Below are positions 1-64,000 of a DNA stretch of 64,000 nucleotides, in pieces. The position numbers and the translations under genes are program-made. The stretch comes from Pycnococcus provasolii. Its lineage: Eukaryota > Chlorophyta > Pseudoscourfieldiophyceae > Pseudoscourfieldiales > Pycnococcaceae. Where the stretch lies: the NCBI GenBank assembly GCA_938743325.2, contig OW568875.1, forward strand, positions 620,001-684,000, written 5' to 3'. Numbering within the stretch: position 1 is the first letter of the stretch; each line of letters begins with the position of its first letter. The notes beneath the pieces are model-generated. The model was not told the DNA's origin. It was given only the letters and a program-made list of their open reading frames with translations, and made no database searches.

Positions 1-1
1 G

Positions 2-1018
2 GTGGGCGACAATGTGGGAGGCAAACGCAGGGGGGCCAAGCAGCACCAAACAAGAGCAATCCCGTCCTCGAAAGTGGGATCAGCTCAAGCACACCGTGGT
101 AATGGTGGTGGTGGTAACCGTACGTCGTCGTCGGCGGCGGCGGCGTCGCAAGGCTCACACCGCTCGTCTGCGGAGGCGCCCATACCTCGTCCAAAAGACT
201 GGAACGCAACCAACTTTCTCAAACAGGCGCAGGAAATGCTCGCGCTGCCCGTGCCGCTCCTGCTCGACCAGGAGGCGATCAAAAGCGACACGCTCATTAG
301 CTGCGGAGGGAGCCACGTATTCAGGTTTCACAGCTACAACGAGCTGGAAAAAATAAGACATCTAGGGGACGTTCTGCCTGAGCACGAACCGTTCATGGCG
401 GGACGGTCGGGGAAGCTCTTCGACAAGTGCGCGGTTGTGGGAAACTCCGGGAGTCTGCTCGAAACGCAGCTCGGGCCTGACATCGACAGCCACGATATCG
501 TGTTTCGCTTCAACGCGGGCATCACTTCTGGATACGAGCAGTTTGTAGGAAGCAAGACGACGTTTCGCCTGCTGAACAATCCGGACGTGACGGTTAAGGA
601 GGCTGGAGAGGTGTACCTGCACACGCTGCGCAACCACGACTTGAAGAACTGGGCCGCGGCGCTGAGCGTGGACGAGGAGCGTCAGAAGAGCTGCTTCGTG
701 TGCGATCCGGAGTTTCTGTGCTACAGCTGGCAGTGGGTGCGTAACCAAGGGCACAAGCCGAGCAGCGGTCTCGTGGGCGTGATCTTGGCGATGAAGGTGT
801 GCGAGAAGGTGAACGTGTACGGATTTCAGTTTCGCAACTACTTCTCCAAGACGAGCAGGCCGCACTACTACGACTGGGAGCGTCCGAAGAAGGGGCGTGA
901 GGGCGTGCATCCGTTCATGCGCGAGGTGGCTTTGTACAGGAATCTTCAGGAGGTTGGCTTGGCAAACTTCGTCGAGAGTGAGTCGGCGGAGAGCTCAGAC
1001 GTACGTCACCGAAGGTGA
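2..1018 (+). CDS. Sialyltransferase-like glycosyltransferase, GT29 family (5' partial)
   Basis: GT29 enzymes transfer sialic acid or a related sugar from CMP-sugar donors in the Golgi lumen. The order of sialylmotifs is visible: motif L near residues 141-187 (CAVVGNSGSLL, then IDSHDIVFRFN), motif S near 253-275 (PSSGLVGVI...VNVYGF), motif III (HYYDW, about 288) and motif VS (HPFMREVALY, about 303, with the conserved His and Glu). The frame is open to the left window edge and begins with GTG rather than ATG, so the true start, and probably the signal-anchor helix expected of a type II Golgi protein, lies outside the window. The visible N terminus is low-complexity and Ser/Gly-rich. Whether the donor is CMP-sialic acid or CMP-Kdo cannot be told from the sequence. 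Confidence 0.88.
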   Translation: MGDNVGGKRRGAKQHQTRAIPSSKVGSAQAHRGNGGGGNRTSSSAAAASQGSHRSSAEAPIPRPKDWNATNFLKQAQEMLALPVPLLLDQEAIKSDTLISCGGSHVFRFHSYNELEKIRHLGDVLPEHEPFMAGRSGKLFDKCAVVGNSGSLLETQLGPDIDSHDIVFRFNAGITSGYEQFVGSKTTFRLLNNPDVTVKEAGEVYLHTLRNHDLKNWAAALSVDEERQKSCFVCDPEFLCYSWQWVRNQGHKPSSGLVGVILAMKVCEKVNVYGFQFRNYFSKTSRPHYYDWERPKKGREGVHPFMREVALYRNLQEVGLANFVESESAESSDVRHRR

Positions 1019-1264
1019 CGATGACACGAAGAAGAACGTGTTGCGCGTTGACTGAGCTTGCTTGCTTGTGTACAGTATTTTATACTATTTACATTATAAG
1101 TACCCAACATGTCTACTGTATGTTAAGTACAGTATTATCTTATTTATGTGTGCACCATGTGTAATGATTATATTCTCATTGAAACAACAAAAGGAAAAGT
1201 CTTTTTTCTTACAAAGTCAAGAATGTGCAACATGCTTTCCCACTTTTTACTCAATGTCTGAACG

Positions 1265-2086
1265 TTAGCGCCGCGCAGCGATTCGTAAGCCAATCCCAAC
1301 AACACCAGAAGCGAGCGCAATCCACTTGCAAGTACCTGCAGTGCGACGCACACGCTCAGCGTGTGTTTCGCGAGCCTCTATACCCATGCATGCTATGCCT
1401 GTGGCTGCCGCGTAGCCGAGTGCGGCACCTGGAACGGCCGAACTCAGAGCAAGCGTCGTCGCCGTGCCGTATGCTGTAAGCAACCCGACGAGCACGGCTC
1501 CTGCGTTTGGTCCCGCAAGAGTTTGCTTGGCGGCGGGTATGTGCTGAGCGACGAGCGTGATGCCGATCCCAGTGGCGGCAGCAAGCCATCCGGCGTTGAG
1601 TCCCGTCGGAAAGTCGACGAAGCAAGCACGTAGGATCGAAGAGCTAGCTGAGTGTTCTGTGAGACGCCAAGCAGCTGCGACCATGTTTGTGTGTGCCGCG
1701 ACGAGCATGCCAGCTGCTGGTACGAGCGACACAAGTTTTCGCTGGTCGTCCGCCGACTTTGCTGGGAGGGGCACGGACGCGAACACGAGCTGCCACACCA
1801 CTTCGCACGCCCACGTCGCCATCCACATCGGCGCGACAGGTGCCATTGGAAGTGCGCCTGACGCCATGAGCGCGGTTCCGACGCCTTGGGACACGAAGAT
1901 GGGGCCCCAGATCGCGAATGTTGCTCCGACGGGTGTCACAGAAGTTTCGTACTCGGACGATATCAACGCATTCGTAGGCAGTCGCCCGTTGAGTCCCGTT
2001 CCGTATGCGGCGTTGACGCCGAGGAGGGATGCGTACGAGGCGGAGAGCGCGAACGGCGACGCGGCGAACCCCGTCATGGGCACCAT
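1265..2086 (-). CDS. TspO/MBR-related multi-pass membrane protein
   Basis: A 273-residue, Ala/Gly-rich protein with about six hydrophobic segments. The stretch TPVGATFAIWGPIF (about residues 51-64) matches the conserved loop and helix of the TspO/MBR-related (tryptophan-rich sensory protein) family, in which members carry TPAGY-F-IW-I-Y. Later Trp residues (WATWACEVVWQ-type region, about 88-98) fit too. Classical TspO proteins are about 160 residues; this longer form resembles the eukaryotic/bacterial TspO-related subfamily. Ligand and cell location are unknown. The start is an ATG at 2086 and a second ATG lies three codons in. It is convergent with the upstream glycosyltransferase and tandem with the C1q-like gene on the same strand. 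The family call rests on one motif plus topology. Confidence 0.6.
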   Translation of the reverse strand: MVPMTGFAASPFALSASYASLLGVNAAYGTGLNGRLPTNALISSEYETSVTPVGATFAIWGPIFVSQGVGTALMASGALPMAPVAPMWMATWACEVVWQLVFASVPLPAKSADDQRKLVSLVPAAGMLVAAHTNMVAAAWRLTEHSASSSILRACFVDFPTGLNAGWLAAATGIGITLVAQHIPAAKQTLAGPNAGAVLVGLLTAYGTATTLALSSAVPGAALGYAAATGIACMGIEARETHAERVRRTAGTCKWIALASGVVGIGLRIAARR

Positions 2087-2387
2087 ATTTCGTCAGAATG
2101 GTCCGAAGGGGGAGGGGAAAAAAGGGGAAGGGGGGGGACGATTTTGACCAGATAAAGTTTAGATGACCACCAGAAAGAAACAGTCTGAGTAAGAAGTAGA
2201 AAGAATTCACGAAAGGAACGCGACGCATGCGGCATGCCCTGCCAGCCTGCGCACCTCCTCCAACCGCACCGCAATGCCGGCCACGCGAAAGGCATTTATT
2301 CGCATGATCGGTGGTGTTCTCCTTGAGTGAGGGCCGTCAACGCACCGCTCCCCTCCAGCGGCGCCGGCGCGGGCAGCACGAAGCTTT
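2087..2387. other. Intergenic spacer, TspO-like promoter side
   Basis: About 300 bases between the start of the TspO-like gene and the end of the C1q-like gene. It holds a purine-rich run (about 2105-2140) and nothing else that I recognise. Confidence 0.4.
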
Positions 2388-3317
2388 TCACGTTGGCATC
2401 AGGAACACCGAGTAGTGTGACTCTGCCTGTAGATTATAGGTAGTATCCCCGGAGGCTTGAACCTTGAAGCGTATGGTGTCCGATGCGGAGAGGCTGATAA
2501 TGTTCGAGGCTTGGATGGTTTCAAAGTCCGAACTCCATCCATTCCCCACGATGGTATGCCCGCCGACGCTAAGCCACGATGTTGAGTCGTTGATGGAGAT
2601 TACGAGCCGAACATATGAGCTGCTCGGGTCATGGCCGTCAACGCGCTGGGTTACGCTGACGTAGTAGTACCCAGCAACAGGCGCGGTGAAGACGCCGGTG
2701 TTCATGACGAGGTTTCCAGAGTCCCAGCCACCGACGAGGTTCGTGGTTGTGAAGCCGGCGATTGTCTCCCAGGTGCCAGCAGAAGTGGTGATAGAAGTGG
2801 AGCTGTCTTTCTTCACATAGAACCCACGTGGCGTGAACGCTGTGGATGAAGAACCACAGCAGCTCCCCGTTGCAGTGATGTCTCCATTCACAGTCAGCGT
2901 GCCAGACCCGAGCGAGAGCAAATCGGTGTCTGCGGAAATGCCAATGGATGCGCCACTGAATTGGACGCTCTCCACGTCCACCCCAGTGTCCGAAGAGATG
3001 CTCAGCCGCGCCGAGCCGTCGCTGGAGACGTGCTGAAAGCTGTCTGCAGCACTTTGTGTGGAGAGCAACGTCCTGCGAGGCGTCAATTCAGCCGCAATGG
3101 CCTCAGAAACAACCCCAAGGCTCCCCGACGAAAGGATGCTCTGCTTGATGTCGCTCAGCTCGGCTTGGAAGTTATCGAGCCGTTTGAGTATGGCCTCGAC
3201 AGACGGTGATGATGGCTCGTTGATCACCTCGGCCTGGGCCTTGGCCGTGTCGAGCCAGCCTACGCCAAGGAGCAGCGCCACCCAGAGATACGTCGTCACG
3301 TGCGCCTTCGTCTTCAT
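2388..3317 (-). CDS. Secreted C1q/TNF-like jelly-roll domain protein
   Basis: The ATG at 3317 gives a good signal peptide (MKTKAHV, then hydrophobic TYLWVALLLGVGWL, cleavage near AKAQA). The reading frame extends further upstream only through a GTG, so 3317 is preferred. A short coiled-coil-like stretch (about 40-65, AILKRLDNFQAEL) may drive trimerisation. The C-terminal half (about 165-309) is a C1q-like domain: FTPRGFYVKK, GVFTAPVAGYYYVSV (the hallmark F-AP-xGxYYF strand), then SASDTIRFKVQA and a terminal SVFLMP strand. Such proteins are usually secreted trimers that bind carbohydrate or protein ligands. No collagen repeat is present. A Ser/Thr-rich middle separates coil and domain. Ligand unknown. 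Confidence 0.8.
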   Translation of the reverse strand: MKTKAHVTTYLWVALLLGVGWLDTAKAQAEVINEPSSPSVEAILKRLDNFQAELSDIKQSILSSGSLGVVSEAIAAELTPRRTLLSTQSAADSFQHVSSDGSARLSISSDTGVDVESVQFSGASIGISADTDLLSLGSGTLTVNGDITATGSCCGSSSTAFTPRGFYVKKDSSTSITTSAGTWETIAGFTTTNLVGGWDSGNLVMNTGVFTAPVAGYYYVSVTQRVDGHDPSSSYVRLVISINDSTSWLSVGGHTIVGNGWSSDFETIQASNIISLSASDTIRFKVQASGDTTYNLQAESHYSVFLMPT

Positions 3318-3737
3318 CGCCCAGTGTGGGTGGAAATGAACCACCGCCGTCGCCGTGGCCCAAACTCCGGGATGGGGCCGGCTTGACTAGCGTGGCTGAT
3401 GGGCCGCGGGACCACGGGACGGGCTGACGGGACGCCTTCTCGGCCGCTGGTCAGGCCCTACCCTACTAAGAAAAAAATCGCACCCGGCCGTGCCGTCCGT
3501 GTGCGAGCAGTGCTCCGTCCGCGAGAGGAAGGCCTAGGCTCCCCCCGGTCCCGGGAGGTGACCCTCTCATCACCCGACACCCGTGATGATTGGTCGGCTT
3601 GTCCATACTCTACTACTTTTTCGTCAGTGGATCGCACAGTAATAACTTCTTGGGGGAGACGACTTTCCGCGTGGACGGTGGACCACGCGGGAAGCGAAAT
3701 GTTGGAAACCTAAGGGTATACGCCACGACAGTTCCAA

Positions 3738-3776
3738 CCCTAACCCTAACCCTAACCCTAACCCTAACCCTAACCC
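3738..3776 (-). repeat. Interstitial telomere-type array, (CCCTAA)6
   Basis: Six perfect CCCTAA units plus a final CCC on the plus strand, i.e. TTAGGG read on the minus strand. It lies 421 bp upstream of the C1q-like start codon at 3317, with the G-rich strand in the sense direction of that gene. The same orientation rule holds at the other arrays in the window. Confidence 0.95.
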
Positions 3777-4047
3777 AACAAGTCCCACCCCCGACCCGGT
3801 CAGGGAGTTACTCTCAACCCTAACCCCCCTTTCGAACTAAGGTAGCTACTGGGTAGGGTTAGCAAAATCTCCCCTAAAACCTACCATAGACTAAACTTTA
3901 CCGTAAAGTCAACTCCTGGCAGCCTGGGCCCGCCGCGGGGGGGTCGGTTCTGACGTGGCTCCGAATTCCGAATTACGATCCGATGAGGAAACCGGATTGA
4001 GATTGGGGATCCCCCTCTTGAACCAAATAAATACCCTCCTCTGAGTC

Positions 4048-4227
4048 CCGTCCAGTCGAGAGGGGGATAATTGTCCAATTTCGATAGGGGGAGTGTAACA
4101 TCACAAAGGGGGATCCCCCTCTATGATGTCCCTGTCGGAAAATTTGGTCGGAAGTCTGGGGATCCCCCTTTGTGATGTTACACTCCCCCTATCGAAATTG
4201 GACAATTATCCCCCTCTCCGTCCAGTC
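4048..4227. mobile_element. Fold-back MITE with 60-bp perfect arms and 10-bp target duplication
   Basis: The left arm (4059-4118) and right arm (4158-4217) are exact reverse complements over 60 of 60 bases, separated by 39 bases. Immediately outside are two copies of CCGTCCAGTC (4048-4057 and 4218-4227), which is a 10-bp target-site duplication. Long arms, no coding capacity and a 9-11 bp duplication fit a non-autonomous Mutator-like (MULE) or fold-back element. Perfect arms and perfect duplication mean a young insertion or one kept uniform by repair. Its transposase source is not in the window. Confidence 0.85.
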
Positions 4228-4355
4228 CGCCTCCACCACAGGTTGGTTCTTATCTCTTAGGTTCCCGGCCTGTTTAGCACTTTAGCAGTCACATCACAGT
4301 ACTGGGTGTGTAGTGTGTCACCTGTGATTTTGATACACAAGCGAGAGTCGTATCT

Positions 4356-4781
4356 ATGTCTCTGTGCCGCTCGTCTCTGTGCTCCAGCCGTGCCGCTCGG
4401 TCGTCGCCTCTCGTAGCTGGTAGGGCTAACAATAAGCGTTCCATATCGTGCCGCTCCCTCCTTACGCCTGCGTCTGCGTCCTTGGCGCCATTGGCGGCGC
4501 CATCCTTGAAGGTTCAGGGGGCTCTTAGTGCGTCGGCGTCGCTCGTCGTCTCCCAGCTCGCGGACTACGGGGACGTCGAAGCGCCGTCGTGGGCGCTGCC
4601 GCTGCTCGTCGTCGTCGGAACGCTCGCCGCCACGGCGAGTGGACTCCTCCTCTCGAGTGGAGCAAATGCGCAGGAGGAGATGACGGAGCGTGACGAAAAC
4701 GAGTGGTTCAAGGGCAAGTACGCACGTGGTCCCGCGAAAGACCCGCTCGGAGGTAAGGGTGGGAAAAGGCGCAGGAGGTAG
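4356..4781 (+). CDS. Small plastid-type single-pass membrane protein, function unknown
   Basis: 141 residues. The first about 50 are rich in Ser, Ala and Arg with no acidic residues, like a chloroplast transit peptide. One hydrophobic helix follows at about 80-98 (WALPLLVVVGTLAATASGLLL), then a short charged tail (EEMTERDENEWFKGKY, about 106-121) ending in basic residues. This layout is that of small thylakoid or envelope membrane proteins. I do not recognise the family. The ATG is the first in frame. The gene is convergent with the SDR gene, whose coding end is 114 bp away. A (GTGA)n tract lies between them at about 4830-4850. Confidence 0.6.
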   Translation: MSLCRSSLCSSRAARSSPLVAGRANNKRSISCRSLLTPASASLAPLAAPSLKVQGALSASASLVVSQLADYGDVEAPSWALPLLVVVGTLAATASGLLLSSGANAQEEMTERDENEWFKGKYARGPAKDPLGGKGGKRRRR

Positions 4782-4895
4782 GTTCGTACGTACGGTAAGC
4801 ACTAAGACGATGATGTGCGTGCCTGCGTGTGAGTGAGTGAGTGAGTGAGTGGAAGGGGGAAAGAAAAAAGAATGGGTAACCTTTGTTTTTTTTTT

Positions 4896-5741
4896 TCAAG
4901 GCTCAACCGTCGGTCCAGCGACGTGGTTCGCACTCAGACCGCCGTCGACGCTTAGCACCTGCCCGGTGACGTATGAGCTGGCATCCATCAGGAGAAATAC
5001 AACGGCGTCTGCAATCTCCTCAGGCTTTGCAGCACGTCGCATCGGCGTGCGCGCCTCCGCCTTTTCTAAGCTGTTTGGGTTCTTTTCTAGGGCGGCTTCA
5101 AGAAGAGGTGTTAACGTGACCCATGGGGCGACGCAGTTGACACGTATGCGATGCTGTGCCCACTCGCACGCGAGGATCTTGCTCAAGTGCGCGATAGCCG
5201 CCTTGGTCATGCCGTACGCCGCGCCACTTCCCGTGCTTCCGACACCCGCGGCACTGCCAACGTTCACGACGGATGCGCCGAACAGTTCAGGATTTCCTCG
5301 TGCGGCGGATCCGCGTGCTAGCATAGGCTGTAGAAGTTGGCACAGGCGGTAGATGGCGTGCTGGTTCAGCGAGACGATGGCTGAGTACTCGTCGTCCGTT
5401 TGCTCGAGGATGGTTTTTCGAACGTTCGTTCCCGCGTTGTTGACGACGCCGTGCAGAATTCCGCCGAACGTTGCTTGAGCTTGTGAGACGAGAACGGCAC
5501 GCCCGTCGTCTGTTGAGAGATCGCAGGCGCAAGGCGTGCACCTGGATTGAGAGTCTGGAGGGAGCGACGCGATGGCGGCTGCCAGGTCGTCTGACGAGCG
5601 CGCGACGAGAATGACGTTGGCGCCCAGCGAGGCTGCTACTTGCGAGGTTGCAAGTCCTATGCCCTTTGACGCGCCGGTGACTACGATGTTGTGGTTCGTG
5701 AGGTTCCACCGACTGCCACTGCTCGCTGCTGCTGCCGACAT
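4896..5741 (-). CDS. Short-chain dehydrogenase/reductase, tropinone-reductase-like
   Basis: A complete classical SDR of 281 residues. The NAD(P)-binding motif TGASKGIG lies at 22-29, the structural NNAG at 101-104, the catalytic Ser163, Tyr176 and Lys180 (YGMTK) follow, and the C-terminal VTGQVLSVDGG is typical of the tropinone reductase/3-oxoacyl-ACP reductase group. The Arg after the second strand (VARS, 47-50) suggests NADP(H). Such enzymes reduce ketones; the substrate cannot be inferred. No clear targeting sequence, so probably cytosolic. The start is the only ATG upstream of the Rossmann fold. Confidence 0.9.
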   Translation of the reverse strand: MSAAAASSGSRWNLTNHNIVVTGASKGIGLATSQVAASLGANVILVARSSDDLAAAIASLPPDSQSRCTPCACDLSTDDGRAVLVSQAQATFGGILHGVVNNAGTNVRKTILEQTDDEYSAIVSLNQHAIYRLCQLLQPMLARGSAARGNPELFGASVVNVGSAAGVGSTGSGAAYGMTKAAIAHLSKILACEWAQHRIRVNCVAPWVTLTPLLEAALEKNPNSLEKAEARTPMRRAAKPEEIADAVVFLLMDASSYVTGQVLSVDGGLSANHVAGPTVEP

Positions 5742-5909
5742 GTTTGTGGTAGTGTGGCGGGTATTGTGGAAACAATAATGTGCGAGATATTATTTTCTGA
5801 ACTCGGTCTAGACAACTCGGTCTATCGTAGGTTGGTAGACCGAGTTCGGGGTTTTGGGGGGGGTTGATTTTGACCAGGGGGATGGTATGTCTGAAACTTT
5901 TCAGATGTT

Positions 5910-8648
5910 TCACGCAACCACCGTGCGCTTGACGACGCCGCCCGCCAGCACCACGCCGCCGACGACACCAGCCGCCACGCCCCACCACACCTCCGCGCGC
6001 ACACCAGGCACGTAGAGTGCCAGAAGCGACGATCCGGTGACGATGCACCAGAGCGCCGCAACCACGCAACCCACACCCATGATGAAGTGTGCCCACTCCC
6101 ACGCCAACCGAAGTCGACCGCCACCGGCGTGCGGGCGCGCGACGCCACCCATCACTTGAACCCACGCCACCACCATCACCGCCACCCCCACGCTGCCATG
6201 GTGCAGCGGCGTGGAGCCAGGATCCCAGCCGCGACTGCCGCCCACGCCCACCACCACCAGCGCCGCCGTGCCGAGGGCGACGCCTGTTATCTGCGCCGCC
6301 ACGTGCGACCAAAACAGACCCGCCTTCGTCGCGCCGTCGCCGGCACGACGAAGGGCGCCTGCCAAGACTACGCCGGCTGGCAGCAGGCCTGCCCACGCCG
6401 ACACCATCATCGCGCCGTGCACCTGCCAAAAAAATGACGGCGGACGACGCGACGACGACGGCGCAGGCGCACTTCCTCCTCCTCCGCCGCCTCCGCCGCC
6501 GCCAAGAGGTAAGCTGATAACACCCTTGTTCCGATTGTGGTACGCACCAAAGCCCGCGTCGAACGCGTCACCAGGCCCGTACGCCCAAAGCACGCCCATC
6601 GACGACGACGTGGACTCTGCCATGCTGGAAGCAAGCTCGGGAACGCTCGCAATCTCCACCGTCGCCCACATCACGTGCTGCCCACCATCCAAGCTGCTCG
6701 TGCCGCTCGTCGTCGGCGACCAGTCTTGCGCCTTGATTGGATTCGAGTACCCGACGAGGCGTGCAGGTGCGACCACACCCGTCGCACTATCAGCGACCAT
6801 CGCATCCGCAGGCGCCATCGGGCAGTTCGGCGCACACGTGTTGGCATTCGCGGGGAATCCGAGCGCATACCACCCGCTCGCGGCTGAGCTGGGCAGAATC
6901 ATGGCGATGGTGAGCAAAGTCTCGGAGATTCCGTAGTGGATCTGGATGTCTCCGCTCTCGACGACGCACTCGAGCGGCGGGTCGAATGAGCTGACGAGCG
7001 ACTCTGGAAGGATGCTTGCTGGCGACGATTTCGTGCATGCAAGTGCGCTGCTGCTCTCCGTGGCTACAGAATTCGTTGTTGTCTGCGGCGGGGGAGGAGG
7101 AGGAGGAGGAGGAGGAGGAGGAGGAGCAGAAGGAGGAGGGGGAGCAGAAGGAGGAGAAGGACTGGGCGATGGCGCAGGAACAGGGGCAGGCGACGGCGCA
7201 GGCGCAGTTCCTCCTCCTCCACCGTCGCTGCCGCCAAGAGGTAAGCTGATGACACCCTTGTTCCGATTGTGGTACGCACCAAAGCCCGCGTCGAACGCGT
7301 CACCAGGCCCGTACGCCCAAAGCACGCCCATCGACGACGACGCGGACTCTGCCATGCTGGAAGCAAGCTCGGGAACGCTCGCAATCTCCACCGTCGCCCA
7401 CATCACGTGCTGCCCACCATCCAAGCTGCTCGTGCCGCTCGTCGTCGGCGACCAGTCTTGCGCCTTGATTGGATTCGAGTACCCGACGAGGCGTGCAGGT
7501 GCGACCACACCCGTCGCACTATCAGCGACCATCGCATCCGCAGGCGCCATCGGGCAGTTCGGCGCACACGTGTTGGCATTCGCGGGGAATCCGAGCGCAT
7601 ACCACCCGCTCGCGGCTGAGCTGGGCAGAATCATGGCGATGGTGAGCAAAGTCTCGGAGATTCCGTAGTGGATCTGGATGTCTCCGCTCTCGACGACGCA
7701 CTCGAGCGGCGGGTCGAATGAGCTGACGAGCGACTCTGGAAGGATGCTTGCTGGCGACGATTTCGTGCATGCAAGTGTGCTGCTGCTCTCCGTGCTGATG
7801 GAATTTGGCGATTGCCCCTGCTTGATGCTGCCAAGGAAGGTGATCTCGGCAGATTCTTCTGGGGTTGGTTCTTCTTCTGATTGCACCTCCGGCGCTGGAG
7901 CAGGCGCAGGCGCAGGATCGACGAAGGTTGGCGCCCATGGTATCGTAACCACCCCTCTATTTTGAACGTGGTAGCTTGCAAAGCCATCGTCAAAGGCATT
8001 TCCAACACCAAATGCCCAGAGCAGGCTTACTTCTGTGGCGTTGGACGGCACGACGGCAAGCTCGGGAATCGATGCGATGTCCACAGTCGCCCACATCACA
8101 ACAGTCGTATCCTCCAGGCTGATTTCTGTGCCGCTCGTCGTAGGCAACCACGCGTTTGTGCGCTCAGGGTTCGCGTACGCCGTCAGGAGTGCAGGCTCGA
8201 CGACATTGTTGCTTCCAATCACAGCTGATGCCGGCGCCATACCGCACCGGGAATTGCCGCATGCGTCAGCGTGTGCGGGGAATCCGAGCGCATACCATGC
8301 GTTGGCGGCTTTGCTCGGTAGGAGCATCGCGATCGAGAGGGCGGTGTGCGAGATTCCGTAGTGGATCTCTACATCTGCCGATGCTGCTGCTGTTGTTACG
8401 ACGCAAGCGAGTGGTGGTGACAGATTGGAGGGCGAAGAGAGGCTGGATGGGGAGCACGATGGTGGTGGTAGTGGTGGTGATGCTGCTTCTGACATGATGA
8501 CGATGGTGGTGGTATCCTGCAGGAGCGTGATGAGAGCAAGTGATGATGATAAGAGCATCAACATCATCATCGTAGAAGCGGCGGCGGCGGCGGCGGCGCC
8601 GGCAGGATATGATGAGGAAGACATTGACGACGCCACGAACAAAAACAT
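5910..8648 (-). CDS. Three DOMON domains fused to a cytochrome b561 membrane domain
   Basis: 912 residues. An N-terminal hydrophobic stretch (about 24-50) may be a signal peptide. Three DOMON domains follow: about 79-235, 285-472 and 529-716, each with the SADVEIHYGI / SGDIQIHYGI start, the WYALGFP strand and a VMWATV strand. DOMON 2 and 3 are nearly identical. Linkers are Pro/Ala-rich, with a run of about 15 prolines between DOMON 2 and 3. The C-terminal about 170 residues form a cytochrome b561 core with about five helices and the expected haem-ligand histidines (VHGAMM, WSHV, LHHGSV, AHFIMG). CYBDOM proteins carry electrons across membranes, from ascorbate to acceptors such as ferric iron or extracellular haem. 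The usual plant form has one DOMON, so three is a lineage expansion. Confidence 0.85.
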   Translation of the reverse strand: MFLFVASSMSSSSYPAGAAAAAAASTMMMLMLLSSSLALITLLQDTTTIVIMSEAASPPLPPPSCSPSSLSSPSNLSPPLACVVTTAAASADVEIHYGISHTALSIAMLLPSKAANAWYALGFPAHADACGNSRCGMAPASAVIGSNNVVEPALLTAYANPERTNAWLPTTSGTEISLEDTTVVMWATVDIASIPELAVVPSNATEVSLLWAFGVGNAFDDGFASYHVQNRGVVTIPWAPTFVDPAPAPAPAPEVQSEEEPTPEESAEITFLGSIKQGQSPNSISTESSSTLACTKSSPASILPESLVSSFDPPLECVVESGDIQIHYGISETLLTIAMILPSSAASGWYALGFPANANTCAPNCPMAPADAMVADSATGVVAPARLVGYSNPIKAQDWSPTTSGTSSLDGGQHVMWATVEIASVPELASSMAESASSSMGVLWAYGPGDAFDAGFGAYHNRNKGVISLPLGGSDGGGGGTAPAPSPAPVPAPSPSPSPPSAPPPPSAPPPPPPPPPPPPPQTTTNSVATESSSALACTKSSPASILPESLVSSFDPPLECVVESGDIQIHYGISETLLTIAMILPSSAASGWYALGFPANANTCAPNCPMAPADAMVADSATGVVAPARLVGYSNPIKAQDWSPTTSGTSSLDGGQHVMWATVEIASVPELASSMAESTSSSMGVLWAYGPGDAFDAGFGAYHNRNKGVISLPLGGGGGGGGGGSAPAPSSSRRPPSFFWQVHGAMMVSAWAGLLPAGVVLAGALRRAGDGATKAGLFWSHVAAQITGVALGTAALVVVGVGGSRGWDPGSTPLHHGSVGVAVMVVAWVQVMGGVARPHAGGGRLRLAWEWAHFIMGVGCVVAALWCIVTGSSLLALYVPGVRAEVWWGVAAGVVGGVVLAGGVVKRTVVA
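6499..7062. repeat. Tandem in-frame duplication, copy 1 (DOMON 3)
   Basis: 564 bp nearly identical to 7231-7794, offset by exactly 732 bp (244 codons). Only a few single-base differences are visible. It encodes the third DOMON domain. Confidence 0.9.
7231..7794. repeat. Tandem in-frame duplication, copy 2 (DOMON 2)
   Basis: Partner of 6499-7062. The near-identity of the DNA, third codon positions included, points to recent duplication or gene conversion. The Pro-rich linker between the copies is not duplicated. Confidence 0.9.
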
Positions 8649-9234
8649 GCGTTGCCTGCACGTGTGCAGTTATTACCTTGAAGTTTTGTTCTACTGTACT
8701 GTCTGACTGTGTATTTCGTTTGTATGACAACTAAAACTGTGCGCGAATTTTTGCTGTTTGAACGGAGAATTAAAATGGTGGTGGTTCAGGTCGGCAGCAA
8801 AAGGATTGACCTAAGTTAATTTCGAGGGAGGAGGATTTTTTCGGGATACCCTGTTGCTCCCTGGACCTGCGACCCTGCTCGTTTACGTGGGGGACATTCG
8901 GGTCTTTCGGGATCCCGCTCGGGAGGTCGAAGTTTGAGTCTAGACTAAATACTGCCTATCACGTTGTCGTGAAATCATGGCGCCACCGCTGCGTTCCTTG
9001 GCTGTCTTTACGAGTGAAACCATTGTGGCCTTGTGGGTCCAGCAGTCGGAGCTCGAGGACGGAGTCGGAGGGGAGTCTTGGCTTGGTGTGACAGTAGTTC
9101 TTCTCGAGGACAACGTAGGCGCGGTGACGAGAGAGATGGTGAAGGAAAAGTATGGAGTCGTTACAAGGGAGAGAATAGGTCGGGCCCAATTCTATAACGG
9201 GGCGTCCCGTTATAGGGGTTTATCACGTGATCGG
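8649..9234. other. Intergenic region upstream of the DOMON gene, with a hairpin
   Basis: No gene is supported. At 9193-9214 there is a perfect 9-bp stem, TATAACGGG and CCCGTTATA, with a 4-base loop, followed by two TCACGTGA palindromes (9223-9230 and 9235-9242). The second already belongs to the Copia terminal repeat. Confidence 0.5.
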
Positions 9235-9347
9235 TCACGTGATCAACCAACGGCTCTCTTACAATAGTAACCAAACAATAAAGTATCCCTAAATAATAAC
9301 CTCAATAATACATATATACGTTGTCTAGTTCGGGGTTAGTCTCACAC
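9235..9347 (-). repeat. Copia terminal repeat, 3' side of the element
   Basis: 113 bp matching 10885-10997 base for base as far as I can read. On the minus strand it begins GTGTGAGACTAACC and ends near TCACGTGA. Confidence 0.88.
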
Positions 9348-9608
9348 ACCACCCCAAGGTATAAATGTATGGCTGAAATTTTGAATAACTGAGTAATGAT
9401 TTATGAGTGAAAAGAAAAACCTGTAGTGCAGGGGAAAAGAAAACCCATAAACCTCAAAATGATATCACAGTCCGTCGTGAAATCTTGGTTGGAAAGCTTG
9501 ATCAGAGCTTGAGAAATCGGCAGAATTTATGCCAAAGAAAAATGCATGCATGTCAATATAAAAAACCTCAGGCGCATATTGTCGCCGTCACGGGTTGACT
9601 GGCCAGTA

Positions 9609-10868
9609 TTAGAAAATGAAATCGATATCATCTGGAGAGCTTGCTGCAGATGTTGCCTGAGACCAATTGTGCCAGGAGATGTGTGCTCGTGCTCGCTTAG
9701 ATGAGCGTGAGTCAGATGTAGAGGCCGCAGATGTTTTGCGTTTGCCTAATGTGACTGAAAGTTCAGAATGTTGGTAATTGCTATCACCACCCCAAACGCG
9801 GATCATCCTGCGTAATTTTATTATTGTTTGTATTGGGAGTGGTTTAGTAAGCATATCAGATGGATTTTCTGTACCTGGTATGTGTCTAATCGAAAGCTCA
9901 TTGGCTTTGTAATGCTCGCGAACGAAGAATAATCGAATACGAATATGTTTCTGGAGCGTGGTATGAATAGGCTCGGATAAAATCGCTTGAGCGGTTGTGC
10001 TGTCAAGAAATAATGTAGCTTCGGGTATGAACTTAAGAGTTGTATCAAAGAGCTGTCGCCAGTAGAGAATATGAGTCGTGCCAACCGACGAAGCTTGGAT
10101 TGTTTCAGCTTCACCTGAATGCAGAGCAATGTATGGTTGATGACGCGAGCTCCAATCGAGAATATTGCCGCCAATGGTAGTTATATGACCTCCAATGCTG
10201 CGCAATGTCACTGGATCATTTGCGTGGCTTGAGTCACTGAATATACAAAGCTTGGTAGGAACTAAGGTTTGTCGATATGTGATTCCGCGATCCTTAGTAT
10301 TGATAAGGTATTTGAGAATGCGAATCAGGGCATCCCAAATGGATGGATTTGGATTGCTCGATGCGCGAGATAGAATGCAGAGTGATACTGCAATATCGTA
10401 TCGCGTGCATCGGCATAACCATAGCAGTGCAGAAAGAAGAGATAGAAATGGCCGTTTGCGCATAGCAATCTTCTCATCTTCTGTAAGAACGTCTTTTAAT
10501 TCCATTTTGAAATCAGGTTGCATAGGTGTGGTAATCTTCGTGTTGGCGACAATGTTGTACTGAGCAGCTAGATCCATGATGTATTGAGTCTGTGATAGTT
10601 TTATCGTTCCGTCTGGTCGTTGATCCACTTTGATGTTGAATATGCGGTCGATTTTATCTTTCCGTGATCCTACATTGAATTTAGCAGATAGAGCATTCAT
10701 GAATTTATCAGCAATAACTCGATCGTTGAATGCCAGTTTGCCGTCGTCTGTGTGTACGAATAAAATAAGCTGTGGTTCACCATTTGATGCGTGAAGAGAC
10801 CATAGGCTGGTATCGCATTGGTCTTGGGTTAATCCGTATTGTTTGAGAAATGAGAATAAATCGTTCAT
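9609..10868 (-). CDS. Copia polyprotein remnant: end of reverse transcriptase plus RNase H
   Basis: 419 residues. The N-terminal part matches the distal Copia reverse transcriptase (VHTDDGKLAF near residue 33 in the position of the Copia VDD region, then SQTQYIMDLA and the SLLSALLWLCRCTRYDIA region). The rest is the RNase H (IFSDSSHANDP near 212, GEAETIQASS, HIPGTENPSDMLTKPL). These are standard Ty1/Copia signatures. The frame has an ATG at 10868, almost next to the upstream terminal repeat. It is treated here as a transposon fossil, not a host gene. Confidence 0.85.
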   Translation of the reverse strand: MNDLFSFLKQYGLTQDQCDTSLWSLHASNGEPQLILFVHTDDGKLAFNDRVIADKFMNALSAKFNVGSRKDKIDRIFNIKVDQRPDGTIKLSQTQYIMDLAAQYNIVANTKITTPMQPDFKMELKDVLTEDEKIAMRKRPFLSLLSALLWLCRCTRYDIAVSLCILSRASSNPNPSIWDALIRILKYLINTKDRGITYRQTLVPTKLCIFSDSSHANDPVTLRSIGGHITTIGGNILDWSSRHQPYIALHSGEAETIQASSVGTTHILYWRQLFDTTLKFIPEATLFLDSTTAQAILSEPIHTTLQKHIRIRLFFVREHYKANELSIRHIPGTENPSDMLTKPLPIQTIIKLRRMIRVWGGDSNYQHSELSVTLGKRKTSAASTSDSRSSKRARAHISWHNWSQATSAASSPDDIDFIF

Positions 10869-10884
10869 CCAGTTATGGCCAGCT

Positions 10885-10997
10885 TCACGTGATCAACCAA
10901 CGGCTCTCTTACAATAGTAACCAAACAATAAAGTATCCCTAAATAATAACCTCAATAATACATATATACGTTGTCTAGTTCGGGGTTAGTCTCACAC
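10885..10997 (-). repeat. Copia terminal repeat, 5' side of the element
   Basis: Partner of 9235-9347. It sits only 16 bp from the start of the remaining coding frame. Confidence 0.88.
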
Positions 10998-11779
10998 TTG
11001 GGAACCTCTTCACATGGGTCTCAACCTTTACCTTTTGGGCACACCGGTACCTCATTTGGTTTTACCATCTCAAATGGGTGCGAAGCAATGATGTGGCTGC
11101 ATCCAAATAACCGAGGCGGGAAGATGCCGCCGTGAAGAAACCAGTAACCAGTCATAAGAAACCAATCATGGCATCCACCTTAATAGATGAGGCGGCAAAA
11201 AACGAAGAAATGCGCATCGCTCAACAGAAGTTGCGGACCTTGCGCGCACGACTCGTGGAGACGCCCCTGTCGGTTTTTTTAATCGCACGAAAGCGTCATT
11301 TTTCTTCTTAGATATATCTTCCGCGATTTATTTTAGCTTCTTTGGATGGGTGGCGTTGAAAAGAATTTGTTCGCAGATGAGTTCAAAAAACACAAAAACC
11401 AAGAGACCACTATTGGCGTCTGGGAGCTCATGGGATGCGACGAGGACGAGGCCACGAGGGTGTCACCGTGTCAGGGTGGCGACGACGAGCTCGCGCGGTC
11501 GAAACTGGAAGACCAAAAGCATGACGTCTTCAACCACCACTTGGGTCTGCAAGTCCGGTAGTAGGTGATGGAGAATGAATGGTATTTAGAAGAAGAAGGG
11601 CCAACTCACTCTCACCACCGGCGACGACATACATCAAGCAGGAGGACGCGGATGATGCGTTGAGTAAAAAACTAAAATCACATTCCATTACCTTAAATTC
11701 AACTCATTTGATTCAAAGAAAAGACAAACCCGCAGGCAAGTCCGCAACAACAAAGCCAAGAAGAAGCTTGGCTCCCGAT
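10998..11779. other. Intergenic region, one possible 47-codon open frame
   Basis: About 780 bp downstream of the phosphate transporter. A short plus-strand frame at 11168-11311 (MASTLIDEAAKNEEMRIA...) has host-like composition but no recognised relative, and is offered only as a possibility. Plus-strand open frames at 11346-11815 look non-coding by composition. Confidence 0.3.
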
Positions 11780-13549
11780 TTAACGCCGAATCGCAACCCG
11801 AATGCCCGCAGTTAGAGCCGCCCCAATCAAGCCAGCGAATGGCAACGTCAAAACCCACGTCAGTACGATCACCCCGAAGAGCCACCACTTCACGTGCTTG
11901 AATCCAAAAGCGGCGACTCCGACGAACACCACAGCGCCAACCTGGCAGTGCGTCGTGCTCACGGGCATGCCAAGGAACGTGGCGATCACCACAGTAAACG
12001 TGCTTGCGAATTCAATGCAGAACCCGCGGTGGAAGTTGATCGACGTCAAATTCGAGCCAATCGTACGGATCACCTTCCAGCCGAGAACATTCACGCCAAG
12101 CGCCACAAAGGCTCCCGCAGCCGCCATCATCCACACTGGCGTCTGTGGCTTGCCGCACGTATTCAGGCCCTCCTGCCAAGTCTGGTAGACGGCGCTGAAT
12201 GCTCCTGTGGCGTTGCCCGTGTCGTTCGACCCATGCGCGAATCCCTCCAGAGCTGCAACGAAGACGAGAACGTAGCGGAACGTGTACGTGGCGTCACGCT
12301 CGTCCCAGCTCATCAGGTCCCACTCCGACGCCTCCATGGCCGCCGTGCTGGTATCGGCAGCCGTGGGGTAGTCGACCTCCTTCTTCGTCTCGAGCGAGGT
12401 GCCAAGAGCAAGCACCGACTCGTGGTAGCCGGATTCTTCAGCTTTTTCGGCGCCAGAAGCATTAGCCTCACCAGTCTCAGCCTTGCTCGCCTCGTCCTGC
12501 GCCGCCAAGGTCGATGGCAGACGGCGTCGCACGAGAGGGATCATGATCATCGCACTCACGATGCCTAGAAACACGGCGCAGAGCACGGAGATCCACAGCT
12601 TCTGGCTCATCGGAACGGACTTTTTCACCTGCGGGCTCTTGATGAGGATCAAAAAGACAATAACGAACGTCTGCAGGCCGAAGATGATGGGCATGCCGAC
12701 GAGCGCGTTGATGCGCCCGTTGCCAATGCTCTTGTTTCCTGGCAGGCACTTTGGCGGCGTGACGATGGCGTACTTGGTGATGTAGTACGCAATGACGCCA
12801 ATGACGCCCGAAGCTACTGGGCTGATGACCCACGACGCGATGATGCCGCCCAAGCCTCCGTCAAACTTCCAGTTGAGGCAGCGTGATCCCTGCCCCGCGA
12901 GCGTGATGCCCACAGTCCCTCCGATGATGGCGTGCGTTGTGCTGACGGGCATGGACGTGAAGGAGCACAGCAGCAGGAAGATGCCCGCGGCGCAGAGCGC
13001 GGAGAACATGCCCACCATGTACACGGACATCTCCGAGTCGCAGTTCCCGCAGCGCCAGCACGTGTCACCCACCTTCGCGACACCCTTGATGGACTTGGCA
13101 ACTCCGTATCCGAGCGCAACGGCTCCGAGAAATTCCATGAGACCGCCAACGAGCGTGGCAGCCACAAGAGGGATGGCACCACTTCCCACGGAGGTTGCCC
13201 ACGAGTTGGCTGCGTCGTTGCTTCCAATGCCGAACGACATCAAGGCGCCAACCACCGCAGCCATGCCGAGGAGCCAGTCGAGTTTGCGTGGTGGCACGTA
13301 CACGTCGTTGTAGGGTGCACACGAAGTTCCCAGTTTTGGTTCAGGTTCGTTGAGGCCCGAGACGAACTTCGTCGCTGTGCAAAGAGGGACTCCTGCGGAG
13401 CACTCGACTATCTGTGCTCCTTCCGGGACGGTGGTGTAGTCCTGCGGTGCCAACGCGTTCGCCGACTCGTGGTAGCGCAGGATCAGCGTGACGGCTGTGA
13501 CGACGACGAAAATCAGGAAACGTTTGCTGTAGAAGTTTTGAGGAAACAT
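11780..13549 (-). CDS. Phosphate transporter, PiT/PHO4 family
   Basis: 589 residues. PiT proteins co-transport inorganic phosphate with Na+ or H+. Both halves of the inverted-repeat family signature are present: GIGSNDAANSWATSVGSGA near residue 107 and GFAHGSNDTGNATGAFSAV near 440. The TTHAIIGGTVG and STTHCQVGAVVFVG segments follow each half. About eleven hydrophobic helices are visible, with a hydrophilic central loop (about 345-425) rich in Ala/Glu, which is normal for this family. The N terminus has one extra hydrophobic segment (about 11-24), then a Cys-containing extracellular-type stretch with CSAGVPLC before the first core helix. Likely at the plasma membrane. Start ATG at 13549. Coding length is normal for algal PTB-type carriers. 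Confidence 0.93.
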   Translation of the reverse strand: MFPQNFYSKRFLIFVVVTAVTLILRYHESANALAPQDYTTVPEGAQIVECSAGVPLCTATKFVSGLNEPEPKLGTSCAPYNDVYVPPRKLDWLLGMAAVVGALMSFGIGSNDAANSWATSVGSGAIPLVAATLVGGLMEFLGAVALGYGVAKSIKGVAKVGDTCWRCGNCDSEMSVYMVGMFSALCAAGIFLLLCSFTSMPVSTTHAIIGGTVGITLAGQGSRCLNWKFDGGLGGIIASWVISPVASGVIGVIAYYITKYAIVTPPKCLPGNKSIGNGRINALVGMPIIFGLQTFVIVFLILIKSPQVKKSVPMSQKLWISVLCAVFLGIVSAMIMIPLVRRRLPSTLAAQDEASKAETGEANASGAEKAEESGYHESVLALGTSLETKKEVDYPTAADTSTAAMEASEWDLMSWDERDATYTFRYVLVFVAALEGFAHGSNDTGNATGAFSAVYQTWQEGLNTCGKPQTPVWMMAAAGAFVALGVNVLGWKVIRTIGSNLTSINFHRGFCIEFASTFTVVIATFLGMPVSTTHCQVGAVVFVGVAAFGFKHVKWWLFGVIVLTWVLTLPFAGLIGAALTAGIRVAIRR

Positions 13550-14130
13550 GGTGATGATGCTTCTTCGATTGTTTGTTTGTGCTTCAAGGAAGGCGACTGA
13601 AAATGAAGAAGAGAGAGTGCAAATAATCTCTACTTGTTAGTAAATCCACGACGAGGCTTTCACTCACGTGAGAGCTGCTGAGTGCTGACAACAACAGAAG
13701 CCAGGAGGAGTGAATGAGCAGGAGAATGAGACAACAAAGCTGAGTGAAACCACAACGGCAAGAGTGATGGCGGCAAATTAATACGCAGAATATCCATTTT
13801 TCACAAACTTATTCCTTTTACGGTTAAAAGAGATACCCTGAACCGAATTTTAAAAGGTCCCAACCTTTTGTGTGTGACTCACCGCAGCCGCAAAACACAA
13901 CCAGGGGGGAAACGGAAGGCGGAAAAGGGGCGGCGGCGACGGTTCCTCCAAAGGTTCGGTCGGCTTGGAGAGGGGAAAGAAAAGTTGTACAACAAACCCG
14001 TACAACTCATCCTCATCAGACCAGGAGTCTCAATCGGGTTTTTTTTTAAAAAAAACCCGTTTTCTTTTCTTTACAAGCACGCTGTATGTTACTATCACGC
14101 TGTACCATCACGCCATCACCACAGGTCTCG
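13550..14130. other. Intergenic region upstream of the phosphate transporter
   Basis: Separates the phosphate transporter start from the 3' end of the MYND protein, both on the minus strand. An A/T block (T runs then A runs, about 14039-14056) could serve the transcript of neither gene clearly. No gene is seen. Confidence 0.4.
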
Positions 14131-15744
14131 TCACGCCGCCTTGGCCACCTCCATATTCTTCGGGTGCGCCTCCTTCTTTCCCTTGCACGCCTGCTTGTGC
14201 CCGCCGCTCTTCCAGTCGCTCAGCTGGCACTCACGGCTGCAATACGCACGCGAACCGCACCCGCCGCACTTCTTCAAGCTGCTCGACTCCGTGCCGCACA
14301 TGTCGCACGATGTCGTGTAGCGCTCAGGAAGCGCGTGCTCCTTTTGCGCCTGCTTGCCGTAAATCTCCGTGGCTTCCGCGCCGTTATCCTCGTCAGCTCC
14401 CTTGCCCAGCGCCCAGGCGCCGCCGCCACCGCCGAAAGGTTTCGCATCCATGCTCAAGGTGGCCTGAAACCACGGCAAATCACTCGCGAAAGCCACGCGC
14501 ACGCGCTGCTCGGATGCGCTGTCGTCGTAGTAAATGACCTTGCTCTTGCTGCGAACATCACCGCGCCGACTACGTCTCGTGCGCATATTCGCGAATGCGC
14601 GAAGCCCGTGGGGAGAATCGGTATCTATTCCCGACTCGATGAGGCCTCCGCCGGCTGGATCCAGTGCTGCGCTTACACGTCGCTCTCCGCCAAGCATCTT
14701 CAAGAGCATTGCCGTGCCGGCAGGAGAATTCATCCCGGCGGCGTTGACGAGGTTGCGTCGGACGACTTGCGTGCTAATGCTGTAGTTGTCGTCCTCGCCT
14801 TGTAGTGCACGAGTGTACGCCTTCACGGCGCCCTTCTTGTCCCCAGTGCGTCGAAGTGCGACGCCCAAGTTGCATGAACATACGTTAATATTTGTCACCG
14901 GATCACCGTACTCTTCGGCGATATTGCATAGCTCTCGGTAAACGTCGACAGCACGGCTAGGCTTTCCCATCGATTCGTACGATTCGCCGAGTCTCATGCG
15001 CAGTGTGCAAGAATCGAATGTCACTTCTCCTTGCGCTTCTTCACAAAATGGCAGGCTAAGAGATATGAGAGACGCCACGGCAGCGTTCATGTGCATTTGT
15101 TGCATAATCTCCGTCGCGATGAGGAGAAGCGCATCGCACGTGCACATTTCGCCGTCGTCGAGGCGGTCAATGAGCGCGGTGAGAAGAACGGCGTCGCGGA
15201 ACGCGACCGCCTTGTGCACGCTCAGTCCCGAAGTGGAGAAGTCCGGCACAAGAGACATTGGTCCACGACCGCAGAGGCCGCTCGACACGCCAAGTTTTAC
15301 GTCGATGTGCGCCTCGATTCCATTTTTCTGAATGCGTGTGACGTGGTAGACGGCGAACGCGTCGAGGTCCGACGCCTCCAGCGTCGTTCGGTCGATTATG
15401 TGCTCCCACACATTCTCGCTTCCCTCCTTGCTGAATCCAAGTTGTAAATACCCCGGCTTATCTTCCCACGCCATGACAGCTTGTTTGCGCACGACAGCGT
15501 TTGACTCCGAGGCGTGGTCATTTTCGATGCGTGTGATTCGCGCCTGCTCAAGAATGTGCTCGCGTGCCTTCTTGAGGTCTGCTTTGACGGTGTCGAAACG
15601 AGGCACTTCAGCGCTATTCATGCGACGGAAGAGAGCATCCAACGAGTTGTTGAAAGACTTTCGTGAACCTGGCGTCGGCGCTGGCGGATTCACCGTCGAG
15701 AGCTGAGGATTCATGGAGGACCCACTACTACTCGTCGACGCCAT
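14131..15744 (-). CDS. TPR-containing MYND zinc-finger protein
   Basis: 537 residues. The C terminus (about 478-520) is a MYND zinc finger: CDMCGTESSSLKKCGGCGSRAYCS, then CQLSDW and HKQAC, giving the C-x2-C, C-x2-C, C-x3-C, H-x3-C pattern. The middle (about 215-340) has helical TPR-like repeats (LRMRLGESYESMGKPSRAVDVY; CNLGVALRRTGDKKGAVKAYTRALQ). MYND fingers bind proline-rich peptides, and TPR-MYND proteins are usually adaptors or chaperone co-factors. No SET domain is seen, so a methyltransferase role is not supported. Start ATG at 15744. It is divergent from the nucleolar RRM gene with 326 bp between. Confidence 0.82.
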   Translation of the reverse strand: MASTSSSGSSMNPQLSTVNPPAPTPGSRKSFNNSLDALFRRMNSAEVPRFDTVKADLKKAREHILEQARITRIENDHASESNAVVRKQAVMAWEDKPGYLQLGFSKEGSENVWEHIIDRTTLEASDLDAFAVYHVTRIQKNGIEAHIDVKLGVSSGLCGRGPMSLVPDFSTSGLSVHKAVAFRDAVLLTALIDRLDDGEMCTCDALLLIATEIMQQMHMNAAVASLISLSLPFCEEAQGEVTFDSCTLRMRLGESYESMGKPSRAVDVYRELCNIAEEYGDPVTNINVCSCNLGVALRRTGDKKGAVKAYTRALQGEDDNYSISTQVVRRNLVNAAGMNSPAGTAMLLKMLGGERRVSAALDPAGGGLIESGIDTDSPHGLRAFANMRTRRSRRGDVRSKSKVIYYDDSASEQRVRVAFASDLPWFQATLSMDAKPFGGGGGAWALGKGADEDNGAEATEIYGKQAQKEHALPERYTTSCDMCGTESSSLKKCGGCGSRAYCSRECQLSDWKSGGHKQACKGKKEAHPKNMEVAKAA

Positions 15745-16070
15745 CGTGGGAGATAAAGTAGTGTGACGGTTCGGGCGCGCGCCTCAAACAAATCGTGCTC
15801 TTCGTCTTCCTCCCCTTAACAGGACCACGGCGAGGACCAACCAGGCTGGCAGCAAGGGAGGGAGGGAGGAATGGATTGATTGAATTAGGGGTTTGGATTC
15901 CGCACTCTCACATTTATTTTCTTTCTTTCTTTCCGGTTAACCCCCAATAATTCATCCTTCCTTTTTGTCTTTCGTTCCCCCTCCGCCTTCCCCCTCCGCC
16001 GCCGCCGCCATCGTCCTCTTCGTCCTGCTTCTTTCTGGTCATATCAGCCTCAGCTCAGGTCAGGTCAGGT
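15745..16070. promoter_or_regulatory. Divergent promoter region, MYND protein / nucleolar RRM protein
   Basis: A 326-bp spacer between two divergent starts. It holds TTAGGGGTTTGG at about 15885-15896 (sense for the RRM gene), several CTTT runs, a (GGGA)n block and a CAGGTCAGGT duplication just before the RRM start codon. Confidence 0.4.
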
Positions 16071-16853
16071 ATGTCTCCGCGTGCTCTCTCCGTCTCCGTC
16101 TCTGCGGATGGTGGTGGCACACCTTCCTCTCAGAAGAAGATGAAGAAGGTGGTGGTGGTGTCTGAAAGGAAAAGTGACCCTTCATCATCCTTGAAGAAGA
16201 AGAAGCAATCTTCATCTAAAAAGGATGGCGCTCCTGACTCTTCTCCTGAGACGCTTCTTACGTTTGAGGGCATCGACGACGAAGGGGTTCCCACAGCGGC
16301 GGCGCCTCTGCGCCCGTCCGAAAAGAAACGTAAGAGAAAAGAAGCGGCTGCACAGGCAGAAGTGCAGAAAGCGCGTCAGTCCAAGGCGTCTCAAGTCATC
16401 TACGTCGGACACCTACCGCACGGTTTCTACGAAAAGGAACTGCAGGGATTCTTCAGCCAGTTTGGAACAGTCTCGCGCGTCAAGGTGAGCCGAAGCAAGA
16501 AAACGGGCGCGTCGAAACACTACGCGTTCGTCGAATTTGAGCACGGCGGCATCGCGGACATTGCCGCGAGTGCAATGCACGGATACCTGCTGTTCGAGAG
16601 GCTGCTTGAGGTGCGCGCGCTGGCGCCGAGCGAGGTGCACCCGGACACCTTCAAGGGTGCAGATAAAAAGTTTCGCGCCATCCCGTGGAGCACGGTGGCA
16701 GCCAAACGTCAGAATCGCGAGCGAACGGAGCAGCAGGAGGCTGATCGAAGGAAGCGGTACGAGCAGCGCAACAAGCGCCGCATGGACAGTATATCGGCTG
16801 CGGGTATCTCGTACGAGCTCAAGCAGCCAGCTAGCAAGAAGTCTAAGAAATAA
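16071..16853 (+). CDS. Nucleolar RRM protein of the NIFK/NOP15 family
   Basis: 260 residues. A single RRM lies at about 106-185: VIYVGHLPHGFYEKELQGF (RNP2), then SKHYAFVEFEH (RNP1), with the family-specific continuation MHGYLLFERLLEVR and the conserved SEVHPDTFKG and FRAIPW stretch after it. This combination marks the MKI67-FHA-interacting (NIFK) and yeast Nop15 group, which binds pre-rRNA around ITS2 and is needed for 60S subunit maturation. The N terminus and C terminus are Lys-rich and suitable for nucleolar localisation (KKKQSSSKKDG; KQPASKKSKK at the end). A human-type FHA-binding tail is not evident, so Nop15-like function is more likely. Confidence 0.85.
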   Translation: MSPRALSVSVSADGGGTPSSQKKMKKVVVVSERKSDPSSSLKKKKQSSSKKDGAPDSSPETLLTFEGIDDEGVPTAAAPLRPSEKKRKRKEAAAQAEVQKARQSKASQVIYVGHLPHGFYEKELQGFFSQFGTVSRVKVSRSKKTGASKHYAFVEFEHGGIADIAASAMHGYLLFERLLEVRALAPSEVHPDTFKGADKKFRAIPWSTVAAKRQNRERTEQQEADRRKRYEQRNKRRMDSISAAGISYELKQPASKKSKK

Positions 16854-17088
16854 TAAATAACGCGATGCAAACATCCAATGCGTTGTGCTTTCTTATTTTA
16901 CATAGACTACATACAGGTGTAATAATCCAAAACATGTTCTACATTAGTACTACTTTTTACTGGTAATGTATCACGACCACGCTTGAACGCCCACCTCTTC
17001 CCAGGCATGTATTGATAAAATGATATGGCATGATATGATATGAAGTAATTTCAACAACAATATGTCTGCGAATGTTACAACTCGAATG

Positions 17089-18072
17089 TTACAGCTCTTG
17101 CGTCTTGAAAGGACCGCGCACGCCGGCGGGAGGTGCCTGGCCGTCGTCGTTGCGTCCCCAGCACGCGATACTGCCGTTGCGTCGAAGCGCCATGGAAAAG
17201 TACTGACCCGCACCAATTGCGACGAAGTCACCGTCCATGCCTCCAGGAGGCGCCTGGTCAAATTGGTTGCGTCCCCAACACGCAATGCTTCCATCGCGTC
17301 GAAGCGCCAGCGAGTGTGCGCCACCCGCGGCTACCGCGATGAAGACGCCTGGTACGCCGTCGGGAGGCGCCTGGCCAATATCGTTGAGTCCCCGGCACGC
17401 GACACTGCCGTCGCGTCTCAACGCTAGCGAGTGTCCACCACCCGCAGCGATCGCGATGAAGTCACCCTCGACGCCGTCGGGAGGCGCCTGGCCATGATCG
17501 TTGAGTCCCCGGCACGCGACACTGCCGTCGCGTCTCAACGCTAGCGAGTGTCCACCACCGGCAGCGATCGCGACAAAGTCACCTTCGACGCCGTCTGGAG
17601 GCGCCTGGCCGTAGCCGTTGTATCCCCAGCACGCGACACTGCCGTTGCGTCTCAATGCTAGCGAATGTCCACCACCGGCAGCGATCGCGCCAAAATCACC
17701 CTCGACGCCGTCGGGAGGCGCCTGGCCGCGATTGTTCATTCCCCAGCACGCGACATTACCGTTGTGTCGGAGTGCCATAGAGTGCCACCCCGAACCGGCA
17801 GTGGTTGCAACGAAGTCCCCATCAACACCATCGGGAGGCGCTTGTGTGTAAGCGTTCGATCCCCAGCACGCGACTTCCCCGTCGCGTCGCAACGCCACGG
17901 CGTGACTGAATCCTGCGCCGAGCCACGCACTTCGTCGTGTCGCTAGCACTCGTTCTTGTTCGCGCACGAGTCTTCGTTCGCGCTGCCACGGCACCCACAC
18001 GGTGCGCATCACCTTGTACGCGATCGACTCTTCTGAGGCAGAGCCATTCTCAGATCCAAAGGAGCACTCCAT
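17089..18072 (-). CDS. RCC1-like seven-bladed beta-propeller protein
   Basis: About 327 residues from the ATG at 18072. The frame runs further upstream only through a GTG, and the paralogue at 40588 starts at an equivalent place before the shared VWVPWQRERR/TLIPWQRERR block. Seven units of about 39 residues follow, each ACWG-N-GQAPPDGV-GDFVAIAAG-HSLALRRDG. This is a compact form of the RCC1 repeat; seven units would close a propeller. In two adjacent units the ACWG is ACRG, losing the Trp. RCC1-like proteins act as exchange factors, ubiquitin-ligase scaffolds or light sensors; no extra domain shows which. Units are more alike within the gene than expected, which suggests internal homogenisation. 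Confidence 0.85.
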   Translation of the reverse strand: MECSFGSENGSASEESIAYKVMRTVWVPWQRERRLVREQERVLATRRSAWLGAGFSHAVALRRDGEVACWGSNAYTQAPPDGVDGDFVATTAGSGWHSMALRHNGNVACWGMNNRGQAPPDGVEGDFGAIAAGGGHSLALRRNGSVACWGYNGYGQAPPDGVEGDFVAIAAGGGHSLALRRDGSVACRGLNDHGQAPPDGVEGDFIAIAAGGGHSLALRRDGSVACRGLNDIGQAPPDGVPGVFIAVAAGGAHSLALRRDGSIACWGRNQFDQAPPGGMDGDFVAIGAGQYFSMALRRNGSIACWGRNDDGQAPPAGVRGPFKTQEL

Positions 18073-18268
18073 CCATGAAAGACACACACACAGAGAGAGA
18101 GTGAATGCCGAATGGCAGTATGGGAAGCTGCGCTCATCGAACACGCGAAAAGAACAAAACCCCTAAACCAAACCCCGAATAGGATCCCCCCTTTCTTGCC
18201 TTATAGGTTGGTAAGAGTACAGTCTCTCTCACACACACAAGTGGCCTCCCACCAATATCGCACCCACC

Positions 18269-18907
18269 ATGGCGGCGCCGCCGTCCGGTCAGAGCAAGCC
18301 GAAGTTCACCGCCTTGGAGCCCACTCGCCACTTCTGCAAGCTGTGCAATGCGTGGATGCAAAACACCAAGTCCGCCATCCAGCACCACGAGTTGGGCCAA
18401 AAGCACCAGCACAACCTCAAGGAGAAACTCCGTCTCGCGGAGAAAACTCAATCCAAGCTCGCTTTGGAGAAGTCAAAAAATGACTCCCTGTTTGCTTTGG
18501 CGGATTCGGAGGCGCGCAAGCAGTTCGAAAAGGACGTCGCAGAAGGCATTGCAACACGTCCTGGTACCGCTACTGCTACACCTGCTGCTCTTGGCGGTGT
18601 TGCGGCTCGTGCACAGCCTCTTGGCGGCGGCGTTGCGGCTCGTGCACAGCCCCTTGTTCGTGCACAGCCTCTTGTTCGTGCACAGCCGCTCATCTCACGA
18701 CCAAAACAAACCGACCCAGAGGAGCCAATGTTTGAGTTTGCAAAGGATACCAAAGCCGCCACAAACATAAACCCGTACAAGCGAAAAAAGAATCCCAGCA
18801 CTGAGAAAACAGCAAGAGAAGCAGAAGCACAAGCAAGACGGGAGGAGGCACGTAAGCGCGTCATGCAGCGCGAGACGCAGCTCTTTGGCTCGGCAAAAAA
18901 CATGTAA
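18269..18907 (+). CDS. U1-type (matrin) zinc-finger protein, WBP4/FBP21 or ZOP1-like
   Basis: 212 residues. Residues about 20-50 form a U1/matrin C2H2 finger, HFCKLCNAWMQNTKSAIQHH then GQKHQHN, closely matching the N-terminal finger of WBP4/FBP21 and plant ZOP1. These are spliceosome-associated proteins of the B complex that bind nucleic acid. WW domains of WBP4 are not present, as in ZOP1-type proteins. A charged helix follows (about 52-90). In the middle are short Ala-Arg repeats, ARAQPL four times (about 110-145), a local in-frame expansion. The C terminus is a basic helix (about 168-205). The nuclear role is inferred from family membership. Confidence 0.78.
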   Translation: MAAPPSGQSKPKFTALEPTRHFCKLCNAWMQNTKSAIQHHELGQKHQHNLKEKLRLAEKTQSKLALEKSKNDSLFALADSEARKQFEKDVAEGIATRPGTATATPAALGGVAARAQPLGGGVAARAQPLVRAQPLVRAQPLISRPKQTDPEEPMFEFAKDTKAATNINPYKRKKNPSTEKTAREAEAQARREEARKRVMQRETQLFGSAKNM

Positions 18908-19156
18908 TTTCAAAGTGTAGAAGAAAAGAACGTCATAGTCCGTCATCGTCCTCATCCCTCTTTATTTTTGGCATTGACTCCGCAACTCACTCCGCAACAG
19001 AATGATTGAATGAATGAATCATCTCATCAAAATCACATCATGTTTACTCACAGTAATACTCTCCCGAAAAATTCCCAAAAAAAGAAAAAAGAAAACCGAA
19101 ACGCACACAAACACACTCCACTCACACACACACACAACAATTTCTCTTCTTCTCTT

Positions 19157-21457
19157 CTACACGCCAAGCAGCCTGAAGAGCAAACCGTCGCGCGTGTGCG
19201 CATAGAAGAAGGGTGCAAACACGAGGCTCTCCACCGCCATCAGCTTCATGACGATGTTCAGCGCCGGTCCGGAGGTGTCCTTGAGCGGATCGCCGACGGT
19301 GTCTCCCGTCACCGCCGCCTTGTGTGACTCCGATCCCTTGGGTCCGAGCGACGCCGCGTGGTCGCTCGCGCCAGCCTCGATGTACTTCTTCGCGTTGTCC
19401 CACGCTCCTCCGGTGTTGGACATGGAGATGGCGAGCTGCACGCTCGACACGAGCGAGCCGACGAGCATGCCAGCGAGCGTCTGCGTGCCGAACAGCACGC
19501 CGCACACGATCGGGCTTCCCATGACGAGCACGCCAGGGGGCACCATCTCGGCAAGCGAAGCCTTCGTGGAGATTTCGACGCAGCGCTTGTAGTCCGGCGT
19601 TCCGGTGCCCTCCATCAGCCCGGGGATGGTGCGGAACTGCTCTCGCACCTCCTCCACCATCGCCAGGGCAGCCTTGCCGACGGACTTCATCGTCATGGCG
19701 GAGAACCAGTACGGGAGCATCGCGCCGACGAGCATGCCGCAGAACACGCGCGGCGTCAAAATAGACGCATCCTTGTCGAGCACGTTCGCGCGCTGCACGT
19801 ACGCGCCGAAGAGCGCGAGCGACACGAGAGCCGCCGATCCGATGGCGAAGCCCTTGCCAATCGCCGCGGTGGTGTTGCCGGCGGCGTCGAGCGCGTCCGT
19901 TCGCTCGCGAATGTCGTCGCCCATGTACGCCATCTCGGCAATGCCGCCGGCGTTGTCCGCGATGGGCCCGTACGCGTCGATGGCAAGGCAGGTGGAGAGA
20001 ACGCCGAGCATGCCGAGTGCGGCGCACGCGACGCCGTACATCGCCGCGAGGCTGTGGCTTACGTAGATGGAAACGGCAATGGCGAAGATGGGGATGATGG
20101 TGCTCTTGTATCCCAGCGCGAGGCCGAAGATGACGTTGGTGGCGGCGCCCGTCTTGCACGAGTCGGCAACATCCTTCACGGGCTGGTAGCGGTTGGACGT
20201 GTAGTACTCGGTGACGAGGCCGATGAGCAGTCCAGCCCAGAGCCCGGAGATGACGCAGTAGAAGACGTAGTAGTTCTTCGTGACTTTCGCGGGATCGTCG
20301 GTGAACAGCCCGGTGAACTCAGCCGGGAGCAGCGAGGTGGCGAGGAAGTACACGCAGGGCGTCATCAGCACGGTGGAGAGCACCAGCTGGAGCTTCAGGG
20401 ACGACTCAATCTCGCTGATCTGCGACGCGGGCTTAATGTCGGTGGCGACGATCGTGGTGACGAACGAGACGAGGATGCCAACGGCGGTGACGCACAGCGG
20501 GAACATCATCGCGGCCCACATGTGCTGCTCGCCGAGGGAGGAGAAGGAGGCAATCACGAGCGCGGCGCACGTGCTTTCGGCGAAGCTTCCGAAGAGGTCG
20601 GCACCCATGCCGGCAATGTCGCCGACGTTGTCGCCGACGTTGTCCGCGATGGTTGCGGGGTTGCGCGGGTCATCCTCGGGGATGTCCTTCTCCACCTTGC
20701 CGACGAGGTCGGCACCCACGTCGGCAGCCTTGGTGTAGATTCCGCCGCCCACACGCCCGAACAGCGCGATGGACGAGCCGCCGAGGCCGTATCCCGCAAT
20801 CGCCTCGAACAGTCCCGTCCAGTCCTTCTTGTAGTACGCTCGGAAGCCGAGGATGGTGACGTAGAGAACGAGGAGGCCGCTGGAGGTGAGAATGAATCCC
20901 ATGACGGCTCCTGAGCGGAACGCCGCCTGGAACGCGGGCTTGAGTCCCTTGCGCGCCTCGAGCGCGGTGCGCGCGTTGGCGTACGTGGCAATCTTCATGC
21001 CAAAGTATCCGCACAGCGAGGAGGTGAAGGCTCCGAGCAGGAACGCGACCGTGCTGAAGGCTCCGTTGGCGACGGCGGGCGCCTTTCCATCCTTCCACTC
21101 GGATGAGAAGTTCTCGGTGGAGCCTAGCAGGAGGAAGATGACGAGCCCGAACCCGAGCATGAAGACGGAGACGAGGCGGTACTGCGTGAACAGGAAGGAG
21201 TCTGCGCCTTCCGAGATGGCATCCTGGATGTCCGCCGCCTTGTGTTCGACGGAAGAACCGGATCCCGTTTCCAAGAGCGAGGTGGTGTTGTTGTCCGAGT
21301 CACTGGAAGGTCGCACGCGGATCTTCGACACGGTGAACCTACGATTTTTATTTATTCATTCATTTAGTAGTAGGTTAGGTGGGAGGAAAACATTGGAATA
21401 TGGTGGTGTTAGTGAAGAGAGAGAGGGAGGGAGAGGGAGAGAGAGAGGGAGAGGAAG

Positions 21458-21489
<32 letters not shown>

Positions 21490-21711
21490 GCAACAACAAC
21501 AGCACATGAGACTGAAAAAATGAATCCCATCATGAAAACCACTCATGAAAACCCAACAACAACCACCACAAAACCACCACCACAAGAGAAACAACCAAAC
21601 AACCAAACAAGAAGGAGGAGGCTAACTAACTCACCATAGGTAAACGGCGAAGATGAGTCCGAGCGCGCCTGATCCGAAGATGAGCTCGGAGGGCAGCGCG
21701 GAGGGCACCAT
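19157..21711 (-). CDS. Membrane-bound H+-translocating pyrophosphatase, K+-dependent type I (two exons)
   Basis: Exon 1 is 21711-21635 and exon 2 is 21338-19157, giving about 752 residues with about 16 helices. The enzyme hydrolyses pyrophosphate and pumps protons into the vacuole or acidocalcisome. The catalytic motif [11 protein letters not shown] lies near residue 210, followed by [20 protein letters not shown]; the last conserved segment [17 protein letters not shown] lies near 665. [10 protein letters not shown] has Ala where K+-independent enzymes have Lys, so it is K+-stimulated. Exon 2 alone lacks an ATG before the second helix. Exon 1 supplies a start, [10 protein letters not shown], and the first transmembrane helix ending AVYLW, and the frame joins exactly (phase 2). 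Confidence 0.93.
21339..21634 (-). other. GT-AG spliceosomal intron in the H+-PPase gene
   Basis: 296 nt. Donor GTGAGT (21634-21629) and acceptor TCGTAG ending at 21339. On the plus strand it carries a (GA)n tract (21417-21457) and a (CAA)n tract (21460-21500). This is the only intron in the window that I can place with confidence. Confidence 0.85.
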
Positions 21712-22558
21712 GACGGTATGACGGAGAATGGTTCGCGGAGACGCGGAGGAGGAGGGGTCGTGAGGTTCTCGGGGCGCGAGAGAAGGAAGGGGCGGGGGGA
21801 CTGAGAATAAGGAAGGGCAGAAGGCCGCCGAGAAATCCCAGAATTATCACAGAATTATCGCAGGGGCCACGCCGCCCCATGTTTTCTCGTGTTTGCAACG
21901 GTGGAAATCAGAAACCGGACGAACCGAAACCAACCAACCTCCTCCTCCTCCGTTGTCCGTCTTCGTCTTGCCCTTTGGCGGCGTTGTGTTCCGTTAATTT
22001 GGTTCAGTACTTTTTAGTTTCGTTCTGGTTTTGGGCGGAATTTTCGCAAATTTCCGCCCTCTTCTTCTTCTCCTTCTTTTTCATGGCGGCAACGCAATTC
22101 AGAAGGTTCATGGCGGCAGGTGGCAGGCAACCTTTGACATGCGGACGTTACCCGAGACAAAACGTCGCCCAGGAGGCGGCCAACTAGGAGAAGAGCACGT
22201 CCCGGAAGCCTTTCCAAATTCTCGGATGACGGATGAATGTCGGCACGAAGGGATGAATGAGACAAGGAAAGGAACCTGCCCAATCAACCAGTAGGAACCT
22301 ACGATAGCCGGACTTGCCGCGAAAACCCCTAAATCAGTTCGTCACCTCGCATGCGCCTCTGCATGCGCCTCGCACAGACAGACGTCGCCTCCAGCTCCAG
22401 CTCCAGCTGGCGAGTGAGTTGGCTTACGCAACAAGACTATCCAAAACAAAAAACAAAACAACTTTGATGGATAAAAACAATATGAGAGTAGTTACAGAAA
22501 AAGCAAGGAAAGGAAATATTTAAAAAACAAAAAAAACCTTCACGCCTGCCCTCTCTTC
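21712..22558. other. Intergenic region between UCH37 and H+-PPase
   Basis: About 850 bp upstream of the H+-PPase and downstream of UCH37 (both minus). It contains AACCCCTAAA at about 22326-22335 (read TTTAGGGGTT on the minus strand) and an (AGCTCC)n stretch at about 22388-22410. No gene is supported. Confidence 0.4.
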
Positions 22559-23653
22559 TCACCTTGTCTGCCGCGCCTTGTCAATCAGAGACTTCAACTG
22601 CTTCTTCTCAGCGAGAATCTTGAGAAAGTTGAACAGAAACGGAACGTAGTTGTGCCTGCGCCGAATGTTCTCCTCCCTCCACGCATCGCGCTTCTCCACC
22701 TCCGCACGCCTCATCTCGAGAAGGTCGCCGAGGCGAGTGGTGCACTGCTCGAGAGCCGTGCGCGCCGCGTCGTCGTCGCCCTCGAACGTCGACGCGCTGC
22801 TGCTCGGGGCGGCCGCGGTGGCACCGACGTCGTCAATGAGCAGCGGGCTGGACTCGTCCAACGCCACATGAAGCCTTTCGCAGAGTCCCCTGTACTCCGC
22901 ACGCGCCTCAGCCACCTGGTTGGCGAGCGCATCCAGCCTGTTCTGCACCACAGCCATCAAGTTGAACCGAATCTCGCCCGCGGCGGAAGCCTGTATGCGC
23001 TTCTGGATGTGCGGACACACCTCCGCGAGCCACGTCTTCTCGGTGACGTTCCTTGCGAGCGGAATCGGACCCTCCTTGAGCCCGTCGAGCTCGTACAGCG
23101 TACCGTTCACGGGAACGTACGAGATGAAGTGGAACAGGTCGTCATCCTCCCTCGCCGAGCGCGTTCCATCGCTGATGAATGGCTCAGGCCGCGCAAAGCT
23201 GTTGTGCGCGTGTCGTATGCTCTCGCTGTTTCCAATGGCAAGCCCCTTCAGGTCCGGAGGAAACTCCTTCGTGAACTCGCGCAGCGTGCCGAGCTCCTGT
23301 CCCAGGTCGAGGGTGTCAGAGCGGTTGAGCAGGATGGAGAGGATCGCCTGCGTCGCACACGCGTTGTTGATCACCTGGTTGGCAAAGAAGACGTCGGAGC
23401 TTGAGGATGGGTTGGCGTCGTCCGTGTCCATCTGAACCGGCGGCGGCGCGGACTCCTCCTTGCGCCACTTGAAGAGAAAAATCAAACCGTACACGGGAGC
23501 GAGCGCCTCGAGCGACTCGACGTCGAGCGACCACAGCTCGTCCACCTGGCACCCGGAGACGCCCATGGAGGCGATGAGCTCCGTGAAGACGCCCGGGTCG
23601 GACTCGATGGTCGTCCACGTGTCGCCAGAGGGGGCGGCGGAGTCATCCGCCAT
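22559..23653 (-). CDS. UCHL5: Ubiquitin C-terminal hydrolase UCH37/UCHL5
   Basis: 364 residues from the ATG at 23653; a longer frame reaches 23794 but adds a basic, unrelated stretch. UCH37 trims ubiquitin chains at the proteasome, where it docks on Rpn13/ADRM1, and also joins INO80. The catalytic residues are Cys99 in INNACATQA, His176 in DLFHFISY and Asp191 in YELDGL, with the oxyanion Gln (NQVINN) at 93. The C-terminal about 45 residues form the helical UCH37 extension (HNYVPFLFNFLKILAEKKQL), the part that binds ADRM1. A Ser/Asp-rich insertion at about 66-87 is lineage-specific. Divergent from the EF-hand frame. Confidence 0.92.
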   Translation of the reverse strand: MADDSAAPSGDTWTTIESDPGVFTELIASMGVSGCQVDELWSLDVESLEALAPVYGLIFLFKWRKEESAPPPVQMDTDDANPSSSSDVFFANQVINNACATQAILSILLNRSDTLDLGQELGTLREFTKEFPPDLKGLAIGNSESIRHAHNSFARPEPFISDGTRSAREDDDLFHFISYVPVNGTLYELDGLKEGPIPLARNVTEKTWLAEVCPHIQKRIQASAAGEIRFNLMAVVQNRLDALANQVAEARAEYRGLCERLHVALDESSPLLIDDVGATAAAPSSSASTFEGDDDAARTALEQCTTRLGDLLEMRRAEVEKRDAWREENIRRRHNYVPFLFNFLKILAEKKQLKSLIDKARQTR

Positions 23654-23769
23654 TGTTTTGTTAAAAAAAGGAGTGGTGATATGAAACGAAGGACAAAACC
23701 CTTCCTTGGGGTTTGCACAGGCGAAAAAAGGTCGGCAGTGCTTTTGGGGATCCCGGTCGGGAAAAATAG

Positions 23770-24093
23770 TGGGCCACCCGGACCATCTTCCCACTGGGCA
23801 TTCATAACGGGGGAGGTGTGTTTGTGCTCAGTTTGAGCTCAACGAACGAAATCAATGGCGCCTTCGCGCGCAAGCTCTTCGCGCAAATCGACCTTAACGG
23901 CGACGGTGTGCTCTCGACTCAAGAGACGCGCGCGTATTTGGAACGCAACGGCGAAGAAGAGCTCGGGAACGCCATCTTCGCGCAGCTCGACGTCGACGGA
24001 GACGGCGTCGTCACGCTCGAAGAGTTTCTGCAAGGGTTCGGCAAAATGAGAAACAAGCTCGCGAAAGTAGTTGACAGGGCCGATGGATATTGA
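23770..24093 (+). CDS. EF-hand calcium-binding protein, 5' end uncertain
   Basis: Two canonical EF-hand loops are present, DLNGDGVLSTQE and DVDGDGVVTLEE, each with the 1,3,5,12 ligands and the central Gly, in the last about 75 residues. The frame is open from 23770 and contains no ATG before the first EF-hand; the first in-frame ATG lies after both. Either translation begins at a non-ATG codon, or an upstream exon is joined at a possible acceptor near 23832 (GTGCTCAG), or the gene is a fragment. It overlaps the promoter side of UCH37 and is followed by DDI1 after 132 bp. Two-EF-hand proteins of this size are usually calcium sensors or buffers. Confidence 0.55.
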   Translation, partial: WATRTIFPLGIHNGGGVFVLSLSSTNEINGAFARKLFAQIDLNGDGVLSTQETRAYLERNGEEELGNAIFAQLDVDGDGVVTLEEFLQGFGKMRNKLAKVVDRADGY

Positions 24094-24225
24094 GACTGCT
24101 ACTGCGACGGATCCCCATTTCTCCCCTTTGTAGTCAAAAACCCCTGCGCGAAGCTGCTCGACCTGTGCCCCAAGGTCGTCTTCCGCGCCCACCCATGCAC
24201 ATTTGGAATTAGGTCATTTCCCGAA

Positions 24226-25524
24226 ATGGCGCCCATAAAAATAACACTTTCGTTTTTGGACGTCGAGGACCTCGTGCGTGTCATCGACGTCGACTCGCAC
24301 GAAACCACGCTGGAGCTGCTGTACATGGTCGTATCCATGGAGCTGCCTCAGGGCTCCTCCGACGCTTCGCTCGTCATAATGCACGAGGGCAAGCAGCTCC
24401 CTCCCGCGTCTTCGCCGTCAGCATCTCAGGCTTCTCTCGCGTCTTTATCCATCAAGGATGGTGATATGCTACTTATTGGCATGCAGCGTGCCGCCGCCGC
24501 AGCCACCCCCTCCTCTAATCCTCCTCCCGCTGAGAACCCGATGGCTATCAGCGCAGCTGACGGAAGCGCAGTCAACCCGCAGGCGTTCATAAACGCCCTG
24601 AAAAGCGACGTCGCAACCATGGGAAACATTCGTATGCAAAATCCAAACCTGGCGCGCGCCATCGAGGACGGAAATGTCTCGGTACTTCAGCAAATCCTCA
24701 AACAGGCGCACGCCGCGAAGCAGGCGGAGGCGCAGCGCATGCGCGAGCTCGACGCACTCGCCATGGCGGACCCGATGGACCCAGAGGCTCAAAAAAGAAT
24801 CTACGAGGCGATGCAGAAGAAGAACATCGAGGAGAATATGGAGATGGCTATGGAACACACGCCGGAGGCTTTCGGCTCAGTCGTCATGCTGTACGTGAAC
24901 ATGGCCATCAACGGACATCCTCTCACCGCGTTTGTTGACAGCGGCGCGCAGATGACCATCATGAACGAGGCGACGGCAGAGAGGACAGGACTCGCGCGGC
25001 TCATTGACAAGAGGTTCAGCGGCGTTGCGAAGGGCGTTGGCACGAGCAAGATTATTGGACGCGTGCACCAGGCGCCGCTCGTGGTGATGGGCTCCGACGG
25101 CAAGGAGAAGCACATGTCGTGCACCGTCACCGTGCTCGAGTCGCAGGACATGGAATTCTTGTTTGGACTCGACATGCTGAAGCGCTTCCAGTGCAATATT
25201 GATTTGATGCACAATCAGCTGCGCTTTGGCAGCGTGGATGCCGCGTTGCCATTCCTGTCGGAAGGAGAGTTGCCCGCGAATATACGTGGCAGCATGGGCG
25301 AGGAGAAGAGTGCTGCGAGTGGTGGCAGTGGCAGTGGCAGTGCTCCTCCTCCTGCTTCTCCTGCTCCTCCTCCTGCTGCTGCCGGTGGTGGTGGTAATGA
25401 GGAGAAAGTCAAGGCGCTGATGTCTCTTGGATTTCCGAGAGACGTGTGCGAACGCGCTCTTGCGAGCGCCGGCGGAAACCAGGACATGGCCGCGAGCCTT
25501 TTATTTGAAGGTGGTGGTATGTAA
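24226..25524 (+). CDS. DDI1: DDI1-type ubiquitin-shuttle aspartic protease
   Basis: 432 residues with the full DDI1 order. A ubiquitin-like domain (about 1-75) begins MAPIKITLSFLDVEDL. A helical linker follows. The retropepsin-like domain (about 205-350) has the catalytic FVDSGAQMT near residue 238 and the flap-side LFGLDMLKRF near 325, and a UBA domain closes the protein (about 390-430, VKALMSLGFPRDVCERALASAGGN). DDI1 delivers or cleaves polyubiquitinated clients at the proteasome. The active site has DSG, as in most DDI1 proteins. A Gly/Ser/Pro/Ala linker precedes the UBA. This is a conserved host gene, not a transposon. Start ATG at 24226. Confidence 0.95.
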   Translation: MAPIKITLSFLDVEDLVRVIDVDSHETTLELLYMVVSMELPQGSSDASLVIMHEGKQLPPASSPSASQASLASLSIKDGDMLLIGMQRAAAAATPSSNPPPAENPMAISAADGSAVNPQAFINALKSDVATMGNIRMQNPNLARAIEDGNVSVLQQILKQAHAAKQAEAQRMRELDALAMADPMDPEAQKRIYEAMQKKNIEENMEMAMEHTPEAFGSVVMLYVNMAINGHPLTAFVDSGAQMTIMNEATAERTGLARLIDKRFSGVAKGVGTSKIIGRVHQAPLVVMGSDGKEKHMSCTVTVLESQDMEFLFGLDMLKRFQCNIDLMHNQLRFGSVDAALPFLSEGELPANIRGSMGEEKSAASGGSGSGSAPPPASPAPPPAAAGGGGNEEKVKALMSLGFPRDVCERALASAGGNQDMAASLLFEGGGM

Positions 25525-26239
25525 AGAAGAGATGTTCTTACATGATCCATTAATTCCACGCCTCGCTTATGATGCGTCGTCGGCGACGGTTATGTCCGTT
25601 GACAAGCTCTTCAGCTCCCCGTTAGGCAGGCTTCCCGCTTTGGATCCGCTTTCCGCTTTCTGATCAACAAATGCTCGAGCTCCTTGTCGTCATACTCACG
25701 ACTCGTCACGTATTTCCCACGCACGCTCACACTTGAACGCTCGCGCAAAAAAAAAAGGTGTGTTAATAACCGTTAACAAGGTCGGTACCACAATCTGATG
25801 TACTAACCACGCAATTTTATACGACAAGCTCAAGGAGGTCGCAAAAGGGGTGAAGATGTGAAAATTCTTTCACTCTTTGATGAGAATCAAACAGAGCTTG
25901 GGCGGAATCGAACCGCCATCTTCAGAGCATTATTGCCACTAACTCCGAAACTCTAAGTGCCACAATATTGGATTTGCGCACTGCTGTCTTGGTTGAACTC
26001 TTTGCGTGCGGGACTAGCAACCAACATACATCTGCTGCCTTGTCATTTCATTTTGTTTTTGGCGCATCTCTTCTTCTGTTCTGTCTACCTGCCGAACGTG
26101 TTTTCTTTTCGTCTTCGGACGTTCGGGCGTTTGTCACGAGCAGCGAGCGAGCGAGCGAGCAGCAGTCTCTCGCGACAACTTGCCGCCAACTAGTTGCGCT
26201 AGAACAAAAAAATATTTTACAGCTCACTCACTCAAGAAG
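25525..26239. other. Intergenic region housing the permuted tRNA gene
   Basis: About 715 bp between DDI1 and the four-helix protein gene. Besides the tRNA it has a (GAGC)n stretch (about 26140-26160) and nothing else that I recognise. Confidence 0.5.
25788..25927 (-). tRNA. Circularly permuted tRNA-His (GUG)
   Basis: Read on the minus strand, the 3' half comes first (25927-25893), then a 61-nt spacer (25892-25832), then the 5' half (25831-25788). 3' half: C38, anticodon-stem strand TCTGA (25926-25922), variable AGAT, T stem GGCGG/CCGCC with loop TTCGATT (25917-25901), acceptor strand CAAGCTC (25900-25894), T at 73. 5' half: acceptor strand GAGCTTG (25831-25825, 7/7 pairs), D stem GTAT/GTAC, D loop with GTGGTTA, anticodon-stem strand TCAGA (5/5 pairs), then TTGTGG with anticodon GTG (25791-25789). 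The joined loop TTGTGGC is that of eukaryotic tRNA-His. Odd points: a D loop about 7 nt too long and U at the discriminator. Confidence 0.8.
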
Positions 26240-26752
26240 ATGATGTTCAGCAACTTCAACCCCTCCGCCTCCTCCTCCTCGTCACCGTTCACGTCCATCA
26301 CGTCCGTTACCACGCTTCACTTCTTCCTGTACCTGCTCTCGCTCTTGGCGCCGTGGACGTCCGCGTACGGCGCCTTCACGCTTGCGAACCAAACACAGCT
26401 CGCTCTCTCGGCGCTCTCTCTGCTGAACGTTTCGGAGAACTTTAACCTCGTCGTCGCAGACCTTCACCAGCGCGCCTATGCGGTGAGTGCGCTCGTCGAC
26501 ATCGCTTCTCTCTTCTGCGCGGAGAGCCTCGTCTTTCACGCATCGAAGTTCAGCTTGGCGATGGCGGTTCTCAACCTTGCGTCAAAGGTGGCGCTCTTCA
26601 CGACGGTGGCTGGCGACGCGCGAAACAAGGGTGCAGGCATGGTGTTTGGTGGCAGCACGGGCATGGGTGGTGGTGGTGGTGGTGGTGAGACGTACAGCAC
26701 GCTTCACGATGGCCCACCTCCGGAGTACCGGCCACCGCCCGCTGCGCAGTAA
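26240..26752 (+). CDS. Four-helix membrane protein, function unknown
   Basis: 170 residues from the ATG at 26240 (a second ATG follows directly). A Ser-rich N terminus leads into about four hydrophobic segments: HFFLYLLSLLAPWTSAYGAF (about 28-48), QLALSALSLLNV, YAVSALVDIASLFCAESLVF and SLAMAVLNLASKVALF. A Gly-rich tail follows, ending EYRPPPAAQ with Pro-rich motifs that could bind SH3 or WW domains. The layout recalls small MARVEL-like or tetraspan proteins, but I see no diagnostic motif. Composition matches the neighbouring genes, so coding status is likely though function is unknown. Confidence 0.6.
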   Translation: MMFSNFNPSASSSSSPFTSITSVTTLHFFLYLLSLLAPWTSAYGAFTLANQTQLALSALSLLNVSENFNLVVADLHQRAYAVSALVDIASLFCAESLVFHASKFSLAMAVLNLASKVALFTTVAGDARNKGAGMVFGGSTGMGGGGGGGETYSTLHDGPPPEYRPPPAAQ

Positions 26753-27115
26753 AGGCAGATGAAGTGAGTAACTAGCATTCTTTTTTTATATCAATTTTAT
26801 TTATACTACTACTTTCGTATAGATTCAGATTCAGACTTCTTTATATACGTTTGTTTGTTTCTCTCAATAAATTGCATTTGTGGATGGTAGTTACACACAT
26901 ATTCATTCATTTGCCCACAGAAGCATCCTAGTACGGCCGTTGCACCCAACAAAAACGAAAAAACAAAGAACAAAAGCATCCTCTCTTTTTCCCTCAGCAG
27001 CCAACGTTAGCCAACATCCGCTTCTGCTTTTTCAACAAATAAAAAGCCATGTGAAGAGACACACCGTATCACACAAACACAACCCTTTTTGGGAAAAGCA
27101 GCGGCTGCATCGCCT
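26753..27115. other. Convergent 3' spacer between the four-helix gene and RPS12
   Basis: A/T-rich 3' flanks of two convergent genes. AATAAA occurs at about 26867 for the plus-strand gene, and the reverse complement side (TTTATTTG near 27040) could serve RPS12. No gene is seen. Confidence 0.4.
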
Positions 27116-27541
27116 TTACTTCTCCTTGAGCGTCTCGTTGAGCACGGCAAGTCCACGCGTCTCCTCGCCGTAGTCGCGCACGACGCAGACGGAGCACTTG
27201 ACAATCTTGCGCGGGTTTCCCTCGGCGTCGATCTTGCAGAGTCCCGCCCACTCGCCGAGCGTCTCGTTGCTGGGCACGGCGATGAGGTTGACGTTGTACT
27301 CCTTGCAGAGTCCCTCGACAAGCTTGACGTAGTCAGGCTGGTTGCAGTCCTGCGCGAGCACGCAGAGCTGTCCCTGTCCACGCTCGATCGCCTTGACGCA
27401 CTCGTTGATTCCGCGCGCGAGTCCGTCGTGCGCGAGCGCCTTCTTGAGGACCATCTGCAGCGCACCGTTGAGGTCGAGCGGTTCGTCCGCCGCCGGCTCC
27501 TCGGGAACTTCCGTCTCCATGGGTGTTTCTTCGTCCGCCAT
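27116..27541 (-). CDS. RPS12: 40S ribosomal protein S12 (eS12)
   Basis: 141 residues, the normal length for eS12. The acidic N terminus (MADEETPMETEVPEEP) is typical, followed by the L7Ae/L30e-like fold: LNGALQMVLKKALAHDGLARG, then AIERGQGQLCVLAQDCNQPDY, VPSNETLGEWAGLCKID and CSVCVVRDYGEE. eS12 sits on the head of the small ribosomal subunit. Single exon. It is divergent from UTP3, another ribosome-biogenesis gene, across a 394-bp shared promoter. Confidence 0.96.
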   Translation of the reverse strand: MADEETPMETEVPEEPAADEPLDLNGALQMVLKKALAHDGLARGINECVKAIERGQGQLCVLAQDCNQPDYVKLVEGLCKEYNVNLIAVPSNETLGEWAGLCKIDAEGNPRKIVKCSVCVVRDYGEETRGLAVLNETLKEK

Positions 27542-27935
27542 TATGCTGCTGAGCTAAAAAAAGAAAGGGGTTGTTGCTGGAGTAGAGTAAGGATATGGTG
27601 GTCCTCGCGCAGGTACTTGCTTCTTCTCAAAAGAAAAAGGTGAGCGTAAAGTACGAGCCTCGCACCTGGTGATCCGGAGAATGAGCAGGAAAAGGGCGGG
27701 GGGGAACAGCGGCAGAGGGCAGAGGGGGGCGGCGGCGCCTTTCCCCCTCCCTCCCCGTGAACTTGGCACCTGAGCTAACCCCTACCCTACAATGTTCCTG
27801 TTTTTTTTGGGAAACCCCTACTTTTGACATCTTGCGGGAATTGCGTTAGGGTTAGGGTTAGGGTTAGGGTTAGGTGGCGGCGCTTTGTTCTTCTTCCCTC
27901 CCCGCCGCCATTCTCCAAGGCTGCTTACTGCAAAT
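27542..27935. promoter_or_regulatory. Bidirectional promoter RPS12 / UTP3 with telomere-type motifs
   Basis: 394 bp between two divergent ribosome genes. TTAGGG occurs four times plus a partial unit at 27846-27874, 61 bp before the UTP3 ATG, sense for UTP3. On the other strand GTAGGGTAGGGGTTA (27777-27791) is sense for RPS12. After the array comes GGTGGCGGCGCT (27873-27884) and a pyrimidine run, a module repeated upstream of the DEG9-like gene. Confidence 0.65.
27846..27874 (+). repeat. TTAGGG array upstream of UTP3
   Basis: Four perfect TTAGGG units followed by TTAGG. Confidence 0.95.
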
Positions 27936-28515
27936 ATGCGCACGCGCACGGGCCGACGCACGTCGCGCACGCCCCCTCAGGCTGTCTCAGGCAATATGCC
28001 CTCATCGGACGACGTCTCGGCGTTTCACGCTTCGCGTCTTGCGCAGAAGAGCCTCCTCGCAGGTTTGGGCGATGACGATGAGAATGAGAATGATAAGAAT
28101 TCGGACTCGGAGGAGCTTGACGACGACCAGGCGGTGATGGACTTCTCAGATGAAGAAGACGAAGAGGAGGAGGACTCCGAGGAGGAGGAAGAAGATGAAC
28201 CACCCTCAACGCACCCTCAGCAGTCGCAACAGCCAAAGGCAAAGTCTTCTGTCCTTTTGAAGAAGATGGAGTCGGCAGACCGCCTCATGAAAGAACGGCG
28301 CAAAAGAAGCACAGCAGACGACTCCTCCTCATCAGAAGAAGAAGACTCAGAGGATGATAACAACCAGAATGAATGGGGTCGAAAGAAGCAGGTGTACTAC
28401 CACTCAGACTCCGAAGAAGACTCGGAACAAGGTCTTGATATGGAAGAGCGCGAGGCAAGACGACTCCGCGACGCCGACGCACGACGCTACGACACTTCCG
28501 ACTTTGGCGTGGCAA

Positions 28516-28549
<34 letters not shown>

Positions 28550-30176
28550 AGACGACGAAGACCTCTCCGACCCCTCCTCCGACCCCTCCTCCTCCTCCGT
28601 CCTTCCCTCTCTCCTGAAAGAGCTCACGCAGGCTTCCGACGAGTCGCGAACTCATCTCCAGCCTCTGCTCACAAAACTACAAATGACTACAAATGCAAAC
28701 ACACCTCCACTAGCCCTCCTGGAGGCGCGCAATCTGCTGCTGATGGCTTACTGCGCGCACGTATCATTTTTTGCACTCCTGCAGGCGGAGTCGAAACAGC
28801 CGCCGCCGCCGACGCATCCAGTCGTCGCGCGTCTCGTCGAGCTGCGCAAATATCTCGAACGGTGTCGCTCTTTGGAAAAGAAGATCCAGCCTCAGGTGCG
28901 TCGCCTGCTGGATGCCGCGGAGGGGGTTGCCAAGGCATCTACGATTGCCGCGCCGAATCTGTCCATGCTTGTGGCGCAGGATGACGACGACGACGAGGAC
29001 AATGGCGACGGCGACGACAGGAAGGCGTATCGACCACCCAAGCTTCGCCGCGCGACGATGGACGAACCGGACTCGAATGGCGCGGCACACCACCAGCCGC
29101 CTCCAACGTCGGCAACGCTTTCGGTGGACGACTACCTCGCCGCTTTGGAGGCGGGATCGGCGCCCGGCACAAGAAGGAGAGCTGGAGCCAACTCCGACTC
29201 TGAAGCCAACTCCGACTCCGACGCTGAAGCCAACTCCGACTCCGACTCCGACTCCTCCAAAAAGAAGAAGAAAGCAACAGCTCAACCCTCTACAGCACCC
29301 AGAAACAAGCAGCTCCTCAACAACAAAATCTCGCTCGCCAGAGAGCTTGCGGACGAGCTTCTGGCCAAGCCTACGGAAGCCGCCACGGACGGCGCCGCGT
29401 CGAATCACGCACTGCAGGGCTTTGCCCTGCGAGAGAAGCGACGGCAGGAGAAGAGAGCCGCCGTGGAGGAGGAGCTCATGAGCCGCATACCGCTCACGCG
29501 CAAAGAAAAGGGGCGCGCTCGTGCAGCTGAGCGGATGGCACGTCGCGCACGCCTCGACGACTTTAGCGAGGGCGTCGACGCCCTGCTCGCGAACATGAAG
29601 TCGAACGAAACGACGCGCGTGCGCGATGCCTTTGCGCTTGGCGTGGATCCCAGCCTGTCCAGGCGCACCAAGCGTGCGCGTGGTGGCGACGACGATGCGC
29701 CGAGGCGCGCGTCGGCGGACGAGCGACGTGCGCAGCACGACGACATGCTTGCGAGGCGCTCGGCGCGCGAGGCGCGCGCCGCGGAGGATGCGGAGGCTGC
29801 TCGCGCGGCGCGTGGGGTTGGCACGATGGACGAGATGTACGCCGCGGCGGCGGCGGGTGCGAAGCGAAAGCGCGACAAGCGCGAGGAGCGCAACGGGCCG
29901 CGGCAGACGCTTCCGCCTCTCGCTCCGGCTGTCGTCGACGGCGAGGATGGACGAAGGAAAATCTCTCGCGAAATTCAGAAGAATCGCGGCCTCACGCCGC
30001 ATCGCAAGCGCGACGCGAAAAATCCGCGAAAGAAGCACCGCCTTTCGTACGAGAAGGCGACGGTGCGTCGCAAGGGCCAGGTTGTGTCAGCTGCGAAGGA
30101 GCAGAAGGGCGAAGGGTACGGCGGCGAGCTGACGGGCGTGAGGAGGAACGTCGTGAAGGCGAGGTCTCTGAGTTAA
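27936..30176 (+). CDS. UTP3: U3 processome protein UTP3/SAS10
   Basis: About 746 residues from the ATG at 27936. UTP3/Sas10 is a component of the small-subunit processome that assembles on 35S pre-rRNA in the nucleolus. The N-terminal third is very acidic with Asp/Glu runs (about 45-75 and a D11 run near 197). The Sas10/Utp3/C1D helical domain lies at about 210-320 (SLLKELTQASDESR; LEARNLLLMAYCAHVSFFALL; RLVELRKYLERCRSLEKK). The C terminus holds the Sas10 domain: ISREIQKNRGLTPHRKR, NPRKKHRLSYEKA and GYGGELTGVRR. A second ATG further in (about 27996) would give a slightly shorter protein. Microsatellites encode DADS-type repeats near 420-445. Confidence 0.92.
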
Positions 30177-30322
30177 ACCATGACCCCTTCGTCGAACGTC
30201 CTGCACTGCATTCAGTCATTATACACGTGTAATAAGAACCACCTAAAAGTGCCTAACGTTTGGGTAACCCACATAGCCCGAGGCATCTGGAGCGCGCCCA
30301 AAGCACCGTCCACTCAGCGCCG

Positions 30323-30388
30323 TTAGAGTAGGGTTAGGGTTTGGTACGCCCCCCATTAGGGTTAGGGTTAGGGTTAGGATTAGGGTTA
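30323..30388 (+). promoter_or_regulatory. TTAGGG-type promoter cluster upstream of the MYST gene
   Basis: GTTAGAGTAGGGTTAGGG (30322-30339) and a second cluster of TTAGGG units (30355-30388, one unit as TTAGGA). It lies 17 bp before the first possible start codon (30405) and 119 bp before the second (30507), sense for the gene. Confidence 0.8.
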
Positions 30389-30404
30389 CGGTGTTGTTCG
30401 CCAC

Positions 30405-32525
30405 ATGATCGTCGCCTGTTCTCGGAGCTGTGAGAGCTCCTTCTCTCTCTTTTCTTCTCCAGTCGAATCTTCCGCCCTCGTCCTTTTTCCGCCTGGCCTT
30501 GCCGGGATGGCTGGAATGTCGGGCTTGCCTGCGTCTGCGTCTTCGGTGCCTGCGGCGGCCATTGCTGCGGCTGCTGCTGCTGCTCCTGGTGGTAATGGTT
30601 TGGCAGGTGCTGGTAATGCCGGCCAGGTGCCAGGTGCTAACCCTGCCCCGGTTCAGTACGAATCCGGGTTAGGGAGGGTGCCTGCTGCCACTCCTCCTGG
30701 CCACAACAACAACAACAACAGCAACAACAACAACAACATGCTAGGCGCCACTACTGCTTCTGCTCCTGCTCAGGGGTTCCTGGCTGGCGGCCGCCTCGCA
30801 GATACCGCTGTTGGCTTCCCCCCCTCAATCAACTCGCGCGTGCTGGTGCTGGCGTCTTTCGACCAGACGGAACACGCCGCGGAGGTTGTTGCGCTCAGCC
30901 CGACGGGCTCGCGGCTGTACGTGCACTACGAAGACTACAACCACCGCCTGGACGAGTGGGTGGACGCTTCGCAGATTCGAAAACGACTTGGGCCGTCTCT
31001 CAGCAGCTCATCTGCCGAAGACAACCACCACCACCACCACCATCACCACCACCACCACCACCACCAACCAAACAGCATCAATAACAACAACAACAACAAC
31101 ACCTCGAAGCCAAACTTACGCAAACGAGCGCGTCGGCACGCTGGTGGTCCACCACCACCTTTACAAGGCGTCACAACAGAGCAGCAGCAGCAACAACAAC
31201 AGCACCCACCACCCAATTCTTCGTCGCCTGTTTCTGAGCTTGCACACGCCACCACCACCACCACCCATGCTGCTGCTGCACACGCCACCACCACCCACGC
31301 TGCTGCTGCTGCTGCTGGTCCTCTTCCTGCAACGGGAGTACCTTCGTCGTCGTCACCTGCAAGAGATGATCATCACGTGGCAGTGGAAGGCGTTCGCACA
31401 CCTTCGCCGGGCCTTATGGCTGACAACTCGCCGTCGGCGGAGAGACACCACACGGGGGCTGCAGCCACCACCGCCACCACCACCGCTCACCATCCACCAC
31501 CAGCACCCACCTACCAACACCACCACCCACCACCAAAGGTGAAAACCATCCTGTCCCTCGAAATGGGACGCTACGAAGTCGACACGTGGTACTACTCGCC
31601 GTACCCCGCGGAGTACCAGAGCTCCTCGCTGTACGTGTGCGAGAGGTGCTTCAAGTACATGAAGACGCGCGACGCACTGCATGCGCACTGCGCCGTGTGC
31701 AACCTCTGGCACCCGCCTGGCGACGAAATTTACAGGCACAACACGGAACCTCTCGTCGCTAGCACGACGAATCCTCCAACGGCAACAACCTCCTCCGAAT
31801 CCTACTTGGCTCCCGACGGCCGACGCGCGCTAAGCCTCTTCGAGGTGAATGGCAAGAAGAATCCCGTCTACTGCCAGAACATCTGCCTGCTCGCCAAGCT
31901 CTTCTTGGACCACAAGACGCTCTGCTACGACGTCGCGTCCTTCTACTTTTACGTGCTGTGCGAGTTTGACGTCGCGTCAGGGTACCGCGTCGTCGGCTAC
32001 TTTTCCAAGGAGAGCCCAAACACGCACACGATGAGCTGCCTCCTCGTGCTCCCGCAGCACCAGAAGAAACGGTACGGCCGTCTCCTGATATCGCTCGCGT
32101 ACCTGCTCGCACGCAAGACGCGCTTCATTGGAACGCCCGAGCGGCCGCTGAGCGACCTCGGGTACGTCAGCTTCCTGAGCTACTGGACGAAAGCCGTCTG
32201 CGAGGAGCTGCAGGCGACGCACCCAAAGGGCATCACGATCCACGACCTTTGCCATCGCACGTGCATACGCCGCGGCGACGTGCTGGTGGTGTTAAGGAAT
32301 CTCGGATTGGTGACCGCGTCCGCGATTGACGCGCACGACGTGTGCGTGAACGGCGGAGCAACCGAGGCGAAGAACGACGGCGTGAATGACCGCGACCTGA
32401 TTGCCGCGAAGGATGTCAGCCTGCTCAGGCACCACATCGAGCAGCACACGCACCCGCTGGACATCGAGGTGGACGTGCAGAACTTGAGGTGGCGCTGCGC
32501 GCTGCCGCCGCACAACCTGCGGTGA
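30405..32525 (+). CDS. MYST-family histone acetyltransferase (Esa1/Tip60/HAM type)
   Basis: 706 residues. The order is that of the Esa1/Tip60 group: a chromo-barrel (about 146-195, LYVHYEDYNHRLDEWVD), a long low-complexity middle, a C2HC finger (about 412-440, CERCFKYMKTRDALHAHCAVC), then the catalytic domain. In the latter, ICLLAKLFLDHKTLCYDV, the catalytic Cys in MSCLLVLP (about 545), the acetyl-CoA loop QHQKKRYGRLL (about 550) and the catalytic Glu in GTPERPLSDLG (about 575) are visible. The enzyme acetylates histone H4 in a NuA4-like complex. The middle (about 205-380) carries poly-His, poly-Asn, poly-Gln and Thr/His runs. The start may be 30405 or the ATG at 30507 (MAGMSGLPAS). Confidence 0.93.
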   Translation: MIVACSRSCESSFSLFSSPVESSALVLFPPGLAGMAGMSGLPASASSVPAAAIAAAAAAAPGGNGLAGAGNAGQVPGANPAPVQYESGLGRVPAATPPGHNNNNNSNNNNNMLGATTASAPAQGFLAGGRLADTAVGFPPSINSRVLVLASFDQTEHAAEVVALSPTGSRLYVHYEDYNHRLDEWVDASQIRKRLGPSLSSSSAEDNHHHHHHHHHHHHHQPNSINNNNNNNTSKPNLRKRARRHAGGPPPPLQGVTTEQQQQQQQHPPPNSSSPVSELAHATTTTTHAAAAHATTTHAAAAAAGPLPATGVPSSSSPARDDHHVAVEGVRTPSPGLMADNSPSAERHHTGAAATTATTTAHHPPPAPTYQHHHPPPKVKTILSLEMGRYEVDTWYYSPYPAEYQSSSLYVCERCFKYMKTRDALHAHCAVCNLWHPPGDEIYRHNTEPLVASTTNPPTATTSSESYLAPDGRRALSLFEVNGKKNPVYCQNICLLAKLFLDHKTLCYDVASFYFYVLCEFDVASGYRVVGYFSKESPNTHTMSCLLVLPQHQKKRYGRLLISLAYLLARKTRFIGTPERPLSDLGYVSFLSYWTKAVCEELQATHPKGITIHDLCHRTCIRRGDVLVVLRNLGLVTASAIDAHDVCVNGGATEAKNDGVNDRDLIAAKDVSLLRHHIEQHTHPLDIEVDVQNLRWRCALPPHNLR

Positions 32526-32699
32526 CACAACGCAGGTTGTTTTCTTTTTTTTGTAGCGTGACGTGACGAAAAACACCATTTGACCATTTGACAACGTGTG
32601 TTTGGGGTTTTGTTTCTTACCAGGGGGGAGATATTTGTCCCATCTCTTGCAGATAAGGTCCGTCCCATTTTTTCCCTTTTTTTTGTTGGCGATCGATTT

Positions 32700-33548
32700 A
32701 TGTCGGCTCCTTGTCGCACGACGGCGGCGCCCTCTCGCGGCCGTCGCCGCGCAGTTGTTGCAGTCGCGTGCTCTCATCACTCGCGCCGATCCTCTCTCCT
32801 CGCGTCGATATATATCTCGTCCAATCTACTGTCACCATCGCCATCTTTCGCGCGCCCGCCGCCCGTGCAGCCCGCGCCAGCGAGTGTCGTGTCGTCTGAC
32901 CTCTTCTCGTTCACGGCGCCCGTGGGATTTCGCGTCGCGGCGAACCGGCCATCGTCGTCGTCGTCGCCAGCATCCTTCCTGGGCACGTCGTCATCAGGCG
33001 AGACGCTCGCCATTGCGACGGACTTGAGGAGATTCGCAGTCATATCCGTACGCACGGAGCCGTATCCCGAGGCTCTACGAAACCTCATATTGCAAACCTC
33101 CTCAAACGAGTCCTCTGCGACGCCGTCAGCCGAGCAGATTTCGCGAGCCATCACGCAACCTCTCGCCGACGCCGTCGTCTTTGGGACAACCGATAGCGTT
33201 GCAGGCGTCGTCAACGGCGAGTCAGGAACGGTCGCGTTCAACCTCCTCGACGCTCAAGCAACAAACGTACAAAATTGCGCCGCACCTGCCATCAAATACG
33301 AGTACGTTGTCGAGGTGTGCCGCGGGAAGATTGACGCCACGCAAGGACTCGACGGAAAGGCGATGTGCCTGTCACCCCGCGACGACGGACCTCTGCCCAC
33401 CATACGAAGGCGTAACCGCTGCGTGACCGTGCTTCGAGCGGATCAGACACTTCTGACCATACGCGCAAGTGCAGAGGACCGCGCGTGGGACGACCAGCTT
33501 GATGCTGATACGGCGTCGGCGCTCGCAAGCTTTCAGTGCACTTTGTAA
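32700..33548 (+). CDS. Plastid lumenal PsbP-like protein (tentative)
   Basis: 282 residues from the ATG at 32700. The first about 60 residues are Ser/Arg/Ala-rich without acids, like a transit peptide. The mature part begins with FSFTAPVGFRVAANRPSS, like the PsbP start (F-P-GW), and continues with LAIATDLRRFAVISVRTEPYP and a later KYEYVVEVCRGKID strand, in the PsbP strand order. PsbP-domain proteins assist photosystem II or NDH assembly in the thylakoid lumen. The match is by pattern rather than a diagnostic residue set, so the family is tentative. Convergent with the rhomboid gene, 53 bp between coding ends. Confidence 0.55.
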   Translation: MSAPCRTTAAPSRGRRRAVVAVACSHHSRRSSLLASIYISSNLLSPSPSFARPPPVQPAPASVVSSDLFSFTAPVGFRVAANRPSSSSSPASFLGTSSSGETLAIATDLRRFAVISVRTEPYPEALRNLILQTSSNESSATPSAEQISRAITQPLADAVVFGTTDSVAGVVNGESGTVAFNLLDAQATNVQNCAAPAIKYEYVVEVCRGKIDATQGLDGKAMCLSPRDDGPLPTIRRRNRCVTVLRADQTLLTIRASAEDRAWDDQLDADTASALASFQCTL

Positions 33549-33601
33549 CAAATGAAAACATCACGTATAATGAAAGGGGAAAAAGATTTTACACACACTA
33601 C

Positions 33602-34567
33602 TTAACGCGTGAAGCGTTCCGCGCGTGCCGCCGCCGCCGCCGCAGCTCTACGACGCAGAGTCGCGTCGTCGTGCTGCTGCTGCTGCTGCGGCGGCTGCTG
33701 CGGCGGCATTTCGCGCTCTTGGCCTCGCGGCTGAGGCTGAGGCTGAGGCTGAGGCTGAGGCTGCCGCGGTGGCTGCCGCGGCGCTGCGCCCGTCCCCTCA
33801 GCAGCTCGCGCCGCGGTCGCGCTGAAGCGTGCGAGCTGCCTGAGAATGCGGTGACGGTGCACATACGTGAAGCCGGCAAGCGCGCCGCCGGCGTGCACGT
33901 TAAGCATTGCCAACGATGGGTGCATGAGGTGAAGCAGTCCCATCTCCGCGAGTGCCGCCCAACGCTTCGGCACGTCCACGAGTCCAAAGAAGCTGACGTT
34001 TCCTCGCGCGTCGCCGGCGTCAGGATCATTGTATAGCACAACCTTGAGCGCAAAGAGCAGGGGGGACAAGCCGTACGTGCAGGCGTACAGCGCGTCGTGA
34101 TTTTGAAAGGCGAGCGAGAGCACGCCCGCAGTGATAACCGCGCACGCGCTGGAAAGGACCGAGAGCATGACGGTGACCATGGCGAACGTCTCGCTACCCA
34201 TGCGCGTTTCGAGCTGGTATCCCTTCCACAGCAGGCTTGACGCGTTGTATGCGAGCGAGATTTCGTCGCCGTGAAACCACGAGCAAGAGAGAAGTCGCAT
34301 CAGCTCAGCTTTGAGAACGACCGAGTACGGCTGGAGACACGCGGCGTCGACGGTTCTTGCGCCAAAAATGGCACCCACCTGCTCCGGCACCACAAAGGCG
34401 ACGGCGCAAGCTACGATGAGTCCAATGGTGACTGGCGGTTTTCGCTCCATGGCTTGAAATCGCTGGAACGCCTGGAAGAGCACGACGAGAAGCCACGGGT
34501 CGACGCCGCGCGCGCCGCCGCCGCGGAACCGAGGCCCGTGGCGCACGCGCACGCCGGGGTGGAACAT
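33602..34567 (-). CDS. Rhomboid-family intramembrane protease, RHBDD1-like
   Basis: About 321 residues from the ATG at 34567 (MFHPGVRVRHG). The frame continues upstream into the BRK1 region without support. Six hydrophobic helices are visible. The catalytic Ser lies in YGLSPLLFALKVV (about 168), where most rhomboids have GxSG, so the Gly after Ser is replaced by Pro. The catalytic His is in NVHAGGALAG (about 225). The WFHGDEISLAYNASSLLWKG loop (usual H-x-x-x-x-H-x-x-N-x-x) retains the Asn. The RHBDD1/RBL group acts in ER-associated degradation. The C-terminal tail is low-complexity, with QPQP repeats encoded by a GCTGAG tandem repeat (33722-33765). Confidence 0.82.
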   Translation of the reverse strand: MFHPGVRVRHGPRFRGGGARGVDPWLLVVLFQAFQRFQAMERKPPVTIGLIVACAVAFVVPEQVGAIFGARTVDAACLQPYSVVLKAELMRLLSCSWFHGDEISLAYNASSLLWKGYQLETRMGSETFAMVTVMLSVLSSACAVITAGVLSLAFQNHDALYACTYGLSPLLFALKVVLYNDPDAGDARGNVSFFGLVDVPKRWAALAEMGLLHLMHPSLAMLNVHAGGALAGFTYVHRHRILRQLARFSATAARAAEGTGAAPRQPPRQPQPQPQPQPQPRGQEREMPPQQPPQQQQQHDDATLRRRAAAAAAARAERFTR

Positions 34568-34662
34568 CGCGGAGACGGGAATGGAGGAGGGGAGCCGAAG
34601 TCGCCCTTGTGAACCCCGAATTAGTTCGGGGTTGGGAGTTCCCCATTCCCTCCCCACCACCT

Positions 34663-34920
34663 ATGGCGTCCTCCCCAGCCACAGCCACCGGCGGGGTGCA
34701 CTCCGCCCTCGCCGCCGACGCGCAGCAGAGAGAAGCGCTCAAGGCGATGCGCGCATCCATGGCGCGCATGTCCGAATTTCTTGCAACCTTCCAACAGTCA
34801 GCCTTGAAAAAACTCGAACGCGCCGAGGCCAAGGTGGTGGCGCTCGAAAGGAAAATGGAACATGTCGAGGCGCAGCTGGCCACTGTCAGAAGACAAGCGC
34901 AGCAAAACGGCGGACAATGA
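34663..34920 (+). CDS. BRK1: BRICK1/HSPC300 subunit of the SCAR/WAVE complex
   Basis: 85 residues from the ATG at 34663, close to the usual about 75. BRK1 is the smallest subunit of the SCAR/WAVE complex, which activates Arp2/3-driven actin branching. The body fits the family: DAQQREALKAMRASMARMSEF aligns with the first BRK1 helix, and ALKKLERAEAKVVALERKMEHVEAQL with the second coiled-coil helix (family form LNEKLTALERRIEYIEA). The start codon is 95 bp from the rhomboid start in divergent orientation. The small size makes it easy to miss. Confidence 0.8.
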   Translation: MASSPATATGGVHSALAADAQQREALKAMRASMARMSEFLATFQQSALKKLERAEAKVVALERKMEHVEAQLATVRRQAQQNGGQ

Positions 34921-36246
34921 GGGAACTTTGACGGAAAAAGTGCCGGCGCCTGATTCCATCCTCCTCTGAAGTTTTGTTTGGAAACTAATTTATATTACAT
35001 TGTAAAGAATAAAACAGTCGACGTGCTTGTTCTGCGCGCGAAGGTACACGACGTTTGCTTGCGTCTCTGTCGCGTTGGTTCCGAGAGATAGCGTAGACGA
35101 CACGCGTGTGAACATTTTGTTGAGCTTGGTGGTTCCCATTTCACCTACCTCACCCGGAATTCCTTAAGGACCTTCCGTGCACGATCCTTGTGCCGTGGCA
35201 TTCGTGATCGATCCGAGCATCTTCACGGATGTGAGACACGTGCGAGTCGACGTCGAGACGGCGTCACCTCTATCGCTCGGCCAGACAGTCTGCGACGTGC
35301 GTGGCAAGTACGGTCGAGGCGCTACGCGGTCCAGAAATGTCAACGTATGCTTTGCAATGGACGCAGGGATTCCCCCTCCGGCTGATTTTCAATGTATTGC
35401 TCCAGCAAAGGATGCCTTTGGTTAACCTTAGTCCTCCGGTGGAACCACCTTCGCAGGACTGCTACTTGTACTTGAAAACCCGAACCCTTTGGCCCACGGG
35501 CTAGGGGTTTTGAATTCGAATCACCGATTCAAACAGGCCTGCTTCACATGCACTGACAGACAGAACAGAACGTCTTGACGTCTTGAAATCAAATCAACGT
35601 CATGCCAAAGTATGTAGTCGCCTGCTTTGCGTGCCTGCTTAACCCTTGAACAACGTTAGTTTTTTCCCCTATAAAAACCGAACGTTTGTTTGTTTTGCTA
35701 TCGCCGAAAGAACCCTTGAAATGTTCGTTTTTCGTACGGGATACTCAGGGTGGGAATCCAATTCATGAGGGGCAAAAGCCGATGGCAGGGCCAAAAACCT
35801 CTGCAGAAAATATCCCCCCCTAAAAAAACCGGAAAAAAAGGAAAAAAGCACAATACGGTTAGGCAGATAGGCGCCCACCCAGTACCACAACGACAAAACA
35901 AAAGTTCGTTCAGGACGGCTCTTCTACTTGTAGGGAGCCTACACCGCTGTTCTCCTCCCCCCCCCCCCCCAGGGGCACAGGGCCCGGCCCCACCTCCCAA
36001 CTCCCAAGTCCCAGGGACCCTCTTCGAAGAAAGACGCGAATGAAGGCGTCGCTTCCGATTCCATGAAGGCGGCGATGCTGCTTGCGGCGGGAGAGAGGGG
36101 CAACCGCGCGTCCCTTCCCAGCGGAACTATCATGATCAAACAGCCAATCAACCAGTTCCGCGGACAGGCGTCTGACCTCGACATCTACCGATTCTGCCGC
36201 ACTGTGAGAGCATATCCTTCGGTTGCAGACGGCAGGAGTGTGGAGG
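34921..36246. other. Gene-poor 1.3-kb region with a nucleoside hydrolase fragment
   Basis: Apart from the fragment at 35177-35425, it holds a possible 49-codon minus-strand frame at 34990-35139 (MGTTKLNKMFTRV...) of unknown value, and a run of about 14 C at 35957-35970. A plus-strand open frame at 36063-36281, next to the SPN1 start, could be an upstream exon, but no homology supports it. Confidence 0.35.
35177..35425 (+). pseudogene. Fragment of an inosine/uridine-type nucleoside hydrolase (C-terminal end)
   Basis: About 60 codons match the C-terminal segment of ribonucleoside hydrolases: HDPCAVAFVIDPSIF, then VDVETASPLSLGQTV and NVNVCFAMD, where the family has HDP-A-A-LIDP-LF, VEVET-G-L-GQTV and NV-VCL-VD. 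The His in HDP corresponds to the family's active-site region. The Ca2+-binding N-terminal domain is absent, a stop lies four codons upstream, and only the BRK1 gene lies further upstream. A broken copy or translocated fragment is likeliest; an exon of an unrecognised gene is possible (AG acceptor-like sequence at 35165-35169). Confidence 0.6.
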
Positions 36247-37167
36247 ATGCGACGTGGTGCGCCGCAAGCAGAGGAGGCTGAGGAGGAAGAAGCGGGCGTC
36301 GAGCGCATCTTCATCAAGGGTGGAAATAAAAAGAAGAAGAAGGAGAAAACGGCAGAGGAGGTGAAGGATATGGTCATCGACCTGCTCACGAAGATGGAAA
36401 TGGCGGCTGACAAGGATGAAAAGAGCAACCAAGAACAGAAGCCTTGTATCGCAAAGCTGGGACTGATGAACATGGTATACGAGCAGCTTACGAAAAGGAA
36501 GTACCAGGCTGAGTACCTCGACCACGGCGTGCTTGGCGTTCTCAAAGAGTGGCTGAAGCCGATGCCAGATGGAAGCTTGCCTAACGTCTTGGTGCGAACG
36601 AAGGTGCTGGGCATTCTCGAGGCGCTACCCATCAACCTCGAGTTACCTGATCGCAAGGAACAGCTGAGGTCAAGCCAGCTTGGTAAGCTCGTCATGTTTC
36701 TCTCCAAAAATAAGGATGAGACGTCTGACAACAGAAAGAGGGCGACGCAGCTCGTGCAGCGCTGGGCACGACCAATTTTTGAGCTGTCGACGAGGTATGC
36801 GGACATGAAGGCGACGGAACGTGTGGACTTATCCGCTTCGGCTGCCGAGACGGCGGCAGCGGCTGGTGGCGGCGTTGTCGCCGTGCCCAAGCCGGGAGAC
36901 AGCCCAAGCCGGGACTTCTTACAGCCCAAGCCGGGAGATATGGGGTACCGTCTGCACGCCGCGGTGCCCATGACACCGAAATTGGACTACTCGTATGAGC
37001 CCACGAACAACCATTACATGGAAGAAAGGATGCGTGCGCGTGCGCCTACGAAGGAGGCGATGTCGCGCCTACAGAAAACACTGAAGGACAAGAGCATACG
37101 AAAACGACAGTCAACACGTGCTGCCATTGCCAAGGTGAGCATTGAAGGACGTAACATGCACACATGA
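36247..37167 (+). CDS. IWS1: Transcription elongation factor SPN1/IWS1
   Basis: 306 residues from the ATG at 36247. SPN1/IWS1 binds SPT6, RNA polymerase II and histones during elongation. The conserved core, a TFIIS N-terminal (LW/ARM-like) domain, lies at about 50-175: MNMVYEQLTKRKYQAEYLDHG, VLGVLKEWLKPMPDGSLPN, VRTKVLGILEALPINLE, SSQLGKLVMFLSK and RKRATQLVQRWARPIF. After it there is an in-frame duplication, PKPGD-S-PSRDFLQPKPGD (about 222-238). The C terminus ends with a basic helix (LQKTLKDKSIRKRQS). The start is the first ATG; an acidic stretch EEAEEEEAG follows it. A very short upstream intron cannot be excluded. Confidence 0.88.
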   Translation: MRRGAPQAEEAEEEEAGVERIFIKGGNKKKKKEKTAEEVKDMVIDLLTKMEMAADKDEKSNQEQKPCIAKLGLMNMVYEQLTKRKYQAEYLDHGVLGVLKEWLKPMPDGSLPNVLVRTKVLGILEALPINLELPDRKEQLRSSQLGKLVMFLSKNKDETSDNRKRATQLVQRWARPIFELSTRYADMKATERVDLSASAAETAAAAGGGVVAVPKPGDSPSRDFLQPKPGDMGYRLHAAVPMTPKLDYSYEPTNNHYMEERMRARAPTKEAMSRLQKTLKDKSIRKRQSTRAAIAKVSIEGRNMHT

Positions 37168-37240
37168 CTTGGTTTTGGTGAGAACAAAGAGAATCATTGT
37201 TGTAATTTTTTGGTTTCGTGTGTAAATGAAGAGATGTGTG

Positions 37241-37745
37241 TCATGCTCGAAGCCACGGGTCGTCAGCCTTCGTGCGGCGAAGCATGATTGGCTGCAAGAC
37301 GCCACGAGCGGCGTTCACGAGTTTTGCATTGTCAGCCTGCACCGCGGCTGCGGGCGGGCCTCCCCAGACCCTTTCCGTGTCAAACATCTCCGAGGTTGCG
37401 AGGACGTCTGGGAAGAGCAGGTTCAGCAGCGCCCATAGCTCGTGAAGATCGTTCTGAAGTGGCGTGCCCGTGAGCAGGAGTGCGCCAGCCTTGCGCATAC
37501 GACGAACAGCCATTCCTGCGAGCGACGCCTCGTTCTTCACGCGCTGCGCCTCGTCGAGCACGACATAGCGGAAATGAAATCGATGCGAAAGCCAATTTTG
37601 CTCGGCGACCAGCATCTCGTACGTGGTGACGACGATGTCGAATGTGGACGGGTCAGCGAGTGCGCTGTGCTTGACGCGATTGCGCTCGGCGAGGTTGCCG
37701 GGAAGCATCGCCACCACCGGCAGCACAAGCCGACGAATCGTTTCG
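37241..37745 (-). pseudogene. SNF2-family helicase fragment
   Basis: About 165 codons of an ISWI/SNF2 ATPase: FDIVVTTYEMLVAE (motif Ib region), YVVLDEAQRVKNE (motif II, DEAQ in place of the usual DEAH), LLLTGTPLQNDLHELWALLN (motif III) and PIMLRRTKADD (the end of lobe 1). Walker A (motif I) and the entire second RecA lobe are missing, so it cannot be an active remodeller. The left part of the open frame (37746-38116) is a different sequence in the shadow of the coiled-coil gene. The junction lies in a TTCGGGG-repeat patch, suggesting the fragment was joined here by repair or transposition. Confidence 0.7.
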
Positions 37746-39179
37746 GGGTTTGGGATTCGGGGTTTGTGATTCGGGGTTCGGGGCCAGGGCCCCAGAGTTG
37801 GGGGTTCCAGAGGAATTCTTAAAAGTCCCCATGGATCGCTCCCGGGGGTTCGGGTTTGGGTCCGGGGCTCCCGGAACTCCAGGGGAGTTCGGGGTTCGCT
37901 GAAGGTCCTCAAGTTCTCGCGCACGTCGTCGCCAATTCGCGAGTGCCGCCTCTCGCTCGCATGCCTGCTCGCGCAGCTGCACGAGTTCTCGCTGCGCCTT
38001 GTCGATTTCCTGCTTCGTGGTGGAGAGCTGCGCTTGTAGGGTGGCTGCGTAGTGCTGCTGCTGCACCTGGTGCTCGTTGGCGTCTTCCTCCTCGTCGTTG
38101 GCAACGAGGTCAGCAAGAGCCGGCAGCACGGTCGTCTCGTCCGCGGTTGCCGCAGGAAGCATCGCAGGGAGCACGGTGGTCATCTCCATGCTCACGCCAT
38201 TTTCGAGATGCTGCTCGTTGGCGTCTTCCTCCTCGTCGTTGGCAACGAGGTCAGCAAGAGCCGGCAGCACGGTCGTCTCGTCCGCGGTTGCCGCAGGAAG
38301 CATCGCAGGGAGCACGGTGGTCACTGCCGCCGCCATCAGCTTCGCCGTCAGCTCCTTGCACTCCTGCGAGAGAGACTCCGACGACTCGAGGGCCACGCGC
38401 TTCTCGCCGTCCGTAATCTCGAGCCGGCGAGTGACCTCCGTGAGCTGCTGCTCCGTGCGTGCGCACCTCTCCGTGTGATCCTTCTGCACGCGCTCCCAGT
38501 TCTTCACCGAGTCCTCCGTGTGCCTCTCGTGAAGGCGTTTCGTCGTGCTCACCTCGTCCACGCACTGGCTGATGACGGCATCTGCCATGCGAAACTTCTC
38601 CTCGAAAAATGTTTTCATCTGCATGCACTTCTCGACGTCCGTCTTGATCTCGAGCAGATCACGTTCCCTGTCCTCGAGCTGCTTGTTGACGCGTTGATAG
38701 CGCCCCTCCCACTCGCGCGACTCCGCGGCATACTTCTTCGCGAGCTGGCGCGCGCCGTCCTGCTCCTTGGTGAGATCTACCACGGACCTGCGCAGCGACT
38801 CAATCTGCTTGGCAATCATGTCGTCGTCGACACCACCACCACCCATTGTGACGAGCGCTAAGTCTGAGCCAAGTGACCCGTCGTTGTCGTTGTTGTCAAT
38901 GACTGCGAGCGCTCCTGGTGCTGCTGCTGCAGCCTCATCACTGCTGTTGTTGGTCACGATTGCAAAGCCATGCTGCTGGTTGTTGTTGTTGTTGTTGTTG
39001 TCTTGCGCCTTCTTCTTCTTCTTCGTGCTTCCTTTCGCTTCTGGCTGCTGCTGCTTTTTCTTATTATCTGGCGCCGGCGAGTTCGTCGCAGGTGCACCGA
39101 AGCATGCACCACCACCGCCACCACCACCACCTCCGTTCCTCATCATGTTCGTCAGCGACCCCAGCACCGAGGGAGGCAT
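37653..39179 (-). CDS. Long coiled-coil protein, function unknown
   Basis: 508 residues. The N terminus has Gly, Lys, Gln and Asn runs; about 110-290 and 350-415 are strongly heptad-like (AKKYAAESREWEGRYQRVNK; QLEDRERDLLEIKTDVEKC; EIDKAQRELVQLREQACERE). Two copies of a TTVLPAMLPAATADETTVLP block (about 285-365) reflect a tandem DNA duplication. The last about 80 residues are Pro/Asn-rich and are encoded by the TTCGGGG repeat patch and the start of the SNF2 fragment, so the natural C terminus may have been replaced when that fragment arrived. No motor or known domain was seen. Start ATG at 39179. Confidence 0.6.
   Translation of the reverse strand: MPPSVLGSLTNMMRNGGGGGGGGGACFGAPATNSPAPDNKKKQQQPEAKGSTKKKKKAQDNNNNNNNQQHGFAIVTNNSSDEAAAAAPGALAVIDNNDNDGSLGSDLALVTMGGGGVDDDMIAKQIESLRRSVVDLTKEQDGARQLAKKYAAESREWEGRYQRVNKQLEDRERDLLEIKTDVEKCMQMKTFFEEKFRMADAVISQCVDEVSTTKRLHERHTEDSVKNWERVQKDHTERCARTEQQLTEVTRRLEITDGEKRVALESSESLSQECKELTAKLMAAAVTTVLPAMLPAATADETTVLPALADLVANDEEEDANEQHLENGVSMEMTTVLPAMLPAATADETTVLPALADLVANDEEEDANEHQVQQQHYAATLQAQLSTTKQEIDKAQRELVQLREQACEREAALANWRRRARELEDLQRTPNSPGVPGAPDPNPNPRERSMGTFKNSSGTPNSGALAPNPESQTPNPKPRNDSSACAAGGGDASRQPRRAQSRQAQRTR
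37738..37890. repeat. TTCGGGG/TTTGGGG low-complexity patch
   Basis: Irregular repeats of GGTTCGGGG, GGTTTGGG and GATTCGGGG. Similar patches occur at about 39247-39275, 40498-40535 and 62406-62487. It lies at the junction of the SNF2 fragment and the coiled-coil gene. Confidence 0.7.
38070..38321. repeat. Tandem in-frame duplication, 141-bp spacing
   Basis: A block of about 110 bp (38070-38180) recurs at 38211-38321 with no differences that I could see, separated by about 30 bp. It lies inside the coiled-coil gene, at a break in its heptads. Confidence 0.85.
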
Positions 39180-39388
39180 GACGATTTGACGAGCGAGCGA
39201 GCGAGCGAACGAGCGAGCAAGTGACCAAAGAATAAAGAGTAGGAGCTGCTTCGGGTTCGGGGAGGGGCTCGGGGCAAAGCAGGCCGAGCAGGGGGAGGGG
39301 AGGGAGCGGGAAAATTCAAAATTACAGGGTGGCTGGAACCGAAAATTTCGTAAAATCTACAAACACGCTCTCTCGCACAGTGGTGCGG

Positions 39389-40366
39389 TTATTGTCGTGG
39401 AATCGCCAACGGCGCTGCGGAGCTTCGGTCCGACTCCACCCACTCGTCCGCAATGCGGTCCAAAGCTTGGTGCGTCACCACCTCCGCCGCCTTGGCAACG
39501 GCGTGCATGAACGCGTCCAAGCTCGGAAACAGTCGGCTCTCAATCACCTCAGGCAAAGAGCGCACGCGGGGAACGAGCGCGTCAAACGGAAGCAAGAGCA
39601 GCTCGTCGGCGTCGGCAAGCAGCATGGCAATGGCAACCCGGTGGCTCGTCATGCCGGGACCCTCCGCCAGAGCGACGTCCCATACGCGAGCAGCCGCTTC
39701 GGGAGACGCACCGCACGAGTGGATGGTTGTGTACCAGTGGCTTGCAAACATCGTCGGGTGCATTCCCTCGCTGGCAAAGTGGCTCTTCAGCCTCGGCGCG
39801 GCGATGGCCAGCAGGCGGTCGAGCTCGAAGCAACGTCGACGTAGCAGCGGCATGCCTTCTGCGAACAGCTGGGACATGGGCGGCTCGTGCGCGTGCGTGC
39901 ACGCATTCAGCATGCTCACAAGACTCCAGAACGCGCTCTCTTCGCTCATGTGCAGCAAGAGCGTTCCCGCGATGAAGCCCATGCCCTGCACGTACCCGAG
40001 CTTGGCGTCAAACGACGTGAATGCCTTGAGCACGTTAAAGAGCGCACGCTGTCCCGGCCCGTTGCGCCTTGCGAAGTACGCAACCTTGGGAAACGTGCGC
40101 GGCAGGTCGCGCACAATCTCGTCGACGTTCCTATTGGCATCCGCCGCACTGTCAAACAGGCACAGGCGTGCGAACGTGTTCGGAGGGTAGAGCTCTGAGA
40201 CCGCTGACGCTGACAGGAGGAGCGTCCAGACGTTTCCGCGCACGGGCGAGGGTACGCCCCTCCACACGCGTCGACGCACGGCGCACGGGTCGGATGCGAC
40301 GAAGGATGACCACGCGGCGAGCATGCGGCGCCACTTGGCGAGGCGGCTCTTGTCGTCCGCGGACAT
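39389..40366 (-). CDS. TBC-domain Rab GTPase-activating protein
   Basis: 326 residues from the ATG at 40366; the frame reaches 40387 only through a GTG. TBC proteins speed GTP hydrolysis by Rab GTPases in vesicle traffic. The dual-finger residues are present: Arg in EIVRDLPRTFP (about 88, the IxxDxxRT motif) and Gln in GYVQGM (about 126, the YxQ motif). VWRGVPSPVRGNVW (motif A), SEESAFWSLVSMLN and LFAEGMPLLRRRCFELDRLL and the later FASHWYTTIHS fit the rest. It is a minimal TBC protein without PH or GRAM domain. It is divergent from the RCC1-like gene at 40588. Confidence 0.9.
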   Translation of the reverse strand: MSADDKSRLAKWRRMLAAWSSFVASDPCAVRRRVWRGVPSPVRGNVWTLLLSASAVSELYPPNTFARLCLFDSAADANRNVDEIVRDLPRTFPKVAYFARRNGPGQRALFNVLKAFTSFDAKLGYVQGMGFIAGTLLLHMSEESAFWSLVSMLNACTHAHEPPMSQLFAEGMPLLRRRCFELDRLLAIAAPRLKSHFASEGMHPTMFASHWYTTIHSCGASPEAAARVWDVALAEGPGMTSHRVAIAMLLADADELLLLPFDALVPRVRSLPEVIESRLFPSLDAFMHAVAKAAEVVTHQALDRIADEWVESDRSSAAPLAIPRQ

Positions 40367-40587
40367 CCTCCGGCGTTCTTCTACCACGCGCGTGCACGGA
40401 GAAGCCTGAGACGCACAATGGCAATGGCGGGCGACGGACGAACTTTCTCAAGGAAACCCCCGATTCGGTCCGTTGGTTCCCAATCCGGGGGCTCACCCTT
40501 GGTCGGACCAGGTGGCTCGGGGGCTCGGGGCTTGGGGCAAAGCTTCTGGGCGAAGCAGGCTGCAAAGCAGGCCCATTTTGAGGTGCC

Positions 40588-41553
40588 ATGTCAGGACGTT
40601 TTGACTCTCTGGGAGAACTCGCGTATGAAGCACTTCGTCTCACGCTCATACCGTGGCAGCGCGAACGTAGACTGCGCAAGGAGCGCGAGCGAGTCACTGC
40701 CGCGCGACTGTCATCAAGGATACTCTCCGCGGGTGTTGGTCACTCGTTGGCGCTGCGAAGCAACGGCAACGTCGCGTGTTGGGGAGACAACTACTACGGC
40801 CAGGCGCCTCCCGACGGCATCGATGGCGACTTCGTCGCGATCGCCGCGGGTGCCTTTCACTCGTTGGTGCTGCGAAGTGACGGCAACGTCGCGTGCTGGG
40901 GCGAAAACGAGTTTGGCCAGGCGCCTCCCGCTGGCGTCGACGGCGACTTCGTCGCGATCGCCGCGGGTGACGATCACTCGCTCGCACTGCGAGATGACGG
41001 CAACGTCGCGTGCTGGGGCGAAAACGAGTTTGGCCAGGCGCCTCCTGCTGGCGTCGACGGCGACTTCGTCGCGATTGTTGCGGGTTACGATCACTCGTTG
41101 GCACTTCGACGCGACGGCAACGTCGCATGCTGGGGACGCAACCAATTTGATCAGGCGCCTCCTGGAGGCATGGACGGCGACTTCGTCGCAATTGGTGCGG
41201 GTGTGTGGTTTTCCGTGGCACTTCGACGCGACGGCAACGTCGCGTGCTGGGGATACAACGACAATGGCCAGGCGCCTCCCGACGGCGTCGAGGGTGACTT
41301 CATTGCGATTGCTGCGGGGAACTTTCACTCGTTAGCGCTACGACGCGACGGCAACGTCGCGTGCTGGGGCGACAACGAGTTCGGCGAGGCGCCTCCCGGC
41401 AGCGTCGACGGTGACTTCGTCGCGATTGCTGCGAGTACCCGGCACTCGCTGGCACTTCGACGCGACGGCAGCGTCGCGTGTTGGGGCACCAACGAGTTCG
41501 GCCAGGCGCCTCCCGAGGGCGTCCGTGGGCCATTTGTGGCAACTTTACTATAA
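40588..41553 (+). CDS. RCC1-like seven-bladed beta-propeller protein, second copy
   Basis: 321 residues and a close paralogue of the gene at 17089-18072. Both have a short N terminus with PWQRERRL and a charged helix, seven repeats of about 39 residues, and an end of the form GVRGPF. Here all seven units keep ACWG. One unit, GRNQFDQAPPGGMDGDFVAI, is the same in the two genes, sits in a comparable late position, and is distinct from its neighbours. Two adjacent ENEFGQAPPAGVDGDF units are almost identical, indicating local unit duplication. Function is unknown beyond the RCC1-fold inference. Convergent with threonine dehydratase, with only 32 bp between coding ends. Confidence 0.85.
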   Translation: MSGRFDSLGELAYEALRLTLIPWQRERRLRKERERVTAARLSSRILSAGVGHSLALRSNGNVACWGDNYYGQAPPDGIDGDFVAIAAGAFHSLVLRSDGNVACWGENEFGQAPPAGVDGDFVAIAAGDDHSLALRDDGNVACWGENEFGQAPPAGVDGDFVAIVAGYDHSLALRRDGNVACWGRNQFDQAPPGGMDGDFVAIGAGVWFSVALRRDGNVACWGYNDNGQAPPDGVEGDFIAIAAGNFHSLALRRDGNVACWGDNEFGEAPPGSVDGDFVAIAASTRHSLALRRDGSVACWGTNEFGQAPPEGVRGPFVATLL

Positions 41554-41585
41554 TTTTTTTTTCATTAAAATCATTTTCATTCACC

Positions 41586-43580
41586 TTAAGTTGCGCCTAG
41601 AAGCAATTCCAAGCCGGCAGCCTCGGTCGCGTCATCCATCAAGTTGCGCATCGTGAACCCGTGCTCGTCCATCAAATTCTGGCACAGACTCTCGAGCTCG
41701 CTCTCCTGGGCACCGGGGCTCACCTGAAGGCCAATCAGAATGTTCGCCTCGAACGTGCCGCTACTCCTGTAGTGGAACAGCGTGATGTTGTACGCGGGCG
41801 CAACAGCCTCCAGGAACTGAAGAAGTGTGCCAGGTCGCTCGGGGAACTGGAACTGGTAAAATCGCTCAAAGGGAATGCGCTCCTTTCCTCCAACGATGTG
41901 GCGCAGGTGCGTGGCAGCGACGTCGCTGCCGGATAGGTCGTGCGTGACACGCCCGTCATTGCGAGCAATGCGCTCGAGCATAGCCTCGCGATCGTCTGTT
42001 CGGCACTTCACCGAGTAGAAGATGTTCGCGGACGAGCCGGGGTGGTAGCGGTACTTGAACTCGCTGAAATCCACGCTTCCCTCGCCGTTGTCTGTTGCAT
42101 CGCGCACGAAACTTAAGAACGATCCAGGCGTTTCGTCGATGCGCGTCACGAACAGCCTCTCCGCGCGATCGCCGAGGTCCGCGAGGTCGCTCACGACGCG
42201 AAGGCGGCTAAAGTTAACATTTGCTCCCGAAGATATGCAAACGCAGCGATACCGAATGCCCTTTTCTTCCGCCTCCTCCGCGCGGCTTGCAAGCCAGTCC
42301 TTGCATCCGGCGAGCGCCACGGCACCCGCGGGCTCGAGGATGCTTCGCGTGTCGTCAAACGCATCGCGAATCGCCGCACAGACGCGGTTCGTGGGAACGG
42401 TGACAATGCCATCGACCGTGTGGCGTGCAACACGCAGCGTCTCGTCACCAGGCGTGCGAACGGCAACGCCGTCGCAGAAGCCGTCCACCGTGCTGAGCAC
42501 GACGCGCTTGTCGTCGCTGCGTGCAAGGCTTTGCATCATCGCATTCGCGCCAGACGGCTCGACGCCAACGACGAGAACGTCAGGACGAAGTGCCTTGACG
42601 TACGTCGCGATGCCGGCGATGAGCCCACCTCCTCCGACGGGAACGAATATGACATCCTGCGTGGTGTCAGCCGACTTCGTGTTTCCATTTGCTCTTCCAA
42701 GCTGCGTGAGGATTTCCAGTCCCACGGTTCCCTGGCCGGCGATGACGTGCGGATCGTCGAACGGGTGCACGTAGACGCGTCCCTGCTCCTCTGCCGTCTT
42801 TTTCGCCCATGCCTGGCATGCGTCGTACGTCTCGCCAACTAGGTGTACGTTTCCACCGAGTCTACGAACGCTCTCGACTTTGATTCCCGGCGTGTTGGTT
42901 GGCATGGCGATGAGCGCGTCGGTTCCCAGTCTCTTGGCGCTCAGCGCGACACCCTGCGCATGGTTTCCTGCACTCGAGCATATGACGCCACGTGCGAGCT
43001 CTTCCGCCGTCAAGGATGCCATTTTGTTGTACGCGCCTCTGAGCTTGAACGAGAATACGCTCTGCAGGTCTTCCCTCTTCATGAGAATGTCTGCGTGCGG
43101 GTACCTTTCTGAGAGCCGGTGCAGTTTGTCGAGCGCCGATTCGTGCGCGACGTCGTAGACGTTGCTTGTGAGCACCATGCGCAGGTACTCTTCGCTCGAC
43201 GGCTTTGAGTTGCTTGCGTCGAAGTTCCCCGCGGGCTTGGAGTTTGCGTTGCGGTGTCCGATAGGTCCTAGTTGTCCCAGCTCGAGTGGAATGTCGTCAG
43301 GTTTCGCTTCGACGATGAGATGGCTTCCCGGGTGTGCGTTGTTGTTGTTGTTGTTGTTGTTGTTCTCGTCGTCGTCGTCATGTGGTGGTGATGCTGCTGA
43401 CGCTGACGACGACGCCGAGCTTTTGTCAGGCGCAGAGACACGACACCTAACAACACCTAAATCATGACGGGAAGAAAACGATGGACTTTTTAGACCTTTA
43501 AGTGAAGTACCACGGAGGACATGCCCGCTATGCCTATTATGAGGTGTTAACCCATGGTTGGACTTCGAGTAGGTATACAT
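41586..43580 (-). CDS. ILVA: Threonine dehydratase (threonine deaminase), plastid type
   Basis: 664 residues. The enzyme is PLP-dependent, deaminates threonine to 2-oxobutanoate, and commits carbon to isoleucine. The PLP lysine is in VFSFKLRGAYNK (about 180), followed by SSAGNHAQGVALSAK and the glycine loop FVPVGGGGLIAG (about 312). The C-terminal third holds two ACT-like regulatory subdomains (FVTRIDETPGSFLSFV and FQFPERPGTLLQFLEAV), which bind isoleucine in the family. The N-terminal about 75 residues are Ser/Ala/Arg-rich with a poly-Asn run encoded by (GTT)n, and suit a plastid transit peptide. Start ATG at 43580. Confidence 0.95.
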   Translation of the reverse strand: MYTYSKSNHGLTPHNRHSGHVLRGTSLKGLKSPSFSSRHDLGVVRCRVSAPDKSSASSSASAASPPHDDDDENNNNNNNNNAHPGSHLIVEAKPDDIPLELGQLGPIGHRNANSKPAGNFDASNSKPSSEEYLRMVLTSNVYDVAHESALDKLHRLSERYPHADILMKREDLQSVFSFKLRGAYNKMASLTAEELARGVICSSAGNHAQGVALSAKRLGTDALIAMPTNTPGIKVESVRRLGGNVHLVGETYDACQAWAKKTAEEQGRVYVHPFDDPHVIAGQGTVGLEILTQLGRANGNTKSADTTQDVIFVPVGGGGLIAGIATYVKALRPDVLVVGVEPSGANAMMQSLARSDDKRVVLSTVDGFCDGVAVRTPGDETLRVARHTVDGIVTVPTNRVCAAIRDAFDDTRSILEPAGAVALAGCKDWLASRAEEAEEKGIRYRCVCISSGANVNFSRLRVVSDLADLGDRAERLFVTRIDETPGSFLSFVRDATDNGEGSVDFSEFKYRYHPGSSANIFYSVKCRTDDREAMLERIARNDGRVTHDLSGSDVAATHLRHIVGGKERIPFERFYQFQFPERPGTLLQFLEAVAPAYNITLFHYRSSGTFEANILIGLQVSPGAQESELESLCQNLMDEHGFTMRNLMDDATEAAGLELLLGAT

Positions 43581-43827
43581 CCTCCTCGTGAACTCTACAA
43601 AGCTATGAGAATGAAACTTATGTATGATTCGCTCAAGCGAGTGAGTGAGTGACGCGACTGGTGACGCGACCGACCGTCGACAGACAGACGCGGAGGGGAG
43701 GGGAGGGGAGGGGGCAGACGCGTATTGCCCTGCCCTCTAGCTAGGTGCGGTGGCGGCCGGCGGAGGTTGAACTCAGCCTTTTGGGGTGCCGTCGTAGGGT
43801 GGTACCAGGGACGGAGAGGCGGAGAGT

Positions 43828-44049
43828 TAAACGAGCGATAGCGGGGTTTGAGCTCTGGCCTGCCGGTGCGTAAACCTAGCGTTTGAGGAGCTCTTGAGAT
43901 AAGGAGATCAGCGCGACTGTTCCTTAACGGTGACTTGGGGGATCCGTCTTTGGTTGGGTTTGGGGGATTTAAATCATGGGCATGAAAGTTAGATGAGGGG
44001 GGCTTGGCCTGGCTAAGCCGTATGGTGGGAAGGTTAGTTTTTGTAAACA
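43828..44049 (+). repeat. Split direct repeat A1
   Basis: 222 bp matching 56817-57038 with no difference that I could find. It begins TAAACGAGCGATAGC and ends TTTTTGTAAACA. Confidence 0.88.
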
Positions 44050-44208
44050 AGGAGGTCTCCGGCCATGGCGGAAACCCTCATGAAACCCAAGGGTTTGGGT
44101 ATATCGTCGCCGCACTGTGGTAGTTATTTGGCGCTCATAGGTGAACGCCAAGACACGTCCTCAGTAAGGCGCATGATCCTGCACGGTGCAGGTTCTTTTC
44201 TCGCCCTT

Positions 44209-44248
44209 TGTCACGACGCACTACCGCGTCACAGCGTCACCTTCGACC
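44209..44248. repeat. 40-bp direct repeat flanking the 3' LTR
   Basis: The 40 bp just outside the 3' LTR (44209-44248) recur just inside it (44904-44943), starting TGTCACGACGCAC. It is too long for a target duplication; it may reflect template switching or an older terminal structure. Confidence 0.8.
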
Positions 44249-44901
44249 AAAATGAAATGTAACTAACTCACGTCACACACTACTCACAATCTCCCTCCAC
44301 ACCACCAGTGCCACCACCACCACCCCAGGCGAGCCCACGAGGCTCGACCAGGCGACAACGGACAACCCTAGTTGTTTTATCACCCTAACTCCACAAGGCC
44401 GGAGCCAAGTTACACTTAAAACTCTCTCTCTCTCTCTCTCTTCACCGGTCAACAAGCGTACGCCACTCGTGCGTACACAAAAACGCGTTGACAATGGCAG
44501 CAGGGAAACCCATACAACCACAGCCCACCACACACAACCGTGGGGCCACCTTGCAATAGGCAACCTCCACACGGGGCCGCCTTGCAACGGGCAACCTCCA
44601 CTCGGGGCACCTCACCTGTCCACATCACGTGACCTTGCAAGTCCCCATGAACAGCGGACAAAAATGACATTAATGTCATTTTTGTCCGCACTTCACGGGG
44701 ACCAAGAAAATCCACATTAATGTGGATTTTCTTGCTGATACGTCATCCTGATAACGTATCCCCGAATCATCCACACTCACCCATATTTATCTTGAGGGGG
44801 CCCAAACCCTCACCAACTCTAGAAGGTTGGAGGCACTTATTCCACTCACACACCACTCACCACCGCACCACTGCGCCACCACACCGCCATGCCGCGCGAC
44901 A
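44249..44901 (-). repeat. Gypsy 3' LTR (653 bp)
   Basis: Matches 55174-55826. It contains a (CT)n tract (44421-44442), a 36-bp perfect palindrome (44654-44689) and a 32-bp perfect palindrome (44703-44734). Confidence 0.9.
44654..44734. repeat. Twin perfect palindromes within the LTR
   Basis: 44654-44689 (36 bp, centred on GACATTAATGTC) and 44703-44734 (32 bp, centred on CACATTAATGTG) are each exact palindromes with the same ACATTAATGT core, 13 bp apart. The pair recurs in the other LTR at 55579-55614 and 55628-55659. Confidence 0.9.
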
Positions 44902-45048
44902 GCTGTCACGACGCACTACCGCGTCACAGCGTCACCTTCGACCCCACCGCCTCGGTTGTGATATCGCTGGAAATGTCACACCGTATCAGCGCACAACCGA
45001 AACCAACTCAGGGTATGGCCACGGTACGCATTCACCACACACATTTGT

Positions 45049-48000
45049 TCAAATCACTAACGCCATTGGCGCTTCTGGGTCGGCCACGAACAGCCACCCC
45101 ACTTCACTAGACTCTCGTCTCACCAATTGTTTGCGTATAGCCACGGAGGCAAATATACACAACCACGCACATTGCCGCTGACGGCCAACTCTAGGCAAGT
45201 TGCTAATCACTGCAACCCTGCCTTCGTCCATCCATTGTTTCAGCATACTTGCTCGAGCACGGGGCATCGTAGCATAATAGCTGTACGACACGTGCACACA
45301 CACCACCTTGGCAGTTGCCTTCACCATGAGTGGCACCACCAAATCTAAGCAGTCGAACCAAGGGCTACATACTACTGCCTCGACACCTTGTTTCGCCATG
45401 CGTTGCCAAAATACCGGCTGACACGCATTCATGCACAACTCTGCGCCATGCCCAGGGTTCAGGTCATTGCTAACTACGCGTACTTCTTGCCCGCTGAGGT
45501 ATGAAGCCACCGCTTTGGTACCCGCGAACGGATCCAACACCCACTCAAATTTATCAAGAGCCACATGCTCCCACAGCTGTTCGAGTGCACCGGGCACTGT
45601 CGTGACGCAAGGCAACGCTCGTGGCGTCTGCATAAGCGCCACCGCCCTCGCCATATTGCTTACCGTGCGCGCTGAGCATCCGGGCTGGAGCTCTTGCATC
45701 AGTTTCGCCAACACCACATTGTCCATCAAAGGTAAGACCTCTTTGGAATTGCACAACATTGTCTCGTTCTTCCAAGCCAATGCAGCTGCCACGTGACTAC
45801 CACGCGTGGACCTGAGTCTTGTCACACGAGTATCTTGTTTCACATTATCACTTTTATCTTTGTTCACTTCACCACTCGATGGAAGCAAGTACTTGCGTAC
45901 TTCTGCCTCGTACATCGTTTCTTCATCGCCATCGTCGTACCTGATCCGGAATCGGTACGGCGGGTGCGCAGTAGCCTCGAAGAGCACCGTGCCTTCATGT
46001 TGCTCCTTCACACCAGGTCCCACGTCAAACTCCTTCATTACGCGTCGCCCATGCAGCGCCAAACCTCGTTCGTCTCGCAACCTCGCGGTCACAGTTGGAG
46101 GTGGACGATACGCCCCGTCACCAAACGTGCTTGGGGATGGTTGATACCCCAGCATTGAGCATGCCTCGCACACCCACGTGGTCTGTGGTACGACCTTAAG
46201 TGGTGGCGTTACACACCAGATGTGCCACGCCTTCCCACACCCGTCACACACAATCATCTTGCTGTGTTCTCGGTCACCATTGCACCCTTGGCACCGCCAC
46301 GCAGCCTTGAGTAGCGTGCCGTCAACGGTCCCGTCCAGGTCAGGCAAATGGCACGGCGCCATGTTTACCACCTGCTCCACGATGGTTGCGCCATCGCGAC
46401 CCTCCAACACAAACACATCTTCACTGCGTGCCTCCTTGACTCGGAGCACCGTCCTCATTACCTTCGCTTCCAAACCTTTCGCATGAGCTCGCGCCACATA
46501 AACGAAATCACCCACCTCAAACTTCCTGAGCTTACGCCAGTACGTACCGTCGCGTAGCTGAGCGTATCGTAACGAATCTCGGTGTTGCGCCACCTTCAAA
46601 TTCGAATCGATGGTAGCCACCATCTTCTTCATGGCCACCGCACGTTTGAGCAAGCTGACGGCCGTCGCCTCAGTCGCTCGTCTCGCGTCATCTTCCTCCA
46701 CTCCTTCATAGACTAACTCGTCAGCGAAGGCACCGCCGTGACCAATGGCCAACTGAGGCTCCGTGCCGTACACCACTTCGAACGGGCTCATACCCGATGA
46801 CGCTTGCTTACTGCAGCGGTATCCGAGTACCACCCACATCAACAAGACGTCCCAGTCGCGGTGTTCCTCCGCGTCTACAGTAAGACGTTTCAAAGACTCC
46901 TTAACCGTCTGTACCACACGCTCCACTTGGCCATTGGCCTGAGGATGGTTGCGTGACGTTGTCCGGTGGTCGATGCACGCCTCCCTTAACAATTCCGCAA
47001 ACTCTCCTCCCACGAACTCTTGTCCGTTGTCCGACGTCACTACGGCTGGAGCACCGTATCGACTCAAGACATGTTGCAAGAACGCATACGCAACATTAGA
47101 GGACGTCCTGTCGGGAGTGGGGACAGCGACAAGTTCTTTGCTGAATGCATCAATGAAGATTAAGATGTATTTGTTACCGCGTTCAGTCTCATTGAACGGG
47201 CCAGCAAAATCAACATGCCACCTGAAGAACAATCCTTGAATTGGCAAGGATTGTAACTCCGTTCCACCTGCCTTGCGGTTCGGCCGTGCTTTCGCCAAAT
47301 CGCAAGCCGCACACTTCCCAACCACTGTAGCCACTTGGCGATACATGCCGGGCCACCAATAATGTAGCTTGACCAGTTCGTACGTACGCCGTACTCCGAA
47401 GTGGCCTGTCTTACGGTGGTACAAGTCAATGACTTCTTCACGCTTGCCTGGCGGAGGCACTTCTCTTGGTCTCCGGCCGTCAGGCACAAACAAGAGCACC
47501 ATCTCGCCGTCTCGTTGTTTAGTGGCATACGACCTCATGCGCCTTGCCACTCGGCTGCGCTTTGCGACGTCGGTAACCGCTCCAGCGCCACCTTCACGCA
47601 TGGCTAGCATGAGTTCCTCATCCTCCCACGGGTCTGCGCTTGCAGCCGTGGAGGTGACTTCACTTGCTATTGCCGCCGCAACCTCAGCGTTGTTTTCTTC
47701 ACGCCTTGGCACGAAGACACGGTACTCCGTGCCCGTCTCATATTGTTGCACCAAGAGTTCTGAGCCACCATCTATGGCATGGACGAACCTATCCCTCAAC
47801 TCTTTGGGCCAACCTGGTAACCTTGTTCTGGTTACAGGTTGTTGACTCAAATTGCGCTTCTCGTGCTGGCATACGGCCGCAATAGCCTTGCCTTCCTCAT
47901 CTTGCACTCGACAGCGCGCCCATCGAGCCATGCACTTTCGAGCTGCGGAAACCTCCGGGTTGGCGTCCACGTAGCCCAATCCCTTCTTGTCCAGCCGCTC

Positions 48001-51000
48001 CTTAACTCCTTCTTGGCCGCTAGGCATTGGGTTCCTCAGACACCAATCCCAATTGCAGACTAAAGACGCCACCGCCGCTCCATTGGGACGATTGCCTTGC
48101 CACGGCATGACGTTGCGTGACCACAGTTTTGCGGCCAACCCCACTTGCTGTGCTTCGGTGCCGGTGCTCCTCTCCCATTCATCTCTCGCTTCGCTGACTT
48201 CTCGGGCGAGCTGCAACATGTCTCGCATGCTAATCCCGTCAGCCACGTTGCGCGCAACCGCAGCCATCTGCCTGGCCGTTGCGTCACCTTTCCTCATGGA
48301 GGGTTCTTTGTTTTCTTGGTGTGCGGACGTGCCTCGCTCTGCCACGCTTGTCGTCGCGTCACCTTCGTCGGCTAAGACAGCCGCAAGGAGGTCCATGCGT
48401 TCAACGTTGGTGATTACAGGGCGCCGGTTACAGCTCTCAATCCAACCATCCCACCAATTCCCTCTCGCATGTCGGGTATGCGTCTCGATTACCACTGCGG
48501 CGTTGGCGCTCGCTATTCGCTTCCACCACCGAGTGTCTGCGTCGAGCTCCGCCTCGTCCGCCATCAAACCAGCCACCACCACTTCGGCGCCACAGGCCAC
48601 CGCCCGTGTGCGCTCAACGAGTTCCGTGACGTTGGCGTTATTGTCTTGCCACGCTTGGCACCACAGTTGCTCGACGCCCGAATCAGTGCGTTGCGCCACC
48701 CATCCAGGTGGAAGCCTTGCGCGCACGTACTCGTCACGCATCTGCTCTCTCAGCTGGTACGTCTCCACAGAAACGCACATGTTCACTTGTAGTCCTGACT
48801 GCCACGCGGCGTGAACGCCTCGTCCGCACACGCCCGGTCCTTCAACCACCACTACAGGAGAACTCCATATTGCGTTGCCAACATGATCCGTTGACGGCAA
48901 CAATTCGCCTCGCACGACATGTTTCAGCCGGCGCCTCCACTCCGTCAGCGGCGTTTCCACCGTCTCATCTTCTACGGCGTCATTGACCATAGCACACACT
49001 TCGTGGCTAACCTTGTCAGCGGGGCTCACGCACACGCTCGCGCGCATGGTGACCCTGAGCGGTGCTACTGCACCATAAGGTTCGCCCTTAATTAACGCGC
49101 CTGCCACTGCGCGCTCCACCTCTTCACCCTTTCCGTTCCCTACCGTACTCGCCATGTCCGGACTGGGATTGGGAATTGTGACGGGGACTCCGTCAAGATT
49201 GAGGTCACTTTGAGTTGCCTTGTTACCTGGGTTACGAGCAACTGCTGTGTACCACTCGGCATACTCTTCAGGCGTCGCAAGCCTCACTTGTCCGCCCAGG
49301 TTGCGTTCCTCCCCGTCATCCAACCTTGCTCCAGAGTTATCTTCCTCCGTTGCCAAGGGGAATCGCGAGGGCACGTCGGCATTAGCATGCGACGCTCCAG
49401 CCCTGTGAATGACCACCAAGTCATATTGTTCCACCATTAATGCCCACCTCGTGTGGTGTGCATTTTTCTTCTGAGAGGAGTCCATCAACCAAACTAAAGG
49501 TTGGTGGTCCGTGATCAACTTGATATGCCTTCCCCAGATGTAGGGGTGAAACGTACGTAACGCCCACGTCACAGCGAGCAATTCGCCATAATACGATGGA
49601 TACTTAGCTTCATGTACGTTTAGGCTACGCGAGATACACGCGCACAGCCTCTCCTTCCCGTCTGGTCCCACTTGAGCTAGCACGGCAGCTATGCCGTACG
49701 AACTAAAGTCGGTATAGACGTGCGTCTCCAGCTCATCGTCGAAGTGGAACAACCCTACGCCGGGCGTTGCCAACTTCTCTTTCAACTCATCCAACTGGGC
49801 TTGGTGCTCGTCGGTCCACGCACCCTTCACCCATACTGCACCTTTCTTGAGCAATGGTCTCATTCCTTCAATCATTGCTGACGCATTAGGGATGAAAGAC
49901 CGGTAGTAGGAGATTAGGCCGAGCTGTGACCTCAAGTCACTGGCACTCTCTGGCCTCCCCATACCTATAATCGCCTTGACCTTGGCCTCATCTGGTGTAA
50001 CGCCGTTCCCACCCACCTTGTGTCCTAGGAACTCCACAGTCGCCAACCCGAACTTACTCTTGTCTGGGTGTAACCTCAAACCTGTGGTGTTACACATGGC
50101 GAACATACGCTCAAGTGCCTTCAAATGGTCACTCCACTCATCGTGGTGTACACACAGGTCATCTATGTAGCAGGTGGTTTCGTTGTCCAATCCCGCCACC
50201 GCCAGTTCTCGGTCCATTACCGTTTGGAACTTGGCAGCCGCGTTGACGTAACCGAACGTCATCCGCTCCCATACATAGATTTTGCCCTTCCACCAAAACT
50301 GGGTAAGGTGTATGCTACCGGGGTCCATGGGAACCTGGTTGAAACCCTTCCGCAGGTCCACCGCGGTGATGTACTTCGCCGCTGAAAGGCGCGCGATCTG
50401 GTCATCGGCACGGTGCATACCCCGCCTGTCCCGTATGGTAATGGCGTTCACACTCCTCGAGTCCGCACACACCCTACAATCCGTCCACTCTCCGGTCTTC
50501 GCATCTTTCTTAGCTGCGACCGTGGTGTTCATTGCGTGGAGCCCGTACTGGTGCTCTCCCAACTTATATTCCCGAATGTACCCCGCGTCCTGAAACGCTT
50601 GGTACCATTCATCCACCTTCTCTTGTTCCGCCTTGTTCAACCTCCTCTGGCGTTGGCGGGTTTCAACTGACTTGTCCGTTACATCTATCTTGAACGGTCC
50701 GTCAACCCCACTGTATCCCGGAATGTCGTCATTGCTCCACGCAAACGCTCCTTTATTCCTGTTCAACAGTTCCAACAATTCCACCTTTTGCTCCTCAGTC
50801 AATCGTGACGCAACCATCCATCCGTCTCGTGTCTCCACGCTCTCTTCCAGCCCGACGTCACCGTATGGCGTCATTGCGTCTATGAGCCGTGCTGGGCGCC
50901 TTGGCGCGACTTTTGTCTCGCTCGTCACCGTGCAAACTGCCCACACTTGGCGCTTGACGTGAGCTCCTCCAACTAGCGTCAGCGCTACCACGGTTGCCAG

Positions 51001-51474
51001 CCACATCTTGACTTCAAACAACACGAGCCACGCGAGCAGTACGGTTAGCACCGCGCCCGCCATCCACCCTCGCCGTGCCGGGTGCTTGGTATCCACCATT
51101 TTCTTCATCCTCCTGGCTTGGGACTTGTTCCACTTGATGCGCCGCGGTGGATGCGTCCAGCCATTCCTTCTCGCCTCGTCTTCGAACGTGCCTCCACCTG
51201 TACTCTCGGCCCACGTGGTCGCGTCTTCGTTGACGTTACTTGCGGACGTGCCCGTGCTGGGTGTGGACATTGCCACCGCCAGTACCCACAGCACTCCGAG
51301 CCACATTATCCATCTCTTCAAACCATAAACCCTTCGTGTTTTCCCCCCTTCCCTACTTCCCTCAGCCGATGGCGAGGTCTTTACGCTCGCAGCGCATCCA
51401 CCAGTAGGCGCGCGAGCTCCTCGTTTCCCGAGCCATCCTGTGAGTTGTGTTCCGGCTCGTCGACTGCCGTGCAA
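45049..51474 (-). CDS. Gypsy Pol polyprotein: RT, RNase H, integrase, PHD finger, Tudor-like domain, methyltransferase-like domain
   Basis: 2,141 codons. Three hydrophobic segments occur near the N terminus (about 52-70 and 137-175). Reverse transcriptase lies at about 260-530 (CYIDDLCVHHD near 455; FLGHKVGGNGVTPDEAKV), RNase H at about 585-720 (HVYTDFSSYGIAAV; HRAGASHANADVPSR). A long unassigned stretch follows to about 1,340. The integrase zinc-binding region and core are at about 1,365-1,560 (HFGVRRTYELVKLHYWWPGM; WHVDFAGPF; VTSDNGQEF). Then come a PHD finger at about 1,722-1,770 (CNGDREHSKMIVCDGCGKAWH), a Tudor-like RIRYDDGDEETMYEAEV at about 1,855, and a C-terminal domain with VLDPFAGTKAVASYL (about 1,978) and VVCSPWFD that resembles amino-methyltransferase motifs I and IV. 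It overlaps the Gag frame; Ty3 elements often use programmed read-through here. Confidence 0.88.
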   Translation of the reverse strand: MHGSRRAGTQLTGWLGKRGARAPTGGCAASVKTSPSAEGSREGGKTRRVYGLKRWIMWLGVLWVLAVAMSTPSTGTSASNVNEDATTWAESTGGGTFEDEARRNGWTHPPRRIKWNKSQARRMKKMVDTKHPARRGWMAGAVLTVLLAWLVLFEVKMWLATVVALTLVGGAHVKRQVWAVCTVTSETKVAPRRPARLIDAMTPYGDVGLEESVETRDGWMVASRLTEEQKVELLELLNRNKGAFAWSNDDIPGYSGVDGPFKIDVTDKSVETRQRQRRLNKAEQEKVDEWYQAFQDAGYIREYKLGEHQYGLHAMNTTVAAKKDAKTGEWTDCRVCADSRSVNAITIRDRRGMHRADDQIARLSAAKYITAVDLRKGFNQVPMDPGSIHLTQFWWKGKIYVWERMTFGYVNAAAKFQTVMDRELAVAGLDNETTCYIDDLCVHHDEWSDHLKALERMFAMCNTTGLRLHPDKSKFGLATVEFLGHKVGGNGVTPDEAKVKAIIGMGRPESASDLRSQLGLISYYRSFIPNASAMIEGMRPLLKKGAVWVKGAWTDEHQAQLDELKEKLATPGVGLFHFDDELETHVYTDFSSYGIAAVLAQVGPDGKERLCACISRSLNVHEAKYPSYYGELLAVTWALRTFHPYIWGRHIKLITDHQPLVWLMDSSQKKNAHHTRWALMVEQYDLVVIHRAGASHANADVPSRFPLATEEDNSGARLDDGEERNLGGQVRLATPEEYAEWYTAVARNPGNKATQSDLNLDGVPVTIPNPSPDMASTVGNGKGEEVERAVAGALIKGEPYGAVAPLRVTMRASVCVSPADKVSHEVCAMVNDAVEDETVETPLTEWRRRLKHVVRGELLPSTDHVGNAIWSSPVVVVEGPGVCGRGVHAAWQSGLQVNMCVSVETYQLREQMRDEYVRARLPPGWVAQRTDSGVEQLWCQAWQDNNANVTELVERTRAVACGAEVVVAGLMADEAELDADTRWWKRIASANAAVVIETHTRHARGNWWDGWIESCNRRPVITNVERMDLLAAVLADEGDATTSVAERGTSAHQENKEPSMRKGDATARQMAAVARNVADGISMRDMLQLAREVSEARDEWERSTGTEAQQVGLAAKLWSRNVMPWQGNRPNGAAVASLVCNWDWCLRNPMPSGQEGVKERLDKKGLGYVDANPEVSAARKCMARWARCRVQDEEGKAIAAVCQHEKRNLSQQPVTRTRLPGWPKELRDRFVHAIDGGSELLVQQYETGTEYRVFVPRREENNAEVAAAIASEVTSTAASADPWEDEELMLAMREGGAGAVTDVAKRSRVARRMRSYATKQRDGEMVLLFVPDGRRPREVPPPGKREEVIDLYHRKTGHFGVRRTYELVKLHYWWPGMYRQVATVVGKCAACDLAKARPNRKAGGTELQSLPIQGLFFRWHVDFAGPFNETERGNKYILIFIDAFSKELVAVPTPDRTSSNVAYAFLQHVLSRYGAPAVVTSDNGQEFVGGEFAELLREACIDHRTTSRNHPQANGQVERVVQTVKESLKRLTVDAEEHRDWDVLLMWVVLGYRCSKQASSGMSPFEVVYGTEPQLAIGHGGAFADELVYEGVEEDDARRATEATAVSLLKRAVAMKKMVATIDSNLKVAQHRDSLRYAQLRDGTYWRKLRKFEVGDFVYVARAHAKGLEAKVMRTVLRVKEARSEDVFVLEGRDGATIVEQVVNMAPCHLPDLDGTVDGTLLKAAWRCQGCNGDREHSKMIVCDGCGKAWHIWCVTPPLKVVPQTTWVCEACSMLGYQPSPSTFGDGAYRPPPTVTARLRDERGLALHGRRVMKEFDVGPGVKEQHEGTVLFEATAHPPYRFRIRYDDGDEETMYEAEVRKYLLPSSGEVNKDKSDNVKQDTRVTRLRSTRGSHVAAALAWKNETMLCNSKEVLPLMDNVVLAKLMQELQPGCSARTVSNMARAVALMQTPRALPCVTTVPGALEQLWEHVALDKFEWVLDPFAGTKAVASYLSGQEVRVVSNDLNPGHGAELCMNACQPVFWQRMAKQGVEAVVCSPWFDCLDLVVPLMVKATAKVVCVHVSYSYYATMPRARASMLKQWMDEGRVAVISNLPRVGRQRQCAWLCIFASVAIRKQLVRRESSEVGWLFVADPEAPMALVI

Positions 51475-53891
51475 GTTGCGTGGCTGCTGATTCGCACCGG
51501 CAACGTCGCCACCCTCGTCGTGCCCAAACCGTCAGGGTTCCAATACATGACCCCTTTCGCAGGTACCACGTACGCATTATAGGCGTAGTGGAACAACGTG
51601 GGTATGAGGCAATCAAATACCGCATTGTCCTCCGCCACCACCACTGAACATGGCATCCAGGTTTCGTTCTCCGTCCCGGGCGCCACTGCACACGTCATGC
51701 CCGCCTCGAGTGGTACTTCTTCGCCCTTCCCCTCTCCCATCGCTGTGGTGAGATCGTGGGACAGAGTGGGTACACCCCGTGGAAGTGCGCCTTCAAGTTT
51801 CTTCCACAAACTTGCGGTAATAACCCACACGTTACACCCGGTATCGGACAGCGGACGTCGCGCCCGTACCGCCGCCTTCCCTAGGCGGAACTCAACCGTG
51901 CCCTCAGGGAGACGGTGTGGAGGCACCTTAATTTCGCCCTTGACAATTTGGCGCACCAATTCTGCAGCCGCCATTACCTTGGCATTCGTCTCCGGCGCCT
52001 CCGGTGTCTCTGTGGGTAACTCTTTCGTTGCGAGTGCACCCACTGACGCCTCATCTACGCCCACCACCTCGCTGTGGAGTTGTAAGCTCACCACTGCACG
52101 TACGCCATGCGCACGCACCGCTGCCAATTCCTTCACTATTGGTTGGCTCTGCGCTGGCTTCTCTCCTCGCGTGAGGAATGATTCAGGTAACGGCTGCGCG
52201 TTGACTCGGGAGTCCGCTGCGGCCGCCGTGCTGATCATAGGCTCGTCGTGCCCACCTGACACGCACACACTAGCCGTCTTCCTACCTTGCGTGCCACCCT
52301 GGTGACCTTGCAAGTCGGCGTCAGCTAACGCCGCGGCAACGGCTGCCGCCACCGCCGCTTCTTCGTCCCTCTCAGCCAATGCGGCTGCCACCGCCGCATC
52401 GATACGTTGCTTGCGTCCCTCTTCCGCAGACGCCGTGGCGGCAATGCCAGGCTTGCTTCCGACCGGGACAACCTTGCCCTCAGTGTCGAGCATGAGCCCT
52501 CCTGACATAGCTTTGTCCTTGGGAGTGTTACACATGTAACATTGAGTCTTTGACGCGAAATTCGCTCGGTTGCCTTTGGCTCGGCACCCTATGACTCCAC
52601 ATTCCCAATCACCTGGTCTTGGCACTTGACCTGTGGGCTGAGCACCTCCCCCTACGCGCCCCGTGGCTGCGTTCGGGTTCCACCTCCCACCTCCGACTGG
52701 CGCGGCCACCGCTGCCGTGTCAATTTCTGCCACCGCCGCTACCCTGTTCCGCCGCGTAGTCTGTGACATGGCGTGCACTTGCTTGTGGACGGAACAATTA
52801 CCATTGGTGTGCTTGCCCTCTGGATGTAGCTCGCACGTTGCGTTTTCCCACGCCGTGTCGCCAAACTTTGGTTTCACGAGCGACTGGAGTTGTTTCACCA
52901 ATTGGTATGGCGTGATGTTCACCTCCTCGCGACGAGCGCCACCTACGGCAGCTTCACTTCGGTTGAGCCTGTTCCACTTGATCTGGGCCTGCTTGGAGAT
53001 GGCCCTTATTAACCCAATGGCTATGCCCTGTCGCGTTGTGAGCCGGCGCGTACGTGTCGCCATGGCAAACAGCTCAGGGTGTTCACCTTCCGCCTTAACT
53101 CGCCGCGCATTCTCTGTGAGCAAGTCCTGCACCTCCTCTGGTTGGAGTGTTACGTCGGACATGTCTGAATGCGCCTCGTCGTGTGTCGAGACGGCCTCCA
53201 TCCCTTCGGAGCTCTTCACCCACTCCCGGAGGTACTGGTGAAGCTCTGAATGCTTAGTGTACGCGTCTACCACGACACGCTGGAGTTGCTCCATGTTGTA
53301 CTCCGGCGCGACGCGTTCGACCTCCTGCTCCATCAACTTGGCCATGTGTTCAGGGCGGTCCTTCTTCCCACTCACCTTAATCGTGTGAAGTTGGGAACTC
53401 TCTAACTTGTTACGCTTAGTAACAAATTCTTTACGTACGGCGCCGTCCCATTTAGTGAACAGCTCCGCCGCCGCTTTCGCCACTGCCTGTCTCTCGCTTC
53501 CCGTCTCGGCATCCTTGCTGGCGGCAAGCGCTTTCTTGAGCCAATCGGCGTCGTGCTGCGTGTCCTGCAGTAGTGTCCACGCCGGCGTGCCTTGAGCCGT
53601 GTTCGCCACCAAGAACGTCAACACCGTTTGGTAATTGGCGTTATGCAACTTCGGTTGATACAACTGTTGGAAGTTGGCCAACCACCTCGCCGCCTCCTCC
53701 GATGTCTCGGATCCCGTGAGCGGACTCAGGTGCGACGACCTGCTACCGCTCGCGTTTGCATCTCCACCGTCGCTCATCGCTGTCGGCTCTTCGGTACCCT
53801 CGCCGTCTACGCTTGGTGCCTCGTCAGTGACGTCGCGTCCCTCTTGCTCGTTGGAGATCTGTCTTTGACGACGTTGTGATCTCGTGAGCAT
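51381..53891 (-). CDS. Gypsy Gag-protease frame with a RanBP2-like zinc finger
   Basis: 836 codons. The N terminus is acidic, followed by a helical Gag-like region (about 75-380). Near 425-465 a finger with WECGVIGC-x-C-CNTPK spacing looks like a RanBP2-type zinc finger in place of the usual CCHC knuckle. Ala-rich repeats (ALAERDEEAAVAAAV) follow. A retropepsin-type active site LSDTGCNVWVI lies near 680, with SWVPCSVVV-type strands and FDCLIPTLF near 775. The frame ends within the start of Pol. Confidence 0.75.
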   Translation of the reverse strand: MLTRSQRRQRQISNEQEGRDVTDEAPSVDGEGTEEPTAMSDGGDANASGSRSSHLSPLTGSETSEEAARWLANFQQLYQPKLHNANYQTVLTFLVANTAQGTPAWTLLQDTQHDADWLKKALAASKDAETGSERQAVAKAAAELFTKWDGAVRKEFVTKRNKLESSQLHTIKVSGKKDRPEHMAKLMEQEVERVAPEYNMEQLQRVVVDAYTKHSELHQYLREWVKSSEGMEAVSTHDEAHSDMSDVTLQPEEVQDLLTENARRVKAEGEHPELFAMATRTRRLTTRQGIAIGLIRAISKQAQIKWNRLNRSEAAVGGARREEVNITPYQLVKQLQSLVKPKFGDTAWENATCELHPEGKHTNGNCSVHKQVHAMSQTTRRNRVAAVAEIDTAAVAAPVGGGRWNPNAATGRVGGGAQPTGQVPRPGDWECGVIGCRAKGNRANFASKTQCYMCNTPKDKAMSGGLMLDTEGKVVPVGSKPGIAATASAEEGRKQRIDAAVAAALAERDEEAAVAAAVAAALADADLQGHQGGTQGRKTASVCVSGGHDEPMISTAAAADSRVNAQPLPESFLTRGEKPAQSQPIVKELAAVRAHGVRAVVSLQLHSEVVGVDEASVGALATKELPTETPEAPETNAKVMAAAELVRQIVKGEIKVPPHRLPEGTVEFRLGKAAVRARRPLSDTGCNVWVITASLWKKLEGALPRGVPTLSHDLTTAMGEGKGEEVPLEAGMTCAVAPGTENETWMPCSVVVAEDNAVFDCLIPTLFHYAYNAYVVPAKGVMYWNPDGLGTTRVATLPVRISSHATCTAVDEPEHNSQDGSGNEELARLLVDALRA

Positions 53892-54082
53892 GCACTGGGA
53901 TCCTCCGAGTGTGGGCCGTGATCCTCGCCTGGCGCTGACCTACTATGCGTAAGCCGCAGCCTTAGGCCGTGGGGAACCTACTTTCTGCCTCCCCAACTGG
54001 TGATCTCACACGTGGATCTGAGGATCCCGGGGCCACCTGTCAGTTCCTTTTTGGAAACCAACTCGGCCCGCTCCCTGTCAGG

Positions 54083-54180
54083 TTTAGGGTTAGGGTTGCG
54101 TTCGTAACCCTAACAGAAACCCTAATCAGAGACCCTAACGGTAACCCTAGTAGCAACCCTAGTCAGAAACCCTGGTCAGA
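54083..54180 (-). promoter_or_regulatory. Spaced AGGGTT motifs in the Gypsy leader
   Basis: Seven or more AGGGTT/TTAGGG motifs at about 12-14 bp spacing, read on the minus strand (the sense strand of the element), 190-290 bp upstream of the Gag start. The motif and strand agree with the host promoter arrays. Confidence 0.7.
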
Positions 54181-54548
54181 ACCTTACTCAGTTGTCGGGA
54201 CCTTGTCCCCCTTGTGTAGGTCTTAGGTGTACCCCCTTCCCTGTAGGTCTTATGCTCAGGACCAACTGTGGATCCCCTCGTTACAAGCAAACGACAAAGG
54301 TTTTTCCACCCTTTTCTCAGTTCGGGTTTTGGAACGAGACAAGTGTCTTCAAGTTCGGGTTTTGGATTTATTCTAACGAGTTGCCTTCTCGGGTTTTATA
54401 GTGGAGGAGGCTTTGATAAAAGCCCCCGAGCCCGTTTTTTAACGAGGTTGGTTCGCCCACTTCCTCAGGGACCCCAACTAATTTATACACTAATTTATAC
54501 GCGCGTGCGCGCCAACTGCTGACTGCTGTCGTTGTGGTCGTGTGGGAT

Positions 54549-54580
<32 letters not shown>

Positions 54581-54655
54581 GATCGTTGTCCCTTTGGGAT
54601 TCCTCTCCTGCTGCTGCTGCTGCTGCTGCTGCGATCGTGGTCCCTTTGGGATTCC

Positions 54656-54699
<44 letters not shown>

Positions 54700-54722
54700 G
54701 ATCGTGGTCCCTTTGGGATTCC

Positions 54723-54754
<32 letters not shown>

Positions 54755-54778
54755 GATCGTGGTCCCTTTGGGATCCTC

Positions 54779-54809
<31 letters not shown>

Positions 54810-54977
54810 GATCGTTGTCCCTTTGGGATCCTCCTCCTGCTGCTGCTGCTGCTGCGATCGTTGTCCCTTTGGGATCCTCCTCCTGCTGCTGCTGCTGCTG
54901 CGATCGTTGTCCCTTTGGGATTCCTCTCCTGCTGCTGCTGCTGCTGCTGCTGCGATCGTGGTCCCTTTGGGATCCTC

Positions 54978-55008
<31 letters not shown>

Positions 55009-55160
55009 GATCGTTGTCCCTTTGGGATTCCTCTCCTGCTGCTGCTGCTGCTGCTGCGATCGTTGTCCCTTTGGGATTCCTCTCCTGCTGCTGCTGCTGC
55101 GGTCGTGGTCCGGTCCCTTTGGGATCCTCCTCCTCTCCTGCTGCTGCTGCGGTCGTTGTC
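54549..55160 (-). repeat. CAG minisatellite in the Gypsy leader
   Basis: About eleven units of (CTG)5-13 joined to CGATCGTTGTCCCTTTGGGA and a variable TCCTCTCC/TCCTCC tail on the plus strand. It reads (CAG)n on the element's sense strand. All three plus-strand frames are open only because the repeat lacks stops. Confidence 0.95.
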
Positions 55161-55173
55161 CGCGTTTTTGTGT

Positions 55174-55826
55174 AAAATGAAATGTAACTAACTCACGTCA
55201 CACACTACTCACAATCTCCCTCCACACCACCAGTGCCACCACCACCACCCCAGGCGAGCCCACGAGGCTCGACCAGGCGACAACGGACAACCCTAGTTGT
55301 TTTATCACCCTAACTCCACAAGGCCGGAGCCAAGTTACACTTAAAACTCTCTCTCTCTCTCTCTCTTCACCGGTCAACAAGCGTACGCCACTCGTGCGTA
55401 CACAAAAACGCGTTGACAATGGCAGCAGGGAAACCCATACAACCACAGCCCACCACACACAACCGTGGGGCCACCTTGCAATAGGCAACCTCCACACGGG
55501 GCCGCCTTGCAACGGGCAACCTCCACTCGGGGCACCTCACCTGTCCACATCACGTGACCTTGCAAGTCCCCATGAACAGCGGACAAAAATGACATTAATG
55601 TCATTTTTGTCCGCACTTCACGGGGACCAAGAAAATCCACATTAATGTGGATTTTCTTGCTGATACGTCATCCTGATAACGTATCCCCGAATCATCCACA
55701 CTCACCCATATTTATCTTGAGGGGGCCCAAACCCTCACCAACTCTAGAAGGTTGGAGGCACTTATTCCACTCACACACCACTCACCACCGCACCACTGCG
55801 CCACCACACCGCCATGCCGCGCGACA
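55174..55826 (-). repeat. Gypsy 5' LTR (653 bp)
   Basis: Partner of 44249-44901; coordinates are shifted by exactly 10,925. Confidence 0.9.
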
Positions 55827-56560
55827 CCTTCCGTGTGGAAGTGGCGAGATCATTGGACGCCAACAGCTCGTTGTCGAACTGTTGGAGTTCATGGGGCGAG
55901 CAGAGCTCGCACCAGTGCAGCAGGTGCACTCATTGGCCGATCTGGAACAGTTCGTGGACCTTGCGGCCTTGGAACAGTTAGGTTTGGACAAACCTTACAC
56001 GGTTGACGACCTACTCCAGTCACCTGAGTCATCAATGGACTTCATCGAAGCTGGCAGCAAGGCTCTGGAGAGCCTCGCGTACCAACTGAAGAACGACGAG
56101 GAATATAAGGTCAAGCTTCCCGAATATCCCACGTCTTACTCCGATACCAGACGAGATAATCAATCTGGGTATTCGCCCAGTTGAAGACGTGCTCGAGTAC
56201 ATTCTCGAGGCACGACCGCCGAATGGACCGGCTGCAGGCTTTTTCCTATCAGCACCAAAGTCGGTCAAGCAGCAAACGTTCAACGCAGGCATGTACACAG
56301 GTTTTGCGCGAGTCTGGCGGGAAACGTTCCGCAAACTTTTCCCGTCGGCGCTCGATCGAAAGATCGCTTCGCACAGCGGGCGCAAAACGCTGGCGACCTT
56401 GCTATGGAATGATGGCTACTGCCGGCGCTTTGTTGCAGATGTGGGGGCGTGGTTTTGCAAGAGCGACGCTGTTGATCTCTACTTCGCAACCTCGCGGGAG
56501 CGCATTCTGTTTGCGCTCCGGCACTTAGGCGCCGCTACGGGATTCTCCTCGCGGCGCTAA
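55827..56560 (+). pseudogene. Tyrosine recombinase remnant of the split-repeat element
   Basis: The C-terminal catalytic region of a tyrosine recombinase is recognisable: SHSGRKTLATLLW (the H-x-x-R box, about 56365-56405) followed by a CKSDAVDLYF segment with the candidate nucleophile Tyr, about 40 codons later. Upstream sequence is recombinase-like in composition but the coding is not continuous, so the copy is broken. It belongs to the host element around the Gypsy insertion. Confidence 0.65.
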
Positions 56561-56670
56561 GCGGACAGCTGTCTTTGGGGCAAGACGCTCCTCCCAATGT
56601 CTTTTCGCAGCTTGCACGTGTTGGCTGCTCAATGCTTTTCCCTCCCTCCCGCCCTTGTGGTGTGCAGTGG

Positions 56671-56816
56671 GTGCCGCCTCCTTGCGAGGTGCCCGAAAGG
56701 GCGTCAACTGGACAGACTGGCGATTTAGCAGCTGACCGTTGATGGCATCGGAGGCGGGGGTATCGAGTTTTTGGCATTCAACACCCAGTGCTCTTCTTTC
56801 TCAGGGGCTACTCAAA
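56671..56816 (+). repeat. Split direct repeat B1
   Basis: 146 bp matching 57057-57202; directly followed by A2. Confidence 0.9.
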
Positions 56817-57038
56817 TAAACGAGCGATAGCGGGGTTTGAGCTCTGGCCTGCCGGTGCGTAAACCTAGCGTTTGAGGAGCTCTTGAGATAAGGAGATCAG
56901 CGCGACTGTTCCTTAACGGTGACTTGGGGGATCCGTCTTTGGTTGGGTTTGGGGGATTTAAATCATGGGCATGAAAGTTAGATGAGGGGGGCTTGGCCTG
57001 GCTAAGCCGTATGGTGGGAAGGTTAGTTTTTGTAAACA
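56817..57038 (+). repeat. Split direct repeat A2
   Basis: 222 bp matching 43828-44049; lies between B1 and B2. Confidence 0.9.
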
Positions 57039-57056
57039 CCCGGCCCTCCCTCCCAG

Positions 57057-57202
57057 GTGCCGCCTCCTTGCGAGGTGCCCGAAAGGGCGTCAACTGGACA
57101 GACTGGCGATTTAGCAGCTGACCGTTGATGGCATCGGAGGCGGGGGTATCGAGTTTTTGGCATTCAACACCCAGTGCTCTTCTTTCTCAGGGGCTACTCA
57201 AA
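57057..57202 (+). repeat. Split direct repeat B2
   Basis: 146 bp matching 56671-56816; marks the right end of the tyrosine-recombinase element. An 18-bp CCCTCC-rich spacer separates it from A2. Confidence 0.9.
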
Positions 57203-57317
57203 CGCACAAAAAAGAGAGTCTCCACAAAAAACCTCAGGCAGAGGTGCTCCCTCCCTCGGGGCAGATTCTTCTTCGGGGGGCGCAGACTCATACGTAGGAA
57301 TTTGGTTCCTTTTTTAA

Positions 57318-57468
57318 GGGTTAGGGGTTAGGGTTAGGGGTTAGGGTTACCTTTAGGGGTTAGGAGTTACCTTTAGGGGTTAGGGTTTCCACCTTTAGGG
57401 TTTATCTTTAGGGTTTCCACCTTTAGGGTTAACCTTAGGGTTAGGGGTGGCGGCGCTCTTCGTTCTCT
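57318..57468 (+). promoter_or_regulatory. TTAGGG/TTTAGGG-type promoter cluster upstream of the DEG9-like gene
   Basis: A dozen or so TTAGGG, TTAGGGG and TTTAGGG motifs at 57318-57447, sense for the gene, ending 73 bp before its ATG. Directly after comes GGTGGCGGCGCT and TTCGTTCTCTTCC (57447-57468), the same module seen upstream of UTP3. Confidence 0.8.
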
Positions 57469-57519
57469 TCCCCTTGGATTCCCTGCAAGGCTCGGCTCTT
57501 CAAGAGTCGTTCCTCCCTC

Positions 57520-59322
57520 ATGGCGGGCTCCCCTTCGCGACGGGGTGGTGGTGGTGGTGGTGGTGGTGGTGGCAAGAATAAGGCGGGTAAGGCAGGAGGC
57601 GTCGGAGGTCCAGGAGGTGCTAAGAATGCTCCCGGTTCGCCTCAGGTGCCTACACAGGTGGAGGCGATCAGGGCAGGCGCGGATCAAGGGGTTGATGTGG
57701 AAGACGCCATGCTCGCGATGACGCAGCACGAAGCGCTCATGGACGGCGTCGTGAAGATATTCTGCACGCACACGGAACCGAACTTCAGCCTGCCGTGGCA
57801 GCGCAAAAGACAGTACCAAAGCACATCCACGGGATTCGTCATCGAAAAGAAACGGATCCTGACAAACGCACACGCCGTCGAGTTTCACACGCAGGTGAAA
57901 GTCAAGAGACGAGGGTCGGACACCAAGTACGTCGCGAACGTGCTCGCCATCGGAACGGAGTGTGACCTTGCGCTGCTAGAGGTGGAAGACGCGGAGTTCT
58001 GGAAAGGCTTGCCGTCGATACAGCTCGGACCTCTGCCGAGACTGCAGGACAACGTCGTCGTCATCGGATACCCCATCGGAGGGGACACCATCAGCGTCAC
58101 GAGCGGCGTCGTGTCGCGCATCGAAGTCACCTCGTACGTGCACGGAAGCTCGGAACTGCTGGGCGTGCAGATAGATGCAGCCATCAACAGCGGAAACTCG
58201 GGAGGGCCGTCGTTCTACGGCGACGGCACGTGCGCGGGCGTCGCGTTCCAAAGCCTCAAGTCGGACGACGCCGAGAACATCGGGTACATCATACCCACGC
58301 CCATCGTCAACCACTTCATACAGGACTACGAGGCGAACGGAAGATTCACCGGATTTCCCACGCTCGGCATCGAGTGGCAGAAGATGGAAAGTCCGGCGCT
58401 GCGCGAGGCGATGGGTATGAAGCACGCGCAGAAAGGCGTACTCGTGCGACGCATCGAGCCGACGGGGTCGACGGCACGCAGCGCAGGCAAACTAACCCCA
58501 CCGGTGGACATCAGCAGCGGCACCGCCGTGCTTCTTGAATTCGACGGAATTAAAATTGCCAATGACGGCACGGTTCCGTTCCGAAGCGGCGAGCGCATTG
58601 CGTTCTCGTACCTCGTCAGCAAGAAGATGGTTGGCGAAACTGCGAAGCTTAAGCTTCTTCTCGGCGGAGACGAACAGGAAGCATCTGCAGGCAAGGGTGG
58701 TGGCGGCAGCAAGAAGCGCGCCGAACGCACTGTCGACGTCACACTGAGGTGCGCTCGCCGCGTCGTGCCTCCGCACTCGAGCAGATACATGTCGGTGTCG
58801 CGTGGGCCGAGCTACCTCATTGTCGCCGGGCTCGTGTTCACCGTCGCGACCGTTCCGTACCTGAAGAGCGAGTATGGGAAGGAGTACGACTACGAGGCTC
58901 CGGTGAAGCTGCTCGACAGACTTCTGCACGGGATGGCGGATGCGGAGGATCAGCAGTTGGTGGTCCTCGCGCATGTTCTCGCGTGTCCCGCGTGCTTCGG
59001 CTACGAGGAAATTGTCAACACGGCGGTTCACAGCTTCGACGGAAAGCCGCTTCGCAATCTCAAGCAGCTGCGAGACGGCGTGATGCAAAGCAAGCAGAAG
59101 TGGCTGACGTTCGGGCTCGAGTACCAGCAGACGATTGTGCTGTCTCGCGAGGCGGCGATGTCGAACACGGAGGAGGTGCTGACGATGCACGCCATCCCCT
59201 CTGCGATGAGCGCCGACCTCATGGATGACGCGAATGGCGATGCTGCCGCGGCGCCCCTCGACAACGGGACCAACCCCGCGTCTGGATCGGGCAAGCAGCC
59301 GAAGCGCGCTCGCAAGAAATAA
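57520..59322 (+). CDS. DEG/HtrA serine protease, nuclear DEG9-like
   Basis: 600 residues. The trypsin-like triad is present: His in LTNAHAV (about 117), Asp in ECDLALLE (about 148) and Ser in [12 protein letters not shown] (about 226). The [14 protein letters not shown] start and the [20 protein letters not shown] and [12 protein letters not shown] sequence are characteristic of the plant DEG9 group. PDZ-like segments follow (about 285-370, and 500-545 with [17 protein letters not shown]). There is no signal or transit peptide: the N terminus is Gly/Lys-rich with a poly-Gly run, and the C terminus ends KQPKRARKK, a nuclear signal. DEG9 acts in the nucleus or nucleolus. Start ATG at 57520. Confidence 0.92.
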
Positions 59323-59401
59323 TAGAACTGAGCATCCCTCCTTCAGCGATGAAGTGTACTTGACTCCTGTCCAGCGGTCGTCCATTCAAATTTCGATGTA
59401 A

Positions 59402-61016
59402 CTAATTACAAATTTTGCGAAGCGTTTCGCCCATTGCAGCGAGCGTCTCCGTCTCCGTCTCAATCCACGCGCAATCTGCACGCGAAAAGCCGCGGCAGTG
59501 GCGCAGGGCGGGAAGTCGGCGCGCGAGCTCCGCACGCAGGTCGATGACTGCACGAGCGAGCTGATTAGACTCGCCCCTCGCCTGGTCCGCGTCCGCATCC
59601 GCGAATGCCGCCAAGCCGCGAGGAGCTGGAGGCAACGCGGCAAGCCCAACGCCCGACGCACCACTGAGCACCATCGCGGCGCTGAGCCCTGCAGCCTGCC
59701 TGGAAGCGCGGGGCGCCGCGTTCATCTTGCGCACGGCAGCCATGGTCGAGCGGCAGCGCCACGCAAGCATGCAAACCTCCGATGCCCGGTCGCAGATGCC
59801 GCCACGGCTTCGCGCGTAGCACCCGCGCCAGATGCGCTGCACGATGCGCGCCGAGCGTATGCGTGGCGCGAGCGAGCCCCACGCCACTTGAATGATGCTC
59901 GCGGCGGTATTTGCAACGGAGAGGTAGCGTTCCTCGTCGTACGATAGCCGACGCACGAGCTTATTCTGCCGCACGGCGAGCTGTGCCGCTGCCCATGCGG
60001 CGCAACCTTCGGAATCGACGCCGGTCGGTGCAGCAGCCGCCTGCCGCCTCGCCGACAGAGCCCTGCGTGCGAATTTGGAGCCTCCGCTGACGGCGGCGAC
60101 GACGACGGCGTTGTTGATATTGTTGTTGCTGTTGCCGGCAGTCGGTGGCGGTGGTGCCGACGGCGGTCTTCCGGAGGAGGATTTTGCAGACGAGTGCCCG
60201 AATGGCAGTGCCGCCGTCACACCCACGGGTGGCTCGAAGGGAACCACAGTCACGGCGGCAATGTCTGGTCGAGGCATCGGCGCGGGAGCCGCGCGTGCCG
60301 CATCGTCTGCGAGCGCACGAAGAGCTTTGCACGTGTCGCCAAGTCGATCGAAGCGGTCCAGAGCCTCAGGCGTGGGCGCAAGCGCCGCGGCGAGCGCCGG
60401 CGAGCCACACGCCGACAGCGAAGAGGCGCGCAGGCTGGTTGCGTGGTTGTGCAGTGCCATCGCCACCGCGGAGGCTGCGGCACCTCGGCTGTGCATTGGC
60501 AGTTGCAAGTTTTGGTTGCCGCTCGTTCGATCCTCCTCGGGAGACTTGATGAGCCGGCGCATGACAACCTCCGCCTCACGTCGAGCATGTCGCATGCGCG
60601 CCGTCTCGCGCGACCACGCGGGCTTTGCATCGGCGGCGGCTGTGCGCACGTTTGGCACGCGGCCCCCACGCAAGGGAGCGTCGGGTAGCAGCATCCTCGT
60701 CGCGCTTCGCGTCGCCGGCGGCGAGGAGGCGGCTGGCACCTGTGTCAACGGAGTATTTGGCACGGTCGTGAGCGCGTGAGGTGGCAACTTTGCGCTAATC
60801 GGCCGCCTGGTGACGGGTGCGCTGAGTGGCCGCTGCTTGTGCTTGAGGCGTCCGACGCGTGGATCGCGTGGTGCACATAGGTTGTCTGGCTGCGTCGGCT
60901 GGACAGCAGGGGCGGTGGCTGGCGGCTTCATCCCCGCTTCCACCGTCCGAAGCAGATCAGCTGGGCGTGGCGGCGGTGGAAGCGGCGGTGTTGGCGATGG
61001 CGCTGTGGAGGGTGGC

Positions 61017-61052
<36 letters not shown>

Positions 61053-61990
61053 GGTGGTGGTGGTGGTGACTGGAAAAGAACGGACGTGGGGCTGTCGGTG
61101 TGCTGCTGCAGCTTTCTCGGCTGTCCTGTTTCATCTTCGGCGAATCTTAGCACTGGCGCTGGCGGCGGCGTTGTGTATTTGTTATCGTCGCAATTCTCCG
61201 CTGTTGGCTGTGTCGGCGGTGTTGGCGTTGGTGGAGTAGGCGGTGCGGTGGATGTGACTGTTGTTGTAGCTGCTTCGTGCTCTTTTGCCCGGGGTGGAGG
61301 CGAAGACGGCGGTGGCGGTGCATTATTTGTCGTCGTCGTCGTCGTCGTCGTCAATGCTTCCGTATCTTTTGGTGGTAGCACAGAGGTTGTCGAAAGGTGC
61401 TGTTCGACGATTGTCTCAAGTTTTGCCATGGCCTCCGCGGCTGCAAATTCTTCATCCTCCGCTCGTTTTGCCGAAAGTGCCGCCTGTTTTCTGCGCTCGC
61501 GTACAATTTTTGCGTACTCCGTCGCCACTTTGACGCGTTCTCGCATGAGTTCGTCCTGCGCCCTGAGTTCCGCCGCTTCTGCCGCCATGGCTCTCACTTG
61601 CTTGATGGCGTTGTCGGCGTTCCGTATTGTTCTGGCTGTGGATGTGTTATCTTTCTTCGTTTTTGTTTTTGTTGGTTTTGTCTGCATCGTGGCGTTTGCG
61701 TTTGCGTTTGCGTATGCGTTTGTTCTGGCATACGCTTTTTGCGCCTGCTTGAGCGGTTTGATGTCTTCGATCGCCGAGCTCGGCCTAGGCGCCAGCGCGG
61801 CGGTCCCTCCTCTTCTGTGCCTGCGCGCGACGGCAGACAGAGGCCGGCACCTTTGGTGCTGATTTCTCCCCATGCTGTGTGTGTCGAGAACGGGTCGAGC
61901 TGAAGCAAGACGGCGGAGGTGGTGCGAGTAGTGGTCTGGGAAATCCCTTATTAACTGAGAAGGTAAGGACACACCGGTACTCGTTACCAT
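59402..61990 (-). CDS. IQ-motif and coiled-coil protein with repeated RPxSA motifs, function unknown
   Basis: 862 residues from the ATG at 61990; a second ATG at 61873 (MGRNQHQRC) may be the real start. RPLSA, RPSSA, RPLSAP, RPISA and RPPSAP occur five or more times, a motif frequent in ciliary and centriolar proteins. A charged coiled coil occupies about 130-200 (AEAAELRAQDELMRERVKVATEY). Low-complexity Pro, Gln and Thr tracts follow (about 205-340; poly-Gln encoded by (GTT)n at 61017-61051). Near 700-760 are IQ-like helices (AASIIQVAWGSLAPRIR; ARIVQRIWRGCYAR), which bind calmodulin-type light chains. I cannot assign a named family; an axonemal or basal-body role is only a guess. Confidence 0.65.
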
Positions 61991-62495
61991 GGTTCGCAGC
62001 TTGCTACTAACGATGCTTGCTTAATGTGATGGGAAGGCGAGTTTCAAGGAGCAATGGGCCAGGTCTCACCAGTGGGGTGGGCCCGCGAGATTAGTCAAAC
62101 AGTCAACACGGTCAAACTTAGCTCTTCTAATGGAGTTGCCCGGGCCCTCCCCCCGCCCAATCAATGCCCAATGCCCAAGGGAGGCGTCCCCCTTGCAAGG
62201 TGCCTATCGTAGGGGCAACGAACGGCAAGGAATTCCACCTTGCCCCACCAAATACGGAAATACTGAAATACTGTACGGTAGCAACGTCCTAGTCCCTACC
62301 GGCCTACCCCTTCCTACTGCCCTCTCTACCTCTACTTCTTAGGGGGAACGGAACGCCGCGGGGCATTAGCTCCTTCTGAGGTTCTGGGCAGTCTTGACCC
62401 CTTGCCAGTTGGTTCGGGGTTTGGGTTCGGGGTTCGGGGTTTCAGTTTAGGGGTTTCAGTTTAGGGGTTCGGGTTCGGGCTCGGGGTACAATTGT
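61991..62495. other. Intergenic region with TTCGGGG/TTTAGGGG repeats
   Basis: About 500 bp between divergent genes. 62406-62487 carries alternating TTCGGGG, TTTGGG and TTTAGGGG motifs in the sense strand of the gene at 62496, with the repeat ending 8 bp before that start codon. It is another G-rich sense-strand cluster. Confidence 0.5.
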
Positions 62496-63161
62496 ATGCT
62501 GAGCTGGCACGCCCCTCATCCCTTGTTACATACTTGTCTTGAACCCGTCATAGTTATCATGTCCGTGCGACGTGTCCCCTGGGTGACTTTTTGCCATAGG
62601 CCTACTATGGTTCGAGGTCACGCTCGTCGTCAGCTTGGCCGGCTTCACACGCGCACACGCATGGGATCAGACGGCGACTTCGTGCCCTCGTTTGCGGGCG
62701 GAATCTCACCCGAACGCTTCGCCGCCAACTCCCTCAAGAGGATGATCACGCACGCCGCGGCGCGCATCGTCCTGAAGCAAATGGAAGGAATCGCGCCGCA
62801 AACGGGCATCGGAAAGTCAGCAGACCCAGGCGCGGCGGACGTCAACGCACCACACCACCACACCGACGCCGAGCGAAACGTCGCAAACATCGCAAACAGA
62901 CAGAAACTTCTACAAGACATGCTCACGGACGTGCCCATGGGAGCGGATCCCAACGAGTGGTTGCTTGAACTCGCAAGAAAAGATGGCCTGCTCGCCGTTC
63001 GCGTAGCGGAGGCTAGGAAGGGATACTGCCAAGACGGATTCGGGTGGGACGACGTCAGAAGACTGTGTTCTGAAGATGTCGATACAGATAACCAAACACT
63101 TCTGCAAGCCATCATGCAAGAGCAGTACGGAGGGTCAGATAAACAACAAAGCGCACAGTAG
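62496..63161 (+). CDS. Plastid-type conserved-looking protein, family not recognised
   Basis: 221 residues from the first ATG, or 200 from the ATG at 62559 (MSVRRVPWV), which gives a more usual presequence rich in Arg and His. The rest is mainly helical: ISPERFAANSLKRMITHAAARIVLKQM, NRQKLLQDMLTDVPMGADPNEWLLELARKD, then LLAVRVAEARKGYCQDGFGWDDV and ETLLQAIM-type end. The regular amphipathic pattern and host-like composition argue for a real gene. I do not recognise the family. Convergent with the CtlX-like gene, 135 bp between coding ends. Confidence 0.6.
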   Translation: MLSWHAPHPLLHTCLEPVIVIMSVRRVPWVTFCHRPTMVRGHARRQLGRLHTRTRMGSDGDFVPSFAGGISPERFAANSLKRMITHAAARIVLKQMEGIAPQTGIGKSADPGAADVNAPHHHTDAERNVANIANRQKLLQDMLTDVPMGADPNEWLLELARKDGLLAVRVAEARKGYCQDGFGWDDVRRLCSEDVDTDNQTLLQAIMQEQYGGSDKQQSAQ

Positions 63162-63296
63162 CCAACTTCTCTTTTTTCCTGGTAAAATAAAACGAAACGG
63201 CTATGCCCTTTGTTCTTTTCTTACAAAGCTACGTTTGTGTATGTTTGTGCGTTTTTCTGTTTCAAACAGCCAGTCCTCCTCAACAACTATACTGTA

Positions 63297-64000
63297 TCAC
63301 TCCACCACATCCTCCTCACAAAAAAGCTCAGCAATCGTACACCTCACACTGCCACCGCCAAGCGTCTCAAGCGTGCGAATGTCAGCGTGCGCAATGCCCG
63401 CGACGTGGCGCTCAAGCACACTCACCTGGTCCGCGTCGAGGCTCTCGCGCGCCTGCGTCGACATGATCACGTACGGAACGCCGTACAGGCCGTGCTGCAG
63501 CTCGAGCGCGTTGCCCGCCATGCACGCCATCTGCTCCTTCGTGATCGCCACAACCTCCTTGCCGTCAGCCGCGAGCTGATTCTCCACCGCCGATCGCTCC
63601 GCCATGTCGTGGATAGCCTCCAGGCAAACAATCGCGTACGTGGACCCAACCATCATCATGACATTCGTGTGGTAAATCAGACCGCCGGAGCTGTCGAAGC
63701 TCTTGAACGGAACCACGCGACGGACGATTTCCGTGCGCGCCGCCTTGTTCACTGCATCACGCCACTGATTCGCGAGTCCCGCGTCCGCGCGCTTGCTTAG
63801 ACTCACGTAGGCGACACCGGCGCCACGATCCATGACGATGCTCCCTGTGCCCTCGAGGAAGGGAAGGCCCTCCTGCGGCGCGGCTGCAAAGCACGCGCCA
63901 TCCTCTGGCCAGCTCATCTTGCGCACGTCCACAAGTTTCGCGTCAGGCCCGCAGAGCCGCTTGACGTGGTTGAGCATGTCAGTGCGCACCTCGCGTCTGC
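63297..64000 (-). CDS. CtlX-like amidinotransferase/arginine deiminase family protein (5' partial)
   Basis: At least 230 residues, open to the right window edge. The fold is the guanidino-group-modifying (alpha/beta propeller) type of citrulline-utilisation protein CtlX. Signatures: VMDRGAGVAYVSLSKRAD, SSGGLIYHTNVMMMVGSTYAIVCLE with the catalytic-type His, ITKEQMACMAGNALELQ, and GGGSVRCTIAELF with the candidate nucleophile Cys near the C terminus. Members probably hydrolyse or transfer amidino groups of arginine-like compounds; the exact reaction is unproven. The first Met-like codon in the window is GTG, so the start lies beyond the edge. The coding end is close to the C-terminal motif, as in the family. 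Confidence 0.82.
   Translation of the reverse strand, partial: RREVRTDMLNHVKRLCGPDAKLVDVRKMSWPEDGACFAAAPQEGLPFLEGTGSIVMDRGAGVAYVSLSKRADAGLANQWRDAVNKAARTEIVRRVVPFKSFDSSGGLIYHTNVMMMVGSTYAIVCLEAIHDMAERSAVENQLAADGKEVVAITKEQMACMAGNALELQHGLYGVPYVIMSTQARESLDADQVSVLERHVAGIAHADIRTLETLGGGSVRCTIAELFCEEDVVE

What the first reader, a model, noticed from the sequence alone, without database searches (positions are those of the whole stretch)
25788..25927. Circularly permuted tRNA-His gene
On the minus strand the T arm and 3' acceptor strand lie upstream of the 5' acceptor strand, D arm and anticodon. Acceptor (GAGCTTG with CAAGCTC, 7/7), anticodon stem (TCAGA with TCTGA, 5/5) and T stem (5/5) pair perfectly only in the permuted order, and the joined anticodon loop is TTGTGGC, as in eukaryotic tRNA-His. 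Leader bases CAA, just before position 38, can pair with TTG of the anticodon loop, as in bulge-helix-bulge precursors. The D loop is about 7 nt longer than usual and the discriminator appears to be U, both unexpected for tRNA-His. Permuted tRNAs are known from Cyanidioschyzon, prasinophytes and a chlorarachniophyte nucleomorph; I cannot tell whether this His case has been described.
Basis: partly seen in the sequence, partly recalled or inferred. Interest (0 to 1): 0.85.

Follow-up and report, generated by a model that had tools for sequence, protein, structure and literature searches.

The report
Rearranged histidine tRNA gene in alga
In what is almost certainly a tiny marine green alga, the one nuclear histidine tRNA gene that could be found is written with its second half before its first, so its RNA probably has to be cut and joined into a circle before it can work.

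Summary
On the minus strand, 25927-25788, lie tRNA positions 38-72 (plus U73), 61 intervening bases, then positions 1-37; acceptor, anticodon and T stems pair 7/7, 5/5 and 5/5. A covariance model of 37/38-permuted tRNAs, built without this sequence, finds it as the only match in the window (35.2 bits, E=1.5e-8). A T10 terminator follows, and the junction can form a 4/4 bulge-helix-bulge helix. The gene is single copy, and my partial searches found no other nuclear tRNA-His. By contig number and sizes the genome is Pycnococcus provasolii CCAP190/2. It holds five further permuted gene copies: Lys(UUU) x2, Glu(UUC) x2, Gly(UCC). Two splicing-endonuclease-family genes and one RtcB gene are present. 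The odd U73 without encoded G-1 may fit two other results: no Thg1 match and two trypanosome-type HisRS genes. The long D loop stays unexplained. Verdict: a genuine type II permuted tRNA gene, a known kind; His is absent from the 34 genes tabulated in 2014. Expression and circularisation are not shown.

The parts
25894..25927 (-). 3' half of tRNA-His: position 38, anticodon-stem 3' strand, variable bases, T arm, acceptor 3' strand (38-72)
25893..25893 (-). base 73 (discriminator), T
25832..25892 (-). intervening sequence, 61 nt; its last base, at position -1, is T, so no G-1 is encoded
25788..25831 (-). 5' half of tRNA-His: acceptor 5' strand, D arm, anticodon-stem 5' strand, loop 32-37 with anticodon GTG at 25791-25789
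25811..25817 (-). about 7 extra D-loop bases (AAATTGC), shown as an insertion against the model
   Evidence: alignment
25930..25933 (-). leader ATAA, pairs with positions 32-35 (25793-25790) in the strict bulge-helix-bulge register
25935..25943 (-). leader GTTAGTGGC, can form 9 pairs (3 of them G-U) with trailer 25770-25762
   Evidence: fold with the tRNA and junction pairs enforced
25747..25756 (-). T10 run, probable RNA polymerase III terminator, 31 nt after the junction; the only T run of 10 or more on this strand of the window
25963..25969 (-). AATATTG, 35 nt before position 38, at the same distance as in the permuted tRNA-Glu gene; possible upstream promoter element (weak)

Best explanation
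This is a nuclear, circularly permuted tRNA-His(GUG) gene with its junction at 37/38 (type II). Shown from sequence: order of the parts, pairings, covariance-model match, terminator, single copy, other permuted genes in the same genome. Inferred: polymerase III transcribes one linear RNA from upstream of 25927 to the T10 run; the ends fold into a bulge-helix-bulge at the anticodon loop; the tRNA splicing endonuclease cuts at 37 and before 38; a ligase, perhaps RtcB, closes a circle of about 140 nt; RNase P and tRNase Z remove the 61-nt intervening piece; CCA is added. Probably it supplies the cell's cytosolic tRNA-His. It carries U73 and no encoded G-1, and is likely charged without G-1 by a trypanosome-type HisRS.
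For: Covariance model, trained on 18 typed human tRNAs and not on this sequence: 35.2 bits, E=1.5e-8, the only window match. 17/17 Watson-Crick pairs in acceptor, anticodon and T stems. Strict bulge-helix-bulge helix 4/4 in His, and also in Lys and Glu. T10, T10, T9, T10 runs 31, 17, 21 and 16 nt after the junctions of His, Lys, Glu and Gly. Other permuted genes: Lys 61.3 bits (2 copies), Gly 53.5, Glu 48.4 (2 copies). No second copy; the tRNA-His D-arm/anticodon pattern matches exactly only here. Two PF01974 endonuclease-family genes, one RtcB gene. Identity system: Thg1 families give 0 candidates; both HisRS genes score 396-420 bits against 3hrk/3hri and 131-133 bits against cytoplasmic 4g84.
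Against: No RNA evidence. The free precursor's minimum-energy fold (-49.4 kcal/mol) is not the permuted cloverleaf (-40.7, or -38.1 with the junction helix); part of the 3' half pairs with the intervening sequence instead. The joined tRNA prefers a different D-arm pairing (-24.3 against -21.9). ARAGORN does not call the joined sequence. D loop about 7 nt too long, U73 unexpected. Gly fails the strict junction helix (1/4). The search for a standard tRNA-His is incomplete: 63 of 587 tRNA candidates scored. Thg1 absence rests on two profile searches whose control rang in 1 of 14 genomes, in an assembly with 12% of BUSCO genes missing.
Confidence: 0.9

Rival explanations
1. It is a decayed copy: a permuted tRNA-His pseudogene, with a working tRNA-His gene elsewhere that the searches missed (for example one with introns in the D or T arm).
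For: Long D loop and U73; only 63 of 587 tRNA candidates were scored; ARAGORN fails on the joined sequence; only 30 of the 122 pattern sites were examined as loci.
Against: 17/17 Watson-Crick pairs, intact B-box and His anticodon loop, T10 terminator at the expected place, no second copy, and intact sister genes of the same design.
Confidence: 0.08
2. Chance resemblance or two unrelated tRNA-derived fragments that happen to pair.
For: A loose pairing-only scan gives 19 sites in 1200 shuffled windows.
Against: Covariance-model E=1.5e-8; 0 sites in 40 shuffles with the strict scan; terminator and junction helix; five more gene copies in the genome.
Confidence: 0.01
3. The two halves belong to separate transcripts that are trans-spliced (a split tRNA) rather than one circularising transcript.
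For: No transcript data here; trans-splicing would use the same junction helix.
Against: Halves adjacent on one strand, 61 nt apart, within the 1-74 nt range of known permuted genes; the only T run of 10 or more on the strand lies after the 5' half.
Confidence: 0.02

Closest known systems
Type II (37/38) permuted tRNA genes of Ostreococcus, Micromonas and the Bigelowiella nucleomorph (Maruyama 2010, as tabulated in PMC3978253; section 4 part 1 read)
   Same: Junction 37/38, 3' half first, single transcript expected, junction helix at the anticodon loop, green-algal nuclear gene
   Different: None of the 34 tabulated genes is His (or Glu). Here the spacer is 61 nt, the D loop is long and base 73 is U. 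Pycnococcus is a different prasinophyte lineage (from my own knowledge).
[quoted passage not shown]
   Same: Several isotypes permuted in one nucleus, T run after the 5' half, splicing endonuclease expected to cut
   Different: C. merolae junctions lie at several places of the cloverleaf; the four isotypes found here all join at 37/38. C. merolae was reported to lack TFC1/TFC3; here a B-block TFIIIC match exists.
Permuted tRNA genes of Auxenochlorella (PMC12636532; passages seen, figure S1 not seen)
   Same: Green alga, permuted nuclear tRNA genes missed by standard tRNA searches
   Different: Its isotypes could not be seen, so a permuted tRNA-His there cannot be excluded
tRNA-His without G-1 in Trypanosoma brucei and Acanthamoeba (passages of PMC6471195 and PMC9976931)
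   Same: No Thg1 found; HisRS closest to the trypanosome enzymes among solved structures
   Different: Gene not permuted there, as far as I recall; G-1 independence is untested here

Membership tests
Circularly permuted tRNA gene, type II | 3' half lies upstream of 5' half on one strand, with cloverleaf stems pairing across | tested here: met
Circularly permuted tRNA gene, type II | Junction between positions 37 and 38 | tested here: met
Circularly permuted tRNA gene, type II | Junction flanks can form a bulge-helix-bulge (hBH form) | tested here: met
   4/4 central pairs; chance 0.07 on its own; not part of the free minimum-energy fold
Circularly permuted tRNA gene, type II | One transcription unit: T run after the 5' half, none between the halves | tested here: met
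   T10 at 25756-25747; longest T run in the intervening sequence is 4 (read)
Circularly permuted tRNA gene, type II | Circular RNA intermediate and charged mature tRNA | not testable with these tools
   needs RNA
Eukaryotic tRNA-His (canonical) | GUG anticodon and eukaryotic D-arm/anticodon-loop sequence | tested here: met
   exact pattern match only here
Eukaryotic tRNA-His (canonical) | G-1 added by Thg1 opposite A73 | tested here: not met
   U73; 0 Thg1 candidates, with a weak control
G-1-independent tRNA-His/HisRS pair | HisRS that charges tRNA-His lacking G-1 | tested here: inconclusive
   Both HisRS genes are closest to 3hrk/3hri; activity not testable

The most novel reading that the evidence does not exclude
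Pycnococcus provasolii makes its only cytosolic tRNA-His from a permuted gene through a circular RNA, as part of a wide scrambling of nuclear tRNA genes, and has given up the near-universal G-1 mark: Thg1 is lost, the tRNA has U73, and a trypanosome-type HisRS has taken over in the cytosol. This would be a further eukaryotic lineage without G-1, and the first case in which an essential single-copy identity-altered tRNA depends on permuted-gene processing.
Probability: 0.45. Interest if true: 0.72.

Novelty: new member of a known kind. Interest (0 to 1): 0.57.

Why it matters
Permuted tRNA genes are rare, and standard gene finders miss them; here ARAGORN and Rfam at its gathering score saw nothing in the window. 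A permuted gene as the apparent sole source of tRNA-His would make the circular pathway essential for the cell. It also adds an isotype not among the 34 tabulated in 2014, in a lineage for which I found no report, and points to an alga in which tRNA-His identity may have changed.

Tried and rejected
Standard gene finders: ARAGORN on the window, 0 genes; Rfam at gathering threshold, 0; ARAGORN on the joined halves with four choices of base 73, nothing.

A 7-nt intron in the D loop: removing seven bases would restore a human-like D arm, but known introns listed in the review are 11 nt or longer and no junction helix fits so short a piece; rejected as less likely than a long D loop. This was by inspection; no call tests it.

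Two further sites with permuted-model scores, L017 (32.4 bits, Ser-like D arm, G73) and L036 (26.7 bits), were not counted: their anticodon arms do not resolve. L088/L089 matched the model weakly (E about 0.0005-0.001) but have standard order with a long intron.

Upstream promoter: AATATTG shared in register by His and Glu; chance 0.005 per pair with 21 pairs compared, so weak. Tau95 search told nothing, as its control rang nowhere.

Papers: Maruyama 2010 and the two Rao papers are not held; supplementary figures could not be read.

Full report
What is there. The minus strand at 25927-25788 reads position 38, the anticodon-stem 3' strand, a 4-base variable region, the T arm and the acceptor 3' strand; then U73 and 61 further bases; then the acceptor 5' strand, D arm, anticodon-stem 5' strand and loop bases 32-37 TTGTGG. 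The 17 pairs of acceptor, anticodon and T stems are all Watson-Crick; the D stem is GTAT/GTAC with one G-U. Joined, the anticodon loop is TTGTGGC, anticodon GTG. From memory, the D arm equals the human tRNA-His D arm apart from about seven extra bases.

Is it more than chance? ARAGORN and Rfam find nothing, as expected for a permuted gene. I built a covariance model from 18 typed human tRNAs, permuted at 37/38 with a neutral spacer. It finds this place as its only match in the window up to E=10: 35.2 bits, E=1.5e-8. Scaled to the 32.3-Mb genome that is about 1e-5, by my own arithmetic; the calibration is rough. A pairing-only scan finds one site in the window. Its strict form found none in 40 shuffles; a looser form found 19 in 1200. 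Pairing alone is therefore good but not decisive; sequence and pairing together are.

Where it is. The genome has 46 contigs and 32.33 Mb; two contigs of 24,277 and 80,243 bases encode organelle genes (gene names by eye). The abstract and passages of PMC11130579 give 44 chromosomes, 32.2 Mb, a 24.3-kb mitochondrial and an 80.2-kb plastid genome for Pycnococcus provasolii CCAP190/2. I take the genome to be that one; no sequence comparison was made. The gene lies between a Ddi1-like gene (24226-25524, plus strand) and an ORF without Pfam match at 26180-26752.

Junction and ends. In the strict register, loop positions 32-35 TTGT pair with leader ATAA, 4/4 (chance 0.07 alone). Lys and Glu also give 4/4; Gly gives 1/4, L017 2/4 and L036 2/4. 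T runs of 10, 10, 9 and 10 lie 31, 17, 21 and 16 nt after the junctions of His, Lys, Glu and Gly. On the minus strand of the window there is one T run of 10 or more, and it is this one. With the tRNA and junction pairs enforced, leader and trailer can form a further 9-pair helix, but the free minimum-energy fold is different and 9-11 kcal/mol lower. The joined tRNA folds into the expected acceptor, anticodon and T stems, with a different D-arm pairing by a small margin.

Other genes of this kind. A B-box pattern gave 79 matches in the genome against 65 for the reversed control; 66 are nuclear, and I looked at the sequence around all 66 (loci L017-L046, L078-L109 and the window). The model was run on 61 loci from this set, leaving out the two Trp loci. 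It found Lys(UUU) twice (61.3 bits), Gly(UCC) (53.5), Glu(UUC) twice (48.4) and the window gene again (35.2). L017 (32.4) and L036 (26.7) scored too but do not resolve, and L088/L089 matched weakly although they have standard order. So at least six permuted gene copies of four isotypes exist, counting His. This is a lower bound, since other B-box forms were not searched. Of 27 tRNA matches by the Rfam model, 24 are organellar and 3 nuclear (Tyr, Trp, Trp, all with introns); only 63 of 587 candidates were scored, so this is no inventory.

Is there another tRNA-His? The locus itself is single copy. A D-arm/anticodon pattern matches exactly only here; with up to two mismatches there are 122 sites against 199 for the control, and the first 30 loci held no tRNA that ARAGORN could call, which includes the window gene itself and so is a weak test. 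The mitochondrial contig has its own tRNA-His. I conclude that no other nuclear gene was found, not that none exists.

Machinery. Two PF01974 splicing-endonuclease-family genes, one RtcB, one B-block TFIIIC match. Tau95 was uninformative.

Identity of the tRNA. Base 73 is U and the base before G1 is T. Eukaryotic tRNA-His normally gets G-1 from Thg1, opposite A73 (passages of PMC6471195 and PMC9976931). Both Thg1 families give no candidate here, though the control rang in only 1 of 14 genomes and the assembly misses 12% of BUSCO genes. The genome has two PF13393 HisRS matches. Both are far closer to 3hrk and 3hri (396-420 bits) than to cytoplasmic HisRS 4g84 (131-133 bits); that 3hrk and 3hri are trypanosome enzymes and 4g84 human is recalled. 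T. brucei and Acanthamoeba charge tRNA-His without G-1. The pieces fit a G-1-independent system, but U73 also occurs in the two Trp genes here, so U73 by itself is weak evidence.

Comparison. The review PMC3978253 (section 4 part 1, sections 5 and 8 read) tabulates 34 permuted genes; none is His or Glu, and spacers range from 1 to 74 nt. Passages of PMC4494063 add Ser genes in another nucleomorph. Auxenochlorella has permuted tRNA genes too (passages), isotypes not seen. A search for Pycnococcus with 'permuted' gave one paper, on euglenophyte plastid genomes by its title; searches listed no report of a permuted tRNA-His by title or abstract. That is the basis of the novelty claim, within an open-access library.

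Verdict. A real permuted tRNA-His gene, type II; new in isotype and probably in lineage, not in kind.

Noticed in passing
G000 C13:180581 and C13:186733 (L079, L080); C28:201887 and C28:206711 (L095, L096); C41:247246 (L109): Five further permuted tRNA gene copies, Lys(UUU) x2, Glu(UUC) x2 and Gly(UCC); the two Lys and the two Glu copies showed identical leaders and trailers in the stretches printed.
   Followed up: partly
L017 1487-1609 (+): Probable permuted class II tRNA with a Ser-like D arm, 7-pair acceptor and G73; the anticodon arm does not resolve, so it may hold a further intron or another junction.
   Followed up: partly
L088, L089 (C23): Two standard-order tRNA genes with a long intron, acceptor 7/7, directly followed by a T run; anticodon unresolved.
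   Followed up: partly
L010, L020 (C3): The nuclear tRNA-Trp genes read U73, where eukaryotic tRNA-Trp is expected to have A73 (table in PMC9976931). With U73 in His this raises the question of 3'-end editing.
   Followed up: no
L079 D arm; window 25811-25817: The permuted Lys gene also has a few extra D-loop bases before G18G19, as the His gene has about seven.
   Followed up: no
G000, whole genome: No match to either Thg1 family, and both HisRS genes are of trypanosome type.
   Followed up: partly
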